From positions 25,456 to 89,455 of IMG/VR virus record IMGVR_UViG_3300018036_001349: a stretch of 64,000 nt of DNA. One strand, given 5' to 3'. The position numbers and the translations under genes were made by a program. Shown one piece after another: positions 1 to 64,000 of this stretch. Below the pieces are notes generated by a model. The model worked only from the letters and a program-made list of their open reading frames with translations. It made no database searches and had not been told where the DNA came from. Position 1 is the first letter of the stretch, and every line of letters starts with the position of its first letter. The DNA comes from a virus.

Positions 1-348
1 TTTGCTTTCTAACACTCGATGTGAAAATTGTTCTCTAGCTTCGATGTAGCTAAGTTCGCTTTTGCTGCTACACCAAAACATTATTTCACGTTTAAACTTG
101 TCCTTGCCTAGCAACTCTACATCGGCTGACAGTGCATCACTACTTCCATAGTAGTCTTTCCAGTCGCTTTCCACAGTGTATCTACGTTTGTTAACTCTGC
201 CTTTAAGTGGCTTTCGGCTGCGTTTAAACTGTGCAAGTTTCTTACCAATATACTTTCGGTTGTTTGTTGTGTTTGTAATCAAATATACAAACCCAATTGC
301 GCCCTCTGGGATGTCCTCTACTTCGGTGTCTTTGTAATACCATGTCAT
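1..348 (-). CDS. GIY-YIG-like endonuclease domain protein, partial (C-terminus off the left edge)
   Basis: An open frame of 116 codons runs from an ATG at 348 to the window edge without a stop. The N-terminal part reads GFVYLITNTTNNRKYIGKK, matching the first motif of GIY-YIG nucleases (a Y-L-I/Y-I-G pair about ten residues apart). It is followed by the DWKDYYGSS stretch that is common in phage GIY-YIG proteins. Family members cut DNA and are often homing-type or repair-type nucleases; which applies here is unknown. The catalytic Glu would be near or beyond the edge and cannot be checked. It starts 11 bases after the gp46 stop, so it is the last visible gene of the gp55-gp47-gp46 transcript. 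Family call fairly sure, function open. Confidence 0.6.
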   Translation of the reverse strand, partial: MTWYYKDTEVEDIPEGAIGFVYLITNTTNNRKYIGKKLAQFKRSRKPLKGRVNKRRYTVESDWKDYYGSSDALSADVELLGKDKFKREIMFWCSSKSELSYIEAREQFSHRVLESK

Positions 349-359
349 ATAAACATTTA

Positions 360-2117
360 TCAGATTATTTCCACATCGTTACTATAACTTGTAAAGCCGT
401 TTTCCTTAACAACTTTAAGCAAGTTATTCACACGACCTGCAAGTTCATCCTTGTGTGAAACAAGCCATATACTCTTGTTTCGCTCTCGTGCCATCTTTTT
501 AAGTAGTGCTAAACTTGCTTCAACACCTGATGTGTCCATACCCGAATCAACTAACTCGTCGATGAACAACAAGTTAATCGAGCCATACAGGCTTTCCCAA
601 ACATCACGAAACGCCCAGCTCATGCTGAGGATAAGTCTGTTGCGCTCACCACGTGACAAGTTGTCAAAGTCCAAGTCTCTACCCAGCTCCTGGATCTCTA
701 CTGTGAGATCGTTTTGGAATATAACAGTGTGTGGCAAACCTATACGATCTAGATAATGTGTTAATCTAGAATTTAAGTAAGAAAGATTTTGGTCAATGAT
801 GCGTTTCCTAACAAAGCTATCTTTGTTTGTTAGCAACTTTAGCAGGAAGTCTTGATGTTCTTGCAATCGTGTTAAGTCGTTTACTTTTTCGTAACTAATT
901 TCTTGCAACGCCGAAGTTTCCATATCGGCTATTTGCTCAACATAAGGATCAGTTTCGTCCTTCTTGTTTTCTAGTTGTGTTTCAAGGGAGCTTAGTGTTG
1001 ATTTGTGGTTGTGTGCATCAGTTAGGTTGTCGTAGAATGTCTTGGGCTTTGCAGGCACATCTTTCTTCTCGATTAACAGTGTGGCAATGCCTTGCTCTAA
1101 TTCTGTTAGGAAGGTAGCTGCATCTTGATGTTCTTTTTTTGCATCAATCATTTGTTGTTTGTGTGTTTCGAGGTGATCAACACTTTGTCCACATGCGCTA
1201 CAAGTACCATCTTCGATGCTGTCAATTGACTTTTTAGTTCTTTTGAAATCTCTATCAGCTCGGCTAACTTGTGCCTGTAGCGCAGCAATGTCTTTTTGTA
1301 ATTGCGATTGCTCGTTATCAATCACTCTCCAGTTAACTAACTGTTCGTGTGCTTCGAGTTCAGATTCGATATTAACATGTGCTAAATCACTAATAGCACG
1401 TTCAATGTTGACAATTTCTTCTTTGTTTTTATTCAACCAAAGAGTTTGTCTGCGTTTAAGTGCATCAACTTGCTCGCCAATTTTTTCATTGGCATTTTGT
1501 AATGCCCGAATTGACATTTCTTCTTCTTTGATTAAGTCTTTGGTGTTTTTGCTTAGTTCTTTGATTTTATCAGCACGTTCACTGAGCAATGTAATGCCCA
1601 GTAGTTGCTCGATTATCTCACGTTGATCGTTTGTTTTGAGACTCAAAAACGGTTCGGTGTACGTGTTTAGTGCTACCAAGTGTTTGAACATGGTGTGACT
1701 CATATTCAAAAGTTTGTTGATAGCACTTTGTGTTTCTCTACTATCGCCTTGTGCATTGTCATCAGCTTCTTGTTCGCTGTTGTTGATATAAAACTTCAAC
1801 ACATTAGGACTACGACCACGTTCGATTCTATAGCACTTCTCTCCCATACAAAAGTCTAAACTGACCAACATACCTTTGCTGTTAGTCTTGTTGATTAGAT
1901 TGTTGCGTTTGATATTAGTAAGTGCTTGACCGTACAATGCATAGCTAAGTGCATTAATAATAGTAGTTTTACCAGTTCCGTTGCGACTTCCGTCACCGCC
2001 AAGATCAAGATTTTCGCCTAGTACCAATGTAAGGTCTTGTCTGTCAAAGTTAATTGCTTGTGTGGCATTACCTACACTCATGAAGTTCTTGACAGTAAGG
2101 TCTTTGAGCTGAATCAT
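360..2117 (-). CDS. 46: gp46-like recombination endonuclease ATPase subunit (SbcC/Rad50 family)
   Basis: A 585-residue SMC-type ATPase. The P-loop region near residues 35-52 ends GSRNGTGKTTIINAL. The middle is long and charged, rich in Glu, Lys and Gln as expected of a coiled coil, and is interrupted by a CSACGQ zinc-hook motif near residue 310. The C-terminal lobe has an ABC signature (NLSRGERNRLILSMS) followed by a Walker B stretch (INLLFIDELVDSG). In T4, gp46 works with the gp47 nuclease to resect DNA ends for recombination-dependent replication and in host DNA breakdown. gp47 lies upstream on the same strand, but two accessory reading frames sit between them. The length is close to T4 gp46 (about 560 residues). 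Its 3' end borders the GIY-YIG gene. Confidence 0.95.
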   Translation of the reverse strand: MIQLKDLTVKNFMSVGNATQAINFDRQDLTLVLGENLDLGGDGSRNGTGKTTIINALSYALYGQALTNIKRNNLINKTNSKGMLVSLDFCMGEKCYRIERGRSPNVLKFYINNSEQEADDNAQGDSRETQSAINKLLNMSHTMFKHLVALNTYTEPFLSLKTNDQREIIEQLLGITLLSERADKIKELSKNTKDLIKEEEMSIRALQNANEKIGEQVDALKRRQTLWLNKNKEEIVNIERAISDLAHVNIESELEAHEQLVNWRVIDNEQSQLQKDIAALQAQVSRADRDFKRTKKSIDSIEDGTCSACGQSVDHLETHKQQMIDAKKEHQDAATFLTELEQGIATLLIEKKDVPAKPKTFYDNLTDAHNHKSTLSSLETQLENKKDETDPYVEQIADMETSALQEISYEKVNDLTRLQEHQDFLLKLLTNKDSFVRKRIIDQNLSYLNSRLTHYLDRIGLPHTVIFQNDLTVEIQELGRDLDFDNLSRGERNRLILSMSWAFRDVWESLYGSINLLFIDELVDSGMDTSGVEASLALLKKMARERNKSIWLVSHKDELAGRVNNLLKVVKENGFTSYSNDVEII

Positions 2118-2674
2118 ATAGCTGACAATCTTTCTTTGACTTTTTGTAATTCGAGTTTTTCTAAATTCATAACTGTTGCGAAGTTCGAATCTAAAACATC
2201 TTTATATTGTAACACAGCATTGCGCACTTCGTCAAGTGGTAATGTCACCAATCGATCAATCTCGGATAGTATAGCTTTCATGCGATCAATTGGATCAGTG
2301 ATGCTATCATACGTTTCATCTATAAAAGTACTAAACGTTTTGAATCCTTTGGTTTTTAAAAACTTCAAAGTATTTGCAGGACCAACAACTAGGAACATTC
2401 GTTTATTAACAATCGGTCTGAGTATTTTTTCTGTAGTAGCGGGATGCGGATAGGCAAATACAGTTTCGGTAACAATATCAATACCAATTTTTTGATACAT
2501 TTCTTGCTGCAAGGATGAAACTTGATAATCGTCGAGTCTGGTCCAGTCAGTTGGATTACCAGTAATCAATGGATCTTTAAAAGATTTTCCATCAGGATTA
2601 GTTGCTAGTTCACCGTAGTAATTCCAGTTTTCGTTTTCTCTAGCTTTCGTATTGGTATAGATTCTAACTTTCAT
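2114..2674 (-). CDS. C-terminal half of a TEK-family protein, probably separated from its N-terminal half by a frameshift
   Basis: The frame holds the C-terminal signature of a family found three more times in this window: TEKILRPIVNKRMFLVVG, then a GFKTF and DETYD motif. Compare LTEKTFKPI with YKTF and DHSYD at 51757-52932, LTEKSFKPI with FKTF and DESYD at 52926-54038, and ITEKTIKPM with FQTF and NESYD at 62154-63251. The N-terminal half expected from those relatives lies just upstream in another frame (2679-3242). The ATG at 2674 has no visible ribosome-binding site, and the frame is open back only to a TTG at 2722, with a stop directly before that. This suggests a broken or frameshifted gene rather than an independent one. 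It overlaps the gp46 start by 4 bases. Molecular function is not known; a glycan-related role is only suggested by neighbours of the other copies. Confidence 0.6.
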   Translation of the reverse strand: MKVRIYTNTKARENENWNYYGELATNPDGKSFKDPLITGNPTDWTRLDDYQVSSLQQEMYQKIGIDIVTETVFAYPHPATTEKILRPIVNKRMFLVVGPANTLKFLKTKGFKTFSTFIDETYDSITDPIDRMKAILSEIDRLVTLPLDEVRNAVLQYKDVLDSNFATVMNLEKLELQKVKERLSAI

Positions 2675-2678
2675 ATTG

Positions 2679-3242
2679 CTAAGATTGGTCTGCAGATTTT
2701 TGATATTGATATGAAGTAGCAATCATATCAAAATAATTGTGTTTTTTAATATGATTGTATAGTGCATTTCGGTGTACCCGGCTAGACCCCATCATTGATA
2801 AACCATGTTTTTCAATTTTATCACTGTTTATACTAATGTCGTCCCATTTGGGATTTTCTAGGCAATTATTACTAAATGCTGCTATACAATCATCAAACAC
2901 AATAGGTAGATCGTACTGGTGAAGTGCATCAGGAATCAACAGCTTAAATTCATCAATATACCCTGGGTTATTTGTGAATATTATTGTTCGTCCCATTGAT
3001 ATATCAACTTCTTGGAATGTCCGAACTAGGTTAAATGTTGTTAAACTGTATCCACAATGTGGCAGATAGTATTGTGGATCAAAGTGTTTGATTACATAAA
3101 AATCCTTAGGTTTATAAGCTTGTTTTCTTGTTTGAATCAATTTGTCTCTGAGTAGATTAAAATCTTGATCAAACGTTTTAACATTGAATATATCAACGAT
3201 ATCGATATTCTCGTTAAGTGTGTTGATAAAGTTTTTATTCAA
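2679..3242 (-). CDS. N-terminal half of a TEK-family protein, TTG start
   Basis: A 187-residue frame that starts 1 base after the gp47 stop. The start codon is TTG (3242-3240), but it is preceded at 8 bases by a perfect AGGAG, so initiation there is believable; no ATG occurs in frame until far inside. The last part (SSRVHRNALYNHIKKHNYFD) matches in position and style the middle of the full-length relatives, for example RTHKWWRANTMTRLWMKGL in the 52932-51757 protein. It then stops, and the missing C-terminal part continues in the next frame. A single +1 shift between 2679 and 2722, for example at the A5 run (TTTTT on the plus strand, 2697-2701), would restore one protein of about 390 residues, the family's usual length. 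It is inserted between genes 47 and 46, which T4 keeps together. Function unknown. Confidence 0.65.
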   Translation of the reverse strand: MNKNFINTLNENIDIVDIFNVKTFDQDFNLLRDKLIQTRKQAYKPKDFYVIKHFDPQYYLPHCGYSLTTFNLVRTFQEVDISMGRTIIFTNNPGYIDEFKLLIPDALHQYDLPIVFDDCIAAFSNNCLENPKWDDISINSDKIEKHGLSMMGSSRVHRNALYNHIKKHNYFDMIATSYQYQKSADQS

Positions 3243-3243
3243 A

Positions 3244-4257
3244 TCACAAACTCCTATAAATTTCTAGCAAAAGTTTATTGTCGTAAAACTCGCTGTCAAT
3301 TGCAATAATCTGCTCAGTAATAATTTGATCAACACTTTCAAACTTAATATCACCGGGATTCATTTCTTCTTCTAGTGCACTTTGCTTGTTAGGAATCAAT
3401 GCCATTTCTCGCAATTGGTACTTGGTAATGTATTGCTCTTTGATGTAGTTTGCTTCTTCGTAAGAAATTTCAATATCCAAGTTAACACGAACATGCATTC
3501 TTGGTTTGAGTCTCTCGTCGGCAAAATCGATTACGTCACTTAGATTCATAACGCTGTACAACGGCTGATTGGGCCAAGAAACGTATTCTTTGGTGCCATC
3601 CCAATCTAGTATCATCACTCCACGCTGATCATCGCCGGCATCAGAGAAGTTATGCGGAAATGCATTGCCGATGTAGTTGATGTTGTTTTTCTTTTGACGC
3701 AAATGAAAGTGCCCACTAAAAACTTCGCCGTACCCAGTAAAGTGTTCTGCATTGATATCGCCATGATCCGGCATCTCTACCATTGCATTCATCTTAAAGT
3801 GGGGAAGTTCAAAGTGTCCAAACATATACTTGGCACTGGCATTTTTAACACGTTTATAATCATCACCAACCAGCCACGGAACAAGTATAACATCGTCTTG
3901 TTCAAACCATTCGTTGTGAATGTGCACATTTGGAATATGCTGTGCCCACTCGTAGCTGTAAATGTCACGCTTGTCTCTATAGTACAAGTCGTGGTTGCCT
4001 GTGATAAAATGTGTGTTGTTGAAACCTGAACTTAGCTTTTCTAATGCTCTTAAACTATGATGCATCGTTTGCAAACTCAAACTTGCTCTATGGTGATGCC
4101 AATCTCCCATAAAGATGCAAGTTTCACAACCGTGCAGTTTGCCCTGTTCTACTGCCCACTCAACAAACTCCTCACAATCTTGATTGTGGAGAGAGCTGTT
4201 ACTTTTCATGCCAAAGTGGATGTCAGTAAAGACCAAGGCTTTTTTGAACAAACCCAT
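3244..4257 (-). CDS. 47: gp47-like recombination endonuclease catalytic subunit (SbcD/Mre11 family)
   Basis: A 337-residue metallophosphoesterase. The phosphoesterase motifs appear in order: FTDIHFG (D-x-H) at the N-terminus, FMGDWHHH (GD), FITGNHDL (GNHD), then FGHFELP and FSGHFHLR (GH-x-H), which together supply the two-metal site. It is the nuclease partner of gp46 and acts on DNA ends during recombination-dependent replication. The start is placed at ATG 4257 because AAGGACG stands 8 bases upstream and the first motif then begins after about nine residues, as is usual. The longer in-frame extension would run into the gp55 coding region. It follows gp55 by 10 bases and is followed by the split TEK-family gene. 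Confidence 0.95.
   Translation of the reverse strand: MGLFKKALVFTDIHFGMKSNSSLHNQDCEEFVEWAVEQGKLHGCETCIFMGDWHHHRASLSLQTMHHSLRALEKLSSGFNNTHFITGNHDLYYRDKRDIYSYEWAQHIPNVHIHNEWFEQDDVILVPWLVGDDYKRVKNASAKYMFGHFELPHFKMNAMVEMPDHGDINAEHFTGYGEVFSGHFHLRQKKNNINYIGNAFPHNFSDAGDDQRGVMILDWDGTKEYVSWPNQPLYSVMNLSDVIDFADERLKPRMHVRVNLDIEISYEEANYIKEQYITKYQLREMALIPNKQSALEEEMNPGDIKFESVDQIITEQIIAIDSEFYDNKLLLEIYRSL
3251..3255 (-). promoter_or_regulatory. Ribosome-binding site supporting a TTG start
   Basis: On the minus strand AGGAG lies 8 bases before the TTG at 3242-3240 and inside the last codons of gp47. It is the best Shine-Dalgarno in this stretch and decides the non-ATG start of the 2679-3242 gene. Confidence 0.6.
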
Positions 4258-4267
4258 GTATACGTCC

Positions 4268-5182
4268 TTATTTGTTTTTGGTTGCTTTGGTTTCTGCAAT
4301 AAAACGTTTTGATTCTGCTGAGTTGTTAAACTGTCGTGTCCAACTTGGATTCAACCCTGCATTTTCTAGAATATCATCACGAATGTTTTGATTTTTCTTT
4401 TCAATGTTTAGTACCCTAGTAAAACTGTTGGTAATAGCAGCGGTATAGTATGCAAACGGATTTTGAGATTTGCTTTCGTCAAATTGCAATCCAATTTGGC
4501 TGAGTTGCAACAATGCCTGGCCACGCATTTCTTCGTTGTAAGTATACCCACGCCAGTTTGAACGTGTAGCATAGCGTTCGCACAACTTGATAAACATGTG
4601 TGCTAGTTTGTCTGTCATTTTACCATGATCTTTTGAGAAGTGACCATTGTCTAGTCCGCCGACCCAGTGACTTTTGCCCACAACATACGGAACTTTGTTG
4701 TCGTCAATCATGTAATGCCAAAATGGTGGAAAATTCAACTTTATATAGTTGAGATCTTGTTCTACTTCGGTCATAAGCTCTTGTAGCCCGTCGTCGGAAT
4801 AATCAACATCATCCATTTCTAGAATTTCTTCTAGTTTGGATTTCTTCTTTTCTTGGGCTTTAGTTAGCTTTTTTGGCACCATTGGGATATGATCCCAAGT
4901 GGTAATGCGAAATACAAGCTCTTGGTTGCTGAGTTTTGTTGGATCAACTATTTCGCCTGTTTCTCGTTTGATGCGATCAGCTTTGTTACGCCGTGCTTCT
5001 GCAACAGTGCGCTGATTGATTTTGTCTACACTGGGCAAAATAATGTCATACTGAGCTTGACCTGGCTCTAGGTACGAACAATATGTGCTTTTACTTTTGT
5101 AAATTTCTTTGAGAATATCTCGGTTGTTGAGGTAGTTAACTTTTTTAGGTTTTTTAACAGGTGTTTTTTTAGCTAATGCCAT
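4268..5182 (-). CDS. 55: gp55-like late-transcription sigma factor with a long N-terminal extension
   Basis: A 304-residue protein. The C-terminal 120 residues match the T4-like gp55 pattern: KLAHMFIKLCERYATRSNW, then EMRGQALLQLSQIGLQFD and NPFAYYTAAITNSFTRVLN. This is the sigma region 2-like part that binds the host RNA polymerase core and reads the TATAAATA late promoter. T4 gp55 is 185 residues; here about 130 extra residues precede the core, with a Lys-rich start (MALAKKTPVKKPKKV) and a charged, coiled-coil-like stretch rich in Lys, Glu and Asp near residues 105-145. It is the first gene of the leftward transcript 5182 to 1, directly behind a strong sigma70-type promoter, which suits an early or middle gene. 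CATAAATA sites in front of structural genes are its likely targets. Confidence 0.9.
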   Translation of the reverse strand: MALAKKTPVKKPKKVNYLNNRDILKEIYKSKSTYCSYLEPGQAQYDIILPSVDKINQRTVAEARRNKADRIKRETGEIVDPTKLSNQELVFRITTWDHIPMVPKKLTKAQEKKKSKLEEILEMDDVDYSDDGLQELMTEVEQDLNYIKLNFPPFWHYMIDDNKVPYVVGKSHWVGGLDNGHFSKDHGKMTDKLAHMFIKLCERYATRSNWRGYTYNEEMRGQALLQLSQIGLQFDESKSQNPFAYYTAAITNSFTRVLNIEKKNQNIRDDILENAGLNPSWTRQFNNSAESKRFIAETKATKNK

Positions 5183-5205
5183 TTAAGTTCTCCATAATTG
5201 TACTT

Positions 5206-5234
5206 AGTATAAACGATGTAGAGGGGGTTGTCAA
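5206..5234 (-). promoter_or_regulatory. Host-type sigma70 promoter for the gp55-gp47-gp46 transcript
   Basis: On the minus strand TTGACA (5234-5229), a 17-base spacer and TATACT (5211-5206) form a near-consensus sigma70 promoter 24 bases before the gp55 start. It would let the host polymerase make the late sigma factor and the recombination proteins before late transcription begins. Confidence 0.85.
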
Positions 5235-5260
5235 TCATTAAGTTAGCCGTTTTTGATCGC

Positions 5261-5268
5261 CATAAATA
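5261..5268 (+). promoter_or_regulatory. T4-like late promoter before the baseplate genes
   Basis: CATAAATA differs from the T4 late element TATAAATA at one base. It lies 16 bases before the gp48 start with an AGGAG ribosome site between, in the divergent region opposite the gp55 promoter. It fits gp55-directed transcription of the tail block. Confidence 0.75.
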
Positions 5269-5284
5269 ATGCATAGGAGTCAAC

Positions 5285-6883
5285 ATGCCGTACAATCAAA
5301 AATTAGCTGATCTATACAATGAATTAGCACAGCAATATCCCGGACTTAGTGAAAATGGTCTTAGAACTCTTGCTGGTATAGCAATAAGCGATGGTGATTA
5401 CACACTTGATACAACTGGTACTATAGCTCGTAACTCTAGCTATGGTCAGCTTGTTGACACAGAATCTTTACAAACTTCGTGGGTAACAGACGACTTGCTT
5501 GATGCGCTAGCAGTTGTTGAATCGGGCAACGATCCTAATGCAGTGTCTCCAGCAGGTGCACTAGGTGTGTATCAAATTATACCAGAAACTGCGGCTGACC
5601 CTGGGTTTGGCGTTGAACCTATCACTCTTAGAGAAGTGCTTGATCCAGTACGAGCTAGAGAATTTGCTAGACAGTATCTCGAAGGACTTAGGAAAGAATA
5701 TCCAAACTACACGCCTGCAGAAATTCTTCAAGCATATAATGCTGGCCCAGGAAGAATAGAAAAGTACAAGCTTGGACTAGGCCCACCACTAACGGAAGAA
5801 ACTATATTATATCCTGGAAAAATACTTGACCAGCTTCCTGGCTTCCAAGACAATCCTTACACAGTATCACCAACAGATGCTGATGTCTTGGAAACAGTAT
5901 TCAGAGATAAAGTTGTACCTGACCTCAGCGATCCGGAAGTTGCAAGGTTAATAAATGAAGAACGTGTTGCTCGAGGCTTAGCGCCTTATACAGACATGGA
6001 AGAAATGGAGAGAGCAATTGATGCTAACCAATTGCTTATTAAGGCACGTAACCAGCAAACTGTTAGTGCACAACGAGAAGCAAGCGGTGTTAAAAATGCC
6101 GACGGTGATTGGCGTGTTAAGTTAAGACTTGCACCTCAGGCAAACTATTTGTACAAAGCAAGCAACCCAGGAATACTTGCTCCATTGGCAGTCACCGACG
6201 GTGTTATATTTCCATATACTCCGCAAATTGATTTACAATATAGGTCAGATTACAACAATTATCAACCGACACACAGCAACTATATGCACTATTTCTACAA
6301 AGGATCAAGTGTTCAGACTATACAAGTTACTGCTGAATTTACTGCACAAGACACAGTTGAAGCTGAATACTTGTTGGCAGTTATGCATTTCTTTAAGAGT
6401 GCTAGTAAAATGTTTTATGGCCAAGATGCAGAGCGTGGTTCACCACCGCCATTGTTATATTTGTCTGGCCTTGGTGAATATCAATTCAACGAGTCTCCTT
6501 GTGTGATAGCAGAGTTTAACTTGAATTTACCGTCTGATGTTAACTATATCAGAGCAAGAAGCCGACACATAACAGGCGCAGATAATTTGCAATATCAAAA
6601 GCCTCTAGCAACAAGTGCAACCAATGGTAACTTTTCTAGTTTAACTAGATTGTCTACGGCAGCTACAAGATTGTTCGGCGGCGGAACACAGCCGCTCCAA
6701 GTTGGTGCAAAACCATTTACACCAACACCTGGGCCATTAGGAAGCAAAGGTGCAACATACGTACCAACTAAGATGTCAATGACTCTTAACTTACTTCCAA
6801 TTGCAAGTAGACGACAAGTTAGTCAAGATTTTAGTCTCAAGGAATATGCAAACGGTAACTTAATTAAGAAAGGGATGTGGTAA
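5285..6883 (+). CDS. 48: Baseplate tail-tube cap protein gp48 fused to an N-terminal lytic transglycosylase domain
   Basis: A 532-residue fusion. Residues 70-165 look like an SLT-type lytic transglycosylase: AVVESGNDPNAVSP with a candidate catalytic Glu at 79, then GALGVYQIIPETA and ILQAYNAGPGRIEKY. Residues 270-460 match T4-like gp48 (ANYLYKASNPGILAP, VIFPYTPQIDLQY, QVTAEFTAQDTVEAEYLLAV), which caps the baseplate hub and starts the tail tube. T4 gp48 (364 residues) has no such enzyme domain. Because the gp5-like hub in this phage lacks a lysozyme domain, the wall-cutting activity needed for entry may have moved onto gp48. An AGGAG stands 5 bases before the ATG. It is the first gene of the late tail operon, and its stop overlaps the start of gp53. 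Confidence 0.88.
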   Translation: MPYNQKLADLYNELAQQYPGLSENGLRTLAGIAISDGDYTLDTTGTIARNSSYGQLVDTESLQTSWVTDDLLDALAVVESGNDPNAVSPAGALGVYQIIPETAADPGFGVEPITLREVLDPVRAREFARQYLEGLRKEYPNYTPAEILQAYNAGPGRIEKYKLGLGPPLTEETILYPGKILDQLPGFQDNPYTVSPTDADVLETVFRDKVVPDLSDPEVARLINEERVARGLAPYTDMEEMERAIDANQLLIKARNQQTVSAQREASGVKNADGDWRVKLRLAPQANYLYKASNPGILAPLAVTDGVIFPYTPQIDLQYRSDYNNYQPTHSNYMHYFYKGSSVQTIQVTAEFTAQDTVEAEYLLAVMHFFKSASKMFYGQDAERGSPPPLLYLSGLGEYQFNESPCVIAEFNLNLPSDVNYIRARSRHITGADNLQYQKPLATSATNGNFSSLTRLSTAATRLFGGGTQPLQVGAKPFTPTPGPLGSKGATYVPTKMSMTLNLLPIASRRQVSQDFSLKEYANGNLIKKGMW

Positions 6884-7188
6884 TGGATAACATATATACA
6901 AGTAACAGTCCGTACTTTGACACACCTGTGGTTAATCAGACGTATCTTGGTGTAATGGTTAATCGACCTATTCCTAAATTGGCAGACGACTTATTAATGA
7001 CTATTAATGAAACTTACAATCTTCGCCCAGACTTGCTAGCATTCGACTTGTATGGTGATGCGGCGCTTTGGTGGGTGTTTGCACAGAGAAACCCAAACCA
7101 ACTTCAAGATCCATTGGGGGACTTTACAACCAATACATCAATATACCTACCACAAAAAGCAACTTTGTCCCAAGTATTAGGAATCTAG
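6883..7188 (+). CDS. 53: Baseplate wedge protein gp53-like
   Basis: 101 residues. The stretch LRPDLLAFDLYGDAALWWVF followed by AQRNPNQLQDPLGDF is the typical core of T4-like gp53 and of small baseplate wedge proteins in contractile tails. gp53 joins neighbouring wedges around the hub. The start is set at 6883 because AAGAAAGGGA lies about 8 bases upstream and ATG overlaps the gp48 stop as TAATG; an in-frame ATG at 6877 sits too close to that site. It is shorter than T4 gp53 (196 residues), as in marine relatives. Confidence 0.85.
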   Translation: MDNIYTSNSPYFDTPVVNQTYLGVMVNRPIPKLADDLLMTINETYNLRPDLLAFDLYGDAALWWVFAQRNPNQLQDPLGDFTTNTSIYLPQKATLSQVLGI

Positions 7189-7189
7189 C

Positions 7190-9997
7190 ATGACCACCTC
7201 GGCAGAAATAGATACAGCCAGGCGCAGCATACAACTCAACATCAATAATCTAGTAGGGTGGGTTGAACGCCTAGAATTTGAGGTCGATGATGGTGCAACT
7301 TGGAACGAAATCAATGCCGATTGGGGTATTGGCTTTGATAAAGCCAAAGGTTACGAGAAAGCCTTGGACAATTTGCAACGTCAAAACGACGGCATGCCAC
7401 CAACTGATCCTGACAAATCTGCAACAACATTTAGGATAGCTGAAAACATAGCAGAAGTTAATGCTCTTATTGATAGGTTGCTTGCTGTTGAACTGCAAGC
7501 TCTTGCTAACGCAAGCGAAGTTGCACGAATAGACAATTTACCAGCAGACAGTGCAGGATCACAAGTCGCCAGTGATCAAGCCAGCGCCAATGAAGATAGT
7601 AGAGTTAGTAGCCCAACAACTGGAACTGAGGTACTGGATGGTGAAACAATCGTATCTTCCGATTCGGTTAACAACAGCCCCACAAATGCAAGGCTAGCAA
7701 CACTGAGCGGACCCGACGGAGAATTTGCTCTAGGTGCCGACGATGGCGGAACAATCAGCACAGTGGGTGCTGCTACTGAAGTAGTCAGTGTTACTAATAC
7801 CCAAACCCCAGACGGCAGAATTGCTGCCGCTGATTCGGTTAGCGCAAGTGACGACTCGTACGATCAACGCACCTCTAGTACAAATGTCGAAGGTCGTGCA
7901 GCCATTGCTAATGAATTTTTGGAAACCATTGTACCTACGCCAAACCAACTTATAAACCTTGCTTCGCAGACTTATACTATTTCAGTATACCTTATGGACA
8001 TCGACGAATACACTCGGATGATACAGTCTGATAGAAAAACATTACCGGGAAATCAGTTGTTGTTCCAAAGCGGTGGTGCCACAATTGGCGAACGCAACAA
8101 ATTCTTTGACTTGGACTTTTATCCAGAAAACGTTGAGCTTAAATGTTTAGTTGGTACCCAAGGAGTTGGAAGCCCTCATAATGCTGTTACACTTGAATTT
8201 GATGTTCTTGAACCTCAAGGCATAACATTCTTAGAAAGACTGCGCAAGGCAGTTTGGGATCACACAGGGGAACCAGGCGCAACTATTAATGGTCAAAATT
8301 ATCTTATGGTTATAAGATTTTACGGCTACGACGAAAATGGAAACTTAGTCAGTGGTCAAGGCAGGGAGTTTACAAGTGATCCAAATGCTTTGGTAGAAAA
8401 GTTTATTCCTTTTCAAATAGCCATGCTTAGATATAAACTTGCTGCACAAGTTGTTGAGTATCAGCTACAATGCATGATACCCCAAACAACAGTTGGATTT
8501 AGTACGTCTAGGGGGTCAATACCTTTTAACTTCCAACTTAATGCGCCCGATGTGGGCACATTGTTCAACGGTAATATGCAAGTTTCAGCAGGTGCGGCTG
8601 CAGAAGAGGATTTTGCAGGAGGTGCACCCGGCGGGGAGTTTGGAAGCGGCAATCGTAAAGCCGGCAGTGGATCTCCAACTATAACCCAAGGATTAACAGA
8701 TGCATTAAATCAAAATCAACGTGAACTGGTAAAAAAAGGTGCCCAAGAAATTGCAGATGTGTACAAAATTGTACTAGAAGACATTCCAGCTTTTCGTGAT
8801 GCTAAAATGAAAAAGCAAGGAACAACAAATAAATCACGTACACCAATGACCGCTACTAGTGATCCAAATATATCGCTAAATGCAAACAAACAAAATTTTG
8901 ATAGTCAAGGGCGAACATATAGTATCACAGCAGGTACACAAATTACACAGTTGATTGACCAGGTAATGAAAAACAGCGAGTATGTTACTGCGCAACAAAC
9001 CATAGTATTTGACGAAGTAACCAAAGCTGAAATTTCAAACCCTCCAGTTGGGACCACAATGTGGTACAAGATTACACAACAAAGTAAACCACTTGGTTGG
9101 GACAATTTGAGAAAAGATTACGCATATGAAATTACTTACAAAGTAAACAGATACCAGATCAACACACCAAAGTCTCCTTATTTCCCTCCGTCGGCATATA
9201 GAGGGTCGCACAAGATCTATAATTATTTGTTCACCGGAGAAAACACAGAAGTGTTGAATCTTGAATTTGAAGCAAACACTAACTATATAACACCAATTGG
9301 CAACAGCGGATTAACTGCACCAGTTGACGGCGACGGAAGATATGCTAACAAACAAATGTTTTCGGTTGGAGCAGAGTCAAGTCAGCAGGGCGGTGCAGGA
9401 GAATCAACACTGCCAGCTGCACAATTAGCAGGTAGACTGTATGCTGACTCTGATGTATTAAAAGTTGATCTTGAAATTGTCGGAGACCCAGACTGGATTA
9501 CGCAAAGCGAAGTGTTTTACACAGAGGACAACCTTGCACCTTTTGAACCCGACGGTAGTATGAATGTTAATGCCAGCGAAGTATTGTTTGAGGTACGTTT
9601 TAACAGAGCAAATGACTATGATTTGGCAACAGGCTTAACACCAAAATACAAAGAAAATATCGACCAAGGTGCTATCAACAACAACACAAACGTAGCCGAA
9701 GAACGTTTGGTATTTGCAGCATATTCTATAACCAACATGTTTAAAGCAGGTAAATTTACACAAAGAATTCAAGGCACGTTGCGAGAATTTACAGCCGATG
9801 ATCTGGCATTTAACCAAGGAGTTAGTGTACCTCGTACAAATAACAACAACGGACCGACTGCTTATTCTGATGATGTTACTGAAAATTACAGCAGGAATGT
9901 TAAAACAGATGCAAGTAATTTAACTAATAATCTCACTTTAAACTTGCCAAAGAGTACAACTAACGCAGTAGACGACGATGGCGCAGGGCCATTTTAA
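7190..9997 (+). CDS. Large baseplate-associated structural protein, function not assigned
   Basis: 935 residues, one base after the gp53 stop. No named T4 domain was recognised. The N-terminal 110 residues look helical. Residues 115-235 are low-complexity, rich in Ser, Asp, Thr and Ala, like a flexible linker. From about residue 250 it becomes a beta-rich structural protein (YTISVYLMDIDEYTRMI, FFDLDFYPENVELKCLVG, YLMVIRFYGYDENGNLV). The C-terminal end is again Asn/Thr-rich. Its place between gp53 and the gp5-like hub, and its size, match an unnamed virion protein seen in T4-like marine phages. A role in the central hub or as an adaptor is likely from position only. Confidence 0.7.
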   Translation: MTTSAEIDTARRSIQLNINNLVGWVERLEFEVDDGATWNEINADWGIGFDKAKGYEKALDNLQRQNDGMPPTDPDKSATTFRIAENIAEVNALIDRLLAVELQALANASEVARIDNLPADSAGSQVASDQASANEDSRVSSPTTGTEVLDGETIVSSDSVNNSPTNARLATLSGPDGEFALGADDGGTISTVGAATEVVSVTNTQTPDGRIAAADSVSASDDSYDQRTSSTNVEGRAAIANEFLETIVPTPNQLINLASQTYTISVYLMDIDEYTRMIQSDRKTLPGNQLLFQSGGATIGERNKFFDLDFYPENVELKCLVGTQGVGSPHNAVTLEFDVLEPQGITFLERLRKAVWDHTGEPGATINGQNYLMVIRFYGYDENGNLVSGQGREFTSDPNALVEKFIPFQIAMLRYKLAAQVVEYQLQCMIPQTTVGFSTSRGSIPFNFQLNAPDVGTLFNGNMQVSAGAAAEEDFAGGAPGGEFGSGNRKAGSGSPTITQGLTDALNQNQRELVKKGAQEIADVYKIVLEDIPAFRDAKMKKQGTTNKSRTPMTATSDPNISLNANKQNFDSQGRTYSITAGTQITQLIDQVMKNSEYVTAQQTIVFDEVTKAEISNPPVGTTMWYKITQQSKPLGWDNLRKDYAYEITYKVNRYQINTPKSPYFPPSAYRGSHKIYNYLFTGENTEVLNLEFEANTNYITPIGNSGLTAPVDGDGRYANKQMFSVGAESSQQGGAGESTLPAAQLAGRLYADSDVLKVDLEIVGDPDWITQSEVFYTEDNLAPFEPDGSMNVNASEVLFEVRFNRANDYDLATGLTPKYKENIDQGAINNNTNVAEERLVFAAYSITNMFKAGKFTQRIQGTLREFTADDLAFNQGVSVPRTNNNNGPTAYSDDVTENYSRNVKTDASNLTNNLTLNLPKSTTNAVDDDGAGPF

Positions 9998-10018
9998 TAA
10001 ATTAAAGGAACACTATAG

Positions 10019-12523
10019 ATGGTAGAAAACTATCAACGAAGTACAGGCACATCAAGATCCTTTAAAACTGGCAAAGGTGGCGCCCCGGCAGAAACTGGCC
10101 CGTTCATTGGCGAAGTGGTTAACAATGTTGATCCTACCCGTAGTGGTCGATTGCAAGTTTACATTGAGTATCTTGCTGGCCCGGATAAAACCGAAAAAAG
10201 TCTTTGGCGAACTGTTAGTTATATTTCTCCTATGTACGGCAACACTCAACAAAGTGTTCCGTCAAAAACTGGCCCAGGTAAATTTGTAGGCAATCAACAA
10301 AGCTACGGCTTCTGGGGAACAACGCCAGACATTGGTACTAAGGTTATTTGTTTCTTTGCAAATGGCGATCCCAACGAAGGGTATTATATCGGTGCACCCA
10401 TTGAGCCAGGTATCAATCATATGATGCCAGCTATTGGCGCAAGTAAAAAATATGTCGACGATACAAATAGTCCGTATTTTGCTAATGCAAAACAGTTGCC
10501 AGTAACTGAAGTAAACAACAGTAACCCTGCTATAGCCGAAAATCCAAGATTCTTCGAAGAGACAAAACCGGTTCACAGTGTGTTAGCTGGACAAATGCTG
10601 GATCAAGGTGTTATCAGCGATCCACTGCGAGGACCTATTACTAGTAACTCACAGCGTGAATCTCCTAGCACAGTATACGGATGGAGTACCCCAGGTCGAC
10701 CTGTGTTCCAGGGAGGATTTACTCCTGCCGAAATGGCAAAAAAAATTGCAAGTGGTCAAGTGCAGGCCAACGAAGCTATAGTAGTGTCAAGACTTGGCGG
10801 GCACAGCATTGTAATGGACGATGGCGATCTTCAAGAGCAAGACCAATTGCTGCGAGTGCGCACATCTTCAGGTCATCAAATCATGCTAAACGACACCGGA
10901 GAGAGCATTCACATAATGCATGCCAACGGTCAGTCTTGGGTAGAACTAGGAAAAGAAGGCACAATTGACGTTTATGCATCAAACAGTGTTAATATTCGTA
11001 GTCAAGGTGAAATCAACATGCATGCAGCTGGTGATATTAATCTCAACAGCGAAGAAGGTAGCATCAAGATGTTTGCCAAAGTTGCTATGGGGCTTGAAAC
11101 CAAGGCATTGAGTTTAAATGCAACTGACAACTTGTTGCTTTACAGTAAAAAACAAGTTGGTATTAAAAGTGACGGCAATCTTGCACTGAAATCAAAAAAT
11201 GGCTCTTGGAATAGTAAAAGCTTAACTCTAACAGGTAAGCCTATCAAGCTAAACAGCGGTGCAGCTAGCGATGTTCCAACCCCGCAAGACATTCCTAAAA
11301 ATAAATTACCGAACACTGTGTTCACTGACGGTGTGGGTTGGACAGTTGAAGCAAATGCAATCGAAACAGTGGCTAGTAGAGCACCTACACACGAGCCATA
11401 CCCCTTCCACGGAACAGGTGTTAACTTTACTACGTCATTAGCTGGCGGCGCAAGTGAAGTGCCAGTATCAAACGCAACGCAAGATGTTATTAATCGTGCT
11501 AGTGCTGTTGATATTCCAAAAATCACAGTATCAGACTACGAAGTGCAACCCAGCACCGATACCGCAGTTGGTAAACTAGACCCAGCAACTGTGCGAAGCA
11601 TGCTATCACAGGCAAGTTTGCAAGTGCCTCAGGCAAGTGATGTAATTTCAAACACATTAGGGGTTGGCAAGTATGGGCTTAGTGCTGATCAATTAGAAAA
11701 ATCTGGATACTTGAAGCCAGGAACTTCGGCGTTCTTCCTCAACGATCCAACTACATCTCTTGAATCTGTTCTAAATAATAGCAGTGTGTGGACGGGTTTA
11801 AACGGTGTTAGCAATGTTAACAGCTTTCTAGAAAACACAAGTTTACAAGACAACACACAAACTGATCTATTAAACTTGGGACTTAGTGAATTGCAGAATC
11901 TTGGTGTAGTAACTGGTTTAGAAAATGCATCTGATCTTGCCGGGCTAGTGCAAGGCGCTGCCAAGTTTGGCGCACCTGCGGTTGCTAAATGGGTTGATGG
12001 AGCTGCAATTATTGGAGACACCCTTGCTGGTATCAACAGTAGTAAAATTACTAGTTTGGATATGGACTCAATAGTACAAGGGGGCAAGTTTGCAGTCGAT
12101 ATGATAGCAGAAAAAATACCTGATGTATTGCAAGGATTTACAACAACAAGATTGAGTTCAGTTCTGCAAACAGTTGATCTTAGCAATGTTGCTAGTCTAG
12201 CAAACATTCCATCTCTTGGTAATGTGTTTGGCGGCGGCGGCTTGTTTGGCGGATTTTCTGGGCTTTTTAGCGGAGGTGGCTCGTATTCGTTTCCTGCATT
12301 CGCTAACAACACAATAGTTGAAGGAATAGCAAACACTGCTAATAGAGCTGGGATCGACAATGCAATTACATCAGTTGTCGGCTCATTTAAAGTACAAAAT
12401 GCAACAGTAAAAACATTGCCTCAAACTGTTCAAGACTATCAAACAGCATTAAAACTAATGGCAGCAGGCCGGGGCGGCAATGCCGACACTGTAATTGACA
12501 GCTTACGAACTAGACTATCATAG
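10019..12523 (+). CDS. 5: gp5-like baseplate central spike/hub protein without a lysozyme domain
   Basis: 834 residues. Residues 27-130 form a gp5/VgrG-type OB-fold module (GPFIGEVVNNVDPTRSGRLQ; then GFWGTTPDIGTKVICFFANG). Residues 280-410 are a run of short alternating beta strands (IMLNDTGESIHIMHANG, INMHAAGDINLNSEEGSIKM, LLLYSKKQVGIKSDGNLALK), the needle-like beta-helix that pierces the outer membrane. T4 gp5 carries a lysozyme between these two parts; no such domain is visible here. Instead there is a linker rich in Pro and Asn. The C-terminal 400 residues are unfamiliar and include a Gly/Phe-rich stretch (GGGGLFGGFSGLFSGGGS). AAGGAA lies 9 bases before the ATG. Confidence 0.85.
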   Translation: MVENYQRSTGTSRSFKTGKGGAPAETGPFIGEVVNNVDPTRSGRLQVYIEYLAGPDKTEKSLWRTVSYISPMYGNTQQSVPSKTGPGKFVGNQQSYGFWGTTPDIGTKVICFFANGDPNEGYYIGAPIEPGINHMMPAIGASKKYVDDTNSPYFANAKQLPVTEVNNSNPAIAENPRFFEETKPVHSVLAGQMLDQGVISDPLRGPITSNSQRESPSTVYGWSTPGRPVFQGGFTPAEMAKKIASGQVQANEAIVVSRLGGHSIVMDDGDLQEQDQLLRVRTSSGHQIMLNDTGESIHIMHANGQSWVELGKEGTIDVYASNSVNIRSQGEINMHAAGDINLNSEEGSIKMFAKVAMGLETKALSLNATDNLLLYSKKQVGIKSDGNLALKSKNGSWNSKSLTLTGKPIKLNSGAASDVPTPQDIPKNKLPNTVFTDGVGWTVEANAIETVASRAPTHEPYPFHGTGVNFTTSLAGGASEVPVSNATQDVINRASAVDIPKITVSDYEVQPSTDTAVGKLDPATVRSMLSQASLQVPQASDVISNTLGVGKYGLSADQLEKSGYLKPGTSAFFLNDPTTSLESVLNNSSVWTGLNGVSNVNSFLENTSLQDNTQTDLLNLGLSELQNLGVVTGLENASDLAGLVQGAAKFGAPAVAKWVDGAAIIGDTLAGINSSKITSLDMDSIVQGGKFAVDMIAEKIPDVLQGFTTTRLSSVLQTVDLSNVASLANIPSLGNVFGGGGLFGGFSGLFSGGGSYSFPAFANNTIVEGIANTANRAGIDNAITSVVGSFKVQNATVKTLPQTVQDYQTALKLMAAGRGGNADTVIDSLRTRLS

Positions 12524-12538
12524 GACAATAAATACAAT

Positions 12539-12919
12539 ATGCCAACATTTATCGGATACAGCACAATCGACAAATACAAGTCATATACGGTCACTGACTT
12601 TGCACTGATCAAGCGTGACTTGTTAAACGCATTGAACATACGACAAGGCGAAATGCCGGGTCGTCCAAATGTGGGTACAACCATGTGGAGTTTAATATAT
12701 GAACCACAAAATGCCAGCACCTCTCAGCAAGTGATAACTGAAATTCAGCGAGTGGTTGCACAAGATCCTAGAATAGCTATTAGTGACATTAATGTTTATG
12801 CACAAGAAAACGGATTATTAGTTGAACTAGAAGTACAAACAGTACAAGGACAGGATGCTGAAATGCTGTCTATTTTCTTCGATCAAAACCAGCAACGTGC
12901 AGCATTTTCAGACGTATAA
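12539..12919 (+). CDS. 25: Baseplate wedge protein gp25 (GPW/gp25 family)
   Basis: 126 residues with the family pattern: DFALIKRDLLNALNIRQGE, then MPGRPNVGTTMWSLIYEP, then an IQRVVAQDPRI stretch followed by a beta strand pair. gp25 is the most conserved wedge part of contractile injection machines; it sits in the inner wedge with gp6 and gp53 and starts sheath assembly. The length is close to T4 gp25 (132 residues). It lies directly before gp6, as in T4-like marine phages. Confidence 0.95.
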   Translation: MPTFIGYSTIDKYKSYTVTDFALIKRDLLNALNIRQGEMPGRPNVGTTMWSLIYEPQNASTSQQVITEIQRVVAQDPRIAISDINVYAQENGLLVELEVQTVQGQDAEMLSIFFDQNQQRAAFSDV

Positions 12920-12939
12920 ACTACCCAGTTTATTAGTAT

Positions 12940-12947
12940 CATAAATA
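12940..12947 (+). promoter_or_regulatory. T4-like late promoter before gp6
   Basis: CATAAATA lies in the 48-base gap between gp25 and gp6, with AAGGAT following before the gp6 ATG. The spacing leaves a short leader that still contains the ribosome site, as at 5261. Confidence 0.65.
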
Positions 12948-12967
12948 CTTGCCAAGGATAGATAAAC

Positions 12968-15900
12968 ATGGCAAAAACAACTAGACAAACCAGTATATTC
13001 GGCGTTGAGGATTGGAAACGAATTTACCAAACCTATCGCGAAGCTGACTTTCAAAGCTATGACTTTGAAACATTAAGAAAAAGTTTCATTGACTACATAC
13101 GTCTGAATTACCCAGAAAGCTTTAACGACTATATTGAAAGTTCGGAATTTATTGCCCTCCTTGATGTTATGGCATTTATGGGACAAGCAGGCAGCTTTCG
13201 CAATGACCTGAACACAAGAGAGAACTTCCTCGACACTGCAGAACGTAGAGACAGTGTGACAAAACTAGCCGAATTGGTAAGTTACACTCCTAAACGTAAT
13301 ACAGCGGCACAAGGCTTTTTAAAAATACAAAGTATTAGCAGCACCGAGGACATAGTTGATTTTACTGGTGTTAACTTGTCTAATGTCACAGTTAACTGGA
13401 ACGATACTACTAATCCAAACTGGCTAGAGCAATTCACCGTAATTGTTAACAGTGTGCTGAACGGTAGCCAAAGATTTGGTAACCCTGGCAACAGCCAAAC
13501 TATTCTTGGTGTGCAAAATGACGAATATCAGATCAATCTTGCACCTGGGTTTCTCCCGGTGGTACCATTTTCATCAACAGTTAATGGTACTAACATGGTA
13601 TTTGAAGCCGTTAGCTCAACTTCGCTAGACAAAGATTACCTATACGAACCTGCGCCGAAACCCAATGGTGCATTTAATATGTTGTACAGAAATGATAAAC
13701 AAGGGTACGCTAGTGCCAATACAGGATTCTTCTTTATGTTTAAACAAGGATCGCTAACTGATTATCCTTTTAACTTGGGCGAGCGTATTAGTAATAGAGT
13801 GGTTAACGTAAACATTGAAGGCATTAACAATGAAGATGTTTGGTTGTATGAAATAGATTCAACTGGCGCCGTTGGTAACGAATGGGATTTTGTAGAAAAC
13901 TTGTACACCGGTGCAGTTGAACAACTTACTCCAGAACAGCGTAGATATTTCACTATTACATCAAGAACAAATGATCAGATTAATTTAAACTTTGGTGACG
14001 GAGTATTTTCGTCTATCCCAGTTGGCACATTTAGATCTTATGTTAGAGCATCAAACGGTTTGAACTATGTTATCAACACCGACGAAATGCAAAACATTGT
14101 TATTTCTATTACCTACATAAGCAGAACTGGTCGCAACGAAACATTGTCAATGACATGTGCACTAACGCAACCAGTGAGCAACGCAACTAATAGAGAAAGT
14201 ATTAGCCAAATCAAGCAACGTGCACCTGCTAGATTTTACACACAAAATAGAATGGTCAATGGCGAAGATTACAACAACTTCCCGTATACATTGTACAACA
14301 CGATCATCAAATCAAAGGCAGTTAACAGGAGTTCTATTGGTACAAGTCGCTACTTAGACTTGGTTGACATCACCGGAAAGTATAGCTCGACTAACGTGTT
14401 TGCAAGTGATGGATTGATCTACGAAACCACTGATACTCCGGGTTTTACATTTACGTTTATTGATCAGAATGATATTAGCAGTGTTATTGTTAACCAAGTA
14501 GAACCTTTGTTATCCAGTCGAGGTATGCAAGAGTTTTATTATCAAAACTTTAATCGCCCAGATTTAACTAGTTTGAATCTTAACTGGAATCAAAGTACAA
14601 CAGCTAACAACGAAACAACAGGTTATTTTAGATTTGCTGCTACTAACGCCCCGGCACCAGTTGGGCCACAAGCGTCTGATAATAAAAAATACATTTCACA
14701 AGGTGGCCTAGTTAAGTTTGTACCACCAGCTGGGCAATATTTTAATAAATTTAATAGACTAGCTACCGGTAGCCCGACACAGCCCGGTGATAAAATGGTG
14801 CTTTGGGCAACAGTTACGCAACTTGAGCTCGACGGCACAAACTTTGGGGTCGGTAACAACACAGACGGAACAGGACCTGTAACTCTTAACAACTTTATTC
14901 CAACAAACGCTGTACCAGTGCAAGTAATTACAAACTTTGTTACTGATTTGCCTACTACATTAGAGCAAACCATGCGTGAACAAATTGAATTGTACAGAGC
15001 ATTTGGTTTAGGGTACAACAATCTTACCGAGACGTGGTATGTTATTACATCAACTAACTTAGATAACAGTACAACTTTCAGTCTTGCTAATGCGCAAGAT
15101 ACAAGTGGTGCAAATTTAGACAACAGTTGGTTGGTTGCATTTGAAACAGATGGTGTTACATACACTGTAACTTCAAGAAGCTTGGAACGCTTCTGGGCTA
15201 GTGTGCTAGAAACTCGCTTCTTCTATGATGGTACACAAAAAGTTTACGATCCAAAAACTGGCACAGTTATCAATGATTTTATTAATGTGCTAAAAACAAA
15301 TAATCAACCTGATTCTAGTTCAACATTAAACAGTGATGAGGTACTTGACATTGTTGGGCAGCCAGCCGAAACAGACGGCTTTGTTGATGATTTCCGTGTT
15401 AGAATTAGTTACAAAGATTCAGACAATGATGGTATTCCGGACAATCCAGATTACTTTGAAACATTGGTTGCGCCTACTACAAACCCTAACAACAAACGGG
15501 TGTATCTACAAAAAACTGTTGATTTTGATAATCTAGAAAGATATATTCCACTAGCAAGCGGGGTTGTTAATGGGCAATATGCAACCAAAGATGCAATTGA
15601 ATTAGTTAAAAGTGAATTTGCAGACAAGCAAGTGTTTTATGCATACACTGACAAACTATTTTACATGTTAACAGTTGCATATGATGGTGTTCGTACAATA
15701 ACGCAAGCATTGGGTTACGTAGTATATACTGGTCGCCAAGACTTGTATTTCCAGTACAGACACAATGCGCCATTAAGTAGAAGAATTGATCCAGGCACAA
15801 CCAACATCATCGACATATATCTAGTAACTGATGCATATTATACTGCATATCAAAACTATGTTAAAGACAGCACCGGAACTGTTAAAGAACCGTCACAGCC

Positions 15901-16375
15901 CACAATTGACGAACTAACAACAAGTTATAGTAAATTAAATGATTATAAAATGATTTCCGACAATATTATTTTAAACAGTGTGTCTTTTAAACCGTTGTTT
16001 GGCACCAAGTCAGACCCTGAGTTGAGGGCAACAGTTAAATGTATTAAAAATCCAAATAGTACAGTGAGTATTAGTGAAATTAAAAGTCAAGTTATTACTG
16101 CAATGAATCAATATTTTACTATCGAAAATTGGGATTTTGGAGATACATTCTTCTTCTCGGAGCTTACTGCATACTTGCATGATCAATTAGGCAGTATTAT
16201 TTCTACTGTAGTACTTGTGCCTACAGATCCTTCAAAATCATTCGGAGACTTATACGAAATTCGCAGCCAACCAAATGAAATTTTTGTTAATGCAGCAACA
16301 GTTAACGATGTTGAAGTTATTAGCGCATTGACTAGCAGTCAATTACGTACAGCAACCAACAGCGGAGTAGTATAA
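12968..16375 (+). CDS. 6: Baseplate wedge protein gp6
   Basis: 1135 residues. The N-terminus has the gp6 hallmark (SIFGVEDWKRIYQTYREADF, then YPESFNDYIESSEFIALLDV and FRNDLNTRENFLDTAERRDS), followed by a gpJ-like beta domain. The C-terminal region (KLNDYKMISDNIILNSVSFK) fits the part that dimerises in T4. gp6 homodimers tie six wedges into the baseplate inner ring. T4 gp6 has 660 residues; the extra 470 or so lie mainly in the middle, in Asn/Thr-rich segments, consistent with outward-facing insertions as in cyanophage gp6. It has its own late promoter and an AAGGAT ribosome site. Confidence 0.92.
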   Translation: MAKTTRQTSIFGVEDWKRIYQTYREADFQSYDFETLRKSFIDYIRLNYPESFNDYIESSEFIALLDVMAFMGQAGSFRNDLNTRENFLDTAERRDSVTKLAELVSYTPKRNTAAQGFLKIQSISSTEDIVDFTGVNLSNVTVNWNDTTNPNWLEQFTVIVNSVLNGSQRFGNPGNSQTILGVQNDEYQINLAPGFLPVVPFSSTVNGTNMVFEAVSSTSLDKDYLYEPAPKPNGAFNMLYRNDKQGYASANTGFFFMFKQGSLTDYPFNLGERISNRVVNVNIEGINNEDVWLYEIDSTGAVGNEWDFVENLYTGAVEQLTPEQRRYFTITSRTNDQINLNFGDGVFSSIPVGTFRSYVRASNGLNYVINTDEMQNIVISITYISRTGRNETLSMTCALTQPVSNATNRESISQIKQRAPARFYTQNRMVNGEDYNNFPYTLYNTIIKSKAVNRSSIGTSRYLDLVDITGKYSSTNVFASDGLIYETTDTPGFTFTFIDQNDISSVIVNQVEPLLSSRGMQEFYYQNFNRPDLTSLNLNWNQSTTANNETTGYFRFAATNAPAPVGPQASDNKKYISQGGLVKFVPPAGQYFNKFNRLATGSPTQPGDKMVLWATVTQLELDGTNFGVGNNTDGTGPVTLNNFIPTNAVPVQVITNFVTDLPTTLEQTMREQIELYRAFGLGYNNLTETWYVITSTNLDNSTTFSLANAQDTSGANLDNSWLVAFETDGVTYTVTSRSLERFWASVLETRFFYDGTQKVYDPKTGTVINDFINVLKTNNQPDSSSTLNSDEVLDIVGQPAETDGFVDDFRVRISYKDSDNDGIPDNPDYFETLVAPTTNPNNKRVYLQKTVDFDNLERYIPLASGVVNGQYATKDAIELVKSEFADKQVFYAYTDKLFYMLTVAYDGVRTITQALGYVVYTGRQDLYFQYRHNAPLSRRIDPGTTNIIDIYLVTDAYYTAYQNYVKDSTGTVKEPSQPTIDELTTSYSKLNDYKMISDNIILNSVSFKPLFGTKSDPELRATVKCIKNPNSTVSISEIKSQVITAMNQYFTIENWDFGDTFFFSELTAYLHDQLGSIISTVVLVPTDPSKSFGDLYEIRSQPNEIFVNAATVNDVEVISALTSSQLRTATNSGVV

Positions 16376-16378
16376 ACT

Positions 16379-19300
16379 ATGGCTAAAAGAATTCGTTCTG
16401 AGCAGTTTCTTCCAGAAATTTTTCAAACACCTACAAACAAACAATTGCTGCGATCTACACTAGACCAACTGTACCAAAACCCAAAATTAAAACCAACACA
16501 AGGTTATATTGGGCGAAAAATCGGCCCTGGTGTTACTGCTAGTGACAATTATGTGCTGGAGCCAACCGAAACTAGAACAAACTACCAAATGGAACCAGGA
16601 GTTGTTCAGCTTAAACCAAATACAAATCAAGTTGAAAATGCAATCACTTATCCAGGTATCATTGACAGTTTAAAAATGCAAGGCGCTGATGTTTCACGCC
16701 ACGACAGATTGTTTAACAGTGAATATTATAGCTTTGATCCATTTGTTGATTATGACAAGTATGTAAATTTTGGGCAATACTATTGGGTACCCAGTGGACC
16801 AGATAGTGTTGATGTATTTTCAAATTCCATTCCTGTACAAGATGATTTTGATGTAGAAGACACAGACGACGGATACACCTTCTCCGGTGAAGCTGGTACG
16901 TTACCTACGTTGTCTTTTGTACGTGAAGGGAACTATACTTTTAATATTAACAGCCCGGGTAACAACTTTTGGATACAAAGTGTTCCAGGTACAAGTGGAG
17001 TAGTACCATCTCAGCCAAACCAATCGTCAAGACAGGTATTAGGCGTATCTAACAACGGCGAGGACGCCGGTACTGTTACATTTGATGTACCTGCTAAAAG
17101 CGCACAGAACTTTTACTTTACACTCACTGATATTGGGGCAACTGATTTAATTGACGGTACACTAAAGTTTACTGATATTAACAATCAGTATGTTGACGAA
17201 TTCCTTGCTACCAATGGCGGCATTGACGGAATTTCTGATTTAGAAAATCGTACATTAATTTTAACAAACACTGGCAACGATGGCTGGGAAATCCAAACGC
17301 CGTTTGACACAGAAGGAAACGGATACGGAGAAAACCCATTTGACGATTCTACTCCAATAGCAACTGATGCTGAAAGATATGTGCAATGGAGAATTAACTT
17401 TAACTATGCAGATCCAGATCGTCCGTACATGGAGCTTACTGTTAATCAGAGTATTGCAAATCTAAGCAAAACAAACATTGAATACGGTGCAAACAATGCT
17501 GGTGCTACTTGGTATAAAAATGCTGAAGGTACAATGGAGCGCCAACCTCTTATTACTGCTAACTCTGATATTCTTTACTATCAAGATGGCAGTGACGAAA
17601 CAAATTTTGGTATCATACGCATTGTTGATCAAGAGAATGCCGCAGATTTAAACATATCTGAAATACTTGGGAAAACAAATTACACATCTCCCAATGGTGT
17701 TGTGTTCACTAATGGTCTTAAGGTACGTTTTATTGGAACGGTTGTTCCTGCAAGTTACGAAAACAACGAATATTATGTCGAGGGAGTTGGAACTTCTATT
17801 GACTTGTTATTAACAGATAATTTTGTTACTCCAGAGAAGTACACAGCCAGTACCAGTGTGCCATATGACTCTAACCCATATGATGAAGGCAATTTTGATG
17901 AAACACTGAATGCACCAACTGAGCAAGATTATTTAACAGTCAACCGTGCAAGCATAGACCGCAACGCCTGGAGCCGCAGCAACAGATGGTTCCATATTGA
18001 TGTGTTGGACGCTACAGCAACATACAACAACGTTCCATTGACAATCAACAATGACAACAGAGCCAAACGTCCTATCTTAGAGTTTAGAAAAAATCTAAAA
18101 CTTTTCAATGCAGGTACAGAAGGTATTAATAGTATTGATATTATTGACTTTTCTGAAACAGATGCCTTTTCAAACATTAATGGTACAATTGGGTATTCGA
18201 TCGACGGGTACAGCTTGATCTCAGGATCGCAGGTTATTTTTGCTGCTGATGCAGACCCCGAAGTAAGAAATAAAATTTACGAAGTACAGTTTGTTGAACT
18301 AACTCCGGGTGCTACGCCAATTATTGATTTGCAACCAGCAAGTTTAACAACTCCTGATGTGCCTGCTAACACCACTACAGTAGTAATGAGTGGAAACACA
18401 CAACAAGGCAAAGCATATTGGTTTAACGGCACCAACTGGATCAGTGCACAGCAAAAAACCAAAGTCAATCAAGCACCGTTATTTGATATATTCGACAGTA
18501 ATGGCTACAGCTACTCTGACACAACTGTCTATCCAAGTAGTACATTTGTAGGTACTAAGTTGTTCAGCTATGCAGTGGGCAGCGGTGCAACGGATACTAT
18601 TATCGAACAGCCTCTAAAGTATGCAACTATTGCTAATGTTGGCGATATTGTATTCGACAATAACTTGTATGTCGATACATTTGTATACGTAAACGGTACA
18701 GTTAGTGTTACAAAAACAATCGACGAAGGCACAGTTAGGCAGTATAATACTAGAACTACATTTGATAAACTGCTAGGATGGCAAACATCATTTACTAAAA
18801 CAGTGCAACGACAAAGTTTCAGTTTTGAATACAAGTCTTTACCTCTTGTGTTGGATGTACAAGTAATTGCTGATAAATCATTGATTCCTGTTAAAGTGTA
18901 TGTTGAGGGGCAGTTTGTTCTCCCGGAAAATTACACTTATGCAACTAATGTTGACAGTACGACTACAATTACGTTTAATACGGACAAACAACCAGCAGTT
19001 GATGCAATCGTTGAAGTTCAAGTTATCAGTAACACTGAAAGCGGTGTTGCTTTTTATACTATACCAGTTAACCTTGAATCAAATGCACTAAACGAAAATA
19101 GCAACGGATTCACCTTAGGCACTATTCGTAAGCATTACGAGAGTATTTGTCAAAATTTAGAAAACTTCTCCGGGAAGATTCACGGTGCAAACAATGTACG
19201 TGACCTCGGCAATGTTGTTCCGTTTGGCGGATTAATTCTGCAACAAAGTGCTCCATTGAGTATGATGACAAACTTCATTAATGGCAGGGACTTTGAGTTT

Positions 19301-22300
19301 TTTCGTGCATTGGAATTTAATGCAACTGAATACAACAAAACAAAAAATAAGATTTTAAACTATGTTGCACAAAATGACTGGCAATCAAAAACAACTGCCG
19401 AAATATTAGATGATACACTGGACGCAATAAACAGCGGCAAAAATCAACTAAGTCCATTCTATTGGACCGATGCTATCCCGTCGGGGCCTGTGTTCGAGTT
19501 AACAACATACACAGTTAGTGCAATTACTACAAACGTGTTTGACACACTTTATAGTTACAACATGTTTGCGGCAAATTATGCAGGTATATTGGTATACCAT
19601 ACACCGAAGAGCACCGGAATCGAGACTATCCTAATTGGTAACGGACACGACTATACGGTAGCAGCCGACGGCCCTCGTATCACAATTAATACTGAGAATG
19701 TTACATTAGCAACAGGTGACATTATCAGTATCCGCGAATATACTTCAACATCTGGCAGTTATGTGCCAGCAACCCCGTCAATGATGGGCATGTACGAAAT
19801 ATTTAAACCAGAAAAATTTGAGGATACTACATACGTTGAACCGCAGCAGGTTATTCGAGGACACGACGGCAGTATAACAATTGCATGGGACGAAGGTGAT
19901 TTTAGAAACAATGTATTGCTTGAGTTTGAAAAGCGAGTATACAACAATATAAAAATTAGTGCCGAAAGCCGCAAAACGTTGCCTATTAGTGCAGCTGATG
20001 TTATTCCTGGTCAATTCCGTACCACTGATTACTCGTTAGCTACAATTAATAGCATGCTTGCTGTTAGTTTCTTAAGTTGGGCAGGCGGTAATCGTGTTCC
20101 ATATAAAAATCAAGATTACATTGCAACCAATGAATTTACTTGGAACTATAGTAACAGTACCAATCGTTTGTCGGGCGATTCTTTACTAGGTGGATGGAGA
20201 GCAATTTACTTCCAATTATACGACACAGACAGCCCAGACACCCGTCCTTGGGAAATGCTAGGATTATCCGAAAAGCCATCATGGTGGGAAACACGATATG
20301 GCCCTGCGCCTTACACTTCGGGTAACTTGGTACTATGGGAAGATCTAGCAGCAGGCCGTGTTGCAGATCCAATTGCACCATATGTGCTGCCAGACTATGT
20401 ACGCCCTGGTTTGTTGAATGTTATTCCCACTGATAGCCAAGGAAGACTGTTATCACCATTTGACAGTGTTGTTGGCAACTATGACCAAAACAGTTTCAAA
20501 AAATCTTGGGTTACTGGTGACATGGGACCAGCTGAAACAGCCTGGAGACGTAGTAGTTATTATCCTTTTGCAATACAAAGATTACTTGCACTGACTAAGC
20601 CAGCAGATTACTTCTCGTTGTACTCTGACAGAGATGCTTGGAATTATAATGCAGTCTTTGGTCAGTATTTGTTAAACAATAGATTTAGATTAAATGCGTC
20701 ACAAATTGGAATTTATGGTAACGGCAGTATTAAGAACAGTTATATTAATTTCATTGTTGACTATAATAGAGTTACTGGTTTAGACAGCACTACACTATTA
20801 ACAGATAAGTTAGCAAACATTGATGTGCGTTTATGTTATAGAATGGCAGCGTTCAGCGATCAGAATTATTTAAAGATATTCAGCGAGAAGAGTTCTCCGA
20901 ACAGTCTTAATGCTAGCCTGTTGTTGCCTGACGAAAGTTATCAACTATTCCTGTACCAAAACCCAAGTTTCTCTGAAATACAATATAGCAGCGTTATTGT
21001 ACAAAGAACTACAACAGGCTATACTGTTAGCGGGTACTCAACTACAAAACCATATTTCAGCATACTAGAAAGTGTACCAAGCGGAAACTTCAACAGGATG
21101 ACGGTGAATGGCGAAACATTCCGTGTTGCTAATACATATTCTAACAATGTAATCACTGTGCCATATGGTTACGAATTCACTAGTAAAAACGGAGTTGTTG
21201 ACTTTTTAGTTAGCTACGGCAAACTACTTGAGTCACAAGGTATGGCGTTTGAATCACGTGAAGATACAGTGATCCTTAATTGGGATCAAATGGCGCAAGA
21301 ATTTTTATACTGGGCTGGGCAAGCTTGGATTGCAGGCAGTCTGATTAATTTAAACCCAGCTGCTAATGTACTAAAATTAGAGCAGCCAAACAGCGTAGTC
21401 GAAAGTTTAAAAAACGAAAACATCAATGATGTATTGTTGGATCAGAACTATACTCCGCTAACAACAAACGAATATGCAGTCGAAAGATTGGACAATGAAC
21501 TAAAATTAGTTGGTCTTAATAACCAAACCTTCAGTTATCTTAATGCAAGATTTACTAGCTATGAACACATTATTGTTTTTGATAATGTTAGTATCTTTAA
21601 TGACCTTGTGTATGAACCAAAGACCGCAGCAAGACAAAGTCGCTTGTTATTGAATGGTTACACAGTGTATGATTGGAACGGTACACTTGATGCACAAGGA
21701 TTTATTCTCAATGAGGATAACATTAAGCCCTGGGTTCCTAACCAAGCATACACCAAAGGGCAAATTGTTTTTTATAAGAATTCTTACTGGAGTGCAGTTG
21801 AACTATTAGCACCAACAGAAAAATTTGATTTCTCTAAGTGGATAAAAAGCGATTATAATAAAATACAAAAAGGGTTGTTGCCGAACCTTTCTAGTAAAGC
21901 AAGCGGTTTACAAGAAAACTATGATATACACACTGCAAATCTTGAAGACGATGCTACATTACTTGGTATGGGACTAATTGGATTCAGACCAAGACAGTAT
22001 ATGCAGAATTTAAACTTAGACGATATTTCGCAAGCCGGGCTATACTCGCAATTCTTGGGAACAAAAGGCACACTACAGGCAGCCGAAGTCTTTAAGAGTG
22101 CCAATCTTGGCAAAGAACAAGCCGAATATGAAATATTCGAAAACTGGGCAATACAGCGTGGGATATATGGCGCAAGCGCAAATCGTAGTTACTATGAATT
22201 GCAACTCGACGAAAGCAAATTACTTGGTAATCCAACTACAATTGATGTTGTTAATGCTGGTGAAACAAGTACCGCAAATCAAACAGTTTTAGTAAACAAC

Positions 22301-25300
22301 TTATACAAACAAAGTTATAAAATCACCGATCCAGACATACTACCAACAGTGTCTCAGATTCCCCAAGATGTGGGATTACCAAGTGCTGGTTATGTAAATT
22401 ACGACGATGTTGATATTAAAGTTTTTGACTACAATGACTTGACAAATGTTATTCTTAACATGGAGAAAGTTACTGTTGGCACTAATGTATGGGTAGCAAA
22501 GGACAATAGATATGATTGGAATATCTATAGGACCAATTTGGTTAATGCCAATGTTGTCCGTGTATTTGATAATTTAAATGGAACATGTACAGTAACATTT
22601 GATGTTAATCACGGATTGTTAGCAGCTGATAGATTGGTTATTAAATATTTCAATAATAATGTTGATGGCGCTTATATTGTTAAATCAGTAACAGGGCTAA
22701 AAACTCTAGTTCTTGATTTAGTACTACTCGGAAATACAACTGACGTAACTGGCAACGGTCGTGCGTTTGTGTTAGAAAGTGTTCGTGTTGCACAGCCGGC
22801 TGATATTGCTAACTTGAGCTTTGTAAACGACATATTGCCTACCAACGAAGTGTGGGCTGACAATAACGGCAGCGACAACTGGGAAGTGTTGGAGAAAATT
22901 AATCCATTTGGCGAACCAAGTGACCTAGCCTCTCCTACCACTGAAATGAATTCACGATTCGGTACAGCCATTGCCCAGGGATTGCGTAACCAAGGGTTAA
23001 TAGTCGGTGCTCCAGGTTTTAATTCCGGGGTTGGCGCAATAAATGCCTACAATAGTAGCGAAGGTGTATATGTAGAAACTAGTACTATATCCCCTGCAAC
23101 CACTGGATTTAGTGGATTTGGTAGTAGTTTAGCAGTAGGTGATTTTGATTGGGCAATTGTGGGCGCATCTGCTAGTGACAGCAATAGAGGTTACGCAGTT
23201 GCTATTAATAGAAATCCAACCAATGGTAGCTACAGGCAAACACAAATCTTTGTCGGTGCCGCTGGTACACCAGAGCACGGGCACGGAGTAGCCATCAGTA
23301 GAGACGAACGCTGGATGTATATTAGTTCACCAGCTACCAACGAAATTGACGCATATAACTTGGTCGATGTACAAAATCAAGCTATAGAATACACCGGCGA
23401 TTCTACTACTACTCGATTTGCAATCACCCCAGATATCGTAGTTAGCGACCAAACACAAATTGGTGTAACTGTCAACAACATTAATAAACCAGTTGGCGGA
23501 GATTGGGTCTTAGAAACTATTAGCGGCGTAACATATGTAACATTTAATGCAGCACTAAACAACGGCGATGCATTGCGAATTACACGATTTCAGGGTTTTA
23601 CAGACAACAACGCAGTTGCAAAAACTACATTTGATACCAGCATGTTGTACACTGTAAGTGACATTTATAGTTTTGCAGTATATGTTAATAACGTACTACA
23701 GCGCCCAACCATTGATTATACGTTTGTTGGCGATGATGTTGTGCTTACTTCGCCTGCAACAGGTACAGTTGTTATTAATTCAAAAAATTACTGGAAACAC
23801 ATTGACACATTTACTGTATCTGGCATAGTAGGCGGTGCCCGACTTGGGCAAAGCATTTCGACAACAACCGATGGACGTCAGATCATGATTGGCGCACCCG
23901 ACGATACAGTTGGTTCTGACACTCTAGCAGGCACAGTTCATATTATAGACAGGAGTGTTGAAAGATTTCAAGTAATCGATGCAACAGTTAAAACTTACAC
24001 TGTTACAGATACCCCAAATGGCCCGGTAAGTGTCACTGTTAATGGCAATTATTTAATTCCAACTAATAACTTTAACAATCCGCAGTTTAGTGTTGCTGGC
24101 AATGTTATTACAATTGGCACTACTGCTAATCCTGTAACACTAAATGTTGGCGATATAATTGAAATTGAAACCAACACTTTTAGACTGATGCAAAGCATAC
24201 AATCAACTGCACCTGGCGCTAGTTATAATTTTGGTAGTGTAGTTAAAAACTGCCCAACAAATTGTAGTTTGTATGTCGGTGTGCCAAACGACAGTGCAAT
24301 TAAACCCGAAGCTGGTAGTGTTGAGCGCTGGGCAAATCAAAGTAGATTGTTTGGCACTATAACAGGAACTATTGCTAATCCAGTATTAACTGTTGGAAAT
24401 AGTATTCGTATTAACAATTATTATGTTGTATTAACTGGTACAACAGTTGCGTCATTGGTTGGTGATATCAATGATGCAAATATTCCTAATATAACTGCAA
24501 TTGACAATGCTGGTAAATTGCTTCTCACATTGCAAAATGTAGCTGCTGGCGATGAATTTATCAAGTTGCAAGTATTACCTGGTGCTGGAACAGCCTATGC
24601 TGATCTTGGAATTGAACAAATGGTATTTGCACAACAGATCACATCGCCAATAGTGCAAGCATATGGTCATTTTGGAACCAGTGCAAGCATTAGTAATAAT
24701 GCACTAACACTAGTAGTTGGTGCACCAGACTCAACTGCAATTATGGCAACAACATTTGATGCTGCAACCACTGATTTTGATTCAGGTAGCACACCATTTA
24801 ATGATCCAGTAACACAATCAGGCGTTGCAATAACATATGATTTCTTAAATGCAGCAAACCCAAGTATTACAAACTTTGGTAAATTTGTGTTTGGTCAACA
24901 AATATTTGACACAACTATAAACAGTCTTGATAAATTTGGATCAGCTGTTGATTATCGCAACGGTACGTTGCTAGTAGGTGCACCAAATAATGATCTTGAT
25001 GATAGTACAGACCTTAACAGCGGCCGCACTATTCAAGTTATTAATGCCAAAAAAGAACTAGCTTGGAAAATAGTATACAAGCAAGAGCCAGTTGTCAACA
25101 CCGCACTTCTAAACAGTGTGTTCCTTTATGACAAGCGCAGCAATGATGTTACTAATTACTTGGACTTCATTGATCCGTTGAATGGAAAAATACTCGGAGC
25201 AGCGCAGGCAAATATTAACTACACCGGCGGTGTTGATCCTGCTGCATATAATACTGGCGAAGTAAACAATTTTGGTTCACAGTGGAACAGTAATCATCTC

Positions 25301-28300
25301 GGGGAAATGTGGTGGGATTTATCAACAGTTCGATTTATTGATTATCACCAAGACACAATTGAATACAAAGCCAGACGATGGGGTCAACTATTTGAAGGTT
25401 CTGTTGTAGATGTGTATCAGTGGACAGAGAATACAGTGCCGCCAAGCGAATACACAGGAACTGGCACAGTTTACAGTACCACGAGTTACACTATGACAAG
25501 TGTGCTCGACAGTGCAGGAACTTTTGTAACTTATTATTACTATTGGGTAAAAGGCATCACAAGCGTAAGCCCGGGTAAAACTCTAAGTGCTGCTGGGGTA
25601 ACACAGTATATCGAAAATCCACGTAGTAGTGGCATTAGTTATGCGGCTGCAATAACACCTAGCACAACAGCACTTTACAACTGTAATAGTTTTATTAGTG
25701 CTAAAGATACAATTTTACACATCGAATTTGATAAAATTGCAAACACCGACAATGTCCATGCTGAATACGACTTGGTTACTGCTGGAAACCCTAGTAGTTT
25801 CCTTGGCGCCAGCCTTTATAGAAAGTTACTTGATAGTTTCTGTGGCGAAGATACACTAGGCAACATAGTACCAGATGCAACATTAAGTGCAGCCGACGAG
25901 TACGGGGTTAACTTTAGACCAAGACAGAGCATGTTCAAAGATCGATTCCTTGCTCTTGACAATTATCTATCACGAGCAAATAAAATTATGGCACTGTACC
26001 CTATTACAGACAGCAAGAAGTTTGATTTGCTTAATAGCGAAGAACCAGAGCCGACTAAAGATAGTGGCGCCTGGGATAAACGAATTGCAACATATGCAGA
26101 ATTGACATATCAAGACCTGCGTCAAGTTCCTGTTGGATATATTTACTTGGTGGCAAGTGACAGCACTCAGCAAGGATTGTGGACAACTTATACAGTACAA
26201 GCAGATAAATCCTTGTTACTCAGTAGAGTTCAAACATACGATACTAAACTTTATTGGAGCTATGTTGACTGGGTAGCAGTAGGATATGATGCATCAATTA
26301 GCCCAAAAACTGAAGTTGCAGTATACAGTGACCTACTTGCATTAACACCAGTAAATGGCCAAACAGTAAAAGTAACTGCAAATAGTTTTGGCAAAAGCGA
26401 AATATACCAATGGACTAGTGCTTCTAATGAATGGGTGCGTGTACAGCTCACTGATGGTACAGTTGCAATCAATAATACTATTTGGGATTATTCAATTGGG
26501 CGATTTGGGTTTGATACTGAAGTTTTTGATGCACAAAGATTCGATCAAGCACCAAACACTGAAACACGTCAGATTCTCAAAGCATTAAATCAAGAAATAT
26601 TCACAACAGACTTAGAAATTCATCGAAATGAGCTACTAATTCAAACATTTGAATTTATTATAACCGAGCAAACAGCACCAGACTGGTTGTTTAAGACTAG
26701 TTTGATTGATGTTTCGCACAAAATTCGCGACTTGCTTCCGTATCCGATTTATAAACGTGATAACCAAGACTTTGTTAGCGATTACATCGATGAAATTAAA
26801 CCTTATCATGTTCAAATTCGTGAATTTAACCTGCGTTATGAAGGCATTGACAGTTACAATGGTAGTGCTACAGATTTTGATGTGCCAGCTTATTATGACG
26901 AGCTAAGACAAGGATTCATATCGCCTATCTTGGACAACAACACTGACAATCCTATGTCATTGAGCAGCTTTCCTAGTACTGACCCAATATGGAAAACTTG
27001 GCCCTACAGCCAATGGATTAGCAACTACTTGCTAGAACTAAGCAGTGTTACTGTAATAAATGGTGGTTCGGGGTATACTGTTCCTCCACAAGTTATTGTA
27101 ACAGGTGATGCAGATACACAAGCAACAATGGAAGCAAAAGTTAATAGTGCTGGGCAATTAATTAGTGTAACTGTGCTTACACCCGGAAGCGGATATACGA
27201 CTACTCCAATTATTACTATCTCGGGTGGCAACGGCGTTGGTGCAACTGCAATTGCAGTGCTTGCGCCAAGTCTAGTTCGAGACATAGTAACAACAATCAA
27301 GTACGACAGAATTACTTACAACAGTCAAGTAGTTGATTGGCAAGCAAATACAGTTTATACTGCAAATGAACTTGTGCGATATCCTGTGCCTACTGTTGGC
27401 ACGGTTGCTACAACACAAGCAAAAGTTTATCAAGTAATTGCAGACTTTACTAGTACCTCAACATTCGATCCTGACAATTATACAATAGTTGATCCAAGTA
27501 CACTAGACGGCGCAGACAGAACAATTGGTATGTATACGCCAACTCCATCTGATCCAGGTCGAGAATTAGCACAGCTAATGACAGGGATTGATTACCCTGG
27601 TGTACAAGTACAAGGACCAGACTTTGACCAAAACACCGGTTTTGATGTAGGCAACTACGATATTAATCCGTTTGATAACATTGAGGTTGGCCCCGAGGGC
27701 TTGCCAACATACAGCGCCGAAATCTTGGATGTTATATATGAGAGCTCGTTTACTGATTCATACTTGGGAATACGTGCAACTGATATTAATGTTGAAGGTG
27801 GCGAATTTATCGACACATATAGCTCACATGCACCAGAGGAACTAGTCCCAGGTAGTGAGTTTGATACATTAGATCTCAAAGTTTACACTCGCCCAGGCAG
27901 TGATTGGTCTAATAACGGCCACGGCTTTAGCATCAAGGGTGTTAGCGTTGAGTACACCGGAGTTGGGACAACAGTTAGTTTTGCAGGTCTTATACAGCAC
28001 CCCATTGAGCTTGAAGTTTATAACGAGCTCAGTGGACAAAATGTTGATCCAAGTAGCTACACTATTAATTGGGTTACTAAAGTAATTACACTTAATAGTG
28101 GAAATGTAGGAGATGTGTTTGATGTTCAAATCTATGGACTAGGAGGTGGATCGCAACTTTACAAAGAAAGTTTTGTAGGCAACACCATCACCAATGCAAC
28201 ACAGCAGATTAACGTAGCATACACAGAAATTGCCGAGATGGTTGTGTTTGTTAATGGCGCACTTTTTACAAACTACACTTATGCAGCCAGCGGCAGTTTT

Positions 28301-29884
28301 GCAACTGATGTAACATTTAATACACAGCCCACGTCAACTGATTGGGTTACTATTGTTGCACTTGGAGTAACAACACCAACGCAACTAAGTTGGAGTGCAC
28401 CTCAAATACAACGTTTCACCCACGACGGCAGTACATCTCAATATGCACTAACAAACAGTTTACAAGGAACAAACATTGTTAACATGTTAGTTGAACGTGA
28501 TGGTTTACGTTTGAGAGCACCAGAGGGCATTGAATATACTAGCGACGGATCAAGTTTGGGTCCTTACTATTTGAGTACAACAGGTAAAACAAATCAAGGA
28601 TTAATTGCAGACAACGATGTAATTGTGTACGTTGATAACGTACAACAGAATCTAGCAGTTGATTGGACACTAAGCGAGTTTGACGGCAGTAGCGACAGGT
28701 ATGTTGAATTTAATGCAAATGCACAACCAGCAGATGGTGCAAAAATTCTGATTGCAGTAACAACTGAAGCTGATTATACAATAGTGAACACAAATGATTT
28801 ATTGTTGCGGGTTGGTGCTATACCCGATACACCGTTTACTGTATATACATTCAATGACACATCAGAGCAAAGCATTATTACCAAGGTATACCAAGGGCCT
28901 ACTACTGAGGGTGCAACTACTAGTATTGCATTTGATGAAAATGACTATGACGACAGCCCATTTGACTACACAATTGGTATATCTATAGAGACTAACAATT
29001 TTGCTCTCGGTAGACTTGTAACCAATCCTGAAAGAATGTTTGTATCGCTAAATGGCAAGTATCTTAGAAACGGTGTAGACTTTGAACTAAGTACTGGCAC
29101 GGACGGGCTTAGTGTTCTTACTGTCAATGGCAGTATACTCGGACCTATTGATGTGTTGATAGTAACTATATTTACAATGAGTGTCGTTCCGGATAGTTTG
29201 AACTTCCGTATCTTCCAGGACATGTTGGGAAATCAAAAAATACTCAAACTGAACACCGGCAATACCACTGAGTTAACATCTGCACTAGCAATAGACGATG
29301 ATGTTGTTTATGTTAAGGATGCAAGCAAATTGAGTGCACCAAATCTAGAATCAAATATATTTGGACAGATGATAGTTGGTGCAGAGCGTATCACTTACAG
29401 ATCACGGGATTTGTCAAACAACACTGTTAGTGGATTGCGCAGAGGTGTAGCCGGTACCGGTGCAATGGCGCACGTTAGTGGCGTAAGTGTCAGTGATGTT
29501 GGGCTAGCACAACAGTTGCCAAGTACGTATCAGCAAAAAACTACAACTGATAAAACAAATATTGGCGACGGTTCAACTACCACCTTTATTGGGTCTGGGA
29601 TTGTTGTACCATCAACAGTTGACAGTACAGAACTCGACGAAGCAGTTAGAGTTAGCGTTGGCGGCACAGAGCTGATCAATACTGTTGATTATACTGTAAC
29701 TCAAGTTGATGCAACCCAAGTTGAAGTAACACTTACAACTGCACCAGCTGATGGCGTAGAAATTGATATCTCAATAGTCAATGGTAACGTAATGTACAAA
29801 CAAGGAAATAATACAGCAAGTAACGGAATTGCATTGCAAGATCAAACTACCGTAGCAGCATTATTTCTTAAAGACCAAGGTTAA
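16379..29884 (+). CDS. Giant baseplate/tail structural protein with a seven-repeat FG-GAP propeller
   Basis: 4501 residues, 3 bases after gp6. The start (IRSEQFLPEIFQTPTNKQLL) and the position after gp6 match very large wedge-associated proteins of T4-like marine phages, in the slot of T4 gp7. Residues about 2190-2880 hold seven FG-GAP-like repeats (for example FGTAIAQGLRNQGLIVGAPG, FGSSLAVGDFDWAIVGA, FGTSASISNNALTLVVGAP, FGSAVDYRNGTLLVGAPNN), the count of an integrin-alpha-type propeller. At least eight dispersed modules of the form V-x-V-N-G followed by a strand ending in T-F-N-x-x-P occur near residues 840, 2360, 2435, 2555, 3955, 4080, 4220 and 4425. A GGSGYT/GSGYTT pair sits near 3560-3605. 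Such modules suit a receptor-contacting or baseplate-periphery protein; this is inference from fold type. The frame is intact throughout. Confidence 0.85.
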   Translation: MAKRIRSEQFLPEIFQTPTNKQLLRSTLDQLYQNPKLKPTQGYIGRKIGPGVTASDNYVLEPTETRTNYQMEPGVVQLKPNTNQVENAITYPGIIDSLKMQGADVSRHDRLFNSEYYSFDPFVDYDKYVNFGQYYWVPSGPDSVDVFSNSIPVQDDFDVEDTDDGYTFSGEAGTLPTLSFVREGNYTFNINSPGNNFWIQSVPGTSGVVPSQPNQSSRQVLGVSNNGEDAGTVTFDVPAKSAQNFYFTLTDIGATDLIDGTLKFTDINNQYVDEFLATNGGIDGISDLENRTLILTNTGNDGWEIQTPFDTEGNGYGENPFDDSTPIATDAERYVQWRINFNYADPDRPYMELTVNQSIANLSKTNIEYGANNAGATWYKNAEGTMERQPLITANSDILYYQDGSDETNFGIIRIVDQENAADLNISEILGKTNYTSPNGVVFTNGLKVRFIGTVVPASYENNEYYVEGVGTSIDLLLTDNFVTPEKYTASTSVPYDSNPYDEGNFDETLNAPTEQDYLTVNRASIDRNAWSRSNRWFHIDVLDATATYNNVPLTINNDNRAKRPILEFRKNLKLFNAGTEGINSIDIIDFSETDAFSNINGTIGYSIDGYSLISGSQVIFAADADPEVRNKIYEVQFVELTPGATPIIDLQPASLTTPDVPANTTTVVMSGNTQQGKAYWFNGTNWISAQQKTKVNQAPLFDIFDSNGYSYSDTTVYPSSTFVGTKLFSYAVGSGATDTIIEQPLKYATIANVGDIVFDNNLYVDTFVYVNGTVSVTKTIDEGTVRQYNTRTTFDKLLGWQTSFTKTVQRQSFSFEYKSLPLVLDVQVIADKSLIPVKVYVEGQFVLPENYTYATNVDSTTTITFNTDKQPAVDAIVEVQVISNTESGVAFYTIPVNLESNALNENSNGFTLGTIRKHYESICQNLENFSGKIHGANNVRDLGNVVPFGGLILQQSAPLSMMTNFINGRDFEFFRALEFNATEYNKTKNKILNYVAQNDWQSKTTAEILDDTLDAINSGKNQLSPFYWTDAIPSGPVFELTTYTVSAITTNVFDTLYSYNMFAANYAGILVYHTPKSTGIETILIGNGHDYTVAADGPRITINTENVTLATGDIISIREYTSTSGSYVPATPSMMGMYEIFKPEKFEDTTYVEPQQVIRGHDGSITIAWDEGDFRNNVLLEFEKRVYNNIKISAESRKTLPISAADVIPGQFRTTDYSLATINSMLAVSFLSWAGGNRVPYKNQDYIATNEFTWNYSNSTNRLSGDSLLGGWRAIYFQLYDTDSPDTRPWEMLGLSEKPSWWETRYGPAPYTSGNLVLWEDLAAGRVADPIAPYVLPDYVRPGLLNVIPTDSQGRLLSPFDSVVGNYDQNSFKKSWVTGDMGPAETAWRRSSYYPFAIQRLLALTKPADYFSLYSDRDAWNYNAVFGQYLLNNRFRLNASQIGIYGNGSIKNSYINFIVDYNRVTGLDSTTLLTDKLANIDVRLCYRMAAFSDQNYLKIFSEKSSPNSLNASLLLPDESYQLFLYQNPSFSEIQYSSVIVQRTTTGYTVSGYSTTKPYFSILESVPSGNFNRMTVNGETFRVANTYSNNVITVPYGYEFTSKNGVVDFLVSYGKLLESQGMAFESREDTVILNWDQMAQEFLYWAGQAWIAGSLINLNPAANVLKLEQPNSVVESLKNENINDVLLDQNYTPLTTNEYAVERLDNELKLVGLNNQTFSYLNARFTSYEHIIVFDNVSIFNDLVYEPKTAARQSRLLLNGYTVYDWNGTLDAQGFILNEDNIKPWVPNQAYTKGQIVFYKNSYWSAVELLAPTEKFDFSKWIKSDYNKIQKGLLPNLSSKASGLQENYDIHTANLEDDATLLGMGLIGFRPRQYMQNLNLDDISQAGLYSQFLGTKGTLQAAEVFKSANLGKEQAEYEIFENWAIQRGIYGASANRSYYELQLDESKLLGNPTTIDVVNAGETSTANQTVLVNNLYKQSYKITDPDILPTVSQIPQDVGLPSAGYVNYDDVDIKVFDYNDLTNVILNMEKVTVGTNVWVAKDNRYDWNIYRTNLVNANVVRVFDNLNGTCTVTFDVNHGLLAADRLVIKYFNNNVDGAYIVKSVTGLKTLVLDLVLLGNTTDVTGNGRAFVLESVRVAQPADIANLSFVNDILPTNEVWADNNGSDNWEVLEKINPFGEPSDLASPTTEMNSRFGTAIAQGLRNQGLIVGAPGFNSGVGAINAYNSSEGVYVETSTISPATTGFSGFGSSLAVGDFDWAIVGASASDSNRGYAVAINRNPTNGSYRQTQIFVGAAGTPEHGHGVAISRDERWMYISSPATNEIDAYNLVDVQNQAIEYTGDSTTTRFAITPDIVVSDQTQIGVTVNNINKPVGGDWVLETISGVTYVTFNAALNNGDALRITRFQGFTDNNAVAKTTFDTSMLYTVSDIYSFAVYVNNVLQRPTIDYTFVGDDVVLTSPATGTVVINSKNYWKHIDTFTVSGIVGGARLGQSISTTTDGRQIMIGAPDDTVGSDTLAGTVHIIDRSVERFQVIDATVKTYTVTDTPNGPVSVTVNGNYLIPTNNFNNPQFSVAGNVITIGTTANPVTLNVGDIIEIETNTFRLMQSIQSTAPGASYNFGSVVKNCPTNCSLYVGVPNDSAIKPEAGSVERWANQSRLFGTITGTIANPVLTVGNSIRINNYYVVLTGTTVASLVGDINDANIPNITAIDNAGKLLLTLQNVAAGDEFIKLQVLPGAGTAYADLGIEQMVFAQQITSPIVQAYGHFGTSASISNNALTLVVGAPDSTAIMATTFDAATTDFDSGSTPFNDPVTQSGVAITYDFLNAANPSITNFGKFVFGQQIFDTTINSLDKFGSAVDYRNGTLLVGAPNNDLDDSTDLNSGRTIQVINAKKELAWKIVYKQEPVVNTALLNSVFLYDKRSNDVTNYLDFIDPLNGKILGAAQANINYTGGVDPAAYNTGEVNNFGSQWNSNHLGEMWWDLSTVRFIDYHQDTIEYKARRWGQLFEGSVVDVYQWTENTVPPSEYTGTGTVYSTTSYTMTSVLDSAGTFVTYYYYWVKGITSVSPGKTLSAAGVTQYIENPRSSGISYAAAITPSTTALYNCNSFISAKDTILHIEFDKIANTDNVHAEYDLVTAGNPSSFLGASLYRKLLDSFCGEDTLGNIVPDATLSAADEYGVNFRPRQSMFKDRFLALDNYLSRANKIMALYPITDSKKFDLLNSEEPEPTKDSGAWDKRIATYAELTYQDLRQVPVGYIYLVASDSTQQGLWTTYTVQADKSLLLSRVQTYDTKLYWSYVDWVAVGYDASISPKTEVAVYSDLLALTPVNGQTVKVTANSFGKSEIYQWTSASNEWVRVQLTDGTVAINNTIWDYSIGRFGFDTEVFDAQRFDQAPNTETRQILKALNQEIFTTDLEIHRNELLIQTFEFIITEQTAPDWLFKTSLIDVSHKIRDLLPYPIYKRDNQDFVSDYIDEIKPYHVQIREFNLRYEGIDSYNGSATDFDVPAYYDELRQGFISPILDNNTDNPMSLSSFPSTDPIWKTWPYSQWISNYLLELSSVTVINGGSGYTVPPQVIVTGDADTQATMEAKVNSAGQLISVTVLTPGSGYTTTPIITISGGNGVGATAIAVLAPSLVRDIVTTIKYDRITYNSQVVDWQANTVYTANELVRYPVPTVGTVATTQAKVYQVIADFTSTSTFDPDNYTIVDPSTLDGADRTIGMYTPTPSDPGRELAQLMTGIDYPGVQVQGPDFDQNTGFDVGNYDINPFDNIEVGPEGLPTYSAEILDVIYESSFTDSYLGIRATDINVEGGEFIDTYSSHAPEELVPGSEFDTLDLKVYTRPGSDWSNNGHGFSIKGVSVEYTGVGTTVSFAGLIQHPIELEVYNELSGQNVDPSSYTINWVTKVITLNSGNVGDVFDVQIYGLGGGSQLYKESFVGNTITNATQQINVAYTEIAEMVVFVNGALFTNYTYAASGSFATDVTFNTQPTSTDWVTIVALGVTTPTQLSWSAPQIQRFTHDGSTSQYALTNSLQGTNIVNMLVERDGLRLRAPEGIEYTSDGSSLGPYYLSTTGKTNQGLIADNDVIVYVDNVQQNLAVDWTLSEFDGSSDRYVEFNANAQPADGAKILIAVTTEADYTIVNTNDLLLRVGAIPDTPFTVYTFNDTSEQSIITKVYQGPTTEGATTSIAFDENDYDDSPFDYTIGISIETNNFALGRLVTNPERMFVSLNGKYLRNGVDFELSTGTDGLSVLTVNGSILGPIDVLIVTIFTMSVVPDSLNFRIFQDMLGNQKILKLNTGNTTELTSALAIDDDVVYVKDASKLSAPNLESNIFGQMIVGAERITYRSRDLSNNTVSGLRRGVAGTGAMAHVSGVSVSDVGLAQQLPSTYQQKTTTDKTNIGDGSTTTFIGSGIVVPSTVDSTELDEAVRVSVGGTELINTVDYTVTQVDATQVEVTLTTAPADGVEIDISIVNGNVMYKQGNNTASNGIALQDQTTVAALFLKDQG

Positions 29885-29903
29885 CTAGATAGGTAAATAC
29901 AGC

Positions 29904-30569
29904 ATGGAAGTAGATAAAGATAACGTTAACGAGATGTCAATGGAACAAAATAAAGAAGTTGCGCCAAACGAAAATGGCCAGGTTGCTATTAGTGGGCACA
30001 TCAAAATTTTTGATCCAAACACCGATGAAGTAATTATAGATAAACGCAATGCAATTCATTATGAAAATATGAGCGAAGCACTTGCGAATAGTCTTGCAAA
30101 TAAAAGCATTGGACAAATCTATAATATGTCATTTGGAAACGGCGGAAGTAGTGTAGACCCAACAGGGGTTATTACATATTTGCCACCTAACACTACAGGG
30201 CAAAACGCTAATCTGTATAATCCAACTTATTCAAAAGTAGTCGACGACAACAGTGCATCAAACACTGACACTAGTAGAAACAAACTAACAGTGACGCATA
30301 CTACTGGTAAAGTGTATACAGACATTCTAGTTAGTTGTCTGTTAGATTATGGAGAGCCAAGTGGACAACAGGCATTTGATAATTCAACAGATTTTAATGG
30401 AGATTATGTGTTTGATGAACTTGGACTTAAAGTTTGGAACGGCAGTGCAACTAATTTGCGACTAATAACACATGTTATTTTTCACCCGGTTCAAAAATCA
30501 TTGAACAGACAAATACAAATTGATTACACAGTGCGCATTCAGACTTTAACAAATCTTAGTGCAACATAA
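29904..30569 (+). CDS. Putative virion structural protein
   Basis: 221 residues. Beta-rich, with an acidic N-terminus (MEVDKDNVNEMSMEQNKE) and a conserved-looking centre (GHIKIFDPNTDEVIIDKRNA, SIGQIYNMSFGNGG). The end, QIQIDYTVRIQTL, is strand-like. No family name can be given from memory with certainty. Its place between the giant wedge protein and a tail-fibre-like protein, in the same late block, points to a tail-tip or baseplate component. AGATAGG before the ATG serves as a modest ribosome site. Confidence 0.65.
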   Translation: MEVDKDNVNEMSMEQNKEVAPNENGQVAISGHIKIFDPNTDEVIIDKRNAIHYENMSEALANSLANKSIGQIYNMSFGNGGSSVDPTGVITYLPPNTTGQNANLYNPTYSKVVDDNSASNTDTSRNKLTVTHTTGKVYTDILVSCLLDYGEPSGQQAFDNSTDFNGDYVFDELGLKVWNGSATNLRLITHVIFHPVQKSLNRQIQIDYTVRIQTLTNLSAT

Positions 30570-30572
30570 ATA
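30565..30572 (+). promoter_or_regulatory. First of two tandem late promoters before the tail-fibre-like gene
   Basis: CATAAATA overlaps the stop of the preceding gene. The following ACAC is shared with the second copy 25 bases downstream, so the element seems duplicated. Confidence 0.6.
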
Positions 30573-30589
30573 CACGTATATTATAAAGA

Positions 30590-30597
30590 TATAAATA
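30590..30597 (+). promoter_or_regulatory. Second tandem late promoter, exact T4 consensus
   Basis: TATAAATA is identical to the T4 late element and lies 25 bases before the ATG at 30623, with CGGAG in between. It is the best late promoter in the window. Confidence 0.8.
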
Positions 30598-30622
30598 CAC
30601 TTGGAAACGGAGTAATAAACAA

Positions 30623-32014
30623 ATGGCGTATACCATTAACAAAACAGATGGTACAATCTTTGCAGTAGTTGCAGATGGTACTATTAACACAGATTCAAGC
30701 CAAGTCATTGTAGGTAAAAACTACGCAGGCTATGGCGAGTTCCTAGGAGAGAACTTTGTTCACTTGTTGGAAAATGCAGCAAACACAACTGCACCAGGCA
30801 CACCTTTGCAAGGGCAATTATGGTATGACCAAACCAACAACGTTATTAAAGTATATAACGGCACATTGTTCAAGTCTATTTCAGGAGCAACTTCATCATC
30901 AACAGCACCGACTAGTAATGTAGCAGGTGATCTTTGGTTTGATACAGTAAATGATCAACTTAAAGTCTACAGTGGTAGTTCTTTTGTAACAATTGGCCCA
31001 GCGTTTACTAGCGGCGAAGGCACATCTGGTGCTATTGTTGATACAATTACTGACAGTAGCCCTGGTTCAGATCATGTTGTTGTGTTGATGTATGTTAACA
31101 ACGTTATTTGTGGTATTTGGTCTAAAGACGCAACGTTTACTCCGGCTGCGGCACTTTCAGGCTTTGCTACAATTTCTCCAGGTCTAAACATGAGTACCAC
31201 AGTAGCTGGTGCAACATTTAAAGGTACAGCAAGTGACAGTGATGGACTAGAAGGACTCACAGCGTCCCAGTTTATGCGCTCAGATGCAGCTACTAGTACA
31301 ACTGGAACAGTAAGTGTATTAAATGATACAGGTATCTATTTTGGTGCTGACAACGATGGTCGACTAAATGTTAGTGGCACAGATGTGTACTTTCAAAACC
31401 AAACACAAGATGGCGATATTATAATTCGTGTCAACGACGGCGGTTCGCAAACTACTGCTATGACAATTGATGGCGCATCTTCAGTTGTTACTGTTAACAC
31501 CAGCTTGGTTTCATCAGGCTCGGTAACAGCTGCCAGTATATTAAATGGCAACGCTAACGGTGTCGGAAATATTGGATCAAGTACTGGATATTTTAACACA
31601 GTATTTGCTAAAGCAACGTCTGCACAATACGCTGACTTGGCGGAGCGTTTTGCATCTGATGCAATATATGCTCCGGGTACAGTTGTTGAGCTTGGCGGCA
31701 GTGAAGAAATTACAATTTGTGTAGATGATCTTTCGCCTAGCGTGTTTGGCGTAGTATCAACTCAGCCGGCTTATACTATGAATGCAGGCTCTGGCAACAA
31801 CGACACACATCCAGCAATTGCTATGACCGGGCGTGTTCCAGTTATGACAATGGGTTTTGTAACCAAAGGTGATAGACTAGTAAGTGCAGGAAATGGCGCA
31901 GCTAGAGCAGCAACATTAGATGAGGTCACAGCCTTTAACGTAATTGGCCGTGCTCTAGCGGATAAAACAAGTGATGGTCTTGGCACTGTAGAAGCAATTG
32001 TGAAAATTAGCTAA
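30623..32014 (+). CDS. Tail-fibre-like structural protein
   Basis: 463 residues. The N-terminal third contains a repeated motif, GQLWYDQTNNVIKVYNG near residue 65 and GDLWFDTVNDQLKVYSG near 105, which is common in marine phage fibre proteins. The middle is Ser/Thr/Gly-rich with short strands typical of trimeric fibres. The C-terminal 130 residues (AQYADLAERFASDAIYAPG, then GVVSTQPAYTMN, AMTGRVPVMTMG and KGDRLVSA) match a tip domain shared by many marine phage fibres. A host-contact role is the usual view of such proteins. Strong late expression is suggested by two late promoters directly upstream. Confidence 0.75.
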   Translation: MAYTINKTDGTIFAVVADGTINTDSSQVIVGKNYAGYGEFLGENFVHLLENAANTTAPGTPLQGQLWYDQTNNVIKVYNGTLFKSISGATSSSTAPTSNVAGDLWFDTVNDQLKVYSGSSFVTIGPAFTSGEGTSGAIVDTITDSSPGSDHVVVLMYVNNVICGIWSKDATFTPAAALSGFATISPGLNMSTTVAGATFKGTASDSDGLEGLTASQFMRSDAATSTTGTVSVLNDTGIYFGADNDGRLNVSGTDVYFQNQTQDGDIIIRVNDGGSQTTAMTIDGASSVVTVNTSLVSSGSVTAASILNGNANGVGNIGSSTGYFNTVFAKATSAQYADLAERFASDAIYAPGTVVELGGSEEITICVDDLSPSVFGVVSTQPAYTMNAGSGNNDTHPAIAMTGRVPVMTMGFVTKGDRLVSAGNGAARAATLDEVTAFNVIGRALADKTSDGLGTVEAIVKIS

Positions 32015-32054
32015 TACGGTAAATAATAATAAGAAGTATAACCCAGCTACACTC

Positions 32055-32063
32055 TGATATAAT
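32055..32063 (+). promoter_or_regulatory. Possible extended -10 promoter
   Basis: TGATATAAT contains the extended -10 form TGnTATAAT. It stands 49 bases before the next ATG, in one of the few longer gaps of the late block. No matching -35 was seen. Confidence 0.4.
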
Positions 32064-32064
32064 A

Positions 32065-32088
32065 TAGTAGCATAGGAAATAGCTACTA
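32065..32088 (+). repeat. Inverted repeat in the leader of the 32112 gene
   Basis: TAGTAGC (32065-32071) and GCTACTA (32082-32088) are separated by 10 bases and can form a 7-base-pair stem just downstream of the possible -10 element. An A-rich run and AAGGAA follow. It is not a classical terminator for plus-strand genes because no T run follows. Confidence 0.4.
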
Positions 32089-32111
32089 ATAAAAAAAGGA
32101 ATAGTACTAAA

Positions 32112-33026
32112 ATGGCATACACAGCAGGAGACGTAATTTCACATGCAGATTACAATGACTTCGCTCAAAAAACAGATACAGTATGGGGTGTCGGCGACGG
32201 AACCGACGGCTATGGGCAAACTAACACAATTGGTACTGTAACAGGTGGCAACACTATCACTGCTACGCAGTGGGCAACATTGCTTGCAAGAATTACTAGT
32301 ACAGCTAACCACCAAGGGACATCAATTACAGCAATAACAAGTCCAACAGCCGGTGATACTATCTCGGCATACGCTGCGCTAGCAACAAATGTTTCAGCTA
32401 TACAAGATAATAACAATGCTGCTGCTAGTGGCTCCGATGCAACAGAATCTACTACAACAACTAGTGCATGGACTGCAACTGCAACAACAACTAAGACTGT
32501 TTCATTTGCAAGCTATAACCAACTGCGTTATTTCTTTAATGCAGGTGGTATGATTAGAATGAGCTTTAGTCGAACTGGCGGCTCTGCAAGTGATCAAAAC
32601 ACATCGTGGACAAACTTATTAGATCAAGCTGGTACAATTGTGTTAACAGGGTCCGGTAATCCGGGTCTTAATAAAACAATTGCAGGGGTAAACTACTTCG
32701 GTACTACTAGAATTGGTGGCAGCGGAACTCCAGATACGCTAGCCGAAGGAGTCGGTGCTTACAATCTTACTGGCACCAGCCAAACACTTTACAAGCAATT
32801 TGCTACTACATACACTTATACATCAAACTACACTGAAATTACAGCAACAATCAGTGGATCAACTATTACATTCGTAGTAACGCTAAATGATGTTAGTACA
32901 CCAGGTCTTGATAGTATTGATGGAACACTTACCATGAACACTGTAGTTCGTCAACCGTCAACTACATACATTGCAAGTACATGGGGTACAGTAACACAAA
33001 ATACTGCATCCTGGACGCTAACTTAA
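32112..33026 (+). CDS. Putative virion structural protein (fibre-like)
   Basis: 304 residues, rich in Thr, Ser, Ala and Asn. The N-terminus (MAYTAGDVISHADYNDFAQK) resembles structural proteins in other marine T4-like phages that begin with a short helical anchor. The rest (FNAGGMIRMSFSRTGGSAS; then YTSNYTEITATISGSTITFV) is beta-rich and repetitive as in fibres. It ends the structural block. AAGGAA lies about 9 bases before the ATG. No exact T4 counterpart can be named; association with the tail or long fibre is inferred from position. Confidence 0.65.
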   Translation: MAYTAGDVISHADYNDFAQKTDTVWGVGDGTDGYGQTNTIGTVTGGNTITATQWATLLARITSTANHQGTSITAITSPTAGDTISAYAALATNVSAIQDNNNAAASGSDATESTTTTSAWTATATTTKTVSFASYNQLRYFFNAGGMIRMSFSRTGGSASDQNTSWTNLLDQAGTIVLTGSGNPGLNKTIAGVNYFGTTRIGGSGTPDTLAEGVGAYNLTGTSQTLYKQFATTYTYTSNYTEITATISGSTITFVVTLNDVSTPGLDSIDGTLTMNTVVRQPSTTYIASTWGTVTQNTASWTLT

Positions 33027-33049
33027 TATTTAAAAATTTAATCAGGTCA

Positions 33050-33082
33050 CTGTTTGCATGCTAACTACTAGCATGCAAACAG
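33050..33082 (+). repeat. 12-base perfect inverted repeat over the start of the next gene
   Basis: CTGTTTGCATGC (33050-33061) and GCATGCAAACAG (33071-33082) flank a 9-base loop. Both arms contain an in-frame ATG of the downstream gene, at 33058 and 33073, so the hairpin covers translation initiation. No T run follows. It may separate late structural mRNA from the following genes or control translation. Confidence 0.75.
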
Positions 33083-33378
33083 ACCAACTCTCCCAAAACA
33101 TTAAAACTAGATTTGATCACCAGCAAGCCAGAATTGTCTTGCGGGAAACGTACGAAGCCAAGATGCTTTTTGCGCACGATGGTGGTATGTGGAAGGCATC
33201 ACCAGACTTGATCGTATTATGTGATTGTTGTCAAGATTCACGTGTAGTACTCGAAGATTATTATAATACACCGGTTAGCATAGACCCACGTGAACTTAAA
33301 AAATTAGCAATGCAACGATGGCAAGAACAAATGAATGCTTGGCAAGTTGAATACGATGAAATTTCTAAACAACGATGA
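33058..33378 (+). CDS. Conserved-type small phage protein, function unknown
   Basis: 106 residues, or 101 if the second ATG at 33073 is used. Mostly helical and charged. A CDCCQ cluster (residues about 55-59) follows LIVLCD and could bind metal, but no known zinc domain fits. No good ribosome site precedes either ATG; both lie in the arms of a perfect hairpin, so translation may depend on the hairpin opening. Its end overlaps the next gene as ATGA. Small proteins of this kind follow the fibre genes in marine T4-like phages, but no function is known to me. Confidence 0.6.
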   Translation: MLTTSMQTDQLSQNIKTRFDHQQARIVLRETYEAKMLFAHDGGMWKASPDLIVLCDCCQDSRVVLEDYYNTPVSIDPRELKKLAMQRWQEQMNAWQVEYDEISKQR

Positions 33379-34163
33379 CAACAGGTGCCTTACTTTTTGC
33401 GTTCGATAGTGAAATACAGTATACCAAGCTTGCTGTTGAATGCGCCCGGCGAATAAAGAAACACCTTAACATTCCAGTAACATTGGTTACTGACAAATCT
33501 GTTGATTCAGTTATGTTTGACAGTCAAGTTATAGTTGATCGCGGTAAAAACACTAATAGGCGATATTTTCATGACAGAAAAGAAACAACAACTTGGTATA
33601 ACTTTGGCAGAAACGCTGCACTTGATCTATCACCTTACGATAGAACATTATTAGTTGATACAGATTACATGGTCAACGACGATTCGTTGGCACCATTACT
33701 AGATAGTTCACAACCGTTTTTGTGCCACAGACATGTTCGTAGTATACATCAGCCATTGCCGAGACTACAAACGTTTGGAACAAAAAATTCACACATGTGG
33801 TGGGCAACGGTAGTCATTTTTGACCGTCACAGTCAATTTACACAAGATGTGTTTGATATCTGGAAAATGGTAGAACAAAATTATGCACACTATGGCACGT
33901 TGTTTGGATTTAATACAAGACAATACCGAAACGACTTTGCGATAAGCATTGCACTATTGTTAGCCAATGGGAATACACATCCACATCAATGCGAAATTCC
34001 GTGGCCAATGGCAAATGTAGAAACTGATGTGGAAATTGATTTAGTTGATGATACCTGGTGGATTGAATACACCAATGATAAACGCAAAAAGAAAATTTGT
34101 GTTAAAAATCACGATTTACATGTTATGTGCAAGAGTTATTTGGAGAAACTGTATGCAGTATGA
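33375..34163 (+). CDS. Nucleotide-sugar transferase-like protein (GT-A type)
   Basis: 262 residues. The N-terminus begins with a strand and helix (GALLFAFDSEIQYTKLAVEC) and the strand IPVTLVTDKS. TLLVDTDYMV follows, with a D-x-D at residues 95-97 where GT-A glycosyltransferases bind the metal and nucleotide-sugar. WWATVVIFDRHS near residue 140 fits the acceptor-side strand. The donor and acceptor are unknown. It is coupled to the preceding gene by ATGA and overlaps the next transferase-like gene. A role in decorating a virion or host-surface glycan is inference, supported by the sugar-modifying genes further on. Confidence 0.65.
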   Translation: MTTGALLFAFDSEIQYTKLAVECARRIKKHLNIPVTLVTDKSVDSVMFDSQVIVDRGKNTNRRYFHDRKETTTWYNFGRNAALDLSPYDRTLLVDTDYMVNDDSLAPLLDSSQPFLCHRHVRSIHQPLPRLQTFGTKNSHMWWATVVIFDRHSQFTQDVFDIWKMVEQNYAHYGTLFGFNTRQYRNDFAISIALLLANGNTHPHQCEIPWPMANVETDVEIDLVDDTWWIEYTNDKRKKKICVKNHDLHVMCKSYLEKLYAV

Positions 34164-34932
34164 AGATGATCGAGGATATCTAATTGTTGCAGGAACTTCC
34201 AACGATGTTGACTATGTTTCGTGTGCAGAAACGCTTGCAAAAAGTCTCAAGCACTGGCATCCAGATGCAAAGATTTGTTTGGTCACAGATCATGAGAACT
34301 ATGAAAATCCTCTTTTTGATTATATTAGGCAGTTTCCGCAAGGCAATACAGGCGGCTGGTCCACTGATTGGCAAGTATTTTATGCTAGCCCGTTTCACGA
34401 AACTGTAAAATTAGAAGCAGACATGGTTGTTAGTGGCCCAGTCGATCATTGGTGGCCGCTATATCGAAACAAGCCGGTTTGGATTAGCACTGGTGCACGG
34501 GACTTCCACGGAACTACATCAACAGTACGCCATTATAGAAAAATATTTGATCATAACAATTTACCTGATGTATATAATGCAATCACTTACTGGAGAGTAA
34601 GCCCTGACGCAGAAAGATTCTTTAATAACGTAAAACAATGCTTTTACGATTGGGATAAAATCAAACTTAGCATTAAACTAGGCAATGACGAAATAGCCAA
34701 TACAGATTTAATTTATGCATTGAATAGCAGAGATTTTGTTACTCCTGGCATTGGTCCTCAAATTGTGCATATGAAACCAAGAATACTTGGTACTAGTGCA
34801 GTTGACTGGACAAAAGAGCTAACATGGGAAGTAGACAACGGAGTGCTCCGCATCAATGGGCATAATCAATACGGATTTGTTCACTATCATCAAAAAGAAC
34901 TAGCACAACAATTAGGGCAGTACTATGACTGA
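34153..34932 (+). CDS. Nucleotide-sugar transferase-like protein (GT-A type)
   Basis: 259 residues. It has a Rossmann-like opening (GYLIVAGTSNDVDYVSCAET), AKICLVTDHE, and an acidic metal-site candidate KLEADMVV at residues 86-93 followed by VDHWWPLYRNKPVWIST. This layout resembles the preceding gene, so the two are likely distant relatives acting in one pathway. The start is set at ATG 34153, giving an 11-base overlap with the preceding gene; the upstream in-frame extension only shadows that gene. Substrates unknown. Confidence 0.65.
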   Translation: MQYEDDRGYLIVAGTSNDVDYVSCAETLAKSLKHWHPDAKICLVTDHENYENPLFDYIRQFPQGNTGGWSTDWQVFYASPFHETVKLEADMVVSGPVDHWWPLYRNKPVWISTGARDFHGTTSTVRHYRKIFDHNNLPDVYNAITYWRVSPDAERFFNNVKQCFYDWDKIKLSIKLGNDEIANTDLIYALNSRDFVTPGIGPQIVHMKPRILGTSAVDWTKELTWEVDNGVLRINGHNQYGFVHYHQKELAQQLGQYYD

Positions 34933-35269
34933 AGAAGAACTAGCACAATTGTTTGATCAAATAATAGCGGACAATAAACCGGTTGACTACGAATACAGAT
35001 TGTACTATAATAAAGAAACTGGGCAACCCTTGTTCTACAGTATGGAAGAACTCGACGGCGATTATATTAAAGTAACACAAGAACAACATAGCCAAGGTCG
35101 CTATGATATACTTGTTCGTAAAGGCAAAATTGTTAGGCAAAATGATTCAGTTAGTTGGACAAAACTAGCACCATCTGAGACTGGTACTAGGTGTAGAGCT
35201 GATAATGTAATGATTGTAGACAACAACAGTGATATTAAGTGGGCTAGTAAAACATATTATTTAAAGTAA
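34925..35269 (+). CDS. Small protein, function unknown
   Basis: 114 residues, overlapping the preceding transferase-like gene by 8 bases. It has an acidic helical start (MTEEELAQLFDQIIADNKP) followed by beta-strand-like segments (YEYRLYYNKETGQPLFYS; ILVRKGKIVRQND). No known motif was seen. Its tight coupling to the transferase gene suggests co-expression. A weak AGTAAATA late-like element overlaps its end and probably belongs to the next gene. Confidence 0.6.
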   Translation: MTEEELAQLFDQIIADNKPVDYEYRLYYNKETGQPLFYSMEELDGDYIKVTQEQHSQGRYDILVRKGKIVRQNDSVSWTKLAPSETGTRCRADNVMIVDNNSDIKWASKTYYLK

Positions 35270-35272
35270 ATA
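35265..35272 (+). promoter_or_regulatory. Weak late-promoter-like element
   Basis: AGTAAATA differs from TATAAATA at two bases. It stands 26 bases before the ATG of the secreted-protein gene with AAGGAAA in between, so spacing resembles the better late promoters. Sequence match alone is weak. Confidence 0.3.
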
Positions 35273-35298
35273 CTTTATAATAATAAGGAAAATATTAA

Positions 35299-35634
35299 AT
35301 GAAGTATATATTAAATGCATTTATTGCAGGAATACTAGTACTACTACCAGCAACAGTGTTGTCGCAAGAACAAGAAACTAAATTTTTTCTTACTACACAA
35401 CCTTGTGCACCGGTTATTCAGATGACTAATACGGTTATGAACAATTATGGCGAAAAACCTTTGCACAGTGGCAGAGGCATGCAACGGAGTTCATCTGACA
35501 GCAAAGAGTATTGGAGTTCAATGATGTTTTTTGTTAACCAAGACTCGGGCACCTGGACACTAGTGAGTTTGTATGATGACGGAACAGCGTGCTTGGTTGC
35601 TAATGGCGGCGACTTTAAACCTTACTCAAAGTAA
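35299..35634 (+). CDS. Small exported protein with signal peptide
   Basis: 111 residues. The first 22 form a classic signal peptide: MKY, a hydrophobic core (ILNAFIAGILVLLPATVL) and a probable signal peptidase I site after VLS. No lipobox Cys is present. The mature part has two Cys (TTQPCAP and GTACLVANG) that could form a disulfide, as suits a periplasmic protein. It reads from AAGGAAA with good spacing. It may act in the periplasm or at the envelope during infection; no specific function can be given. Confidence 0.7.
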   Translation: MKYILNAFIAGILVLLPATVLSQEQETKFFLTTQPCAPVIQMTNTVMNNYGEKPLHSGRGMQRSSSDSKEYWSSMMFFVNQDSGTWTLVSLYDDGTACLVANGGDFKPYSK

Positions 35635-35648
35635 ATTACGGAGTTAAC

Positions 35649-36575
35649 ATGGATTCAATTGATATTGCCGATTTGGACTGTATCTATCTTTCTTACGATG
35701 AACCACAAAAAGAAGAGTTTTGGGTTAAGATACGCAACATGGTTCCGTGGGCAAAACGTGTTGATGGGGTGGAAGGCAGCGATGCTGCACACAAAGCCGC
35801 AGCACAAGCAAGCGACACTGAACGTTTTATATTAATTGATGGTGACAATCTTCCCGAGGAGTCTTTTTTCAATCAAACCATTGAATACAAGGACAGTAGC
35901 TACGAAAAGGCAGTTTATCGCTGGAGGGCACGTAATCATGTTAATGGTTTGATGTATGGTAACGGCGGCATGAGTTCTTGGACAAAAGAGTTTGTTATGA
36001 ACATGCGCACACATGAAGCAAGTGGAGGCGCTGATGATACTGATGTAGAGTTTTGTTTTGATCCGCTGTACTGGCCGATGTACAATTGCTATTCAACTAC
36101 GCATCCAAATGGAAGTGCTAAACATGCCTGGCGTGCTGGCTTTCGTGAAGGTGTAAAGATGTGCCTTGACAGAGGACGCAAACCAAGTGTTAGCGAATTT
36201 AAAGAACGGGTGCATAGTCGCAATCTCGATCACTTGACTGTCTGGCAAAATGTAGGCAGTGATGCGGATTACGGATTGTGGGCAATTATCGGCGCAAGAC
36301 TCGGAACATACAAAACCATGCTAACAGATTGGAATCACAAAGAAGTGCAGTGGTTCGATAATCTAGAACAAATTTGGAACAAAATAGAAAACACTGATCC
36401 ACTTAACATAATCGAACAACATGCTACCGCATTAAACAGACAATTAGATTTGCCAATGAACACATTTTCTCCTGAACAGAGTAAATTTTTCAAACATCAC
36501 TATCGTAGTAACTGGAATAATAAAAATATCATGACTCGTGAAATTGATGTTATTAGAGCACAAGAAGGATGGTAA
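35649..36575 (+). CDS. Transferase-like protein related to the C-terminus of the 54037-55611 protein
   Basis: 308 residues. The opening LDCIYLSYDEPQKEEFW matches DIVYISYDEIDAEKNY of the 54037-55611 protein. RFILIDGDNLPEE supplies a D-x-D-like acidic pair near residues 62-65, and HAWRAGFREGVKM matches QAWRTAFREASKL there. The end RNLDHLTVWQNVG also matches the style of HRLHVWTNEAHG. The two are therefore paralogs, of a nucleotide-sugar-transferase-like kind judging by the acidic motif. GGAG stands 6 bases before the ATG. It leads directly into the radical-SAM run. Confidence 0.65.
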   Translation: MDSIDIADLDCIYLSYDEPQKEEFWVKIRNMVPWAKRVDGVEGSDAAHKAAAQASDTERFILIDGDNLPEESFFNQTIEYKDSSYEKAVYRWRARNHVNGLMYGNGGMSSWTKEFVMNMRTHEASGGADDTDVEFCFDPLYWPMYNCYSTTHPNGSAKHAWRAGFREGVKMCLDRGRKPSVSEFKERVHSRNLDHLTVWQNVGSDADYGLWAIIGARLGTYKTMLTDWNHKEVQWFDNLEQIWNKIENTDPLNIIEQHATALNRQLDLPMNTFSPEQSKFFKHHYRSNWNNKNIMTREIDVIRAQEGW

Positions 36576-36576
36576 C

Positions 36577-37650
36577 ATGACAAACTCTGTTGCAACCTTG
36601 TTTGCTAATCTTGGCTCTGGCTACAAGCACACAATGAAAGCAATGCCACGTGGCAAGGGCGAGACACAACCAATTGCATTTAGTTGTAATGTTCCGCACA
36701 AGGTTGTTGCCATTGACGACAACTTAAATTGTTTGTTATGTATTTGTGATGGATGGCTTCCGCTTCCTGTTGGGCAAGTACAGGATTTTGAAAGTTTAGC
36801 TGACGTATTTTCTAGTCCAAAAGCAAAAATTCTTCAGGATGATATTGATGCAAAGAACTACACATGGTGTGCTGTACAACACTGTGGAATTAAACACGGC
36901 GACATTGAGCAATCGTATTACGAATTAGCTATTAATATTGATCGAAGTTGTAATTTACAATGCCCTAGTTGCCGGCGTGATAAGTTTATGCTAACATCAG
37001 GGCCAGTGTACGACAAGAAGATTGACGCTGCAATGCGAATTTTAGGTTGGCTAGAACAACTTGATGATAAAATTCATATTGTACTAAGCGGTGATGGGGA
37101 TCCATTGGCTAGCTTGGTTATTCGCCCGATGATTAAAAACTGGAAGTACAAACCTAACCAGATACTCACACTAAAAACCAACGGGTTGTTATTGCGGAAA
37201 CAACTTCACAACACCGAAATGCTTAAAAATGCAAATTTAAGTATAAGCATTGACGCCGGCAGTAAAGAAGTTTTTGAAAATATTCGACGTGGAGGCAACT
37301 GGGAAGTGCTGCTAGACAACTTTGATTTTTTAGTTGAAAATAACAAGCAAAAAGATACTGTATTAAACTTCACTATACAAAATAATAACTATTTTGATTT
37401 AGAGAATTTTGTAAAGCTTTGTGAAAAATATCAGTTCAATGGATCTGTTGCTAAATTAGATGACTGGGGAACATGGAATGATGAAACAGTCTCTAACCCA
37501 GATGACTGGACTCAAGAAAATGGTTACTTTTTTGATCATGATGTGTTACACTCACAGCATGAGAATTATGAAACAGCTAGGCAAATATGCACTAAGTTTT
37601 TGGACCATCCATTGGTGGGTATTAATCCGTCAGTGATAGAAAGATTGTAA
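36577..37650 (+). CDS. Radical SAM protein 1
   Basis: 357 residues. The radical-SAM cluster motif SCNLQCPSC places Cys at 125, 129 and 132 (C-x3-C-x2-C), binding the 4Fe-4S that splits SAM into methionine and a 5'-deoxyadenosyl radical. LSGDGDP near residue 170 replaces the usual GGEP SAM-binding turn. Before the core, a Cys-rich segment (NCLLCICDGW at 51-60; WCAVQHCG at 98-104) looks like a SPASM-type auxiliary cluster site placed N-terminal. The start ATG 36577 follows AAGAAGGA; the longer frame shadows the preceding gene. It is the most divergent of the seven radical-SAM proteins. Substrate unknown. Confidence 0.85.
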   Translation: MTNSVATLFANLGSGYKHTMKAMPRGKGETQPIAFSCNVPHKVVAIDDNLNCLLCICDGWLPLPVGQVQDFESLADVFSSPKAKILQDDIDAKNYTWCAVQHCGIKHGDIEQSYYELAINIDRSCNLQCPSCRRDKFMLTSGPVYDKKIDAAMRILGWLEQLDDKIHIVLSGDGDPLASLVIRPMIKNWKYKPNQILTLKTNGLLLRKQLHNTEMLKNANLSISIDAGSKEVFENIRRGGNWEVLLDNFDFLVENNKQKDTVLNFTIQNNNYFDLENFVKLCEKYQFNGSVAKLDDWGTWNDETVSNPDDWTQENGYFFDHDVLHSQHENYETARQICTKFLDHPLVGINPSVIERL

Positions 37651-37718
37651 TGTCCAACGGAACAGTAATTGGATTTTTTCCCTGGGCGTAGCAACAGAAA
37701 TTATTTGGATTGGATGTA

Positions 37719-39146
37719 ATGCAAAATAAAGGCGATGAAGTCGGTGCAGACTTTAAAAGTAAGTTTTTAAGTGATGCAGAAATTGCACAGCAAAAATTAG
37801 ACACAATAAGTCCCAGCATGTGCCTTGCTAAGTGGAAGCAACTCAGCTTGCACCTTACTACTGGAATGAACAACAGTTGCTACCATCCGCCATTGCACAG
37901 GGCAGATGCAACAGCTATTAAGAAAAATCCCAGTGCGTTACATAATACAGACTACAAAAAGCAACAACGCAAGCTAATGCTAGAAGGTGTGCGACCAAGC
38001 GAGTGTGACTACTGCTGGAAGATGGAAGACAATGGAAAACTAAGCGACAGGCATTATCGCAGTGGCGAACCGTGGGCAATTAAAGACTTTGAAAAAATAA
38101 CAAATGCAAATTGGGATGAAGATATTACTCCTAGTTATGTCGAAGTAGACTTTAACAGTGCATGCAATCTAAGTTGTAGCTATTGCTCGCCGCAATATAG
38201 TTCAACTTGGATGGCCGAAACAGAAAAGTATGGCGCTTGGCCAACTAGTACTCCGCACAACGATCCTACACATTTTGCAGGAGAACGCAAGCCTATACCT
38301 GCTAGAGAATACAATCCATATGTAGAAGCTTTTTGGGAATGGTGGCCAACATTGTATCCAGAGTTGGAACACTTTCGGATGACTGGCGGCGAGCCACTAA
38401 TGGATAAAAACACATATCGAGTGTTTGATCATGTGTTAGCCAATCCCAAACCAGACTTGCATTTAAGTACAACATCTAACTTTAGCGTAGATGAAAAATT
38501 GTGGCAAAAATACAAAAACTATGTATCCAAGTTGTGCAGTACGCACGGTAACGTAGAACACTTCATGCAGTATGTAAGCCTAGATGGAATGTTTGAACAA
38601 GTAGAATATGTCCGACATGGCCTTGACTTTGACCTGTTGTGGGACAGAGTACATCAATTCTTGCGTGATATACCGGAACGCAACAGTGTTACATTTATCA
38701 TAACAATGAGCAATTTAAGCGTGACCACTCTGCACAAATTGTTTGCTGCCATACTGGAATTAAGACAAACATACAGTACAACATACCAACGAGTGTGGTT
38801 TGATACGCCTGTGTTGCGCACACCAACTTGGCAAAGTCTGCAACTATTGCCTGAGAGCTATGTATACGAACTTGACGCTATCAAGTCTTGGATGTTGAAC
38901 AATCTCGAAACTGAAGCTACCCGGTTTCACGGATTTAAGGACTATGAAGTTAACCGTCTAGACAGAGACATTGCTTGGATGCGTAACGGGCAAAAATTAT
39001 CTCCAGAATACATTAATCGTAATAAAGCAGATTTTTATAGATTTTTCAACGAGCATGACCGTCGCCGAAACACAGACTTCTTAAAGACATTCCCCGAAAT
39101 GGCAGACTGGTGGAATGATTGTAAATATCAAGCCATTAACACATAA
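37719..39146 (+). CDS. Radical SAM protein 2 (subfamily A)
   Basis: 475 residues. The cluster motif ACNLSCSYC has Cys 149, 153 and 156; MTGGEPLMD gives the GGEP turn. An N-terminal module conserved in proteins 3 and 5 contains MCLAKWKQLSLHLTTGMNNS, SCYHPPLH and ECDYCW, that is, Cys 35, 54, 96 and 99, probably an auxiliary iron-sulfur site. The end (RRRNTDFLKTFPEMADWW) is shared with proteins 3 and 5. Start set at ATG 37719, since a TTG at 37710 has no better ribosome site. A 68-base gap precedes it, the longest within the run. Substrate unknown. Confidence 0.85.
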   Translation: MQNKGDEVGADFKSKFLSDAEIAQQKLDTISPSMCLAKWKQLSLHLTTGMNNSCYHPPLHRADATAIKKNPSALHNTDYKKQQRKLMLEGVRPSECDYCWKMEDNGKLSDRHYRSGEPWAIKDFEKITNANWDEDITPSYVEVDFNSACNLSCSYCSPQYSSTWMAETEKYGAWPTSTPHNDPTHFAGERKPIPAREYNPYVEAFWEWWPTLYPELEHFRMTGGEPLMDKNTYRVFDHVLANPKPDLHLSTTSNFSVDEKLWQKYKNYVSKLCSTHGNVEHFMQYVSLDGMFEQVEYVRHGLDFDLLWDRVHQFLRDIPERNSVTFIITMSNLSVTTLHKLFAAILELRQTYSTTYQRVWFDTPVLRTPTWQSLQLLPESYVYELDAIKSWMLNNLETEATRFHGFKDYEVNRLDRDIAWMRNGQKLSPEYINRNKADFYRFFNEHDRRRNTDFLKTFPEMADWWNDCKYQAINT

Positions 39147-39160
39147 GAGATACATACATT

Positions 39161-40513
39161 ATGCCCAAGCAAAATAACGAAACAGATTTACAATATAAAA
39201 CTCGTGTGCTCGATCCATTAAGTTCCAGTATGTGCGGGGCTAAATGGTACAACGCTACTATATGGTTAGGTTCGGGAATGACCACCAGCTGTCACCATCC
39301 TTTGCCTCATCATATATCGGTCGAAGAAGTACAAGCAAATCCAAAAGCATTGCACAACACTCCTCGTAAAAAGGAAGAGCGTAAACAAATGCAGTGCGGC
39401 GAGCGGCCAAAAGGTTGCGAATATTGCTGGAAGATTGAGGACATTGGTAGAGACAATATATCTGACAGAACATATAAAAGTGTAATCTATTCAGATGAAG
39501 ATTTGCAATCAGCACATGCACTGGATTACAACGAAGATGTTGATCTTAAAACATTAGAAATTGCATTTGATAGAACTTGTCAGTTTGCTTGTAGTTATTG
39601 TAATCCAGCATTTAGTTCAACCTGGGTTAAAGATTTAAAAAAACACGGTGCATACGAAGATTTAATCAGTGATGGTCGCAATCACTTTACGCACACACAT
39701 GACAGTAATCAACTGTACACTTACAACGAAACAAACCCGTACATCGAAGCGTTTTTTAAATGGTGGGAAAGCGACTTGCATAGAACACTCGACGAATTGC
39801 GCATCACAGGCGGCGAACCTGCAATGAGCGGCCACTTGTGGAAGTTGCTTGACTGGTTTAAAGAAAACAAAGGTGCAAGCACCACAAGGATTGCAATCAA
39901 CAGTAACTTAGGACTTGCTACTGCCGACATGGAAAAATTGCTTGACAGAGCTGCTAGTGCACCACTGGATATTTACACATCAAATGAAAGTATGCCAGTG
40001 CAAGCAGAATACATCCGTGACGGGCTAGAATGGGAAACCTGGGATCGAAACATGCACATGCTGGCCAGTTCAGGTAAAATACGTGGGTTGCACAATATGT
40101 GCACAATCAACGCATTGTGCTTGGAAACACTTCCTGAGTTTTTAGATTATCTATTAACATTTAAACAAACATATGGCAGAGATTTCCCAAGCTTTACATT
40201 GAACATTTTGCGTTTTCCTAGTTTCCAAAGCCCATTAGTACTGCCAGACGAAATTCGAATGTTGCATAAAGATCGTTTGCAAAATTGGCTGAACACAAAC
40301 AGAGACAATACATTATTACACGAACATGAGATTAACCAAACTGAACGTCTAATAGACTATCTCGATGTTGTTAAAACCCCACACAGCGACACATTTGATA
40401 TGCCAAAACTACACAACGATTTTAAACGTTTTTACACACAATACGACAAGCGCAGAGGCAAAGACTTTGCTACTGCATTTCCTAGCATGAAAGATTGGTA
40501 CAATGAGCTATAG
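39161..40513 (+). CDS. Radical SAM protein 3 (subfamily A)
   Basis: 450 residues, closely similar in plan to the preceding gene: MCGAKWYNATIWLGSGMTTS, SCHHPLPHH and GCEYCWKIED (Cys 25, 44, 86 and 89), then TCQFACSYC with Cys 140, 144 and 147, then ITGGEPAMS. The end (RRGKDFATAFPSMKDWYNEL) aligns with that of protein 2, so the two are likely products of tandem duplication. Its stop lies 10 bases inside the next gene, implying translational coupling. Expected to generate a deoxyadenosyl radical; substrate unknown. Confidence 0.85.
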   Translation: MPKQNNETDLQYKTRVLDPLSSSMCGAKWYNATIWLGSGMTTSCHHPLPHHISVEEVQANPKALHNTPRKKEERKQMQCGERPKGCEYCWKIEDIGRDNISDRTYKSVIYSDEDLQSAHALDYNEDVDLKTLEIAFDRTCQFACSYCNPAFSSTWVKDLKKHGAYEDLISDGRNHFTHTHDSNQLYTYNETNPYIEAFFKWWESDLHRTLDELRITGGEPAMSGHLWKLLDWFKENKGASTTRIAINSNLGLATADMEKLLDRAASAPLDIYTSNESMPVQAEYIRDGLEWETWDRNMHMLASSGKIRGLHNMCTINALCLETLPEFLDYLLTFKQTYGRDFPSFTLNILRFPSFQSPLVLPDEIRMLHKDRLQNWLNTNRDNTLLHEHEINQTERLIDYLDVVKTPHSDTFDMPKLHNDFKRFYTQYDKRRGKDFATAFPSMKDWYNEL

Positions 40514-41789
40514 TTACAACAGTGCAGATCCAATTAAGATTAGGCTAGCAGATGTAAGTGAAAGAGAACGTGAACTTCTTGCCGAAAGCAAAACATTTTG
40601 TATGTATCCGTGGATACACTTGCATGCTTATCCTACAGGCGAAGCATACCCTTGTTGTCATGCCGAGATGGGTGTTGGCCAAGTTGGCAACTGCAAAAAC
40701 AACACAATGGAAGAGATTTGGAATAGTCCAGAGCAAAAGCAACTGCGCAAAGACATGCTTTTAGAACAAGAAAACCCTGCGTGTGGACGTTGTTACGAAC
40801 AAGAGAAAAGTGGATTCTTTAGTGGCCGTCAAAGTGCAAACAAGCACCACGGGCACCATATCGGTCGTGCACTTGACACACACGAAGACGGGCAATACGA
40901 CAACTTTGAAATGACGTACTGGGACATCAGATTTTCAAACTTGTGCAATTTAAGTTGCAGAAGTTGCGGGCACATCTTTAGTAGCAGCTGGTACAAAGAT
41001 CAAAGTGTACTAGCAGGACCGGGTTGGGCTAAAGAAAACAAACCAATGAACTATGCAGGTCGATTCGAAGCTGATATGATTGAGCAGTTGTACGAGCATT
41101 TGGATCACGTAGAGCAAGTATATTTTGCAGGCGGCGAACCTTGCATGATGGACGAGCATTATCGTATACTTGAGGAATTAGAACGCAGAGGTCGATTTGA
41201 TGTGCGTCTCGTATACAATACAAACTTTACAAAAACAAAATTGAAAGACCGTTTGGTATTTGATTACTGGAAAAAATTTGATAGTGTAGCTGTAGGTGCA
41301 AGCCTGGATGGCATGGGTGCCCACGGCGAGTATATTCGCACAGGCACCAAGTGGGAAGAAGTAGAACAGAATAGACGTACTATGATGGAAGTATGTCCTA
41401 ACGTTGACTTTTATATTAGTCCAACATTAAGCATTATGAATGCACTGCACTTGCCAGACTTTCACAGGGATTGGGTCGAAAAAGGCTTGATAAAACCACA
41501 AGACCTTAATGTAAACATCTTGCAAGATCCAGATTATTTGCGCATTGATATTGCACCACAAGCATACAAAGATCAAATTAAAGAAAAGTACGAAGCACAC
41601 TTAGAATGGTTGCGTCCATTGGATCAACTAAACAGGGCCACAGTGGGATTTGAAAGTGCACTACAATACATGGATAGCACAGACAACACTCATCTAATAG
41701 GCAAGTTCTGGCAAAAGACCAACCAACTTGACGGCATACGAAAAGAAAACGTATTGGATGCAATACCCGAGCTGGCATCATTGAAATGA
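40503..41789 (+). CDS. Radical SAM protein 4 (subfamily B)
   Basis: 428 residues. The core motif LCNLSCRSC has Cys 148, 152 and 155; FAGGEPCMM is the GGEP turn. The N-terminal module differs from subfamily A: TFCMYPWIHLHAYPTGEAYP followed by CC (Cys 33, 51 and 52), GNCKNNTMEEIWNS, then CGRCYEQEKSG (Cys 94 and 97). This resembles a SPASM/twitch arrangement (C-P-W, P-x-G, CC) that in known enzymes holds extra iron-sulfur clusters, but here it precedes the core. It overlaps the preceding gene by 11 bases and the next by 4 (ATGA). Substrate unknown. Confidence 0.85.
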   Translation: MSYSYNSADPIKIRLADVSERERELLAESKTFCMYPWIHLHAYPTGEAYPCCHAEMGVGQVGNCKNNTMEEIWNSPEQKQLRKDMLLEQENPACGRCYEQEKSGFFSGRQSANKHHGHHIGRALDTHEDGQYDNFEMTYWDIRFSNLCNLSCRSCGHIFSSSWYKDQSVLAGPGWAKENKPMNYAGRFEADMIEQLYEHLDHVEQVYFAGGEPCMMDEHYRILEELERRGRFDVRLVYNTNFTKTKLKDRLVFDYWKKFDSVAVGASLDGMGAHGEYIRTGTKWEEVEQNRRTMMEVCPNVDFYISPTLSIMNALHLPDFHRDWVEKGLIKPQDLNVNILQDPDYLRIDIAPQAYKDQIKEKYEAHLEWLRPLDQLNRATVGFESALQYMDSTDNTHLIGKFWQKTNQLDGIRKENVLDAIPELASLK

Positions 41790-43165
41790 GCACTTGGATA
41801 GAATTTTATAATGACATAAAAGACCCAAGCTGGCCTGTTTGCGAGCAAGAATCAGACTTTCCGTCACTTCCCCAGCACATACAAGATGAATGTATTAGTG
41901 TGTATGGATATAACATCGGACAGTTTAAACACACAAGCAAACTCGTTAACAAGCCATTTCCAATTAACACTCCAACTGCATGCCAGCTTAAATGGAATTG
42001 GAGTACAGTGTTTTTGACCACAGGCGAAACTGCTAGTTGCCATAGGACTAATCATCATAAGTTCGACACCAACATGTTCGATTTTCACAACACGCCCAGC
42101 AAGGTTGATGATCGCAAACAAATGTTGCAAGGCAAGTGGCCAAAAGTGGGTTGCGACTATTGTATTAATATTGAAAAAGCAGGCGGCCAAAGTGACAGGA
42201 TTACCAACTTGGATTTTCCTGGACAGCATGCCCCAGTTGAACTAGCTGACAACCCTATTGCAACACAAGTAACACCAAGAATACTTGAAATATATTTTGA
42301 CAATACTTGTAACCTCAAATGCTTGTATTGTGGTCCAAGATTTAGCAGTTTATGGGATGCCGAAAATGTTAAATTTGGTGATCCGGCACTTGCTAAAGAT
42401 CCAAATTTGCAATCTAATAAACAAAAACTATTTGATTGGTTAAAAGTAAACGGGCAGTACTTGACTAACTTTAATATACTAGGCGGCGAACCTTTATATC
42501 AACGTGAATTAGAAGAATGCTTGGATTTGTTTGAAGCACACCCTGCTCCGGAATTAAAATTACAAATTTTTACAAATTTAAATGCAAAACTTGATTATGT
42601 AAAAAAAGTAACAAAACGTGTTAAACACTTAATCGATGCAGGGTGTCTAAGAGAGTTTGAAGTAACTGCAAGTCTTGATTGCTGGGGACCACAACAAGAG
42701 TATGTGCGTTTTCCAATGAATTTAAAAACGTGGGAAACAAACTTTGAATATCTACTAGAGTGCGATTGGATTAATCTTATTATCAGTTCAACTGTTACTC
42801 CGTTAACTGTGAAAACATTGCCGGACTTGTTAAGCAAGGTACAAGAATGGAACAATGTTCGCACTGTTTATCACTACCAGAACAGCGTAAACAGCCCGAG
42901 TTACATGTTTATTGATGTATTTGGAGATATCTTTTCTGAAGACTTTGACAAGGCGTTAAGCTTAAAACCAGAAAGAACACCTGAAGAAATTTCAAGTAAA
43001 AACTATTTGTTGGGTATTGCAACACAAAGTAAAAACAATGAACCAAACGTGTTTGAAATTACCGAACTATTTGACTACCTTAACAAAATGGATTTAAGAC
43101 GTAAAACAAATTGGCGTGAAACATTTCCATGGTTAATTGACGAATTTAGAAAGTATGATTTATGA
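41786..43165 (+). CDS. Radical SAM protein 5 (subfamily A)
   Basis: 459 residues. The core motif TCNLKCLYC has Cys 175, 179 and 182, followed by ILGGEPLYQ. The N-terminal module ACQLKWNWSTVFLTTGETAS, SCHRTNHH and GCDYCINIEKAGGQSDR (Cys 66, 85, 123 and 126) identifies it with proteins 2 and 3. A unique 60-residue leader precedes this module. The end RRKTNWRETFPWLIDEF repeats the subfamily tail. It sits between two subfamily B genes and is linked to both by ATGA overlaps, suggesting the proteins are made in fixed ratio. Substrate unknown. Confidence 0.85.
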   Translation: MSTWIEFYNDIKDPSWPVCEQESDFPSLPQHIQDECISVYGYNIGQFKHTSKLVNKPFPINTPTACQLKWNWSTVFLTTGETASCHRTNHHKFDTNMFDFHNTPSKVDDRKQMLQGKWPKVGCDYCINIEKAGGQSDRITNLDFPGQHAPVELADNPIATQVTPRILEIYFDNTCNLKCLYCGPRFSSLWDAENVKFGDPALAKDPNLQSNKQKLFDWLKVNGQYLTNFNILGGEPLYQRELEECLDLFEAHPAPELKLQIFTNLNAKLDYVKKVTKRVKHLIDAGCLREFEVTASLDCWGPQQEYVRFPMNLKTWETNFEYLLECDWINLIISSTVTPLTVKTLPDLLSKVQEWNNVRTVYHYQNSVNSPSYMFIDVFGDIFSEDFDKALSLKPERTPEEISSKNYLLGIATQSKNNEPNVFEITELFDYLNKMDLRRKTNWRETFPWLIDEFRKYDL

Positions 43166-44364
43166 AATTACCGCACGATAAATTCTGTGTGCTGCCTTGG
43201 GTAAGCATCGAAACATCACCGATTGGCACTGCTCGTCCTTGTTGTTTAGCCGAAGATGAAATCAAGGATGCCAATGGCGTTAAGTTTGATCTCAACAACA
43301 GCACACTAAATGAAATACACCACAGTGACTATATGAACAATTTGCGACAAGACTTTCTGGATGCAAAGAAGCCGCAGACATGCAGAAAATGCTGGAATGA
43401 AGAACGCAGTGGTCGCACCAGCAAGCGCATGCACACATTAAATCGACTTAAACATATTGTTACAGACACAGAATGGAGCAAAGATGCTAAACCTCTTGTG
43501 TTTATTGATTTTAAACTAGGCAATATTTGTAACCTTAAATGTCGTATTTGCGGAAGCTGGAGCAGTAGCACATTTGCCACCGAAGAGATCAAGTTTGAAG
43601 GCAAGGACAGCTTTCATTATGAAATGCTGCAAAAAGGCGCATGGCCCAGAAAGAACCAAAAGTTTTGGGACCAAATTGATCCAATGATGGACCAAATTCG
43701 TTACTTGGAATTCACGGGTGGCGAACCATTTATGATACAAGAACACTTTGCCTTGTTGCAGCGTTGCATAGACGCAGGCATTGCAGGCAACATCGAAATA
43801 CACTATAATACCAATGGTACACATTATCCAGAGAATGCCGAATCTATATGGAAACATTTTAAGCTAGTAGAAATTGCATTTAGTATTGATGATGTTGACG
43901 AACGATTCGAATACCAACGTGCTAACGCTGAGTGGCAACTGGTTAACCATAATATGGATCGCTTTGAACGGCTGCGTGATAGACTAAACAACATACAGTT
44001 ACAATGTTGTGCAACTGTTAATGTGTTTAATGTAATGTATCTCGAAGGTCTGGCCAATTGGATTGATACTAGATCCTTTGAGTTTGTATACTGGAACATG
44101 TTGCATGAAGCATACTACCACAGTGTAGGAACATTGCCCGAAGCAGCAAAACAGATAGCAATTAAACGTTTGCAAAATGCTGATGTAACTGAATTTCATA
44201 AAAAAGAATTCAATAATATTATTGACTTTATTAATAGTGGAGTCAGCCTAGACGGTAACATATTACGCATGAAAGTAAAAGATGTAGATTGGCGTAGAAA
44301 TCAAGACTTGCGTGATCACCATAAAGAACTTGCTGATGCAATTGAATATGGAGGTCCTGCATGA
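43162..44364 (+). CDS. Radical SAM protein 6 (subfamily B)
   Basis: 400 residues. The core motif ICNLKCRIC has Cys 123, 127 and 130; FTGGEPFMI follows. The N-terminal auxiliary module begins at once: KFCVLPWVSIETSPIGTARP followed by CC (Cys 9, 27 and 28) and TCRKCWNEERSG (Cys 74 and 77), as in protein 4. It is coupled by ATGA to the genes on both sides; the gene after it is the nucleosidase that can act on radical-SAM by-products. Substrate unknown. Confidence 0.85.
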   Translation: MKLPHDKFCVLPWVSIETSPIGTARPCCLAEDEIKDANGVKFDLNNSTLNEIHHSDYMNNLRQDFLDAKKPQTCRKCWNEERSGRTSKRMHTLNRLKHIVTDTEWSKDAKPLVFIDFKLGNICNLKCRICGSWSSSTFATEEIKFEGKDSFHYEMLQKGAWPRKNQKFWDQIDPMMDQIRYLEFTGGEPFMIQEHFALLQRCIDAGIAGNIEIHYNTNGTHYPENAESIWKHFKLVEIAFSIDDVDERFEYQRANAEWQLVNHNMDRFERLRDRLNNIQLQCCATVNVFNVMYLEGLANWIDTRSFEFVYWNMLHEAYYHSVGTLPEAAKQIAIKRLQNADVTEFHKKEFNNIIDFINSGVSLDGNILRMKVKDVDWRRNQDLRDHHKELADAIEYGGPA

Positions 44365-44936
44365 TACTGGTGGTAATAGCATTAGAAGAAGAACTGCCCG
44401 GTGCATTACCCACTGGCTTTAAAAAGTTAGTAACCGGTGTCGGAAAGGTTAATGCAAGTATTGCATTAACTACGGAATTGTGTTATAATAGTTCTATTAG
44501 TTATAGTAAAGTAATAAACTACGGATCAGCAGGCGGCATTGCTGAAATAAAAGGACAACTAGTGGGTATAAGTGCAGTTATTGAAAGAGACATGGATTGC
44601 ACTTCGCTTGACTTGCCACTTTATGTTAGCCCTGGCGACGAAGAACAAATGATTATTTGTCAAACCAAGCACGATAGTTTGTACGTATGCGGCACCGGTG
44701 ATAGCTTCAGTGTGCCGCATATCAACTATCAAGTGGTCGAAATGGAAGCATATGCACTAGCAAAGGTTTGTCAAAAATTTGACACACCATTTGACTGCTA
44801 CAAGTATATTTCCGACAGCGATGCTGACGGCGAAGATCAAGGTGCTGAATGGTCTGCTAATGTGCACAAAGGCGCTGAAATATTTACTACTACTGTGTTG
44901 GATAAGATTGTACCACAACAAATGGAATTGATATGA
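44361..44936 (+). CDS. MTA/SAH nucleosidase-like enzyme (Pfs/MtnN family), short form
   Basis: 191 residues against about 230 in bacterial enzymes. Family marks: IALEEEL at the N-terminus (acid/base Glu), VTGVGKVNASIAL, NYGSAGGIAE (phosphorylase-fold loop), VVEMEAYALAKVC (ribose-binding Glu) and YISDSDADG, which holds the catalytic Asp of the S-D-x-A-D motif but with one extra Asp. Such enzymes hydrolyse 5'-methylthioadenosine and S-adenosylhomocysteine, and in several bacteria also 5'-deoxyadenosine, which inhibits radical-SAM enzymes. Placed between radical-SAM genes and coupled by ATGA on both sides, it probably serves to clear these by-products. Another nucleosidase specificity within the fold cannot be excluded. 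Confidence 0.75.
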   Translation: MILVVIALEEELPGALPTGFKKLVTGVGKVNASIALTTELCYNSSISYSKVINYGSAGGIAEIKGQLVGISAVIERDMDCTSLDLPLYVSPGDEEQMIICQTKHDSLYVCGTGDSFSVPHINYQVVEMEAYALAKVCQKFDTPFDCYKYISDSDADGEDQGAEWSANVHKGAEIFTTTVLDKIVPQQMELI

Positions 44937-45349
44937 GAAAAGGTATTACGTTTAGCACGTTTGATTTGTTACACGCCGGGCATATTGGAATGTTGCGTGA
45001 AGCAAAAGAAAACTGTGATTACTTGATTGTAGGACTACAAAGCGACCCTACAATTGATAGACCGGGCACTAAGAACAAGCCTGTGCAAACAATGGTAGAG
45101 CGTTATGTACAGTTAAATGCATTACATTTAATCGATGAGATTGTTCCATACCAAACAGAACAAGACGTTATTGATATACTGGAACTGTTTCAATTAGATG
45201 TGCGTTTTCTAGGAGAAGAGTACAAGCACGAAGACTTTAGTGGTAAAAATGTTTGTCAAAAACGTGGAATAGCACTACACTTTAACAAAAGAGATCATAG
45301 ATTCAGCAGTAGCGATTTACGTAAAAGGGTTACTGATGCAAAAACCTGA
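44933..45349 (+). CDS. Cytidylyltransferase-like nucleotidyltransferase (TagD type)
   Basis: 138 residues, the usual size of glycerol-3-phosphate cytidylyltransferase (about 130). GITFSTFDLLHAGHIGML contains the H-x-G-H nucleotide-binding motif of this superfamily, and the end HRFSSSDLRKRV replaces the R-T-x-G-I-S-T-T signature in loosened form. The family joins CTP (sometimes ATP) to a phosphorylated sugar or polyol and so makes activated building blocks for surface polymers. Here it sits inside the radical-SAM run, coupled by ATGA to the nucleosidase and overlapping the seventh radical-SAM gene. The substrate is unknown; the weak second motif suggests it is not a standard TagD. Confidence 0.75.
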   Translation: MRKGITFSTFDLLHAGHIGMLREAKENCDYLIVGLQSDPTIDRPGTKNKPVQTMVERYVQLNALHLIDEIVPYQTEQDVIDILELFQLDVRFLGEEYKHEDFSGKNVCQKRGIALHFNKRDHRFSSSDLRKRVTDAKT

Positions 45350-46652
45350 CAGCAAGCCACCTACCCTGTGCATGGCACCATGGACACACACTTATCTAAG
45401 TCCACAAACTGAAAGGCGGTTGTGCTGTGCAAGTCGAGAACCTGCACAAAGCTTTGCACAATACATTGACACCAACACAGGCAGCGGCGAATACCAGCCC
45501 GTAAGCCTCGACGAGCACTGGAACAACGACCATATGCAAAGTGTTCGTCGACGTATGATGGCAGGAGAAACATTGCCTGAATGTGATGTGTGCAACAGTC
45601 AGCTATTAAACACAGACGTATATCGTAGTTACTTTGAAAGAATGTTCCAACACAAGTACAACGATATTTGGGAAAAGACTGACGCCACTGGCTGCACTAC
45701 AATGAAACCTATTAGTTGGGATTATCGTTTCTCAAACTTGTGTAACTTTAAATGTCGCATGTGCGGGGATATGTTAAGTAGTAGTTGGGAAGCAGAACAA
45801 AAACTACACGACATGGCAGACTTAACTGATCCAAAAAACAACTGGATGAAGCCAGAAGTACGTGCAGAAATAACCAAATTCCAAGACACGCAAATTGAAC
45901 AAGAGTTTAGTGAAGCAGTTGAAGAACACCGGGTTGAAGAGATTTACTGGGTCGGCGGCGAGCCTCTTATGTACGAACAGCACTGGCGTTATATGAAACG
46001 CATTGTTGAATTAGGTGATGCACGCCGGTTGTATGCAAGGTACAATAGCAATCTCAGCAGAGTCAATTACAAAGGTATAAATTTATATCATGATATACTA
46101 GCACACACACGTGATTGGCAAATGTGTGCAAGTTTGGATGGCACAGGTGCAATAGGCGAATATATACGCACAGGTCTAAAATACAATGAATGGGTGGACA
46201 ACTTTAAGCAGGGGTTAGAGATAGCAACACATCGACGGCAGATGCGCATTGATTTTACACTTACATTACCTGGAATGCTGGATGTGGCAAATGTGCAAAA
46301 ACTAGCAGACGAGCTCAATGTTGATATTCTTGCTAAAGTGGTGTTTACGTTTACGCCAGATATTATCATGAGTCCTTTGGCATTGCCACGTGAAATATTA
46401 AACAGTTTAGTAGACGAACTAATTACAAACAATAAACTCGGCGATGCATTAAGTAGCGTGTTACTGCAATTAAAAAACAGACCTAACATGGAAGAAATGT
46501 ACCCTGGGGATGAGTACTGGCAAGGCATGCGAAAAGGTAAAAAGCGCATGCTCGAACTTGAGAGTATTCGAAAAAACAATTTATGCATGAGAGATATTCT
46601 CAGTACTAAAACAGACATATTAAAATGGTGGGATAGCATCGATGTTGGATAG
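45336..46652 (+). CDS. Radical SAM protein 7 (subfamily B)
   Basis: 438 residues. The core motif LCNFKCRMC has Cys 136, 140 and 143; WVGGEPLMY follows. The N-terminal auxiliary module reads TLCMAPWTHTYLSPQTERRL followed by CC (Cys 12, 30 and 31) and ECDVCNSQLL (Cys 83 and 86), as in proteins 4 and 6 but with a longer spacer. The tail is Lys/Leu-rich. It overlaps the cytidylyltransferase gene by 14 bases and the next gene by 11. Substrate unknown. Confidence 0.85.
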   Translation: MQKPDSKPPTLCMAPWTHTYLSPQTERRLCCASREPAQSFAQYIDTNTGSGEYQPVSLDEHWNNDHMQSVRRRMMAGETLPECDVCNSQLLNTDVYRSYFERMFQHKYNDIWEKTDATGCTTMKPISWDYRFSNLCNFKCRMCGDMLSSSWEAEQKLHDMADLTDPKNNWMKPEVRAEITKFQDTQIEQEFSEAVEEHRVEEIYWVGGEPLMYEQHWRYMKRIVELGDARRLYARYNSNLSRVNYKGINLYHDILAHTRDWQMCASLDGTGAIGEYIRTGLKYNEWVDNFKQGLEIATHRRQMRIDFTLTLPGMLDVANVQKLADELNVDILAKVVFTFTPDIIMSPLALPREILNSLVDELITNNKLGDALSSVLLQLKNRPNMEEMYPGDEYWQGMRKGKKRMLELESIRKNNLCMRDILSTKTDILKWWDSIDVG

Positions 46653-47718
46653 AATTGAAATGAAACTTAGACATAATGTTACAGGAGAATTGTTTCCTGT
46701 TTACATTGATGTACATGATAATAGTTTAAGCCGTAAATGGCTTCCGGCACTCAACGGGTTGCTTAACAACAATTACCATCTTGAAAAGAATTATTGCTTT
46801 TTTGGATTTCCAGATGGCGAACGTGATTTGCAATTACTTGTTGATCAAATTAATGCAACAATTAAAGGCATTAATGATAGCAGCATTGATTATTATATTG
46901 ACGATCATTTCACAGTAGATAATGTTGTTGAACCTGAGAAACTTCCAGACACAGAACAAACCCGCACTGACCAAGGCGAAAGCTTGGGCATTAACCATGA
47001 CAAATTTAATCAACTACACTTGTATTTTGAAGAAACACAAGGCGAGAGCGGTAACATGTCTAGGCATTATAATGCAGCAAATGCAGAAACTCGTTGGTAT
47101 ATTCGACAATTAAATTTATTGTGCCACGAAGCAGAAAGTCTTATTTTAAGCCTGCGTAAAAAACAGCATGCCCCAGAATGGATTCGCCCTAGCAATATTA
47201 TGTGTTGGTTAAATGCGCCTCGATTTGCCCTCAGCGAAGAGGATTACGAACTGTTCGGCATTAACACTATTGCAAAAGACCAAGGCGGAGTGTACGTTGG
47301 GGTTAACAAGGCTGTAGGGAAACACCATTGGGAAGTATTCCAAGATGAGGGCCGAGACAGTCGAATTGACGAACTTGTTACAACATCACTAAAGCCGCAA
47401 ACTATAGCAGCAGGCGACTTTGACATCGAATGGGGAAACCCTACACTACACCAAAAATTTATGCGAGACCAGCTCAACAGTTTTCGTGGCTGGCTGACAG
47501 ATAATAATTTTGATCCTAACGATAAGAGTTTAACAATCGGGCATCCTAAGGTAGCACAAGTAGATTTAAAGGCAAGCTTTTCTACTACCAACTTTGAACG
47601 GATACTAAGTAAATTAACACAGCATCTAGACGTATATAGTATACGCACATCAAATGCATACGCTGAGTACGAGTACACTTGGCGAGACAGCAAAGAATTA
47701 CAGGTATCACTGCTATGA
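46642..47718 (+). CDS. Protein of unknown function within the radical-SAM run
   Basis: 358 residues. No known domain was recognised. Features: an acidic segment around residues 75-120, HLYFEETQGESGNMSRHYN and RQLNLLCHEAESLILSL in the middle (helical), MCWLNAPRFALSEEDYELFG, and GVYVGVNKAVGKHHWEVFQD, which has the look of a soluble enzyme core. It overlaps radical-SAM protein 7 by 11 bases and the tiny following gene by ATGA, so it belongs to the same transcript. Its lack of paralogs here and its central place make it a candidate substrate-handling component, but that is a guess. Confidence 0.65.
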   Translation: MLDRIEMKLRHNVTGELFPVYIDVHDNSLSRKWLPALNGLLNNNYHLEKNYCFFGFPDGERDLQLLVDQINATIKGINDSSIDYYIDDHFTVDNVVEPEKLPDTEQTRTDQGESLGINHDKFNQLHLYFEETQGESGNMSRHYNAANAETRWYIRQLNLLCHEAESLILSLRKKQHAPEWIRPSNIMCWLNAPRFALSEEDYELFGINTIAKDQGGVYVGVNKAVGKHHWEVFQDEGRDSRIDELVTTSLKPQTIAAGDFDIEWGNPTLHQKFMRDQLNSFRGWLTDNNFDPNDKSLTIGHPKVAQVDLKASFSTTNFERILSKLTQHLDVYSIRTSNAYAEYEYTWRDSKELQVSLL

Positions 47719-47837
47719 AAATAATCAAAAAAATATTAAGTTGGCCAAAAAGTTTAATTAATAAAATTAAACTTGAAATACGTTATAGAAAAAAGCTCAA
47801 AGAGCTTAGAAAAAAGGATCCATTTATTTACAAATGA
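47715..47837 (+). CDS. Tiny basic protein (40 residues)
   Basis: A short frame linked at both ends by ATGA: its ATG overlaps the stop of the preceding gene, and its TGA overlaps the ATG of metK. That double coupling makes it a real gene rather than a gap. The product begins MKIIKKILSWPKSLINKIK and ends KKLKELRKKDPFIYK. It is strongly basic (Lys/Arg in about one residue of three) and could form an amphipathic helix. From memory, small proteins ending in a DPFIY-like tail occur in T4-like marine phages, so it may be a general phage protein. A modified-peptide precursor is also possible given the radical-SAM context, but it lacks a Cys or Gly-rich core. Confidence 0.65.
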   Translation: MKIIKKILSWPKSLINKIKLEIRYRKKLKELRKKDPFIYK

Positions 47838-48919
47838 ATAATTATATTTTTACCAGCGAAAGTGTTAGCGAAGGACATCCAGACAAGGTCGCAGACCAAA
47901 TCTCCGATGCGCTAGTTGATGCAGGACTAAAGGCAGGCGATGAAACAACTCGTGTTGCTGTTGAAACACTTGTAACTACCAATCACGTAACATTAGCCGG
48001 TGAAGTAAAAAACTTTAATGTAAGCCAGGATGAAGTTAAAGAAATTGTGCGTAACAAGGTTCGAGAAATTGGCTATGAGCAAGAAGGGTTTCATTGGGAT
48101 AAACTAAACATTTACAATGAAATCCACAGTCAAAGTGCAGACATTGCATTAGGAACAGACGACTTTGGAGCAGGCGATCAAGGTATTATGTTTGGATATG
48201 CGTGTAATGATAATTCGGCATACTTGCCAGCGCCTATCTACTATGCGCACGAAGTTTTAAAAGAATTAAAAGAAGTTCGATTATTAGATAACATATTAGG
48301 TCCTGACGCAAAATCACAGGTTAGTATACAGTACGAAGGCGGTATAGCTAAACGTGCAGATCAAATTGTTATTAGTACACAACATGCAGCCGGCGAAATT
48401 GAAACAGCAAGAATGATTGCAAGAGGTGCCGCGAATCATGCTTTGGGAGATTTAATTGATGAAAAAACTGTATGGCATCTCAATCCGACTGGCAATTTTG
48501 TTATTGGCGGTCCTGATGGTGACGCAGGCGTTACCGGTCGTAAAATTATTGTTGACACTTACGGTGGTTATGCTCCTCATGGAGGTGGTGCTTTCAGTGG
48601 CAAGGACCCAACTAAAGTGGATAGATCGGCTGCTTACATGGCGCGATGGTTAGCCAAAAATGTAGTAGCAGATGATATGGCAGACTGGTGTAACATTCAG
48701 TTGTCGTATGCTATTGGTGTTAAGGCACCAACAAGTGTGTATATTGATAGCAATGGACACAATCGCAGTATTGAAAAGTTTATTAAAGAAAACATTGATA
48801 TGAGTCCAAAAGGAATCATTGACAGATTTGATTTGTTCAACTATACTAACTACAGTGAAAATTGTGTATACGGGCACTTTGGAGATAAAGATGTACCTTG
48901 GGAAAAGATTGGCTGGTAA
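47834..48919 (+). CDS. metK: S-adenosylmethionine synthetase
   Basis: 361 residues. All main family motifs are present: ESVSEGHPDKVADQISDA with the ATP-binding His, GAGDQGIMFGYA, NPTGNFVIGGPDGDAGVTG, GRKIIVDTYGG and HGGGAFSGKDPTKVDRSAAY (P-loop-like, with catalytic Lys and Asp). It makes SAM from methionine and ATP. It is slightly shorter than the E. coli enzyme (384) but no motif is missing, so it should be active. It follows seven radical-SAM genes and a nucleosidase in one coupled run, so the obvious role is to supply SAM for them during infection; supply for methyltransferases elsewhere in the genome is an alternative. Confidence 0.95.
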   Translation: MNNYIFTSESVSEGHPDKVADQISDALVDAGLKAGDETTRVAVETLVTTNHVTLAGEVKNFNVSQDEVKEIVRNKVREIGYEQEGFHWDKLNIYNEIHSQSADIALGTDDFGAGDQGIMFGYACNDNSAYLPAPIYYAHEVLKELKEVRLLDNILGPDAKSQVSIQYEGGIAKRADQIVISTQHAAGEIETARMIARGAANHALGDLIDEKTVWHLNPTGNFVIGGPDGDAGVTGRKIIVDTYGGYAPHGGGAFSGKDPTKVDRSAAYMARWLAKNVVADDMADWCNIQLSYAIGVKAPTSVYIDSNGHNRSIEKFIKENIDMSPKGIIDRFDLFNYTNYSENCVYGHFGDKDVPWEKIGW

Positions 48920-48924
48920 ACACA

Positions 48925-50448
48925 GTGGTTAAGAAAATACTAGGAGTTAGTGCAGGATTTCATGATGCAGCATTAACTGTGTTGCATGATGACGAAATTG
49001 TATTTGCTGGCCATAGTGAGCGTTACAGTAAACAGAAAAACGATAATAATATTTGCCTAGAACTTGAGCTGGCAGCCCTTGCACACGGCCCATTTGATAA
49101 AATTGTATACTATGAAAAACCGTGGAAACGGCAGTTGCGTAAATTTCTCAGTGGTGAACCCTGGGGTGGTAACTGGCGACTAAAGTCAGAACTTAAAAAT
49201 ACAATTCCGATAATAATGTCAGAACACAAAGGTGTTACAACCAGTGTTGGACATCACATGAGTCACGCTGCTGGCGGATTTCAAACATCGCCTTACGACG
49301 AAGCCGCTGTTGTTGTAATTGATGCAATCGGCGAAATAGATACTATCAGCATTTACAAAGCTAGATACGACGATGCTACCACTGGTTACTTGGGGTATAA
49401 GAAGCACAGACAGGCCCAATACAAGCGTGTTTGGTGTCAGCAGTATCCTAACAGCATCGGCATGTACTATAGTGCTGTTACGCAGCGTGTAGGTTTGCGC
49501 CCAATGGATGAAGAATACATCACAATGGGTATGGCAGCATATGGCGATGCATCAAAAGCATACCACACGTTGGTTGATAATTTAATAGACAACACATCAA
49601 CAGCAAAATTTAAAAGAAACCTGCACATTGGCATGCAGGACTTGGAGTTTTCTGCAGGCGTTGACGAAATGGATATTGCAGCCGCAGGGCAGCAACTTTG
49701 CGAAGAGCTGATTATGCAAGTGATGCACAAGGCCAAAGAATTAACAGGTTCGAATAATCTTGTTTATATGGGCGGTGTTGCACTTAATTGTGTAGCGAAC
49801 AGCAAGCTAGGTGATATTTTTGACAACATATGGATCATGCCCAACCCGGGAGATGCAGGCAGTAGTTTAGGTGCTGCGGCATTAGCATATGGTAAAAAAG
49901 TCAATTGGCGCACAGCATTACTGGGCACTGATATCACTGGCAAGTATCCAGTAAAGAAATTAATCAAACAATTAAAGACTAAAAAGATAGTAGGAGTAGC
50001 AAGCGGTAAGGCCGAGTTTGGCCCACGTGCTCTTGGAAACAGAAGTTTACTTGCTGATCCACGTGGTGCAGAAATTAAAGACAAAGTAAATGAAATAAAA
50101 AAGCGGCAAAAGTTTCGTCCTTTTGCTCCAGTGATACTTGAAGAACATGTACACGATTATTTCAACATGCCAAAAAATCAAAATACATCACATTACATGC
50201 AGGTAGTGGCGCCAGTTAAACATCCGGACCAGTTTCCTGCTATTACACATGTAGACGGTACAGCAAGAGTGCAAACAGTGCCCAGCGACGGTAGTGGCAT
50301 CAGACTATTATTAGAAGCTTGGCACAAAGAAACAGGGTGCCCAATGTTGCTAAACACATCGTTGAACATCCGCGGCGAACCAATGGTTGACGACAGAAAA
50401 GATGCAGATAGATTTGAAAAAGAATATGGAGTTACTGTGTGCAGTTAA
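48925..50448 (+). CDS. Carbamoyltransferase (NodU/CmcH/TobZ family)
   Basis: 507 residues from a GTG at 48925, 5 bases after metK; an ATG further up would overlap metK. Family marks: ILGVSAGFHDAALTVLHDDE (ASKHA-type ATP fold), SVGHHMSHAAGGFQTSPYDE (metal-binding His), VIDAIGE, YMGGVALNCVANSKL, then the C-terminal GKAEFGPRALGNRSLLADPR, FRPFAPVILEEH and LNTSLNIRGEPMV. These enzymes move a carbamoyl group from carbamoyl phosphate to a hydroxyl of a sugar, antibiotic or nodulation factor. The acceptor is unknown, but a sugar fits the surrounding genes. Its stop overlaps the next gene by 10 bases. Confidence 0.9.
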   Translation: MVKKILGVSAGFHDAALTVLHDDEIVFAGHSERYSKQKNDNNICLELELAALAHGPFDKIVYYEKPWKRQLRKFLSGEPWGGNWRLKSELKNTIPIIMSEHKGVTTSVGHHMSHAAGGFQTSPYDEAAVVVIDAIGEIDTISIYKARYDDATTGYLGYKKHRQAQYKRVWCQQYPNSIGMYYSAVTQRVGLRPMDEEYITMGMAAYGDASKAYHTLVDNLIDNTSTAKFKRNLHIGMQDLEFSAGVDEMDIAAAGQQLCEELIMQVMHKAKELTGSNNLVYMGGVALNCVANSKLGDIFDNIWIMPNPGDAGSSLGAAALAYGKKVNWRTALLGTDITGKYPVKKLIKQLKTKKIVGVASGKAEFGPRALGNRSLLADPRGAEIKDKVNEIKKRQKFRPFAPVILEEHVHDYFNMPKNQNTSHYMQVVAPVKHPDQFPAITHVDGTARVQTVPSDGSGIRLLLEAWHKETGCPMLLNTSLNIRGEPMVDDRKDADRFEKEYGVTVCS

Positions 50449-50738
50449 TTGAAAAAGTAGAAGATGCACTACGCCAAGTGCACGATCCAGAAGTTCCAAT
50501 TAATGTATTTGATTTGGGATTAATTTACAACATTGAAATAACCGGATCGCATTGCATGGTGGAACACACACTTACTAGCATGATGTGCCCGTTTGCAGAT
50601 CAAATTTGCAATGACATCGACGAAGCAGTACAAGGTGTTGACGGCATTACAACTGTAGACAGGCAACTGGTGTTTGACCCGCCGTTTAGCCTGGATATGG
50701 TTCCTGAAGATACTAAGATTATAATGGGCTGGGGTTAG
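50439..50738 (+). CDS. DUF59/MIP18-family iron-sulfur assembly protein (SufT/PaaD-like)
   Basis: 99 residues with a GTG start overlapping the carbamoyltransferase stop. The DUF59 pattern is clear: RQVHDPEVPINVFDLGLIYN, HTLTSMMCPFADQICNDIDE with the conserved Cys, and LVFDPPFSLDMVP. Members such as SufT help mature iron-sulfur proteins. As the last gene of a run that encodes seven radical-SAM enzymes, each needing one or more 4Fe-4S clusters, it probably helps to load them; this is inference, because DUF59 proteins also occur alone in marine phages. A stem-loop follows at once. Confidence 0.85.
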   Translation: MQLIEKVEDALRQVHDPEVPINVFDLGLIYNIEITGSHCMVEHTLTSMMCPFADQICNDIDEAVQGVDGITTVDRQLVFDPPFSLDMVPEDTKIIMGWG

Positions 50739-50755
50739 AGATAACTCTCTAATCC
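50732..50755. terminator. Stem-loop at the meeting point of convergent genes
   Basis: GGGTTAGAGA and TCTCTAATCC can pair (ten pairs, one G-U) around a TAAC loop. It covers both overlapping stop codons of the plus and minus genes that meet here. No T run follows, so it is not a textbook terminator, but its place suggests it ends or stabilises transcripts from both sides. Confidence 0.5.
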
Positions 50756-51760
50756 GCCAGTACGTCTAATGTCTTGTGTGCAACAACTAATACCGCCATC
50801 CCAAAAATAACTGTGACGCAGTTCGCTAATAATAGGATTGATTTTGTGCTTGGCACAATAATCAAATACTTCTTTATTGTATGCACTAAAGACAACATTC
50901 TCTTCGTCTAACACAAGGCAGTTAACATCAAACACTGTGTCGCTGACAAAGCCAACCCATTTACTGAGATACTGGTCTACAAAGTTGCTGAATTCCTGTG
51001 TTGGGGTTTGCCCTTGCACATACCAAGAGCCGTTGAAGTTTTCTTCTTTAAACTTGCCAACTTCCATTGCAGCCCAGATACTACTATCCCATATCTTACA
51101 AACGTCCCATCCTGGAAAGTCTTCGGCTAAGTTGAGTTGATCATCCCACTTGCTTGAAAGAATAACACCCGGTTTGAGAATGGCAAATACAGCATCGCCA
51201 TGGCCGTCTGTAATTGCTTCGTGTACACGATACTCTGGGCCTAATGCATTTTCTACAATCCATTTAGTTTGATGCGGTTGTAAAAAATCACTATTGTCAA
51301 AGAACACATCACGACCAACACGCACGATGCAACTAGCACTGGCACCATTTAAAATGCAATCAGGATCAAATGTTTCACCGTGTGGGTTAATAACTTGATC
51401 TCCATATTCGGCACAAATATCATTTAATTCGTCAACTGGCAACACTCTCAACAGTTTGTCGCCCAAGCTAATTTGCCAGTCACGTGGCGTAAGAGGAGGC
51501 AATGGTGCACCACCTTCGGCGATTTGGCCGCCTTGGAAATTATCTTTATCTGGTAAGCCAGGGCGTTTTACAACAGCACCATATTCTTCGCAAGTCTTTT
51601 GCAAGTTGTCCAAGTCTTCATTTGTTTCTGCTAAAATTTGTTGCAGCTGATTGCGCACTTGTGCATCATCAATGAAGTCAAAATAGTCAGGCGTGTATGC
51701 CCGCCCAACAATAACTTCTTCTAGTGGTTGCCAGCTGGTGTAGCTACTTACTTTACTCAT
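50735..51760 (-). CDS. Amidinotransferase-like enzyme
   Basis: 341 residues. The pattern of the guanidino-group-modifying superfamily is visible: SWQPLEEVIVGRAY at the N-terminus, GRDVFFDNSDFLQ in the middle, ITDGHGDAVFAILKPGVILS (candidate catalytic His in DGHGD), and HSYFWDGGISCCTQDIRR at the end with the catalytic Cys in GGISC or its neighbour. Glycine amidinotransferases and related enzymes move an amidino group from arginine to an amine; hydrolase relatives use the same fold. It is coupled by ATGA to the TEK-family gene before it. Combined with an aminosugar pathway nearby, amidination of an amino group is plausible. Confidence 0.8.
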   Translation of the reverse strand: MSKVSSYTSWQPLEEVIVGRAYTPDYFDFIDDAQVRNQLQQILAETNEDLDNLQKTCEEYGAVVKRPGLPDKDNFQGGQIAEGGAPLPPLTPRDWQISLGDKLLRVLPVDELNDICAEYGDQVINPHGETFDPDCILNGASASCIVRVGRDVFFDNSDFLQPHQTKWIVENALGPEYRVHEAITDGHGDAVFAILKPGVILSSKWDDQLNLAEDFPGWDVCKIWDSSIWAAMEVGKFKEENFNGSWYVQGQTPTQEFSNFVDQYLSKWVGFVSDTVFDVNCLVLDEENVVFSAYNKEVFDYCAKHKINPIISELRHSYFWDGGISCCTQDIRRTGGLESYL

Positions 51761-52932
51761 TTTAAATTTCCTAATATTGTTTTTAATCTATCGGCTTTGC
51801 TAGCCAAGAATAACTGTTGGTTGTGCAGCAAATCTTCTTTGCAATCTATATACATTTGATGTATTTTTTTAGATTTTGCAATTCGTTCCATTTCGTTGCA
51901 CACTGCATTCCAACGCTCGGTGTTGTTAGAGATGTTGTCATAACTGTGATCAACCACATGATCGAATGTCTTGTATCCCATGTCACGTAATTGTTGTATA
52001 CTACCAGCAGCACCAACAATTACAAATGGCTGTGCATGCTTAATAGGTTTAAATGTTTTTTCTGTTAAGAACACACCATTGCTTTGATCTACATCTAAAT
52101 GTGTTTCAATTACAAAGTTAAAGTATGCATCGTCATGGTGTGCTGCCACAGTGTGGTGGTACAAATTGTGGTCGTCGCTGCTCAATAAATCTGCATGAAA
52201 CGGGCAAAGCTTTAAAAAGAATTCAGTGTGATGTCTGAGACTGCCAAAACTATCAACTTCAACAGGATTATCTTCTGGTAAATCACCTACACTAATATCA
52301 GCATTGTATCCAAAGAATCCTTTTTCGTGCAACCCTTTCATCCACAGTCTGGTCATGGTGTTAGCACGCCACCATTTGTGTGTGCGCACAAGTGCAGTAA
52401 AATTTTTACTGCGTGGGCGGTCGTGGAACTCAGTTGCTAGACCTTCATTACGGAGCCGGTATAACAGCTCATCGTCACACAAGTAGCTGAACTGTGCAAG
52501 ATCGTGACTTTTAGTGTTTGCAGTGGTAAAATGCAGGTTTTTTAGAGAAATGCCTGCTATAACCATTTGTTTTTCAATATGTTTTTTTATGCGAAAAGGG
52601 TTATCTCCTTCGCTGTAGAAAAACCAAATTTTTAGTTGGTTGTCTGCCAAACGTTTTACAACGTTTTTTGGGATAACGTCAAACCATTCTACAGTAAAAT
52701 CAAAAAAGCTAAGACTAATTGGATATATGCTGCCGTTGGGTGCATCACTGGTGTTGACCACACTATAGTCAATGCCTTCTTGTTTTAGATATTCATAAAA
52801 ATGCACTGGTTCACTAAACGGGCTGTTAATACTAAATTGCCGCCACTGTGGGGTAAATGGTTCTGCATCCCAGGCAGCACAATTAGGAAAAGGCACATCG
52901 CCTTTAAATTTATCTGCACAAAATGTTACCAT
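51757..52932 (-). CDS. TEK-family protein, function unknown
   Basis: 391 residues from ATG 52932, which overlaps the stop of the preceding gene. It is one of four related proteins in the window. Shared plan: a variable N-terminal half (here SIYPISLSFFDFTVEWFDV and LKIWFFYSEGD), a basic central segment (NFTALVRTHKWWRANTM), then FNFVIETHLD, LTEKTFKPIKHAQPFVIVG, GYKTFDHVVDHSYD and a helical end. The E-T-x-x-x then T-E-K-x-x-K-P order is reminiscent of the donor-site loop of some GT-B glycosyltransferases, but no firm family match is claimed. It is co-transcribed with another copy and the amidinotransferase gene. Confidence 0.7.
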   Translation of the reverse strand: MVTFCADKFKGDVPFPNCAAWDAEPFTPQWRQFSINSPFSEPVHFYEYLKQEGIDYSVVNTSDAPNGSIYPISLSFFDFTVEWFDVIPKNVVKRLADNQLKIWFFYSEGDNPFRIKKHIEKQMVIAGISLKNLHFTTANTKSHDLAQFSYLCDDELLYRLRNEGLATEFHDRPRSKNFTALVRTHKWWRANTMTRLWMKGLHEKGFFGYNADISVGDLPEDNPVEVDSFGSLRHHTEFFLKLCPFHADLLSSDDHNLYHHTVAAHHDDAYFNFVIETHLDVDQSNGVFLTEKTFKPIKHAQPFVIVGAAGSIQQLRDMGYKTFDHVVDHSYDNISNNTERWNAVCNEMERIAKSKKIHQMYIDCKEDLLHNQQLFLASKADRLKTILGNLK

Positions 52933-54038
52933 TGTTCTGTCATTTCGTTGAGTTCGTTCCATAATATGTTTTCAAACTTGTCACTGTAAAACCAATCAAA
53001 GTTGTATTGCACAGTATTACTTACGGCTTTTTGTAGAGAGGCTTTTTCTTTTTGACTCATACTATTAATATCAAACAAAACCTTGCCAATTTCTTGAGTT
53101 CGCCGATCGTCTTCGTGCTCGTCATAACTTTCGTCCCAGAATTCGCCAAATGTTTTAAATCCGTAACGGCGCAAGTATTCTAAACTGCCTTTACAACTCT
53201 GTATTATAAACGGCTGTTGCATCACTATAGGCTTAAATGATTTTTCAGTCAAGTGTTGCTTGTTACCGTCATATGCTGTTTCTGTTACCACTTGTATTAA
53301 ACTATTGTTTGCCTGTTCCCACAAATCAATTCTATGACTTTGTGCAGCGTAGCCACTGCCGTTGTCAATGGTAAGCGGTAATCGAACATTCGGTACCTGT
53401 AGGTTATACTTCTTGCATATAGCTTTAATCGACAACCCTTCGTATGGGCATGTGTCTGGAAATGATATAAGATTTTTATCCAACATATTTCTGTTTGCAA
53501 ATTGGTTTAACAGTTCGATTCGATGCCGACGTTCGCCGCCAATTATATTATTAGGACAAAGAAATGTATTGTATGGCTTGCGTTCTGCAAAAGGTTGTGC
53601 TAAACTAGTTCTGTTGTATCCCCGATACCAGTCAAGTGCAGCCCATCCATGAAAAAAATAGTAGTCGTTTTTGAGCCCATAAGTATCACAAGCCCACTGA
53701 GCATCTTCACTATTGTATTCACTGGTAACAAGTCTTTTAATGTTAGACTCGAACATATCTAAAAATGGTGTGATAAAATTATGAAATCTAAATCTATTCA
53801 ACACTTCTTGATCCCAAAATATAACTCTAGTGCTATCTTTAGGATTTCCAGTTTGTTCTGGCAGCATGCTCCAATTAGCAGGCGGTTGACTGCGTATGTT
53901 TTCAAAATCCGTTGTGCCAAAGGGGTCAAACCAGTGCAGACCAACTCGATAATTGCAATTATCTACACAGCCTTCGTTGGTCTGTGCCAATGCACGTGGC
54001 AGAAAAACATTATCGTAAACTTCGTCGATTCTAATCAT
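52926..54038 (-). CDS. TEK-family protein, function unknown
   Basis: 370 residues. It shares with its neighbours the central basic segment (KPYNTFLCPNNIIGGERRHR), IDLWEQANNSLIQVVTETAY, LTEKSFKPIVMQQPFIIQS, LRRYGFKTFGEFWDESYDEH and the Lys-rich helical end. The N-terminal part (NYRVGLHWFDPFGTTDFENI) differs from the other copies, as expected if it binds a different acceptor or partner. It is the first gene of the leftward three-gene transcript and its ATG overlaps the plus-strand ATG of the next gene in a shared CATG, so both promoters must lie within the opposing genes. Confidence 0.7.
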   Translation of the reverse strand: MIRIDEVYDNVFLPRALAQTNEGCVDNCNYRVGLHWFDPFGTTDFENIRSQPPANWSMLPEQTGNPKDSTRVIFWDQEVLNRFRFHNFITPFLDMFESNIKRLVTSEYNSEDAQWACDTYGLKNDYYFFHGWAALDWYRGYNRTSLAQPFAERKPYNTFLCPNNIIGGERRHRIELLNQFANRNMLDKNLISFPDTCPYEGLSIKAICKKYNLQVPNVRLPLTIDNGSGYAAQSHRIDLWEQANNSLIQVVTETAYDGNKQHLTEKSFKPIVMQQPFIIQSCKGSLEYLRRYGFKTFGEFWDESYDEHEDDRRTQEIGKVLFDINSMSQKEKASLQKAVSNTVQYNFDWFYSDKFENILWNELNEMTEQW

Positions 54039-55611
54039 GTTTGATAAATTTTATTCCATGGATATTAATGAAGCCTGCAAACTCAGCAGGACTAGGTACT
54101 TATGGATATTAGATGACCGGTGTGATTATTCCAACTTCGACTTCTCTTGGGAGCCAGCACCCTGGGAAAGTGAACAAATACATGTTTGGCCCAGCCAGCA
54201 CCAAGAAAATTCTGGTACTATGCTGGTTCCAAAACAAGGAGCTGTGGACAAAAACTACAACCATGACATTGTAAGACACACCGGGCAAGCACCTAGACTG
54301 CATATAAAACACAGCCCATCCAGTCCAGACTTAGGTGATATTAACACACGATATATCAGTGATTACTTGGGTACAATGCGTCGAGTGTTAAAGAAAGTAG
54401 ATTGGGAGTACTGTTGGGTTACATCTGATGTTTGCGATTACAAAGATTTTGATTTCACTTGGCATCACAGTGAATACCAGCACGACATGCTGCATGTATT
54501 TCCTAGCAATGAACAAAAGTTTGGCGATACTTTTTATGTTCATGTGCCTAGTTTTTTAGCTAAAACAGAAAACTTAAAAATACTCGAATGGTTCGAAACA
54601 CTGCATTTTGTTACAGATGTTTGGACAGTAAAACGTCAGCCTATGCCTTTTGTTGATTTTGATGCAGACACTGTGGTTGATGCAGTATGGCAACACGAAT
54701 TTGTTGAACCTTACGCAGTGTTTCGCCGGCATGACAATATACAGGTTGATGTCCCAGCAATTAGTTTATGGCAAGAACAAACCAAGACAGTTGTTCCGTT
54801 AGTCGCAGGTGCAAGCACTGTATTAATTCCGCGAGAAGTCAAGAATCATTTAAATGAACAAATTTATGACTACCCGTGGTTAGATAAAAGTCGACCTGTG
54901 CTAGCAGCTGAGCCTCAAGATATTGTTTATATCAGTTATGATGAAATTGATGCTGAAAAGAATTATAATACGTTATTAGAAATAACAAAAGATTTGCCTA
55001 ATACTGTGCATCGTGTGCACGGAATTAATGGTATGCAACAAGCGTTGCAGGCAGCAAGCTCAAAAAGCAACACACCCTGGAGTTATCATGTGTTTGCAAA
55101 AACTGAACTAAATCCAGAGTTTAAGTTTGACTACGTACCTGATTATATGAAGCAACCTAATCACTATATTTTTAATTGCAAAAACATGAGCAACAATTTA
55201 GTATATGGGCATATGGGAGTTATATTATATAATAATCGTCTAGTAATCGAAAGTGCTGATTACAGCGAACTAGGATTAGACTTCACAATGAGCTTTCCGG
55301 TCGAGGTAGTACCTGAGCTAAGTTGTTATGGAAACTTTGCTACTAGCCCGTATCAAGCTTGGCGTACTGCATTTAGGGAAGCTAGTAAATTGAGTTACTT
55401 CTTAGATGGAACTCCCAACATGGAAGCTCGTCATCGATTGCACGTGTGGACCAATGAGGCACACGGCCCGCACAGTGAATGGGTATTAAATGGTGCTCGT
55501 GATGGTGTAGAGTTCTTTAACGCAACTGGCCCAGATTTGCCTAAATTAAAGGCGGCATTTGATTGGACTTGGCTGAGACAGTACTTTGATTCTAAGTACG
55601 GATCCCTTTAA
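54037..55611 (+). CDS. Large protein with an internal duplication and a transferase-like C-terminus
   Basis: 524 residues (517 if ATG 54058 is used). The first half carries two copies of one unit: RYLWILDDRCDYSNFDFSW then HVWPS near residues 20-52, and EYCWVTSDVCDYKDFDFTW then HVFPS near 122-155. The C-terminal half (DIVYISYDEIDAEKNY; QAWRTAFREASKLSYFLDG; HRLHVWTNEAHG) is paralogous to the 35649-36575 protein. It is the only plus-strand gene between two leftward blocks; its end overlaps the oxidoreductase gene by 20 bases. No function can be named. A glycan role is inferred from neighbours and from its transferase-like relative. Confidence 0.65.
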   Translation: MFDKFYSMDINEACKLSRTRYLWILDDRCDYSNFDFSWEPAPWESEQIHVWPSQHQENSGTMLVPKQGAVDKNYNHDIVRHTGQAPRLHIKHSPSSPDLGDINTRYISDYLGTMRRVLKKVDWEYCWVTSDVCDYKDFDFTWHHSEYQHDMLHVFPSNEQKFGDTFYVHVPSFLAKTENLKILEWFETLHFVTDVWTVKRQPMPFVDFDADTVVDAVWQHEFVEPYAVFRRHDNIQVDVPAISLWQEQTKTVVPLVAGASTVLIPREVKNHLNEQIYDYPWLDKSRPVLAAEPQDIVYISYDEIDAEKNYNTLLEITKDLPNTVHRVHGINGMQQALQAASSKSNTPWSYHVFAKTELNPEFKFDYVPDYMKQPNHYIFNCKNMSNNLVYGHMGVILYNNRLVIESADYSELGLDFTMSFPVEVVPELSCYGNFATSPYQAWRTAFREASKLSYFLDGTPNMEARHRLHVWTNEAHGPHSEWVLNGARDGVEFFNATGPDLPKLKAAFDWTWLRQYFDSKYGSL

Positions 55612-56461
55612 GAGAATCAATAACATTAGCAACTTCTAATGCATTGCGTATGCCTGTACTTGGTGTAGTGCGATTAACAACACAATCTACCCAGTGCTTT
55701 AATTCGTATTCCAAAGGCGAATATTTGTAATCGTATTCATATACTTCGGGTGAAGCATCAGTTATACTTCTGCGATCTTCTATACTGTGCTTGCTAACAG
55801 TCACGGTGTTAGCATCTTGATCCCAGACAATTTGTCCTTTGGTGCCTAGCAATACAGTGCGACGAATACGCACTGGGCTGTACCAGCTAACATCAATATC
55901 GTAACCAGGTGTGCCACTGAACCAAACTCTGTCCGGCACAATGTTGTTACTGTAGTTCCAACTTTGTGCATTGGTTACAGTCATTGGGCCTTGGAAATAA
56001 TTCACAATGCTGATGTCATGTGTTGCTAAACTCAGCACTGGATCTGTTTTAGTTTGATAAATTCCCCAATTTGATCTTTCACTGCGAATATAAGTCAAGT
56101 CGCCAATATCGCCGTTGTCCAGCATGCTTTTAATCAAATGTATTTGAGGATGGTGCAGGAATATGTGACCTACCATTATCAATTGATCATCTTTAAGATG
56201 GCTGGCAATGTCTTCAATTTGTTCAGCAGTTTCGGCCATTGGCTTTTCGACATACACATCGTGCCCACGTTTAACCAGCTCAACTGTTTGCTCGTAGTGC
56301 TGCCACAATGGTGTTGCTAGTATAACTGGATCACTGTTGTTGATGTCATTGATGGTTTGGCCGTTGCGTATGTCAATTACTGTTGCATTAACATCGAACT
56401 GCTTCAAGCTTTCAAGGAGTTTACTTCCCCAGTAGCCCGCTCCGACCAAATTCATTTTCAT
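55592..56461 (-). CDS. Gfo/Idh/MocA-family NAD(P)-dependent oxidoreductase
   Basis: 289 residues. The Rossmann start MNLVGAGYWGSKLLESL gives G-x-G-x-x-G, and VYVEKPMAETAEQIEDI holds the E-K-P motif (residues 73-75) with the Lys used in catalysis. LATHDISIVNYF matches the His/Asp region that binds the sugar in this family. Members oxidise or reduce a ring carbon of sugars or inositols; in aminosugar pathways they make the 3-keto sugar that a DegT aminotransferase then aminates. Start chosen at ATG 56461: AAAGGTTGG lies upstream and it shares ATGA with the aminotransferase stop. Confidence 0.88.
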   Translation of the reverse strand: MKMNLVGAGYWGSKLLESLKQFDVNATVIDIRNGQTINDINNSDPVILATPLWQHYEQTVELVKRGHDVYVEKPMAETAEQIEDIASHLKDDQLIMVGHIFLHHPQIHLIKSMLDNGDIGDLTYIRSERSNWGIYQTKTDPVLSLATHDISIVNYFQGPMTVTNAQSWNYSNNIVPDRVWFSGTPGYDIDVSWYSPVRIRRTVLLGTKGQIVWDQDANTVTVSKHSIEDRRSITDASPEVYEYDYKYSPLEYELKHWVDCVVNRTTPSTGIRNALEVANVIDSLKGIRT

Positions 56462-57543
56462 GATTTCCAACCTTTAACACTGTCTACTACATAATCAACT
56501 TCGCTGTCAGTCATACTATACCAGCACGGTATGCTGAGTATTTCGTCTACAGTGCGCTCAGTGACTGGCAAACTACGGCTCCACTGTGCAAATGCCGGTT
56601 GTTGGTGCGCAGCTCTCATATAATGAATGTTTGTTCCAATGCCAGCATCATTGAGATGTGCTTTTAAACTCTCTCTATTAGCAGTTTGTATTACATATAC
56701 ATACCAGCTATGACTGTTACCTTCTACAGTAACAGGCGTTTTAATCACACTTGATAACTGTTCGGTATAATAGTTACAGATTTCTCTTTTGCGCTCAAGC
56801 CAGCCATCTAGCTTGGGCAATTTAGCCATAACAACATTGCTTTGTATGTTGTCAATTCTAGCATTGTATCCAACTTCTACAATGTCGTAACGACCAGTTC
56901 TGCCATGATCTCTATACTTGCGAACTTCATTCATGTAATGCTTGCTGCCACTTACTGCGCCTGCATCACCCACTGCACCCAAGTTTTTCACAGGATTAAA
57001 GCTCATACAAGTAATGTCACTGAGGCTTCCCACCGGACGACCGTTCCACCGGTTGCCCACACTCTGTGCAGCATCCTCTACCATTGCAAGATTGTAATGA
57101 TCGCATATGTTGCGCACTCGCTCAATGTCAGGGCATTGTCCGTAAATGTCTACAAATAGTACAGCACGAGTATTTTTATTAATCAGTGTTTCCAATTGAT
57201 CAAGATCAACTAGCCAAGTGTCTGGATCAATATCGCAGAACACCGGAGTAGCACCGCATATAACAATACTTTCGGGTGTAGCAACAAACGTATGACTTAC
57301 TGTGATTACTTCATCACCTGGGCCAATGTTTAGGGCCCGCATTGCACAATAAAGTCCTGTAGTACCGCTACCACAACTTGCTACATCATCAGCGCCGAGA
57401 TATTCTGCAAATTTTAATTCAAATTCTGTAACATCGGGCCCTGTGATAAAACTGTCGATATCGAGGCAACGTTGTATTGCTGCATCGATATCTTGTTTAC
57501 AATCCTGATATTGGGCTTGTAAGTTAGTAAATGGTATTTTCAT
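56458..57543 (-). CDS. DegT/DnrJ/EryC1/StrS-family sugar aminotransferase
   Basis: 361 residues, normal length for this family. IPFTNLQAQYQDCKQDIDAA opens the protein; SCGSGTTGLYCAMRAL and ITVSHTFVAT form the PLP-phosphate and aromatic contacts; VEDAAQSVGNRWNG supplies the Asp that pairs with the ring nitrogen; FNPVKNLGAVGDAG carries the PLP Lys at 186. It moves an amino group, usually from glutamate, to a keto-sugar nucleotide. With the SDR before it and the Gfo/Idh enzyme after it, all coupled by ATGA, it forms a nucleotide-aminosugar route. A few members are dehydratases, but these replace the Lys, which is present here. Confidence 0.92.
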   Translation of the reverse strand: MKIPFTNLQAQYQDCKQDIDAAIQRCLDIDSFITGPDVTEFELKFAEYLGADDVASCGSGTTGLYCAMRALNIGPGDEVITVSHTFVATPESIVICGATPVFCDIDPDTWLVDLDQLETLINKNTRAVLFVDIYGQCPDIERVRNICDHYNLAMVEDAAQSVGNRWNGRPVGSLSDITCMSFNPVKNLGAVGDAGAVSGSKHYMNEVRKYRDHGRTGRYDIVEVGYNARIDNIQSNVVMAKLPKLDGWLERKREICNYYTEQLSSVIKTPVTVEGNSHSWYVYVIQTANRESLKAHLNDAGIGTNIHYMRAAHQQPAFAQWSRSLPVTERTVDEILSIPCWYSMTDSEVDYVVDSVKGWKS

Positions 57544-58592
57544 GCAACTTGTGCTTTGTTAACGGCCCAATAACTACTGTTTGTAAGCCAATCATAATAG
57601 ATTTGAAAGCCTTCATCAATATCAACTTTTGGATCAAACCCAAAGTCTTTTCTTGCTGCATCAATGTTTAGTGCACCGCGACTTGGAAAGTCGTCGTCTT
57701 TTTCGTGCATGCTAACTGAGCCTTTACCAGCTAGTTTAACTGCAAGATTTGCAGCCGCTTCCAGTGTGCAGCTATGGCTCTTGGTGAGATTGTATGTACC
57801 AACATGCTCACTGAATGTAGCAGCAATCATGCCATCAGCTGCATCATCAACATATGTAAAGTCTAGTTTCTCTGTGGCACCATTAACTTGAAGTGTGCCG
57901 CCTGCCATTGCGCTGATAAGGAATTTGCTGATAACTCTATCGCCTACATCCAATGGGCCGTATACTGCACTAGGACGAACAATTACATAATCTAAATTAT
58001 GTGCACGTTTGTATTGGCGCATGATTTGTTCACCAGCGGCTTTCCAAATTGCATATGCACCCTGTGGGTTTAGCACTGCATCTTCGTTTACGTCATCTTC
58101 GAAGTCACCGTACACCATGCTGGAGCTAGCATACAGTACTTTTTTAACATCATGACGCACACAACATTCCATGACATTGATTAGACCTTCGCCCATGGTG
58201 TGTGCAGCATCAATTGGATTATGCTTTACTGCCTTTTCTCTTGGAAAACTAGCCAAGTGAATAACATATTCTGGCTTGAAGATTTCAAAGATTTCGTCGA
58301 CCTTGCCATCACAAATATCTAATTTATAAATGTGTGTGTCGGGAGAAATCTTTTTAATACGTTCGTTGTACAAATACTCTAATTCTTCTTTGTTAACACT
58401 ATTGTACGTAGTGAGCACATCAACAATTTGTACTTCGTGTCCAGCTGATTGTAGTTTTGCAACAACATTGTGGCCAATAAGTCCCAAGCCGCCTGTTACT
58501 AGAACTTTACTTCCGGTGGGCAAGACTGCTTCGGTTGCTATTACCTCTGTTTGTTTTTTCTTTTGGTTTGGGTGTTTTTTCTTTTTAGCCAT
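57540..58592 (-). CDS. SDR-family nucleotide-sugar epimerase/dehydratase (GalE-like)
   Basis: 350 residues. KVLVTGGLGLIGHNVVAKL gives the G-x-x-G-x-x-G NAD site (34-40), YVIHLASFPREKAV follows, YASSSMVYG holds the active-site Ser, and AYAIWKAAGE has the Tyr180/Lys184 pair. It acts on a nucleotide sugar as a 4-epimerase or as a 4,6-dehydratase; YASSSMVYG and the lack of a clear Asp-Glu pair after the Thr/Ser favour an epimerase. The first 25 residues are Lys-rich (MAKKKKHPNQKKKQTEV) and are not part of the fold; an odd, possibly nucleic-acid- or membrane-contacting leader. Preceded by AAAGGT. Confidence 0.88.
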   Translation of the reverse strand: MAKKKKHPNQKKKQTEVIATEAVLPTGSKVLVTGGLGLIGHNVVAKLQSAGHEVQIVDVLTTYNSVNKEELEYLYNERIKKISPDTHIYKLDICDGKVDEIFEIFKPEYVIHLASFPREKAVKHNPIDAAHTMGEGLINVMECCVRHDVKKVLYASSSMVYGDFEDDVNEDAVLNPQGAYAIWKAAGEQIMRQYKRAHNLDYVIVRPSAVYGPLDVGDRVISKFLISAMAGGTLQVNGATEKLDFTYVDDAADGMIAATFSEHVGTYNLTKSHSCTLEAAANLAVKLAGKGSVSMHEKDDDFPSRGALNIDAARKDFGFDPKVDIDEGFQIYYDWLTNSSYWAVNKAQVA

Positions 58593-58633
58593 GTGTGTTT
58601 ACCTTTTGTATTCTAATAATTAGTTGTCTAATT

Positions 58634-59305
58634 TTAGGCTGTATAGTTTTTGATGTTTGGGAAAATAGAGGTAATGACTTGTGCGCAGGCTTTTGCAATA
58701 TCCATGTGTTCTTTTTGTGTGCCATTGGCGCCACGCAAGTCAATGTAATGAATCCAACTACGAATAGTTCCATTCATATATAGTCTTGTTTTCGTATTAC
58801 CCTCGGGCAACACCGCACGAGCTTGTTCTTTAGCAATGCCGTTTTTGATAGCCCAGTTGTAAGCCGCGCTGGCTGCATCAATTACTTTTTGCTGTTCGGT
58901 TGCCCAAGCATAGTGAATATCTTCTTCACTGTCAACTTCTACGCTGTTCTGCCTGTTCTTTGTATCTTGTAGTCGTGCTTCACGCAATACAAACATGTCT
59001 CCCATTTCTGCAGGATTAGCATAACGTTGGCTGAACTCTTGGAATGAAAAACTTCTATGACGCACAATCTGGTGAGCAATATCACGTGTTGTTTCAATTT
59101 CTAAACAAGCACTAACCATTTCAAAAGGTGACCAGTGCTGGTGCTTAACAAGATAGTTAAGCAAACGCTCGCTTGTTTCGTTATTAATTTGTGCAGTGGG
59201 ATTTGATACTTTAGCACAGAATGCAATCAATTCCTGAAGATCATCTAATCCTTCGGTTGCTAATTCTTCTGTTGCTGTTGAATAGGAAATAAGTTTAACA
59301 CTCAT
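58634..59305 (-). CDS. thyX: Flavin-dependent thymidylate synthase ThyX
   Basis: 223 residues. RHRSFSFQEFSQRY (82-95) is the ThyX motif, here with Gln for the usual Asn of the N-E-x-S-x-R-Y part; HQHWSPFEMVSACLEIET precedes it, and RAVLPEGNTKTRLYMNGTIR carries the substrate-binding Arg residues. It makes dTMP from dUMP using FAD, NADPH and methylenetetrahydrofolate, feeding phage DNA replication, as in many marine T4-like phages. It is coupled by ATGA to the small gene before it. Confidence 0.95.
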   Translation of the reverse strand: MSVKLISYSTATEELATEGLDDLQELIAFCAKVSNPTAQINNETSERLLNYLVKHQHWSPFEMVSACLEIETTRDIAHQIVRHRSFSFQEFSQRYANPAEMGDMFVLREARLQDTKNRQNSVEVDSEEDIHYAWATEQQKVIDAASAAYNWAIKNGIAKEQARAVLPEGNTKTRLYMNGTIRSWIHYIDLRGANGTQKEHMDIAKACAQVITSIFPNIKNYTA

Positions 59306-59604
59306 AAATTTGCCAAATACTTTCTAGTTAAGGGTTGAATTTGTTCAGCTACCGCAGGCACATCAATAACAAACATTAGATTAACAATATCTTTGCCAAA
59401 TTCACCGATGTTGCGATTAACTACAACTTCAATGTCTTCCATTATTAATCCTTGTTTTCTTAACCTGTTGAGATTAATAGTACGTTGCTTGCCACCACGA
59501 AGTTTAAACACTACCTTTTTAACACAATCAATTGGAATCATATCTTGATCGATACTGTTTATAACTTCGTCCCATTTTTCTGTTTCAGTGACACTTAGAT
59601 TCAT
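59302..59604 (-). CDS. Small conserved-type phage protein, function unknown
   Basis: 100 residues. Mixed alpha/beta with a basic stretch (KVVFKLRGGKQRTINLNRLR) that might bind nucleic acid, then MEDIEVVVNRNIGEFGKDI. No named family was recognised. It overlaps the genes on both sides (TAATG before, ATGA after with thyX) and thus belongs to a leftward transcript with replication-type genes. Proteins of this size and place occur near thyX in related marine phages, from memory. Confidence 0.65.
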   Translation of the reverse strand: MNLSVTETEKWDEVINSIDQDMIPIDCVKKVVFKLRGGKQRTINLNRLRKQGLIMEDIEVVVNRNIGEFGKDIVNLMFVIDVPAVAEQIQPLTRKYLANL

Positions 59605-60368
59605 TAAGCAACAGATGCTTTCTTAGACGGACGTCCACGCTTCTTAGGAGCACTGCCGTCGGCGGTAGTTGTCTTGGCCTTGGTAGTTCTTTTTGCTTTG
59701 GCTTGCGGCGCTGGTTCGCCTAGCAAGCTAGCTGCTTCTGCTTGCATACGCTGAGATTCAGCAATCAGGCTAGCTGCTTCGGTTGCCATGCGGTCTGCTT
59801 GTGCCTTAAGGTTGTTTGCAATACTTGCATCATCAAGTGCACCTTGTCCTGTTGCTTGCATAGGCGCAGGGCGTGTGCCGGGATTGGATGTTTCATTAAG
59901 CGAGCCTTTGGCAATATCTTGCGGAGCACCAACTTCTCGTCCATAATCATCTCTGCGACTTGCTTTACCAGTATAACCTGTGTTTGCATCAAGCTCAGCC
60001 ATGCGGCGTACTGCATCTTCGCCAGTTTTCATTTCATTGATAATCTTGTTCATTTCGTCTAAACGAACATGGCTTTGTGGAGTAGGCGTAACAATAACTT
60101 GTGCAGTTTGTACTTTTTTAATCATGCCTTCTTGGTGCAATCGCTGCAAGATAACTGTACCGTCACCAAACATTTTACTAGCAAGTGCATCGCCTAGGCT
60201 GTCGGCTTGCTGCGCTTCAGTGCTTTCAATTGCATCCATTAGTGTGTTGTGCATGTTTTGCTGCAATGTATCTGGGTATACCACTAGGCACATGTGCTCA
60301 TCACCTGGCACTTCTCTAAAGATAATTGCTACTTTGCGATCACCTTGTTTACCAACATGTTTAATCAT
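59604..60368 (-). CDS. Conserved phage protein with coiled coil and AT-hook-like tail
   Basis: 254 residues from ATG 60368, which follows AAGGAG at 7 bases; a longer frame overlaps the preceding gene. The N-terminal 110 residues are a compact alpha/beta part (VAIIFREVPGDEHMCLVVYP, LASKMFGDGTVILQRLHQEG). A Gly/Asn/Pro-rich linker follows, then an Ala-rich helix with heptad-like repeats (MATEAASLIAESQRMQAEAA). It ends in a basic tail, PKKRGRPSKKASVA, with the R-G-R-P core of AT-hooks, which bind the minor groove of AT-rich DNA. DNA association is therefore likely; the precise role is unknown. Confidence 0.7.
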   Translation of the reverse strand: MIKHVGKQGDRKVAIIFREVPGDEHMCLVVYPDTLQQNMHNTLMDAIESTEAQQADSLGDALASKMFGDGTVILQRLHQEGMIKKVQTAQVIVTPTPQSHVRLDEMNKIINEMKTGEDAVRRMAELDANTGYTGKASRRDDYGREVGAPQDIAKGSLNETSNPGTRPAPMQATGQGALDDASIANNLKAQADRMATEAASLIAESQRMQAEAASLLGEPAPQAKAKRTTKAKTTTADGSAPKKRGRPSKKASVA

Positions 60369-60603
60369 TTGTTTCTCCTTGCTCTGCAACATTTTCGTCT
60401 ACAGGCTCTGTTGTTGTAGTAACTGACGCTAACCAGCTTGATATTCTATCGTATGTTAATCCTACGACTTGCAATTCGTTTGCATGAAATGCACCTCTAG
60501 TACTTGCTGTTTCGATTATTTGCTTACAGTATGCAATATCTTGTACTTCCAAGGTTGGTGCATCCGTGTCTTGTTCTACGGGTGTATTGTTTTCGTTTTC
60601 CAT
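60361..60603 (-). CDS. Small acidic protein, function unknown
   Basis: 80 residues. Acidic ends (MENENNTPVEQDTDAPTLE and PVDENVAEQGETND) surround a helical core (VQDIAYCKQIIETASTRGAF, LTYDRISSWLASV). The place and style fit a small conserved T4-like marine phage protein; function unknown to me. It overlaps the next gene by 8 bases, whose ribosome site lies in its last codons, and it is the first gene after a 79-base gap that may contain its promoter. Confidence 0.65.
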   Translation of the reverse strand: MENENNTPVEQDTDAPTLEVQDIAYCKQIIETASTRGAFHANELQVVGLTYDRISSWLASVTTTTEPVDENVAEQGETND

Positions 60604-60628
60604 GCTAATACTTATCGTTGTTATCGTT

Positions 60629-60640
60629 AACTGCGCAGTT
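60629..60640. repeat. 12-base palindrome in the gap before the small acidic gene
   Basis: AACTGCGCAGTT is a perfect palindrome in the 79-base gap 60604-60682, about 26 bases before the ATG at 60603. A TATAAC-like hexamer lies further upstream on the minus strand (+ strand 60650-60655) but no -35 was seen. It could be an operator or a chance palindrome. Confidence 0.35.
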
Positions 60641-60682
60641 TATCTACTGTTATAAAGTGGTTTGACCGCGATTTCGGTAAAA

Positions 60683-60859
60683 TTACCTGTCCATGTAATA
60701 AGGTGTATCAAATGGTTCTCCCCACTCGTACTTGTTTTCAACCACCCATGAACGCTCTGCTCCCATTGGAACTTCCCAGTCCCAGTCTACCAAGATTTCG
60801 TTGCCGTTTTGCTCGGGCTGTTGATATTCGTATTCACATCCTGGTGTATCAGTCTTCAT
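60683..60859 (-). CDS. Small acidic protein, function unknown
   Basis: 58 residues from ATG 60859, overlapping the end of the VWA gene by 11 bases. The longer in-frame reading is only a shadow of that gene: the residues before this ATG are out of character (Gly/Thr/Pro-rich), whereas the part after it is acidic and aromatic (ILVDWDWEVPMGAERSWVVE). Its coupling suggests that it works with the VWA protein. No motif known. Confidence 0.55.
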   Translation of the reverse strand: MKTDTPGCEYEYQQPEQNGNEILVDWDWEVPMGAERSWVVENKYEWGEPFDTPYYMDR

Positions 60860-62105
60860 TGTAGAGCGCCCATGTCCCAAAGGGCGGGTCGGGATTTGGG
60901 TCGCCGTGGATGATCCATACTGTATCGCAGTAGTTGGCATCGCCCCAACTGTTCCATGGGTACCCATCTGTAAACACTAACAAGCGTTTGGGCTCAATTT
61001 CTTCTTGTTTAAGATATTTAAATATAGCATCAAAGTCAGTGCCACCGCCGCCCATTAATTCATAATCGCCGATGTCGTCTAAGTTGTCCGCAGTAAAATC
61101 TTGTGGATTGTAAACATTTGTGTCAAAGCAAAACAAGTGAATGTTGAAGTTGCTAAACTCCTCCATGATACCTTTTACTTCGCTTAGAAAATCCATGCCC
61201 TGCTCTGCACCAATGGATCCGCTCATGTCCATTGCAATTGCAACATCAATGCGCTCATCGTAATCCATACCTGGAAGAATAGCATCACAATCCCAACCTT
61301 TGCGATTCAGTCGTGTAAATGTGTAATCGCTTTTAATTGTGCTTTGCAATTGCATACGCAACAGTTCACGCCAGTCCATCTTGGGGTCTGTTAAATGCTG
61401 AACAAGTCGTTTCACACCACCTGGTATGTTTCCTGCATCTGATGTTTGTGCAGCACTTAGCATTGCTTCTTTGATTTCTTGTTTAATCTGTTCACGTTCT
61501 TCTTTGCTGTACTGTGCTGGACCTTTTCCGTTACGGTCGTCACCTTCGCCTTCGCCCTCACCATCAAGATGCTGGTCCAACATTTTATCTAGCAAGTCTT
61601 GTAAATCAATTTTTTCTGCATTTTCGTACAAATCATCGTATACTTCTTCTGCACTCCAGTCAGTGTACTTGGTGTCATACAAACACGGAACAGTGGTGAT
61701 AAACTCGCCTACTCTGTGTTTTTTAAGATCAGCATTTACACAATAGTCGGCAGCAATGTTGAACAATTGCGGGTCACGTTCTCCTCGACGACCAAAATGG
61801 TCGTACACACAGTGCAATACTTCATGGCCAAACAAGAATTCAACTTCTTTGGGCTTGAGCATTTTGATAAATTTAGTGTTGTAATAAAAGTTTCTGCCGT
61901 CTGTTGCAGCGGTTGAACACCACTCGTCTGCATTAACTAGTTTAAGACGTGTGGCAAGATTTCCAAAAAAGCTAGCACGAAGCAACATGCCTACCCGGGC
62001 AGTTACTAGCAATTCACGCACTTCTCGATCTAGTTTGGGATCCATTGGGCCCAGAATGTCCTTGAACTGGTCGGCTACATCCTTGTTTACTGTAGTAGTG
62101 CTCAT
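60849..62105 (-). CDS. Metallopeptidase-like/VWA-domain protein (DUF2201 type)
   Basis: 418 residues. The N-terminal half has KEVEFLFGHEVLHCVYDHFG with the zinc-binding H-E-x-x-H. The C-terminal half is a VWA-like domain: VAIAMDMSGSIGAEQGMDFL carries the D-x-S-x-S metal site, followed by MGGGGTDFDAIFKYL and LLVFTDGYPWNSWG. An acidic Gly-rich linker (LDGEGEGEGDDRNGKG) lies between. Relatives occur in bacteria next to MoxR-type AAA+ ATPases and are thought to act in remodelling of protein complexes; none is seen here, though a partner could lie outside the window. TAGGAGAAAG precedes the ATG, and a near-consensus sigma70 promoter lies just upstream. Confidence 0.85.
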   Translation of the reverse strand: MSTTTVNKDVADQFKDILGPMDPKLDREVRELLVTARVGMLLRASFFGNLATRLKLVNADEWCSTAATDGRNFYYNTKFIKMLKPKEVEFLFGHEVLHCVYDHFGRRGERDPQLFNIAADYCVNADLKKHRVGEFITTVPCLYDTKYTDWSAEEVYDDLYENAEKIDLQDLLDKMLDQHLDGEGEGEGDDRNGKGPAQYSKEEREQIKQEIKEAMLSAAQTSDAGNIPGGVKRLVQHLTDPKMDWRELLRMQLQSTIKSDYTFTRLNRKGWDCDAILPGMDYDERIDVAIAMDMSGSIGAEQGMDFLSEVKGIMEEFSNFNIHLFCFDTNVYNPQDFTADNLDDIGDYELMGGGGTDFDAIFKYLKQEEIEPKRLLVFTDGYPWNSWGDANYCDTVWIIHGDPNPDPPFGTWALYNED

Positions 62106-62129
62106 GACTTTCTCCTAAATGTTATATAC

Positions 62130-62157
62130 ATTATAACACATGTGCATGCAAAGTCAA
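62130..62157 (-). promoter_or_regulatory. Host-type sigma70 promoter for the VWA gene
   Basis: On the minus strand TTGACT (62157-62152), a 16-base spacer and TATAAT (62135-62130) stand 24 bases before the ATG at 62105. The -35 overlaps the stop of the TEK-family gene upstream. Its design matches the gp55 promoter, so both are likely early promoters. Confidence 0.85.
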
Positions 62158-63251
62158 CCTAATTCTTTTTCAGCTAATTCAAAATGTTGAGTTAAAAACA
62201 AGTCCATTGTGTATAGGTATCGCCCTTTGTATTCAAATACTTTGTTTTGATTATGCTCAAGTATACTTGTACATTCATTATAAAATGCTTGTGTGCCGTT
62301 TTTTATAATGTCCTGTAATTGCACCAGCATTAATTTAACACGATCTTCGATTCGGGGCTCGTTGTCATAACTTTCATTGATGATACTACTGAACGTTTGA
62401 AATCCAAGTTGTTTCATGTATTCAAGTTGATAACGAGTGGTTACTAGTAAAAATGGAGTTTTTGTAACCATTGGTTTTATTGTTTTTTCAGTAATAAAAT
62501 ATCCACTATGATACAGCGTTTCTGGAACAATTTCTAACCACGAGTCTGTATACAAATCCATTGACGGGTGAAAATCTGATATTCCCTGGATACTATGTGG
62601 CAATTGATGTCCGGCCCAACTTGGTGTATTATATACTTGAGATTTTGTTGTGTAACTAACATGCCCACGATCAAGTAACCCAGGGATATCACTGAGTTGC
62701 TTCCATAATACATTGCGATGGGGGCGACTTCTTTTTTTGCTAGTGGTTAACATGTAATCTTTTGAGCAATCGTGTTTATCTACTTTAGCCTTGTATATTC
62801 TTCCTAGAATGGCCAATCCCAAGGGAAAATTAGTCGGCAATTCATGAATATATATGTTATTAAGATTATTTGCTGGATGATTAATAGTTAAACTTCCGTC
62901 TGGGAATAGATTAACTGATCCGGGTGGTACACACAAATCAAGATTGGATATTATTGCAAAATCAATAATCATGTTGGGCAAATTATCAATGTCGTTCCAT
63001 ACCCAGAGTTTGTTGCGATTGTTACAAAATTTAACAAGTCCAGACCTAGATGAGTCCCATGTGCATAGTTCACGAAAAACATTATTACTAACAATTAGTA
63101 ATGCAGAATCGTCTTGTGTTAGGATTGGGGGTAAACTATATGTGTTGGTATCGTTGTCCCACAGATCATCTAGTGTGTAATCAATTTGATTAAAATCTAA
63201 GTAGCTGGTTAAGATATCCATTCCTTCAGACTGAGAGACAATAATTTTCAT
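62154..63251 (-). CDS. TEK-family protein, function unknown
   Basis: 365 residues from ATG 63251, supported by AGGAAAAG and an ATGA overlap with the Smr gene. It is the fourth member of the family: a variable N-terminal half (IIVSQSEGMDILTSYLDFNQ; KLWVWNDIDNLPNMIIDF), a basic centre (MLTTSKKRSRPHRNVLWKQL), DSWLEIVPETLYHSGYFITE, the TEKTIKPMVTKTPFLLV core, LGFQTFSSIINESYDNE and a helical end. It lies apart from the other copies among replication-type genes, suggesting that the family spread by duplication to several places. Function not known. Confidence 0.7.
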   Translation of the reverse strand: MKIIVSQSEGMDILTSYLDFNQIDYTLDDLWDNDTNTYSLPPILTQDDSALLIVSNNVFRELCTWDSSRSGLVKFCNNRNKLWVWNDIDNLPNMIIDFAIISNLDLCVPPGSVNLFPDGSLTINHPANNLNNIYIHELPTNFPLGLAILGRIYKAKVDKHDCSKDYMLTTSKKRSRPHRNVLWKQLSDIPGLLDRGHVSYTTKSQVYNTPSWAGHQLPHSIQGISDFHPSMDLYTDSWLEIVPETLYHSGYFITEKTIKPMVTKTPFLLVTTRYQLEYMKQLGFQTFSSIINESYDNEPRIEDRVKLMLVQLQDIIKNGTQAFYNECTSILEHNQNKVFEYKGRYLYTMDLFLTQHFELAEKELG

Positions 63252-63484
63252 TTCTTTTCCTGTTTTAGTTGTAATATCCAAGCACCAGAATTAAATTTTA
63301 CTTGTTCGTGGCTTTTAACATATCTATTAGCCGATGCCCAATTTGGAAATTCTTTCATCATAGCACCCTGGCCAGTTATTACTCGTATTTGTTTTTTTCT
63401 TGCAAAATAACTGTCTTGAGCAAATACATTGAACTTCTTCCATGCATCATGCAGTACATAACCGTGTAAGTCAATGGTTCGCAT
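63248..63484 (-). CDS. Small Smr-domain protein
   Basis: 78 residues if ATG 63484 is used; a GTG at 63541 would add 19 residues but overlaps the preceding gene by 56 bases. MRTIDLHGYVLHDAWKKF holds the D-L-H-G motif and IRVITGQGAMMKEFPNWA the T-G-x-G motif of Smr domains, which in MutS2 and relatives nick DNA or RNA. Many T4-like marine phages have a bare Smr domain of this size. The usual His after T-G-x-G is replaced by Ala (TGQGAM). No clear ribosome site precedes ATG 63484; coupling to the preceding stop two bases away is likely. Confidence 0.75.
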   Translation of the reverse strand: MRTIDLHGYVLHDAWKKFNVFAQDSYFARKKQIRVITGQGAMMKEFPNWASANRYVKSHEQVKFNSGAWILQLKQEKK

Positions 63485-63485
63485 A

Positions 63486-63830
63486 CTATACGCTTGATTG
63501 AATCGGCCATTTGAGTTTAAAGAATGCAAGTTCTTTGTCACCCTTGACGTATATGCGCCGTTCGTTGTAACTGTTGGCCCAACTCCAGTTGTAGTTTACC
63601 ATGCTGGGCGTGTCTTCGTTGGTTAAATTCCAAATTAGATGTTGTTTGTGTGATTCTAATATATACTGCCAGTCACGTATTTCGGCAGTGTAACCGTAGA
63701 CATCCATCATCCATTTTGTTGCAATATGGAATTGTAACGGGCCTTCACGTTCCTTTTTAAATTCCAAGAAATATTTGAAATACTTCTTGTGACTGTATCT
63801 CCCGTCTAATTTTTTGGTAATATATTGCAT
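63486..63830 (-). CDS. Small protein, function unknown
   Basis: 114 residues from ATG 63830, with GGAG 5 bases upstream and its ATG overlapping the stop of the preceding gene. It is basic and aromatic-rich (YSHKKYFKYFLEFKKEREG, DWQYILESHKQHLIWNLTN, NYNWSWANSYNERRIYV). No known motif. The pattern with many Trp, Tyr and Lys would suit a compact alpha/beta protein. It ends 1 base before the Smr ATG. Confidence 0.6.
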   Translation of the reverse strand: MQYITKKLDGRYSHKKYFKYFLEFKKEREGPLQFHIATKWMMDVYGYTAEIRDWQYILESHKQHLIWNLTNEDTPSMVNYNWSWANSYNERRIYVKGDKELAFFKLKWPIQSSV

Positions 63831-64000
63831 TAGACTCCAAACCGCTTTACAACTGCGTTTTCCCAGACAAATTTGTCTTCGAATTGCAAGGTTTTTAGTT
63901 GGTTCTCCCAATGTGCAGCAAAGCTTCTTGCTTTATCGCTTACTAAAAATTTTACACAATCAAGGTATTCTAAATGCTCCAATGGAGTAGGATGATGATC
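63830..64000 (-). CDS. C-terminal end of a protein of unknown function, cut by the right edge
   Basis: Open in one minus-strand frame from the window edge for 56 codons to TAA at 63832-63830, which shares its last A with the ATG of the following gene. The visible part (PLEHLEYLDCVKFLVSDKAR, then FAAHWENQLKTLQFEDKFVW) is helical and charged. Too little is present for a family call. Confidence 0.5.
   Translation of the reverse strand, partial: DHHPTPLEHLEYLDCVKFLVSDKARSFAAHWENQLKTLQFEDKFVWENAVVKRFGV

Follow-up and report, generated by a model that had tools for sequence, protein, structure and literature searches.

A perfect inverted repeat lying between the tail genes and a small conserved gene is read here, with a probability that we put near 60%, as an RNA hairpin that sequesters the start codon of the small gene, is wrapped around an internal promoter, and substitutes for a terminator. 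The repeat is found in a 64,000-nucleotide stretch of DNA (hereafter the window, meaning the whole stretch analyzed), which was taken from a virus record of 89 kb. PHROG matches to a late sigma factor, baseplate wedge and hub proteins, and gp46/47-like SbcCD subunits place this marine virus with the T4-like myoviruses.

Structure and setting of the inverted repeat

The repeat forms a perfect stem of 14 pairs closed by a 5-base loop (Table 1), and begins 23 bases past the stop (33026) of the upstream tail-region gene. A sequence-only reading of the same DNA had correctly located a hairpin at 33050–33082, but described a 12-pair stem with a 9-base loop. Beyond a 2-base bulge, GGTC and GACC add four more pairs (the fold comparison covered 31 of 97 rows). 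This is the sole perfect stem of >10 pairs with a loop of 3–12 bases in the window, and when the window was shuffled 100 times with dinucleotides preserved, a perfect stem of 14 pairs was reached once. Local RNA folding at the hairpin yielded a z-score of −4.8, with none of 200 shuffles folding equally well. Rfam returned no match up to E = 1 for the region 32900–33300, and a reverse-strand match was discarded as the palindrome matching itself. Elsewhere in the window, a 10-pair perfect A+T-rich hairpin (47750–47774) occupies the gap between an ORF ending at 47718 and one starting at 47834.

For the upstream gene, neither PHROG nor Pfam gave a match at E ≤ 0.001. On the other side, the next gene overlaps the stop codon of the small gene through an ATGA in the window and in 60 of the 70 distinct cases by the test used (among the matches listed), and its translation is thus probably coupled to that of the small gene. 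The virus also encodes SbcC/SbcD-like subunits of the gp46/47 kind (360–2117 and 3244–4299, both on the minus strand), i.e., a palindrome-specific type of nuclease, yet the perfect palindromic repeat is kept by this phage. Within the tail region, a single ORF of 4501 aa extends from 16379 to 29884.

Table 1 Features of the hairpin junction and related genes (window coordinates)
Feature	Position	Strand	Remarks
T4-type late sigma factor (gp55 family)	4268..5182	−	phrog_12791, E 1.1e-74
Upstream gene, 304 aa	32112..33026	+	Last of tail/structural block
Outer stem extension GGTC	33045..33048	+	Pairs with 33082–33085 past 2-base bulge; window subgroup and L019
Left (5′) arm of 14-pair stem	33050..33063	+	Non-coding; core 33052–33061
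CTAACTA, promoter-like −10 element	33061..33067	+	Starts at −12 from ATG, between the arms
Right (3′) arm of 14-pair stem	33069..33082	+	Contains the start and following codons, ATG CAA ACA G
Small gene, 101 codons from conserved ATG	33073..33378	+	Homologue alignment; weak DUF4376-like model topology
Next gene, 262 aa	33375..34163	+	Its ATGA overlaps stop codon of small gene

A single start codon and a probable leaderless promoter

To compare this junction with its relatives, we collected homologues of the small gene, which were found on 259 viral contig stretches in one search and 261 in another, and retained the best 80 of each. The resulting comparison set included 97 loci (window included), or 69 distinct junctions after merging duplicates with identical 40 upstream and 30 downstream bases; start choice is uncertain for L076, L206, and L216. 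Control ORFs (n = 355) were taken mechanically from the same loci with a length of ≥150 aa, and some of them are spurious.

Homologues start at the second of the two ATGs, in most cases as MQT, MDT, or MNT, while the first (33058) is replaced by ATA in L009, L012–L015, and L019, which form hairpin subgroup B. Hence only the ATG at 33073 is a conserved start, and the earlier suggestion of two alternative start codons was wrong in substance. The apparent absence of a ribosome site, in turn, was borne out: pairing with the anti-Shine-Dalgarno sequence is estimated at +1.0 kcal/mol, weaker than for any other of the 49 listed ORFs, and most tail-block genes in the window do carry a visible site. 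Across relatives (best matches listed), an energy ≤ −4 kcal/mol was observed for 1 of 69 junctions vs 194 of 355 control ORFs.

In place of a ribosome site, a TATAAT-like or CTAANTA element starts at −13 to −11 from the ATG in 57 of the 69 distinct junctions (best matches listed), and the same rule applied to the control ORFs retrieved 1 of 355. The two traits by which a leaderless gene can be recognized in sequence, namely a −10 element 11–13 bases before the start and no Shine-Dalgarno site, are therefore both found here. This fixed register and the near-absence of Shine-Dalgarno sites suggest that the small gene has its own promoter and is probably transcribed as a leaderless mRNA, since a −10 element at this spacing would set the transcription start at or beside the AUG. 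A leaderless small gene across the close and more distant relatives of the window would be a finding in itself.

The element is CTAACTA in the window, CTAATTA in hairpin subgroup B and in L008, and CTAAGTA in sister loci with a terminator (see below). In PMC1524935, the T4 late promoter TATAAATA is described as spanning −13 to −6, and that of Aeh1, CTAAATA, as beginning at −12; CTAANTA, starting at −12, shares the register of the latter and lies inside the span of the former. The gp55-family protein encoded on the minus strand is the candidate for recognizing the late promoters of this phage. Relatives with TATAAT have, as their commonest −35-like hexamers at a spacing of 17, TTTACT (18/35) and TAGACT (8/35), and thus resemble host sigma-70 promoters; no consistent −35 was found among the junctions of the hairpin group. 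We infer promoter activity, a transcription start, and a sigma factor reading it at CTAACTA from these sequence comparisons.

We also considered whether CTAANTA might represent a phage-wide promoter class. This was rejected, as CTAASTA shows no enrichment in the window (13 occurrences vs 16.5 expected) and CTAABTA near an ATG is not clearly enriched over a reversed control record-wide in 20 related records. The phage's own late-promoter-like sequences are ATAAATA and GTAAATA, from which CTAACTA differs. Separately, GTAAATACAGC directly abuts, on its upstream side, the ATG of a 221-aa gene (window position 29904) and of its homologues in L009, L020, L026, L028, and L030, the last of which reads GTAAATACAGT. 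This makes it a second late-promoter-like sequence very near a start codon.

A hairpin where relatives have a terminator

The hairpin is carried by 12 loci in addition to the window, corresponding to 8 distinct alignment rows and 6 distinct junctions. Ahead of the small gene, a terminator-like structure was detected in 55 of the 63 other distinct junctions vs 0 of the 6 hairpin junctions (best matches listed; p values for this comparison are nominal and ignore relatedness). Three non-hairpin loci (L044, L074, and L077) form short stems of 6–7 pairs over the AUG, hence the exclusion between hairpin and terminator applies to the long stem only. In the alignment, AGTTTGCAT of the left arm faces AGTTTTTAT in the 5′ half of the terminator, and the remainder of the terminator is absent from the hairpin group; the hairpin may thus have originated from a terminator by loss of its 3′ half.

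We asked whether the hairpin itself could be an intrinsic terminator and rejected this candidate: a G+C-rich stem with a U-tract behind it was found in none of the 13 hairpin rows, and a terminator scan did not report the hairpin on either strand. These observations also bear on a broader alternative, in which the chief role of the hairpin would be to set or shield the 3′ end of mRNA from the upstream tail genes through processing, pausing, or factor-dependent termination; it would have replaced a lost terminator and cover the AUG only incidentally. Its proximity to the upstream stop codon and its occupation of the very spot where most relatives have a terminator would fit such a role. However, the missing U-tract and negative scan argue against it, and the stem takes in the start codon, which is needless for a plain terminator and unlike the terminators of relatives, which end ~18–33 bases before the ATG. 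Overall, we consider this alternative unlikely.

Returning to the start-codon hairpin, we tentatively propose, at slightly less than even odds, that, in a T4-type lineage, an intrinsic terminator gave way to a hairpin with a promoter between its arms and a leaderless AUG in its 3′ arm, the small gene being read only from its own leaderless transcript. If true, a switch from transcriptional to translational insulation would be visible among close relatives, and these loci, running from an intact terminator through its loss to the gain of a hairpin, would provide a natural series for a direct test of that evolutionary exchange.

In the sister loci, the terminator loop is nearly invariant, with CCTAGTTTTTATTAACTAGG found exactly in 15 loci ~20–50 bases before the small gene (invariant-loop sisters: L006, L010, L016, L020–L024, L026–L028, L030, and L031), which is stricter than a terminator requires. 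As TTAACT stands 15 bases before CTAA in 15 of 17 sisters, this conserved loop may double as a −35 element.

Conservation of pairing

The sequence-only reading had named a lack of conserved pairing as part of what would speak against it. Instead, the hairpin was kept in all 6 distinct hairpin junctions, a restricted group among the best matches listed, and pairing was conserved with a double change. In the non-coding core of the left arm, 9 of 10 columns are invariant over the 8 rows, compared to 10 of 25 non-coding flank columns (9/18 and 1/7; Fisher p 0.01, nominal and ignoring relatedness). One core pair is G-C in four rows and A-U in the other four, pairing being kept, and two outer pairs likewise change on both sides. 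Among the 17 pairs counted, 9 never vary and 4 depart only by unpaired cells; in total, 86.8% of cells pair, vs 24–39% when the partner is slid by 1–3 columns. This covariation is modest and drawn from few lineages, i.e., 6 distinct junctions and one clean double change in the core.

The small number of independent lineages leaves some room for a chance palindrome, arising for example by template switching and inherited without function. On a tree of the small protein, hairpin rows fall in two places and the hairpin label needs at least two changes, although the protein is short and the tree weak; three loci nested near the subgroup of the window (L006, L008, and L010) have a terminator, degenerate in L008. 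The left arm may, moreover, go back to what was left of the 5′ arm of a terminator. We nevertheless regard a chance origin as improbable, because the repeat persists in every distinct hairpin junction while adjacent non-coding bases change, and because one double change restores a pair.

The same columns could in principle reflect a DNA operator, with a dimeric protein bound to half-sites flanking the −10 element and repressing the promoter. Half-sites are indeed found at a constant 9-base spacing around this element in hairpin rows. Yet sisters that lack the repeat already have the right half-site as coding sequence (ATGCAAACAGA in L006, L008, and L010), the symmetric base change in the half-sites fits pairing at least as well, and no regulator is known, so that we give an operator little credence.

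Searching with a wide pattern retrieved 77 occurrences on 76 stretches (L085 being counted on both strands), 16 of them with stems of ≥9 pairs, all on hairpin-group contigs except for three (L108, L144, and L150). A collection of named phages included no similar DNA or protein. Of the three contigs just named, L108, a viral contig of 200 kb that does not belong to the hairpin group, displays a perfect inverted repeat of 19 pairs with TTGCATACTAAC at ~2971 on the reverse strand.

Predicted burial of the start codon

We next estimated AUG accessibility for all 69 distinct junctions. In read-through RNA, the predicted probability of an unpaired AUG was 0.001–0.002 in each of the 6 distinct hairpin junctions; it had a median of 0.415 in the other 63, of which L051, L067, and L204 also reached ≤0.01. 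Without the leader, this probability was 0.50–0.87 for hairpin junctions, the AUG of the window (0.505) being only half open in silico.

We thus propose that mRNA started upstream and reading through from the tail genes would hold both arms, burying the AUG at 33073 and leaving the small gene untranslated. Because the −10 element lies between the arms, a polymerase starting at CTAACTA would instead produce an mRNA that starts on or beside the A of the AUG and lacks the left arm; the hairpin could then not form, and this mRNA would be translated as a leaderless message. Given the ATGA overlap, silencing would probably extend to the next gene. In this lineage, the hairpin would replace the intrinsic terminator that insulates the small gene in relatives. 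From the folding predictions, we infer that the hairpin would repress the small gene.

Out of three roles first suggested for the repeat (a block of read-through translation, protection of an mRNA 3′ end, and a protein site), the block of read-through translation is the best supported, with an AUG predicted to be buried in every distinct hairpin junction, conserved pairing, and no terminator. That initial account had overlooked a conserved −10-like element located between the arms, a transcript that is likely leaderless, and the alternation of terminator and hairpin.

Comparison with known start-sequestering hairpins

Similar control is described for T4 gene e, in which long transcripts hide the start and lower lysozyme synthesis 100-fold and adjoining late promoters give transcripts lacking the 5′ arm (PMC3014915), and the same start-sequestering logic is described for I-TevI (PMC2988022). 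As in the accounts of T4 e, soc, 49, and I-TevI (PMC3014915, PMC2988022), mRNA initiated upstream would fold over the translation start, and a promoter in or beside the 5′ arm, here putative, might yield an mRNA without this arm. A late sigma factor of the gp55 type is encoded by the window phage, as by T4. Two hallmarks of the gene e type, namely a start that is paired in the upstream-initiated mRNA (here by prediction) and conserved pairing, are found. Unlike the gene e type, the AUG itself is in the stem, there is no Shine-Dalgarno site, and a leaderless start is predicted at the AUG; the gene concerned is a small conserved one located after tail genes, and the hairpin alternates with a terminator among relatives. 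Among the papers listed by literature searches, none was seen to describe a leaderless start inside such a hairpin, which does not prove that there is no such case. Judged from sequence, this conserved hairpin over a start codon, with a promoter inside it that is likely leaderless, is likely a variation on the T4 gene e kind and, if true, gene e-type control would extend to leaderless genes in uncultured marine phages.

Aeh1 mobE and T4 segB are further T4-type phage genes for which an RNA hairpin is described as lowering initiation (PMC2988022, PMC3014915), as predicted here, but these are described as homing endonuclease genes with a ribosome site. Closest in position are the terminator and promoter of relatives, which occupy the same junction and probably provide the same insulation of the small gene from the tail genes. 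In contrast to the hairpin, this terminator acts on transcription via a U-tract, with the AUG outside the stem.

The small protein

No Pfam or PHROG family was identified for the small protein at E ≤ 0.001, and no match was found in the PDB by fold (E ≤ 0.001) or by sequence. An AlphaFold model (mean pLDDT 87.1) has one close match, to an uncharacterized phage protein (E 1.8e-9), followed from E 0.013 on by weaker matches, many named DUF4376, which reflect a weak likeness in topology. DUF4376 is absent from the Pfam matches of 32 homologues, hence sequence does not assign the protein to this family. Proteins described under DUF4376 include chaperones for the tail fibres of Alteromonas phages V22 and A5 (PMC10579305, PMC7289586). 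Taken together, the DUF4376-like fold and the position after the tail genes make a tail-fibre helper possible, as a suggestion from structure and position that sequence models do not support. Within the small protein, the motif WQEQMNAW was strictly conserved in 32 of 32 aligned homologues.
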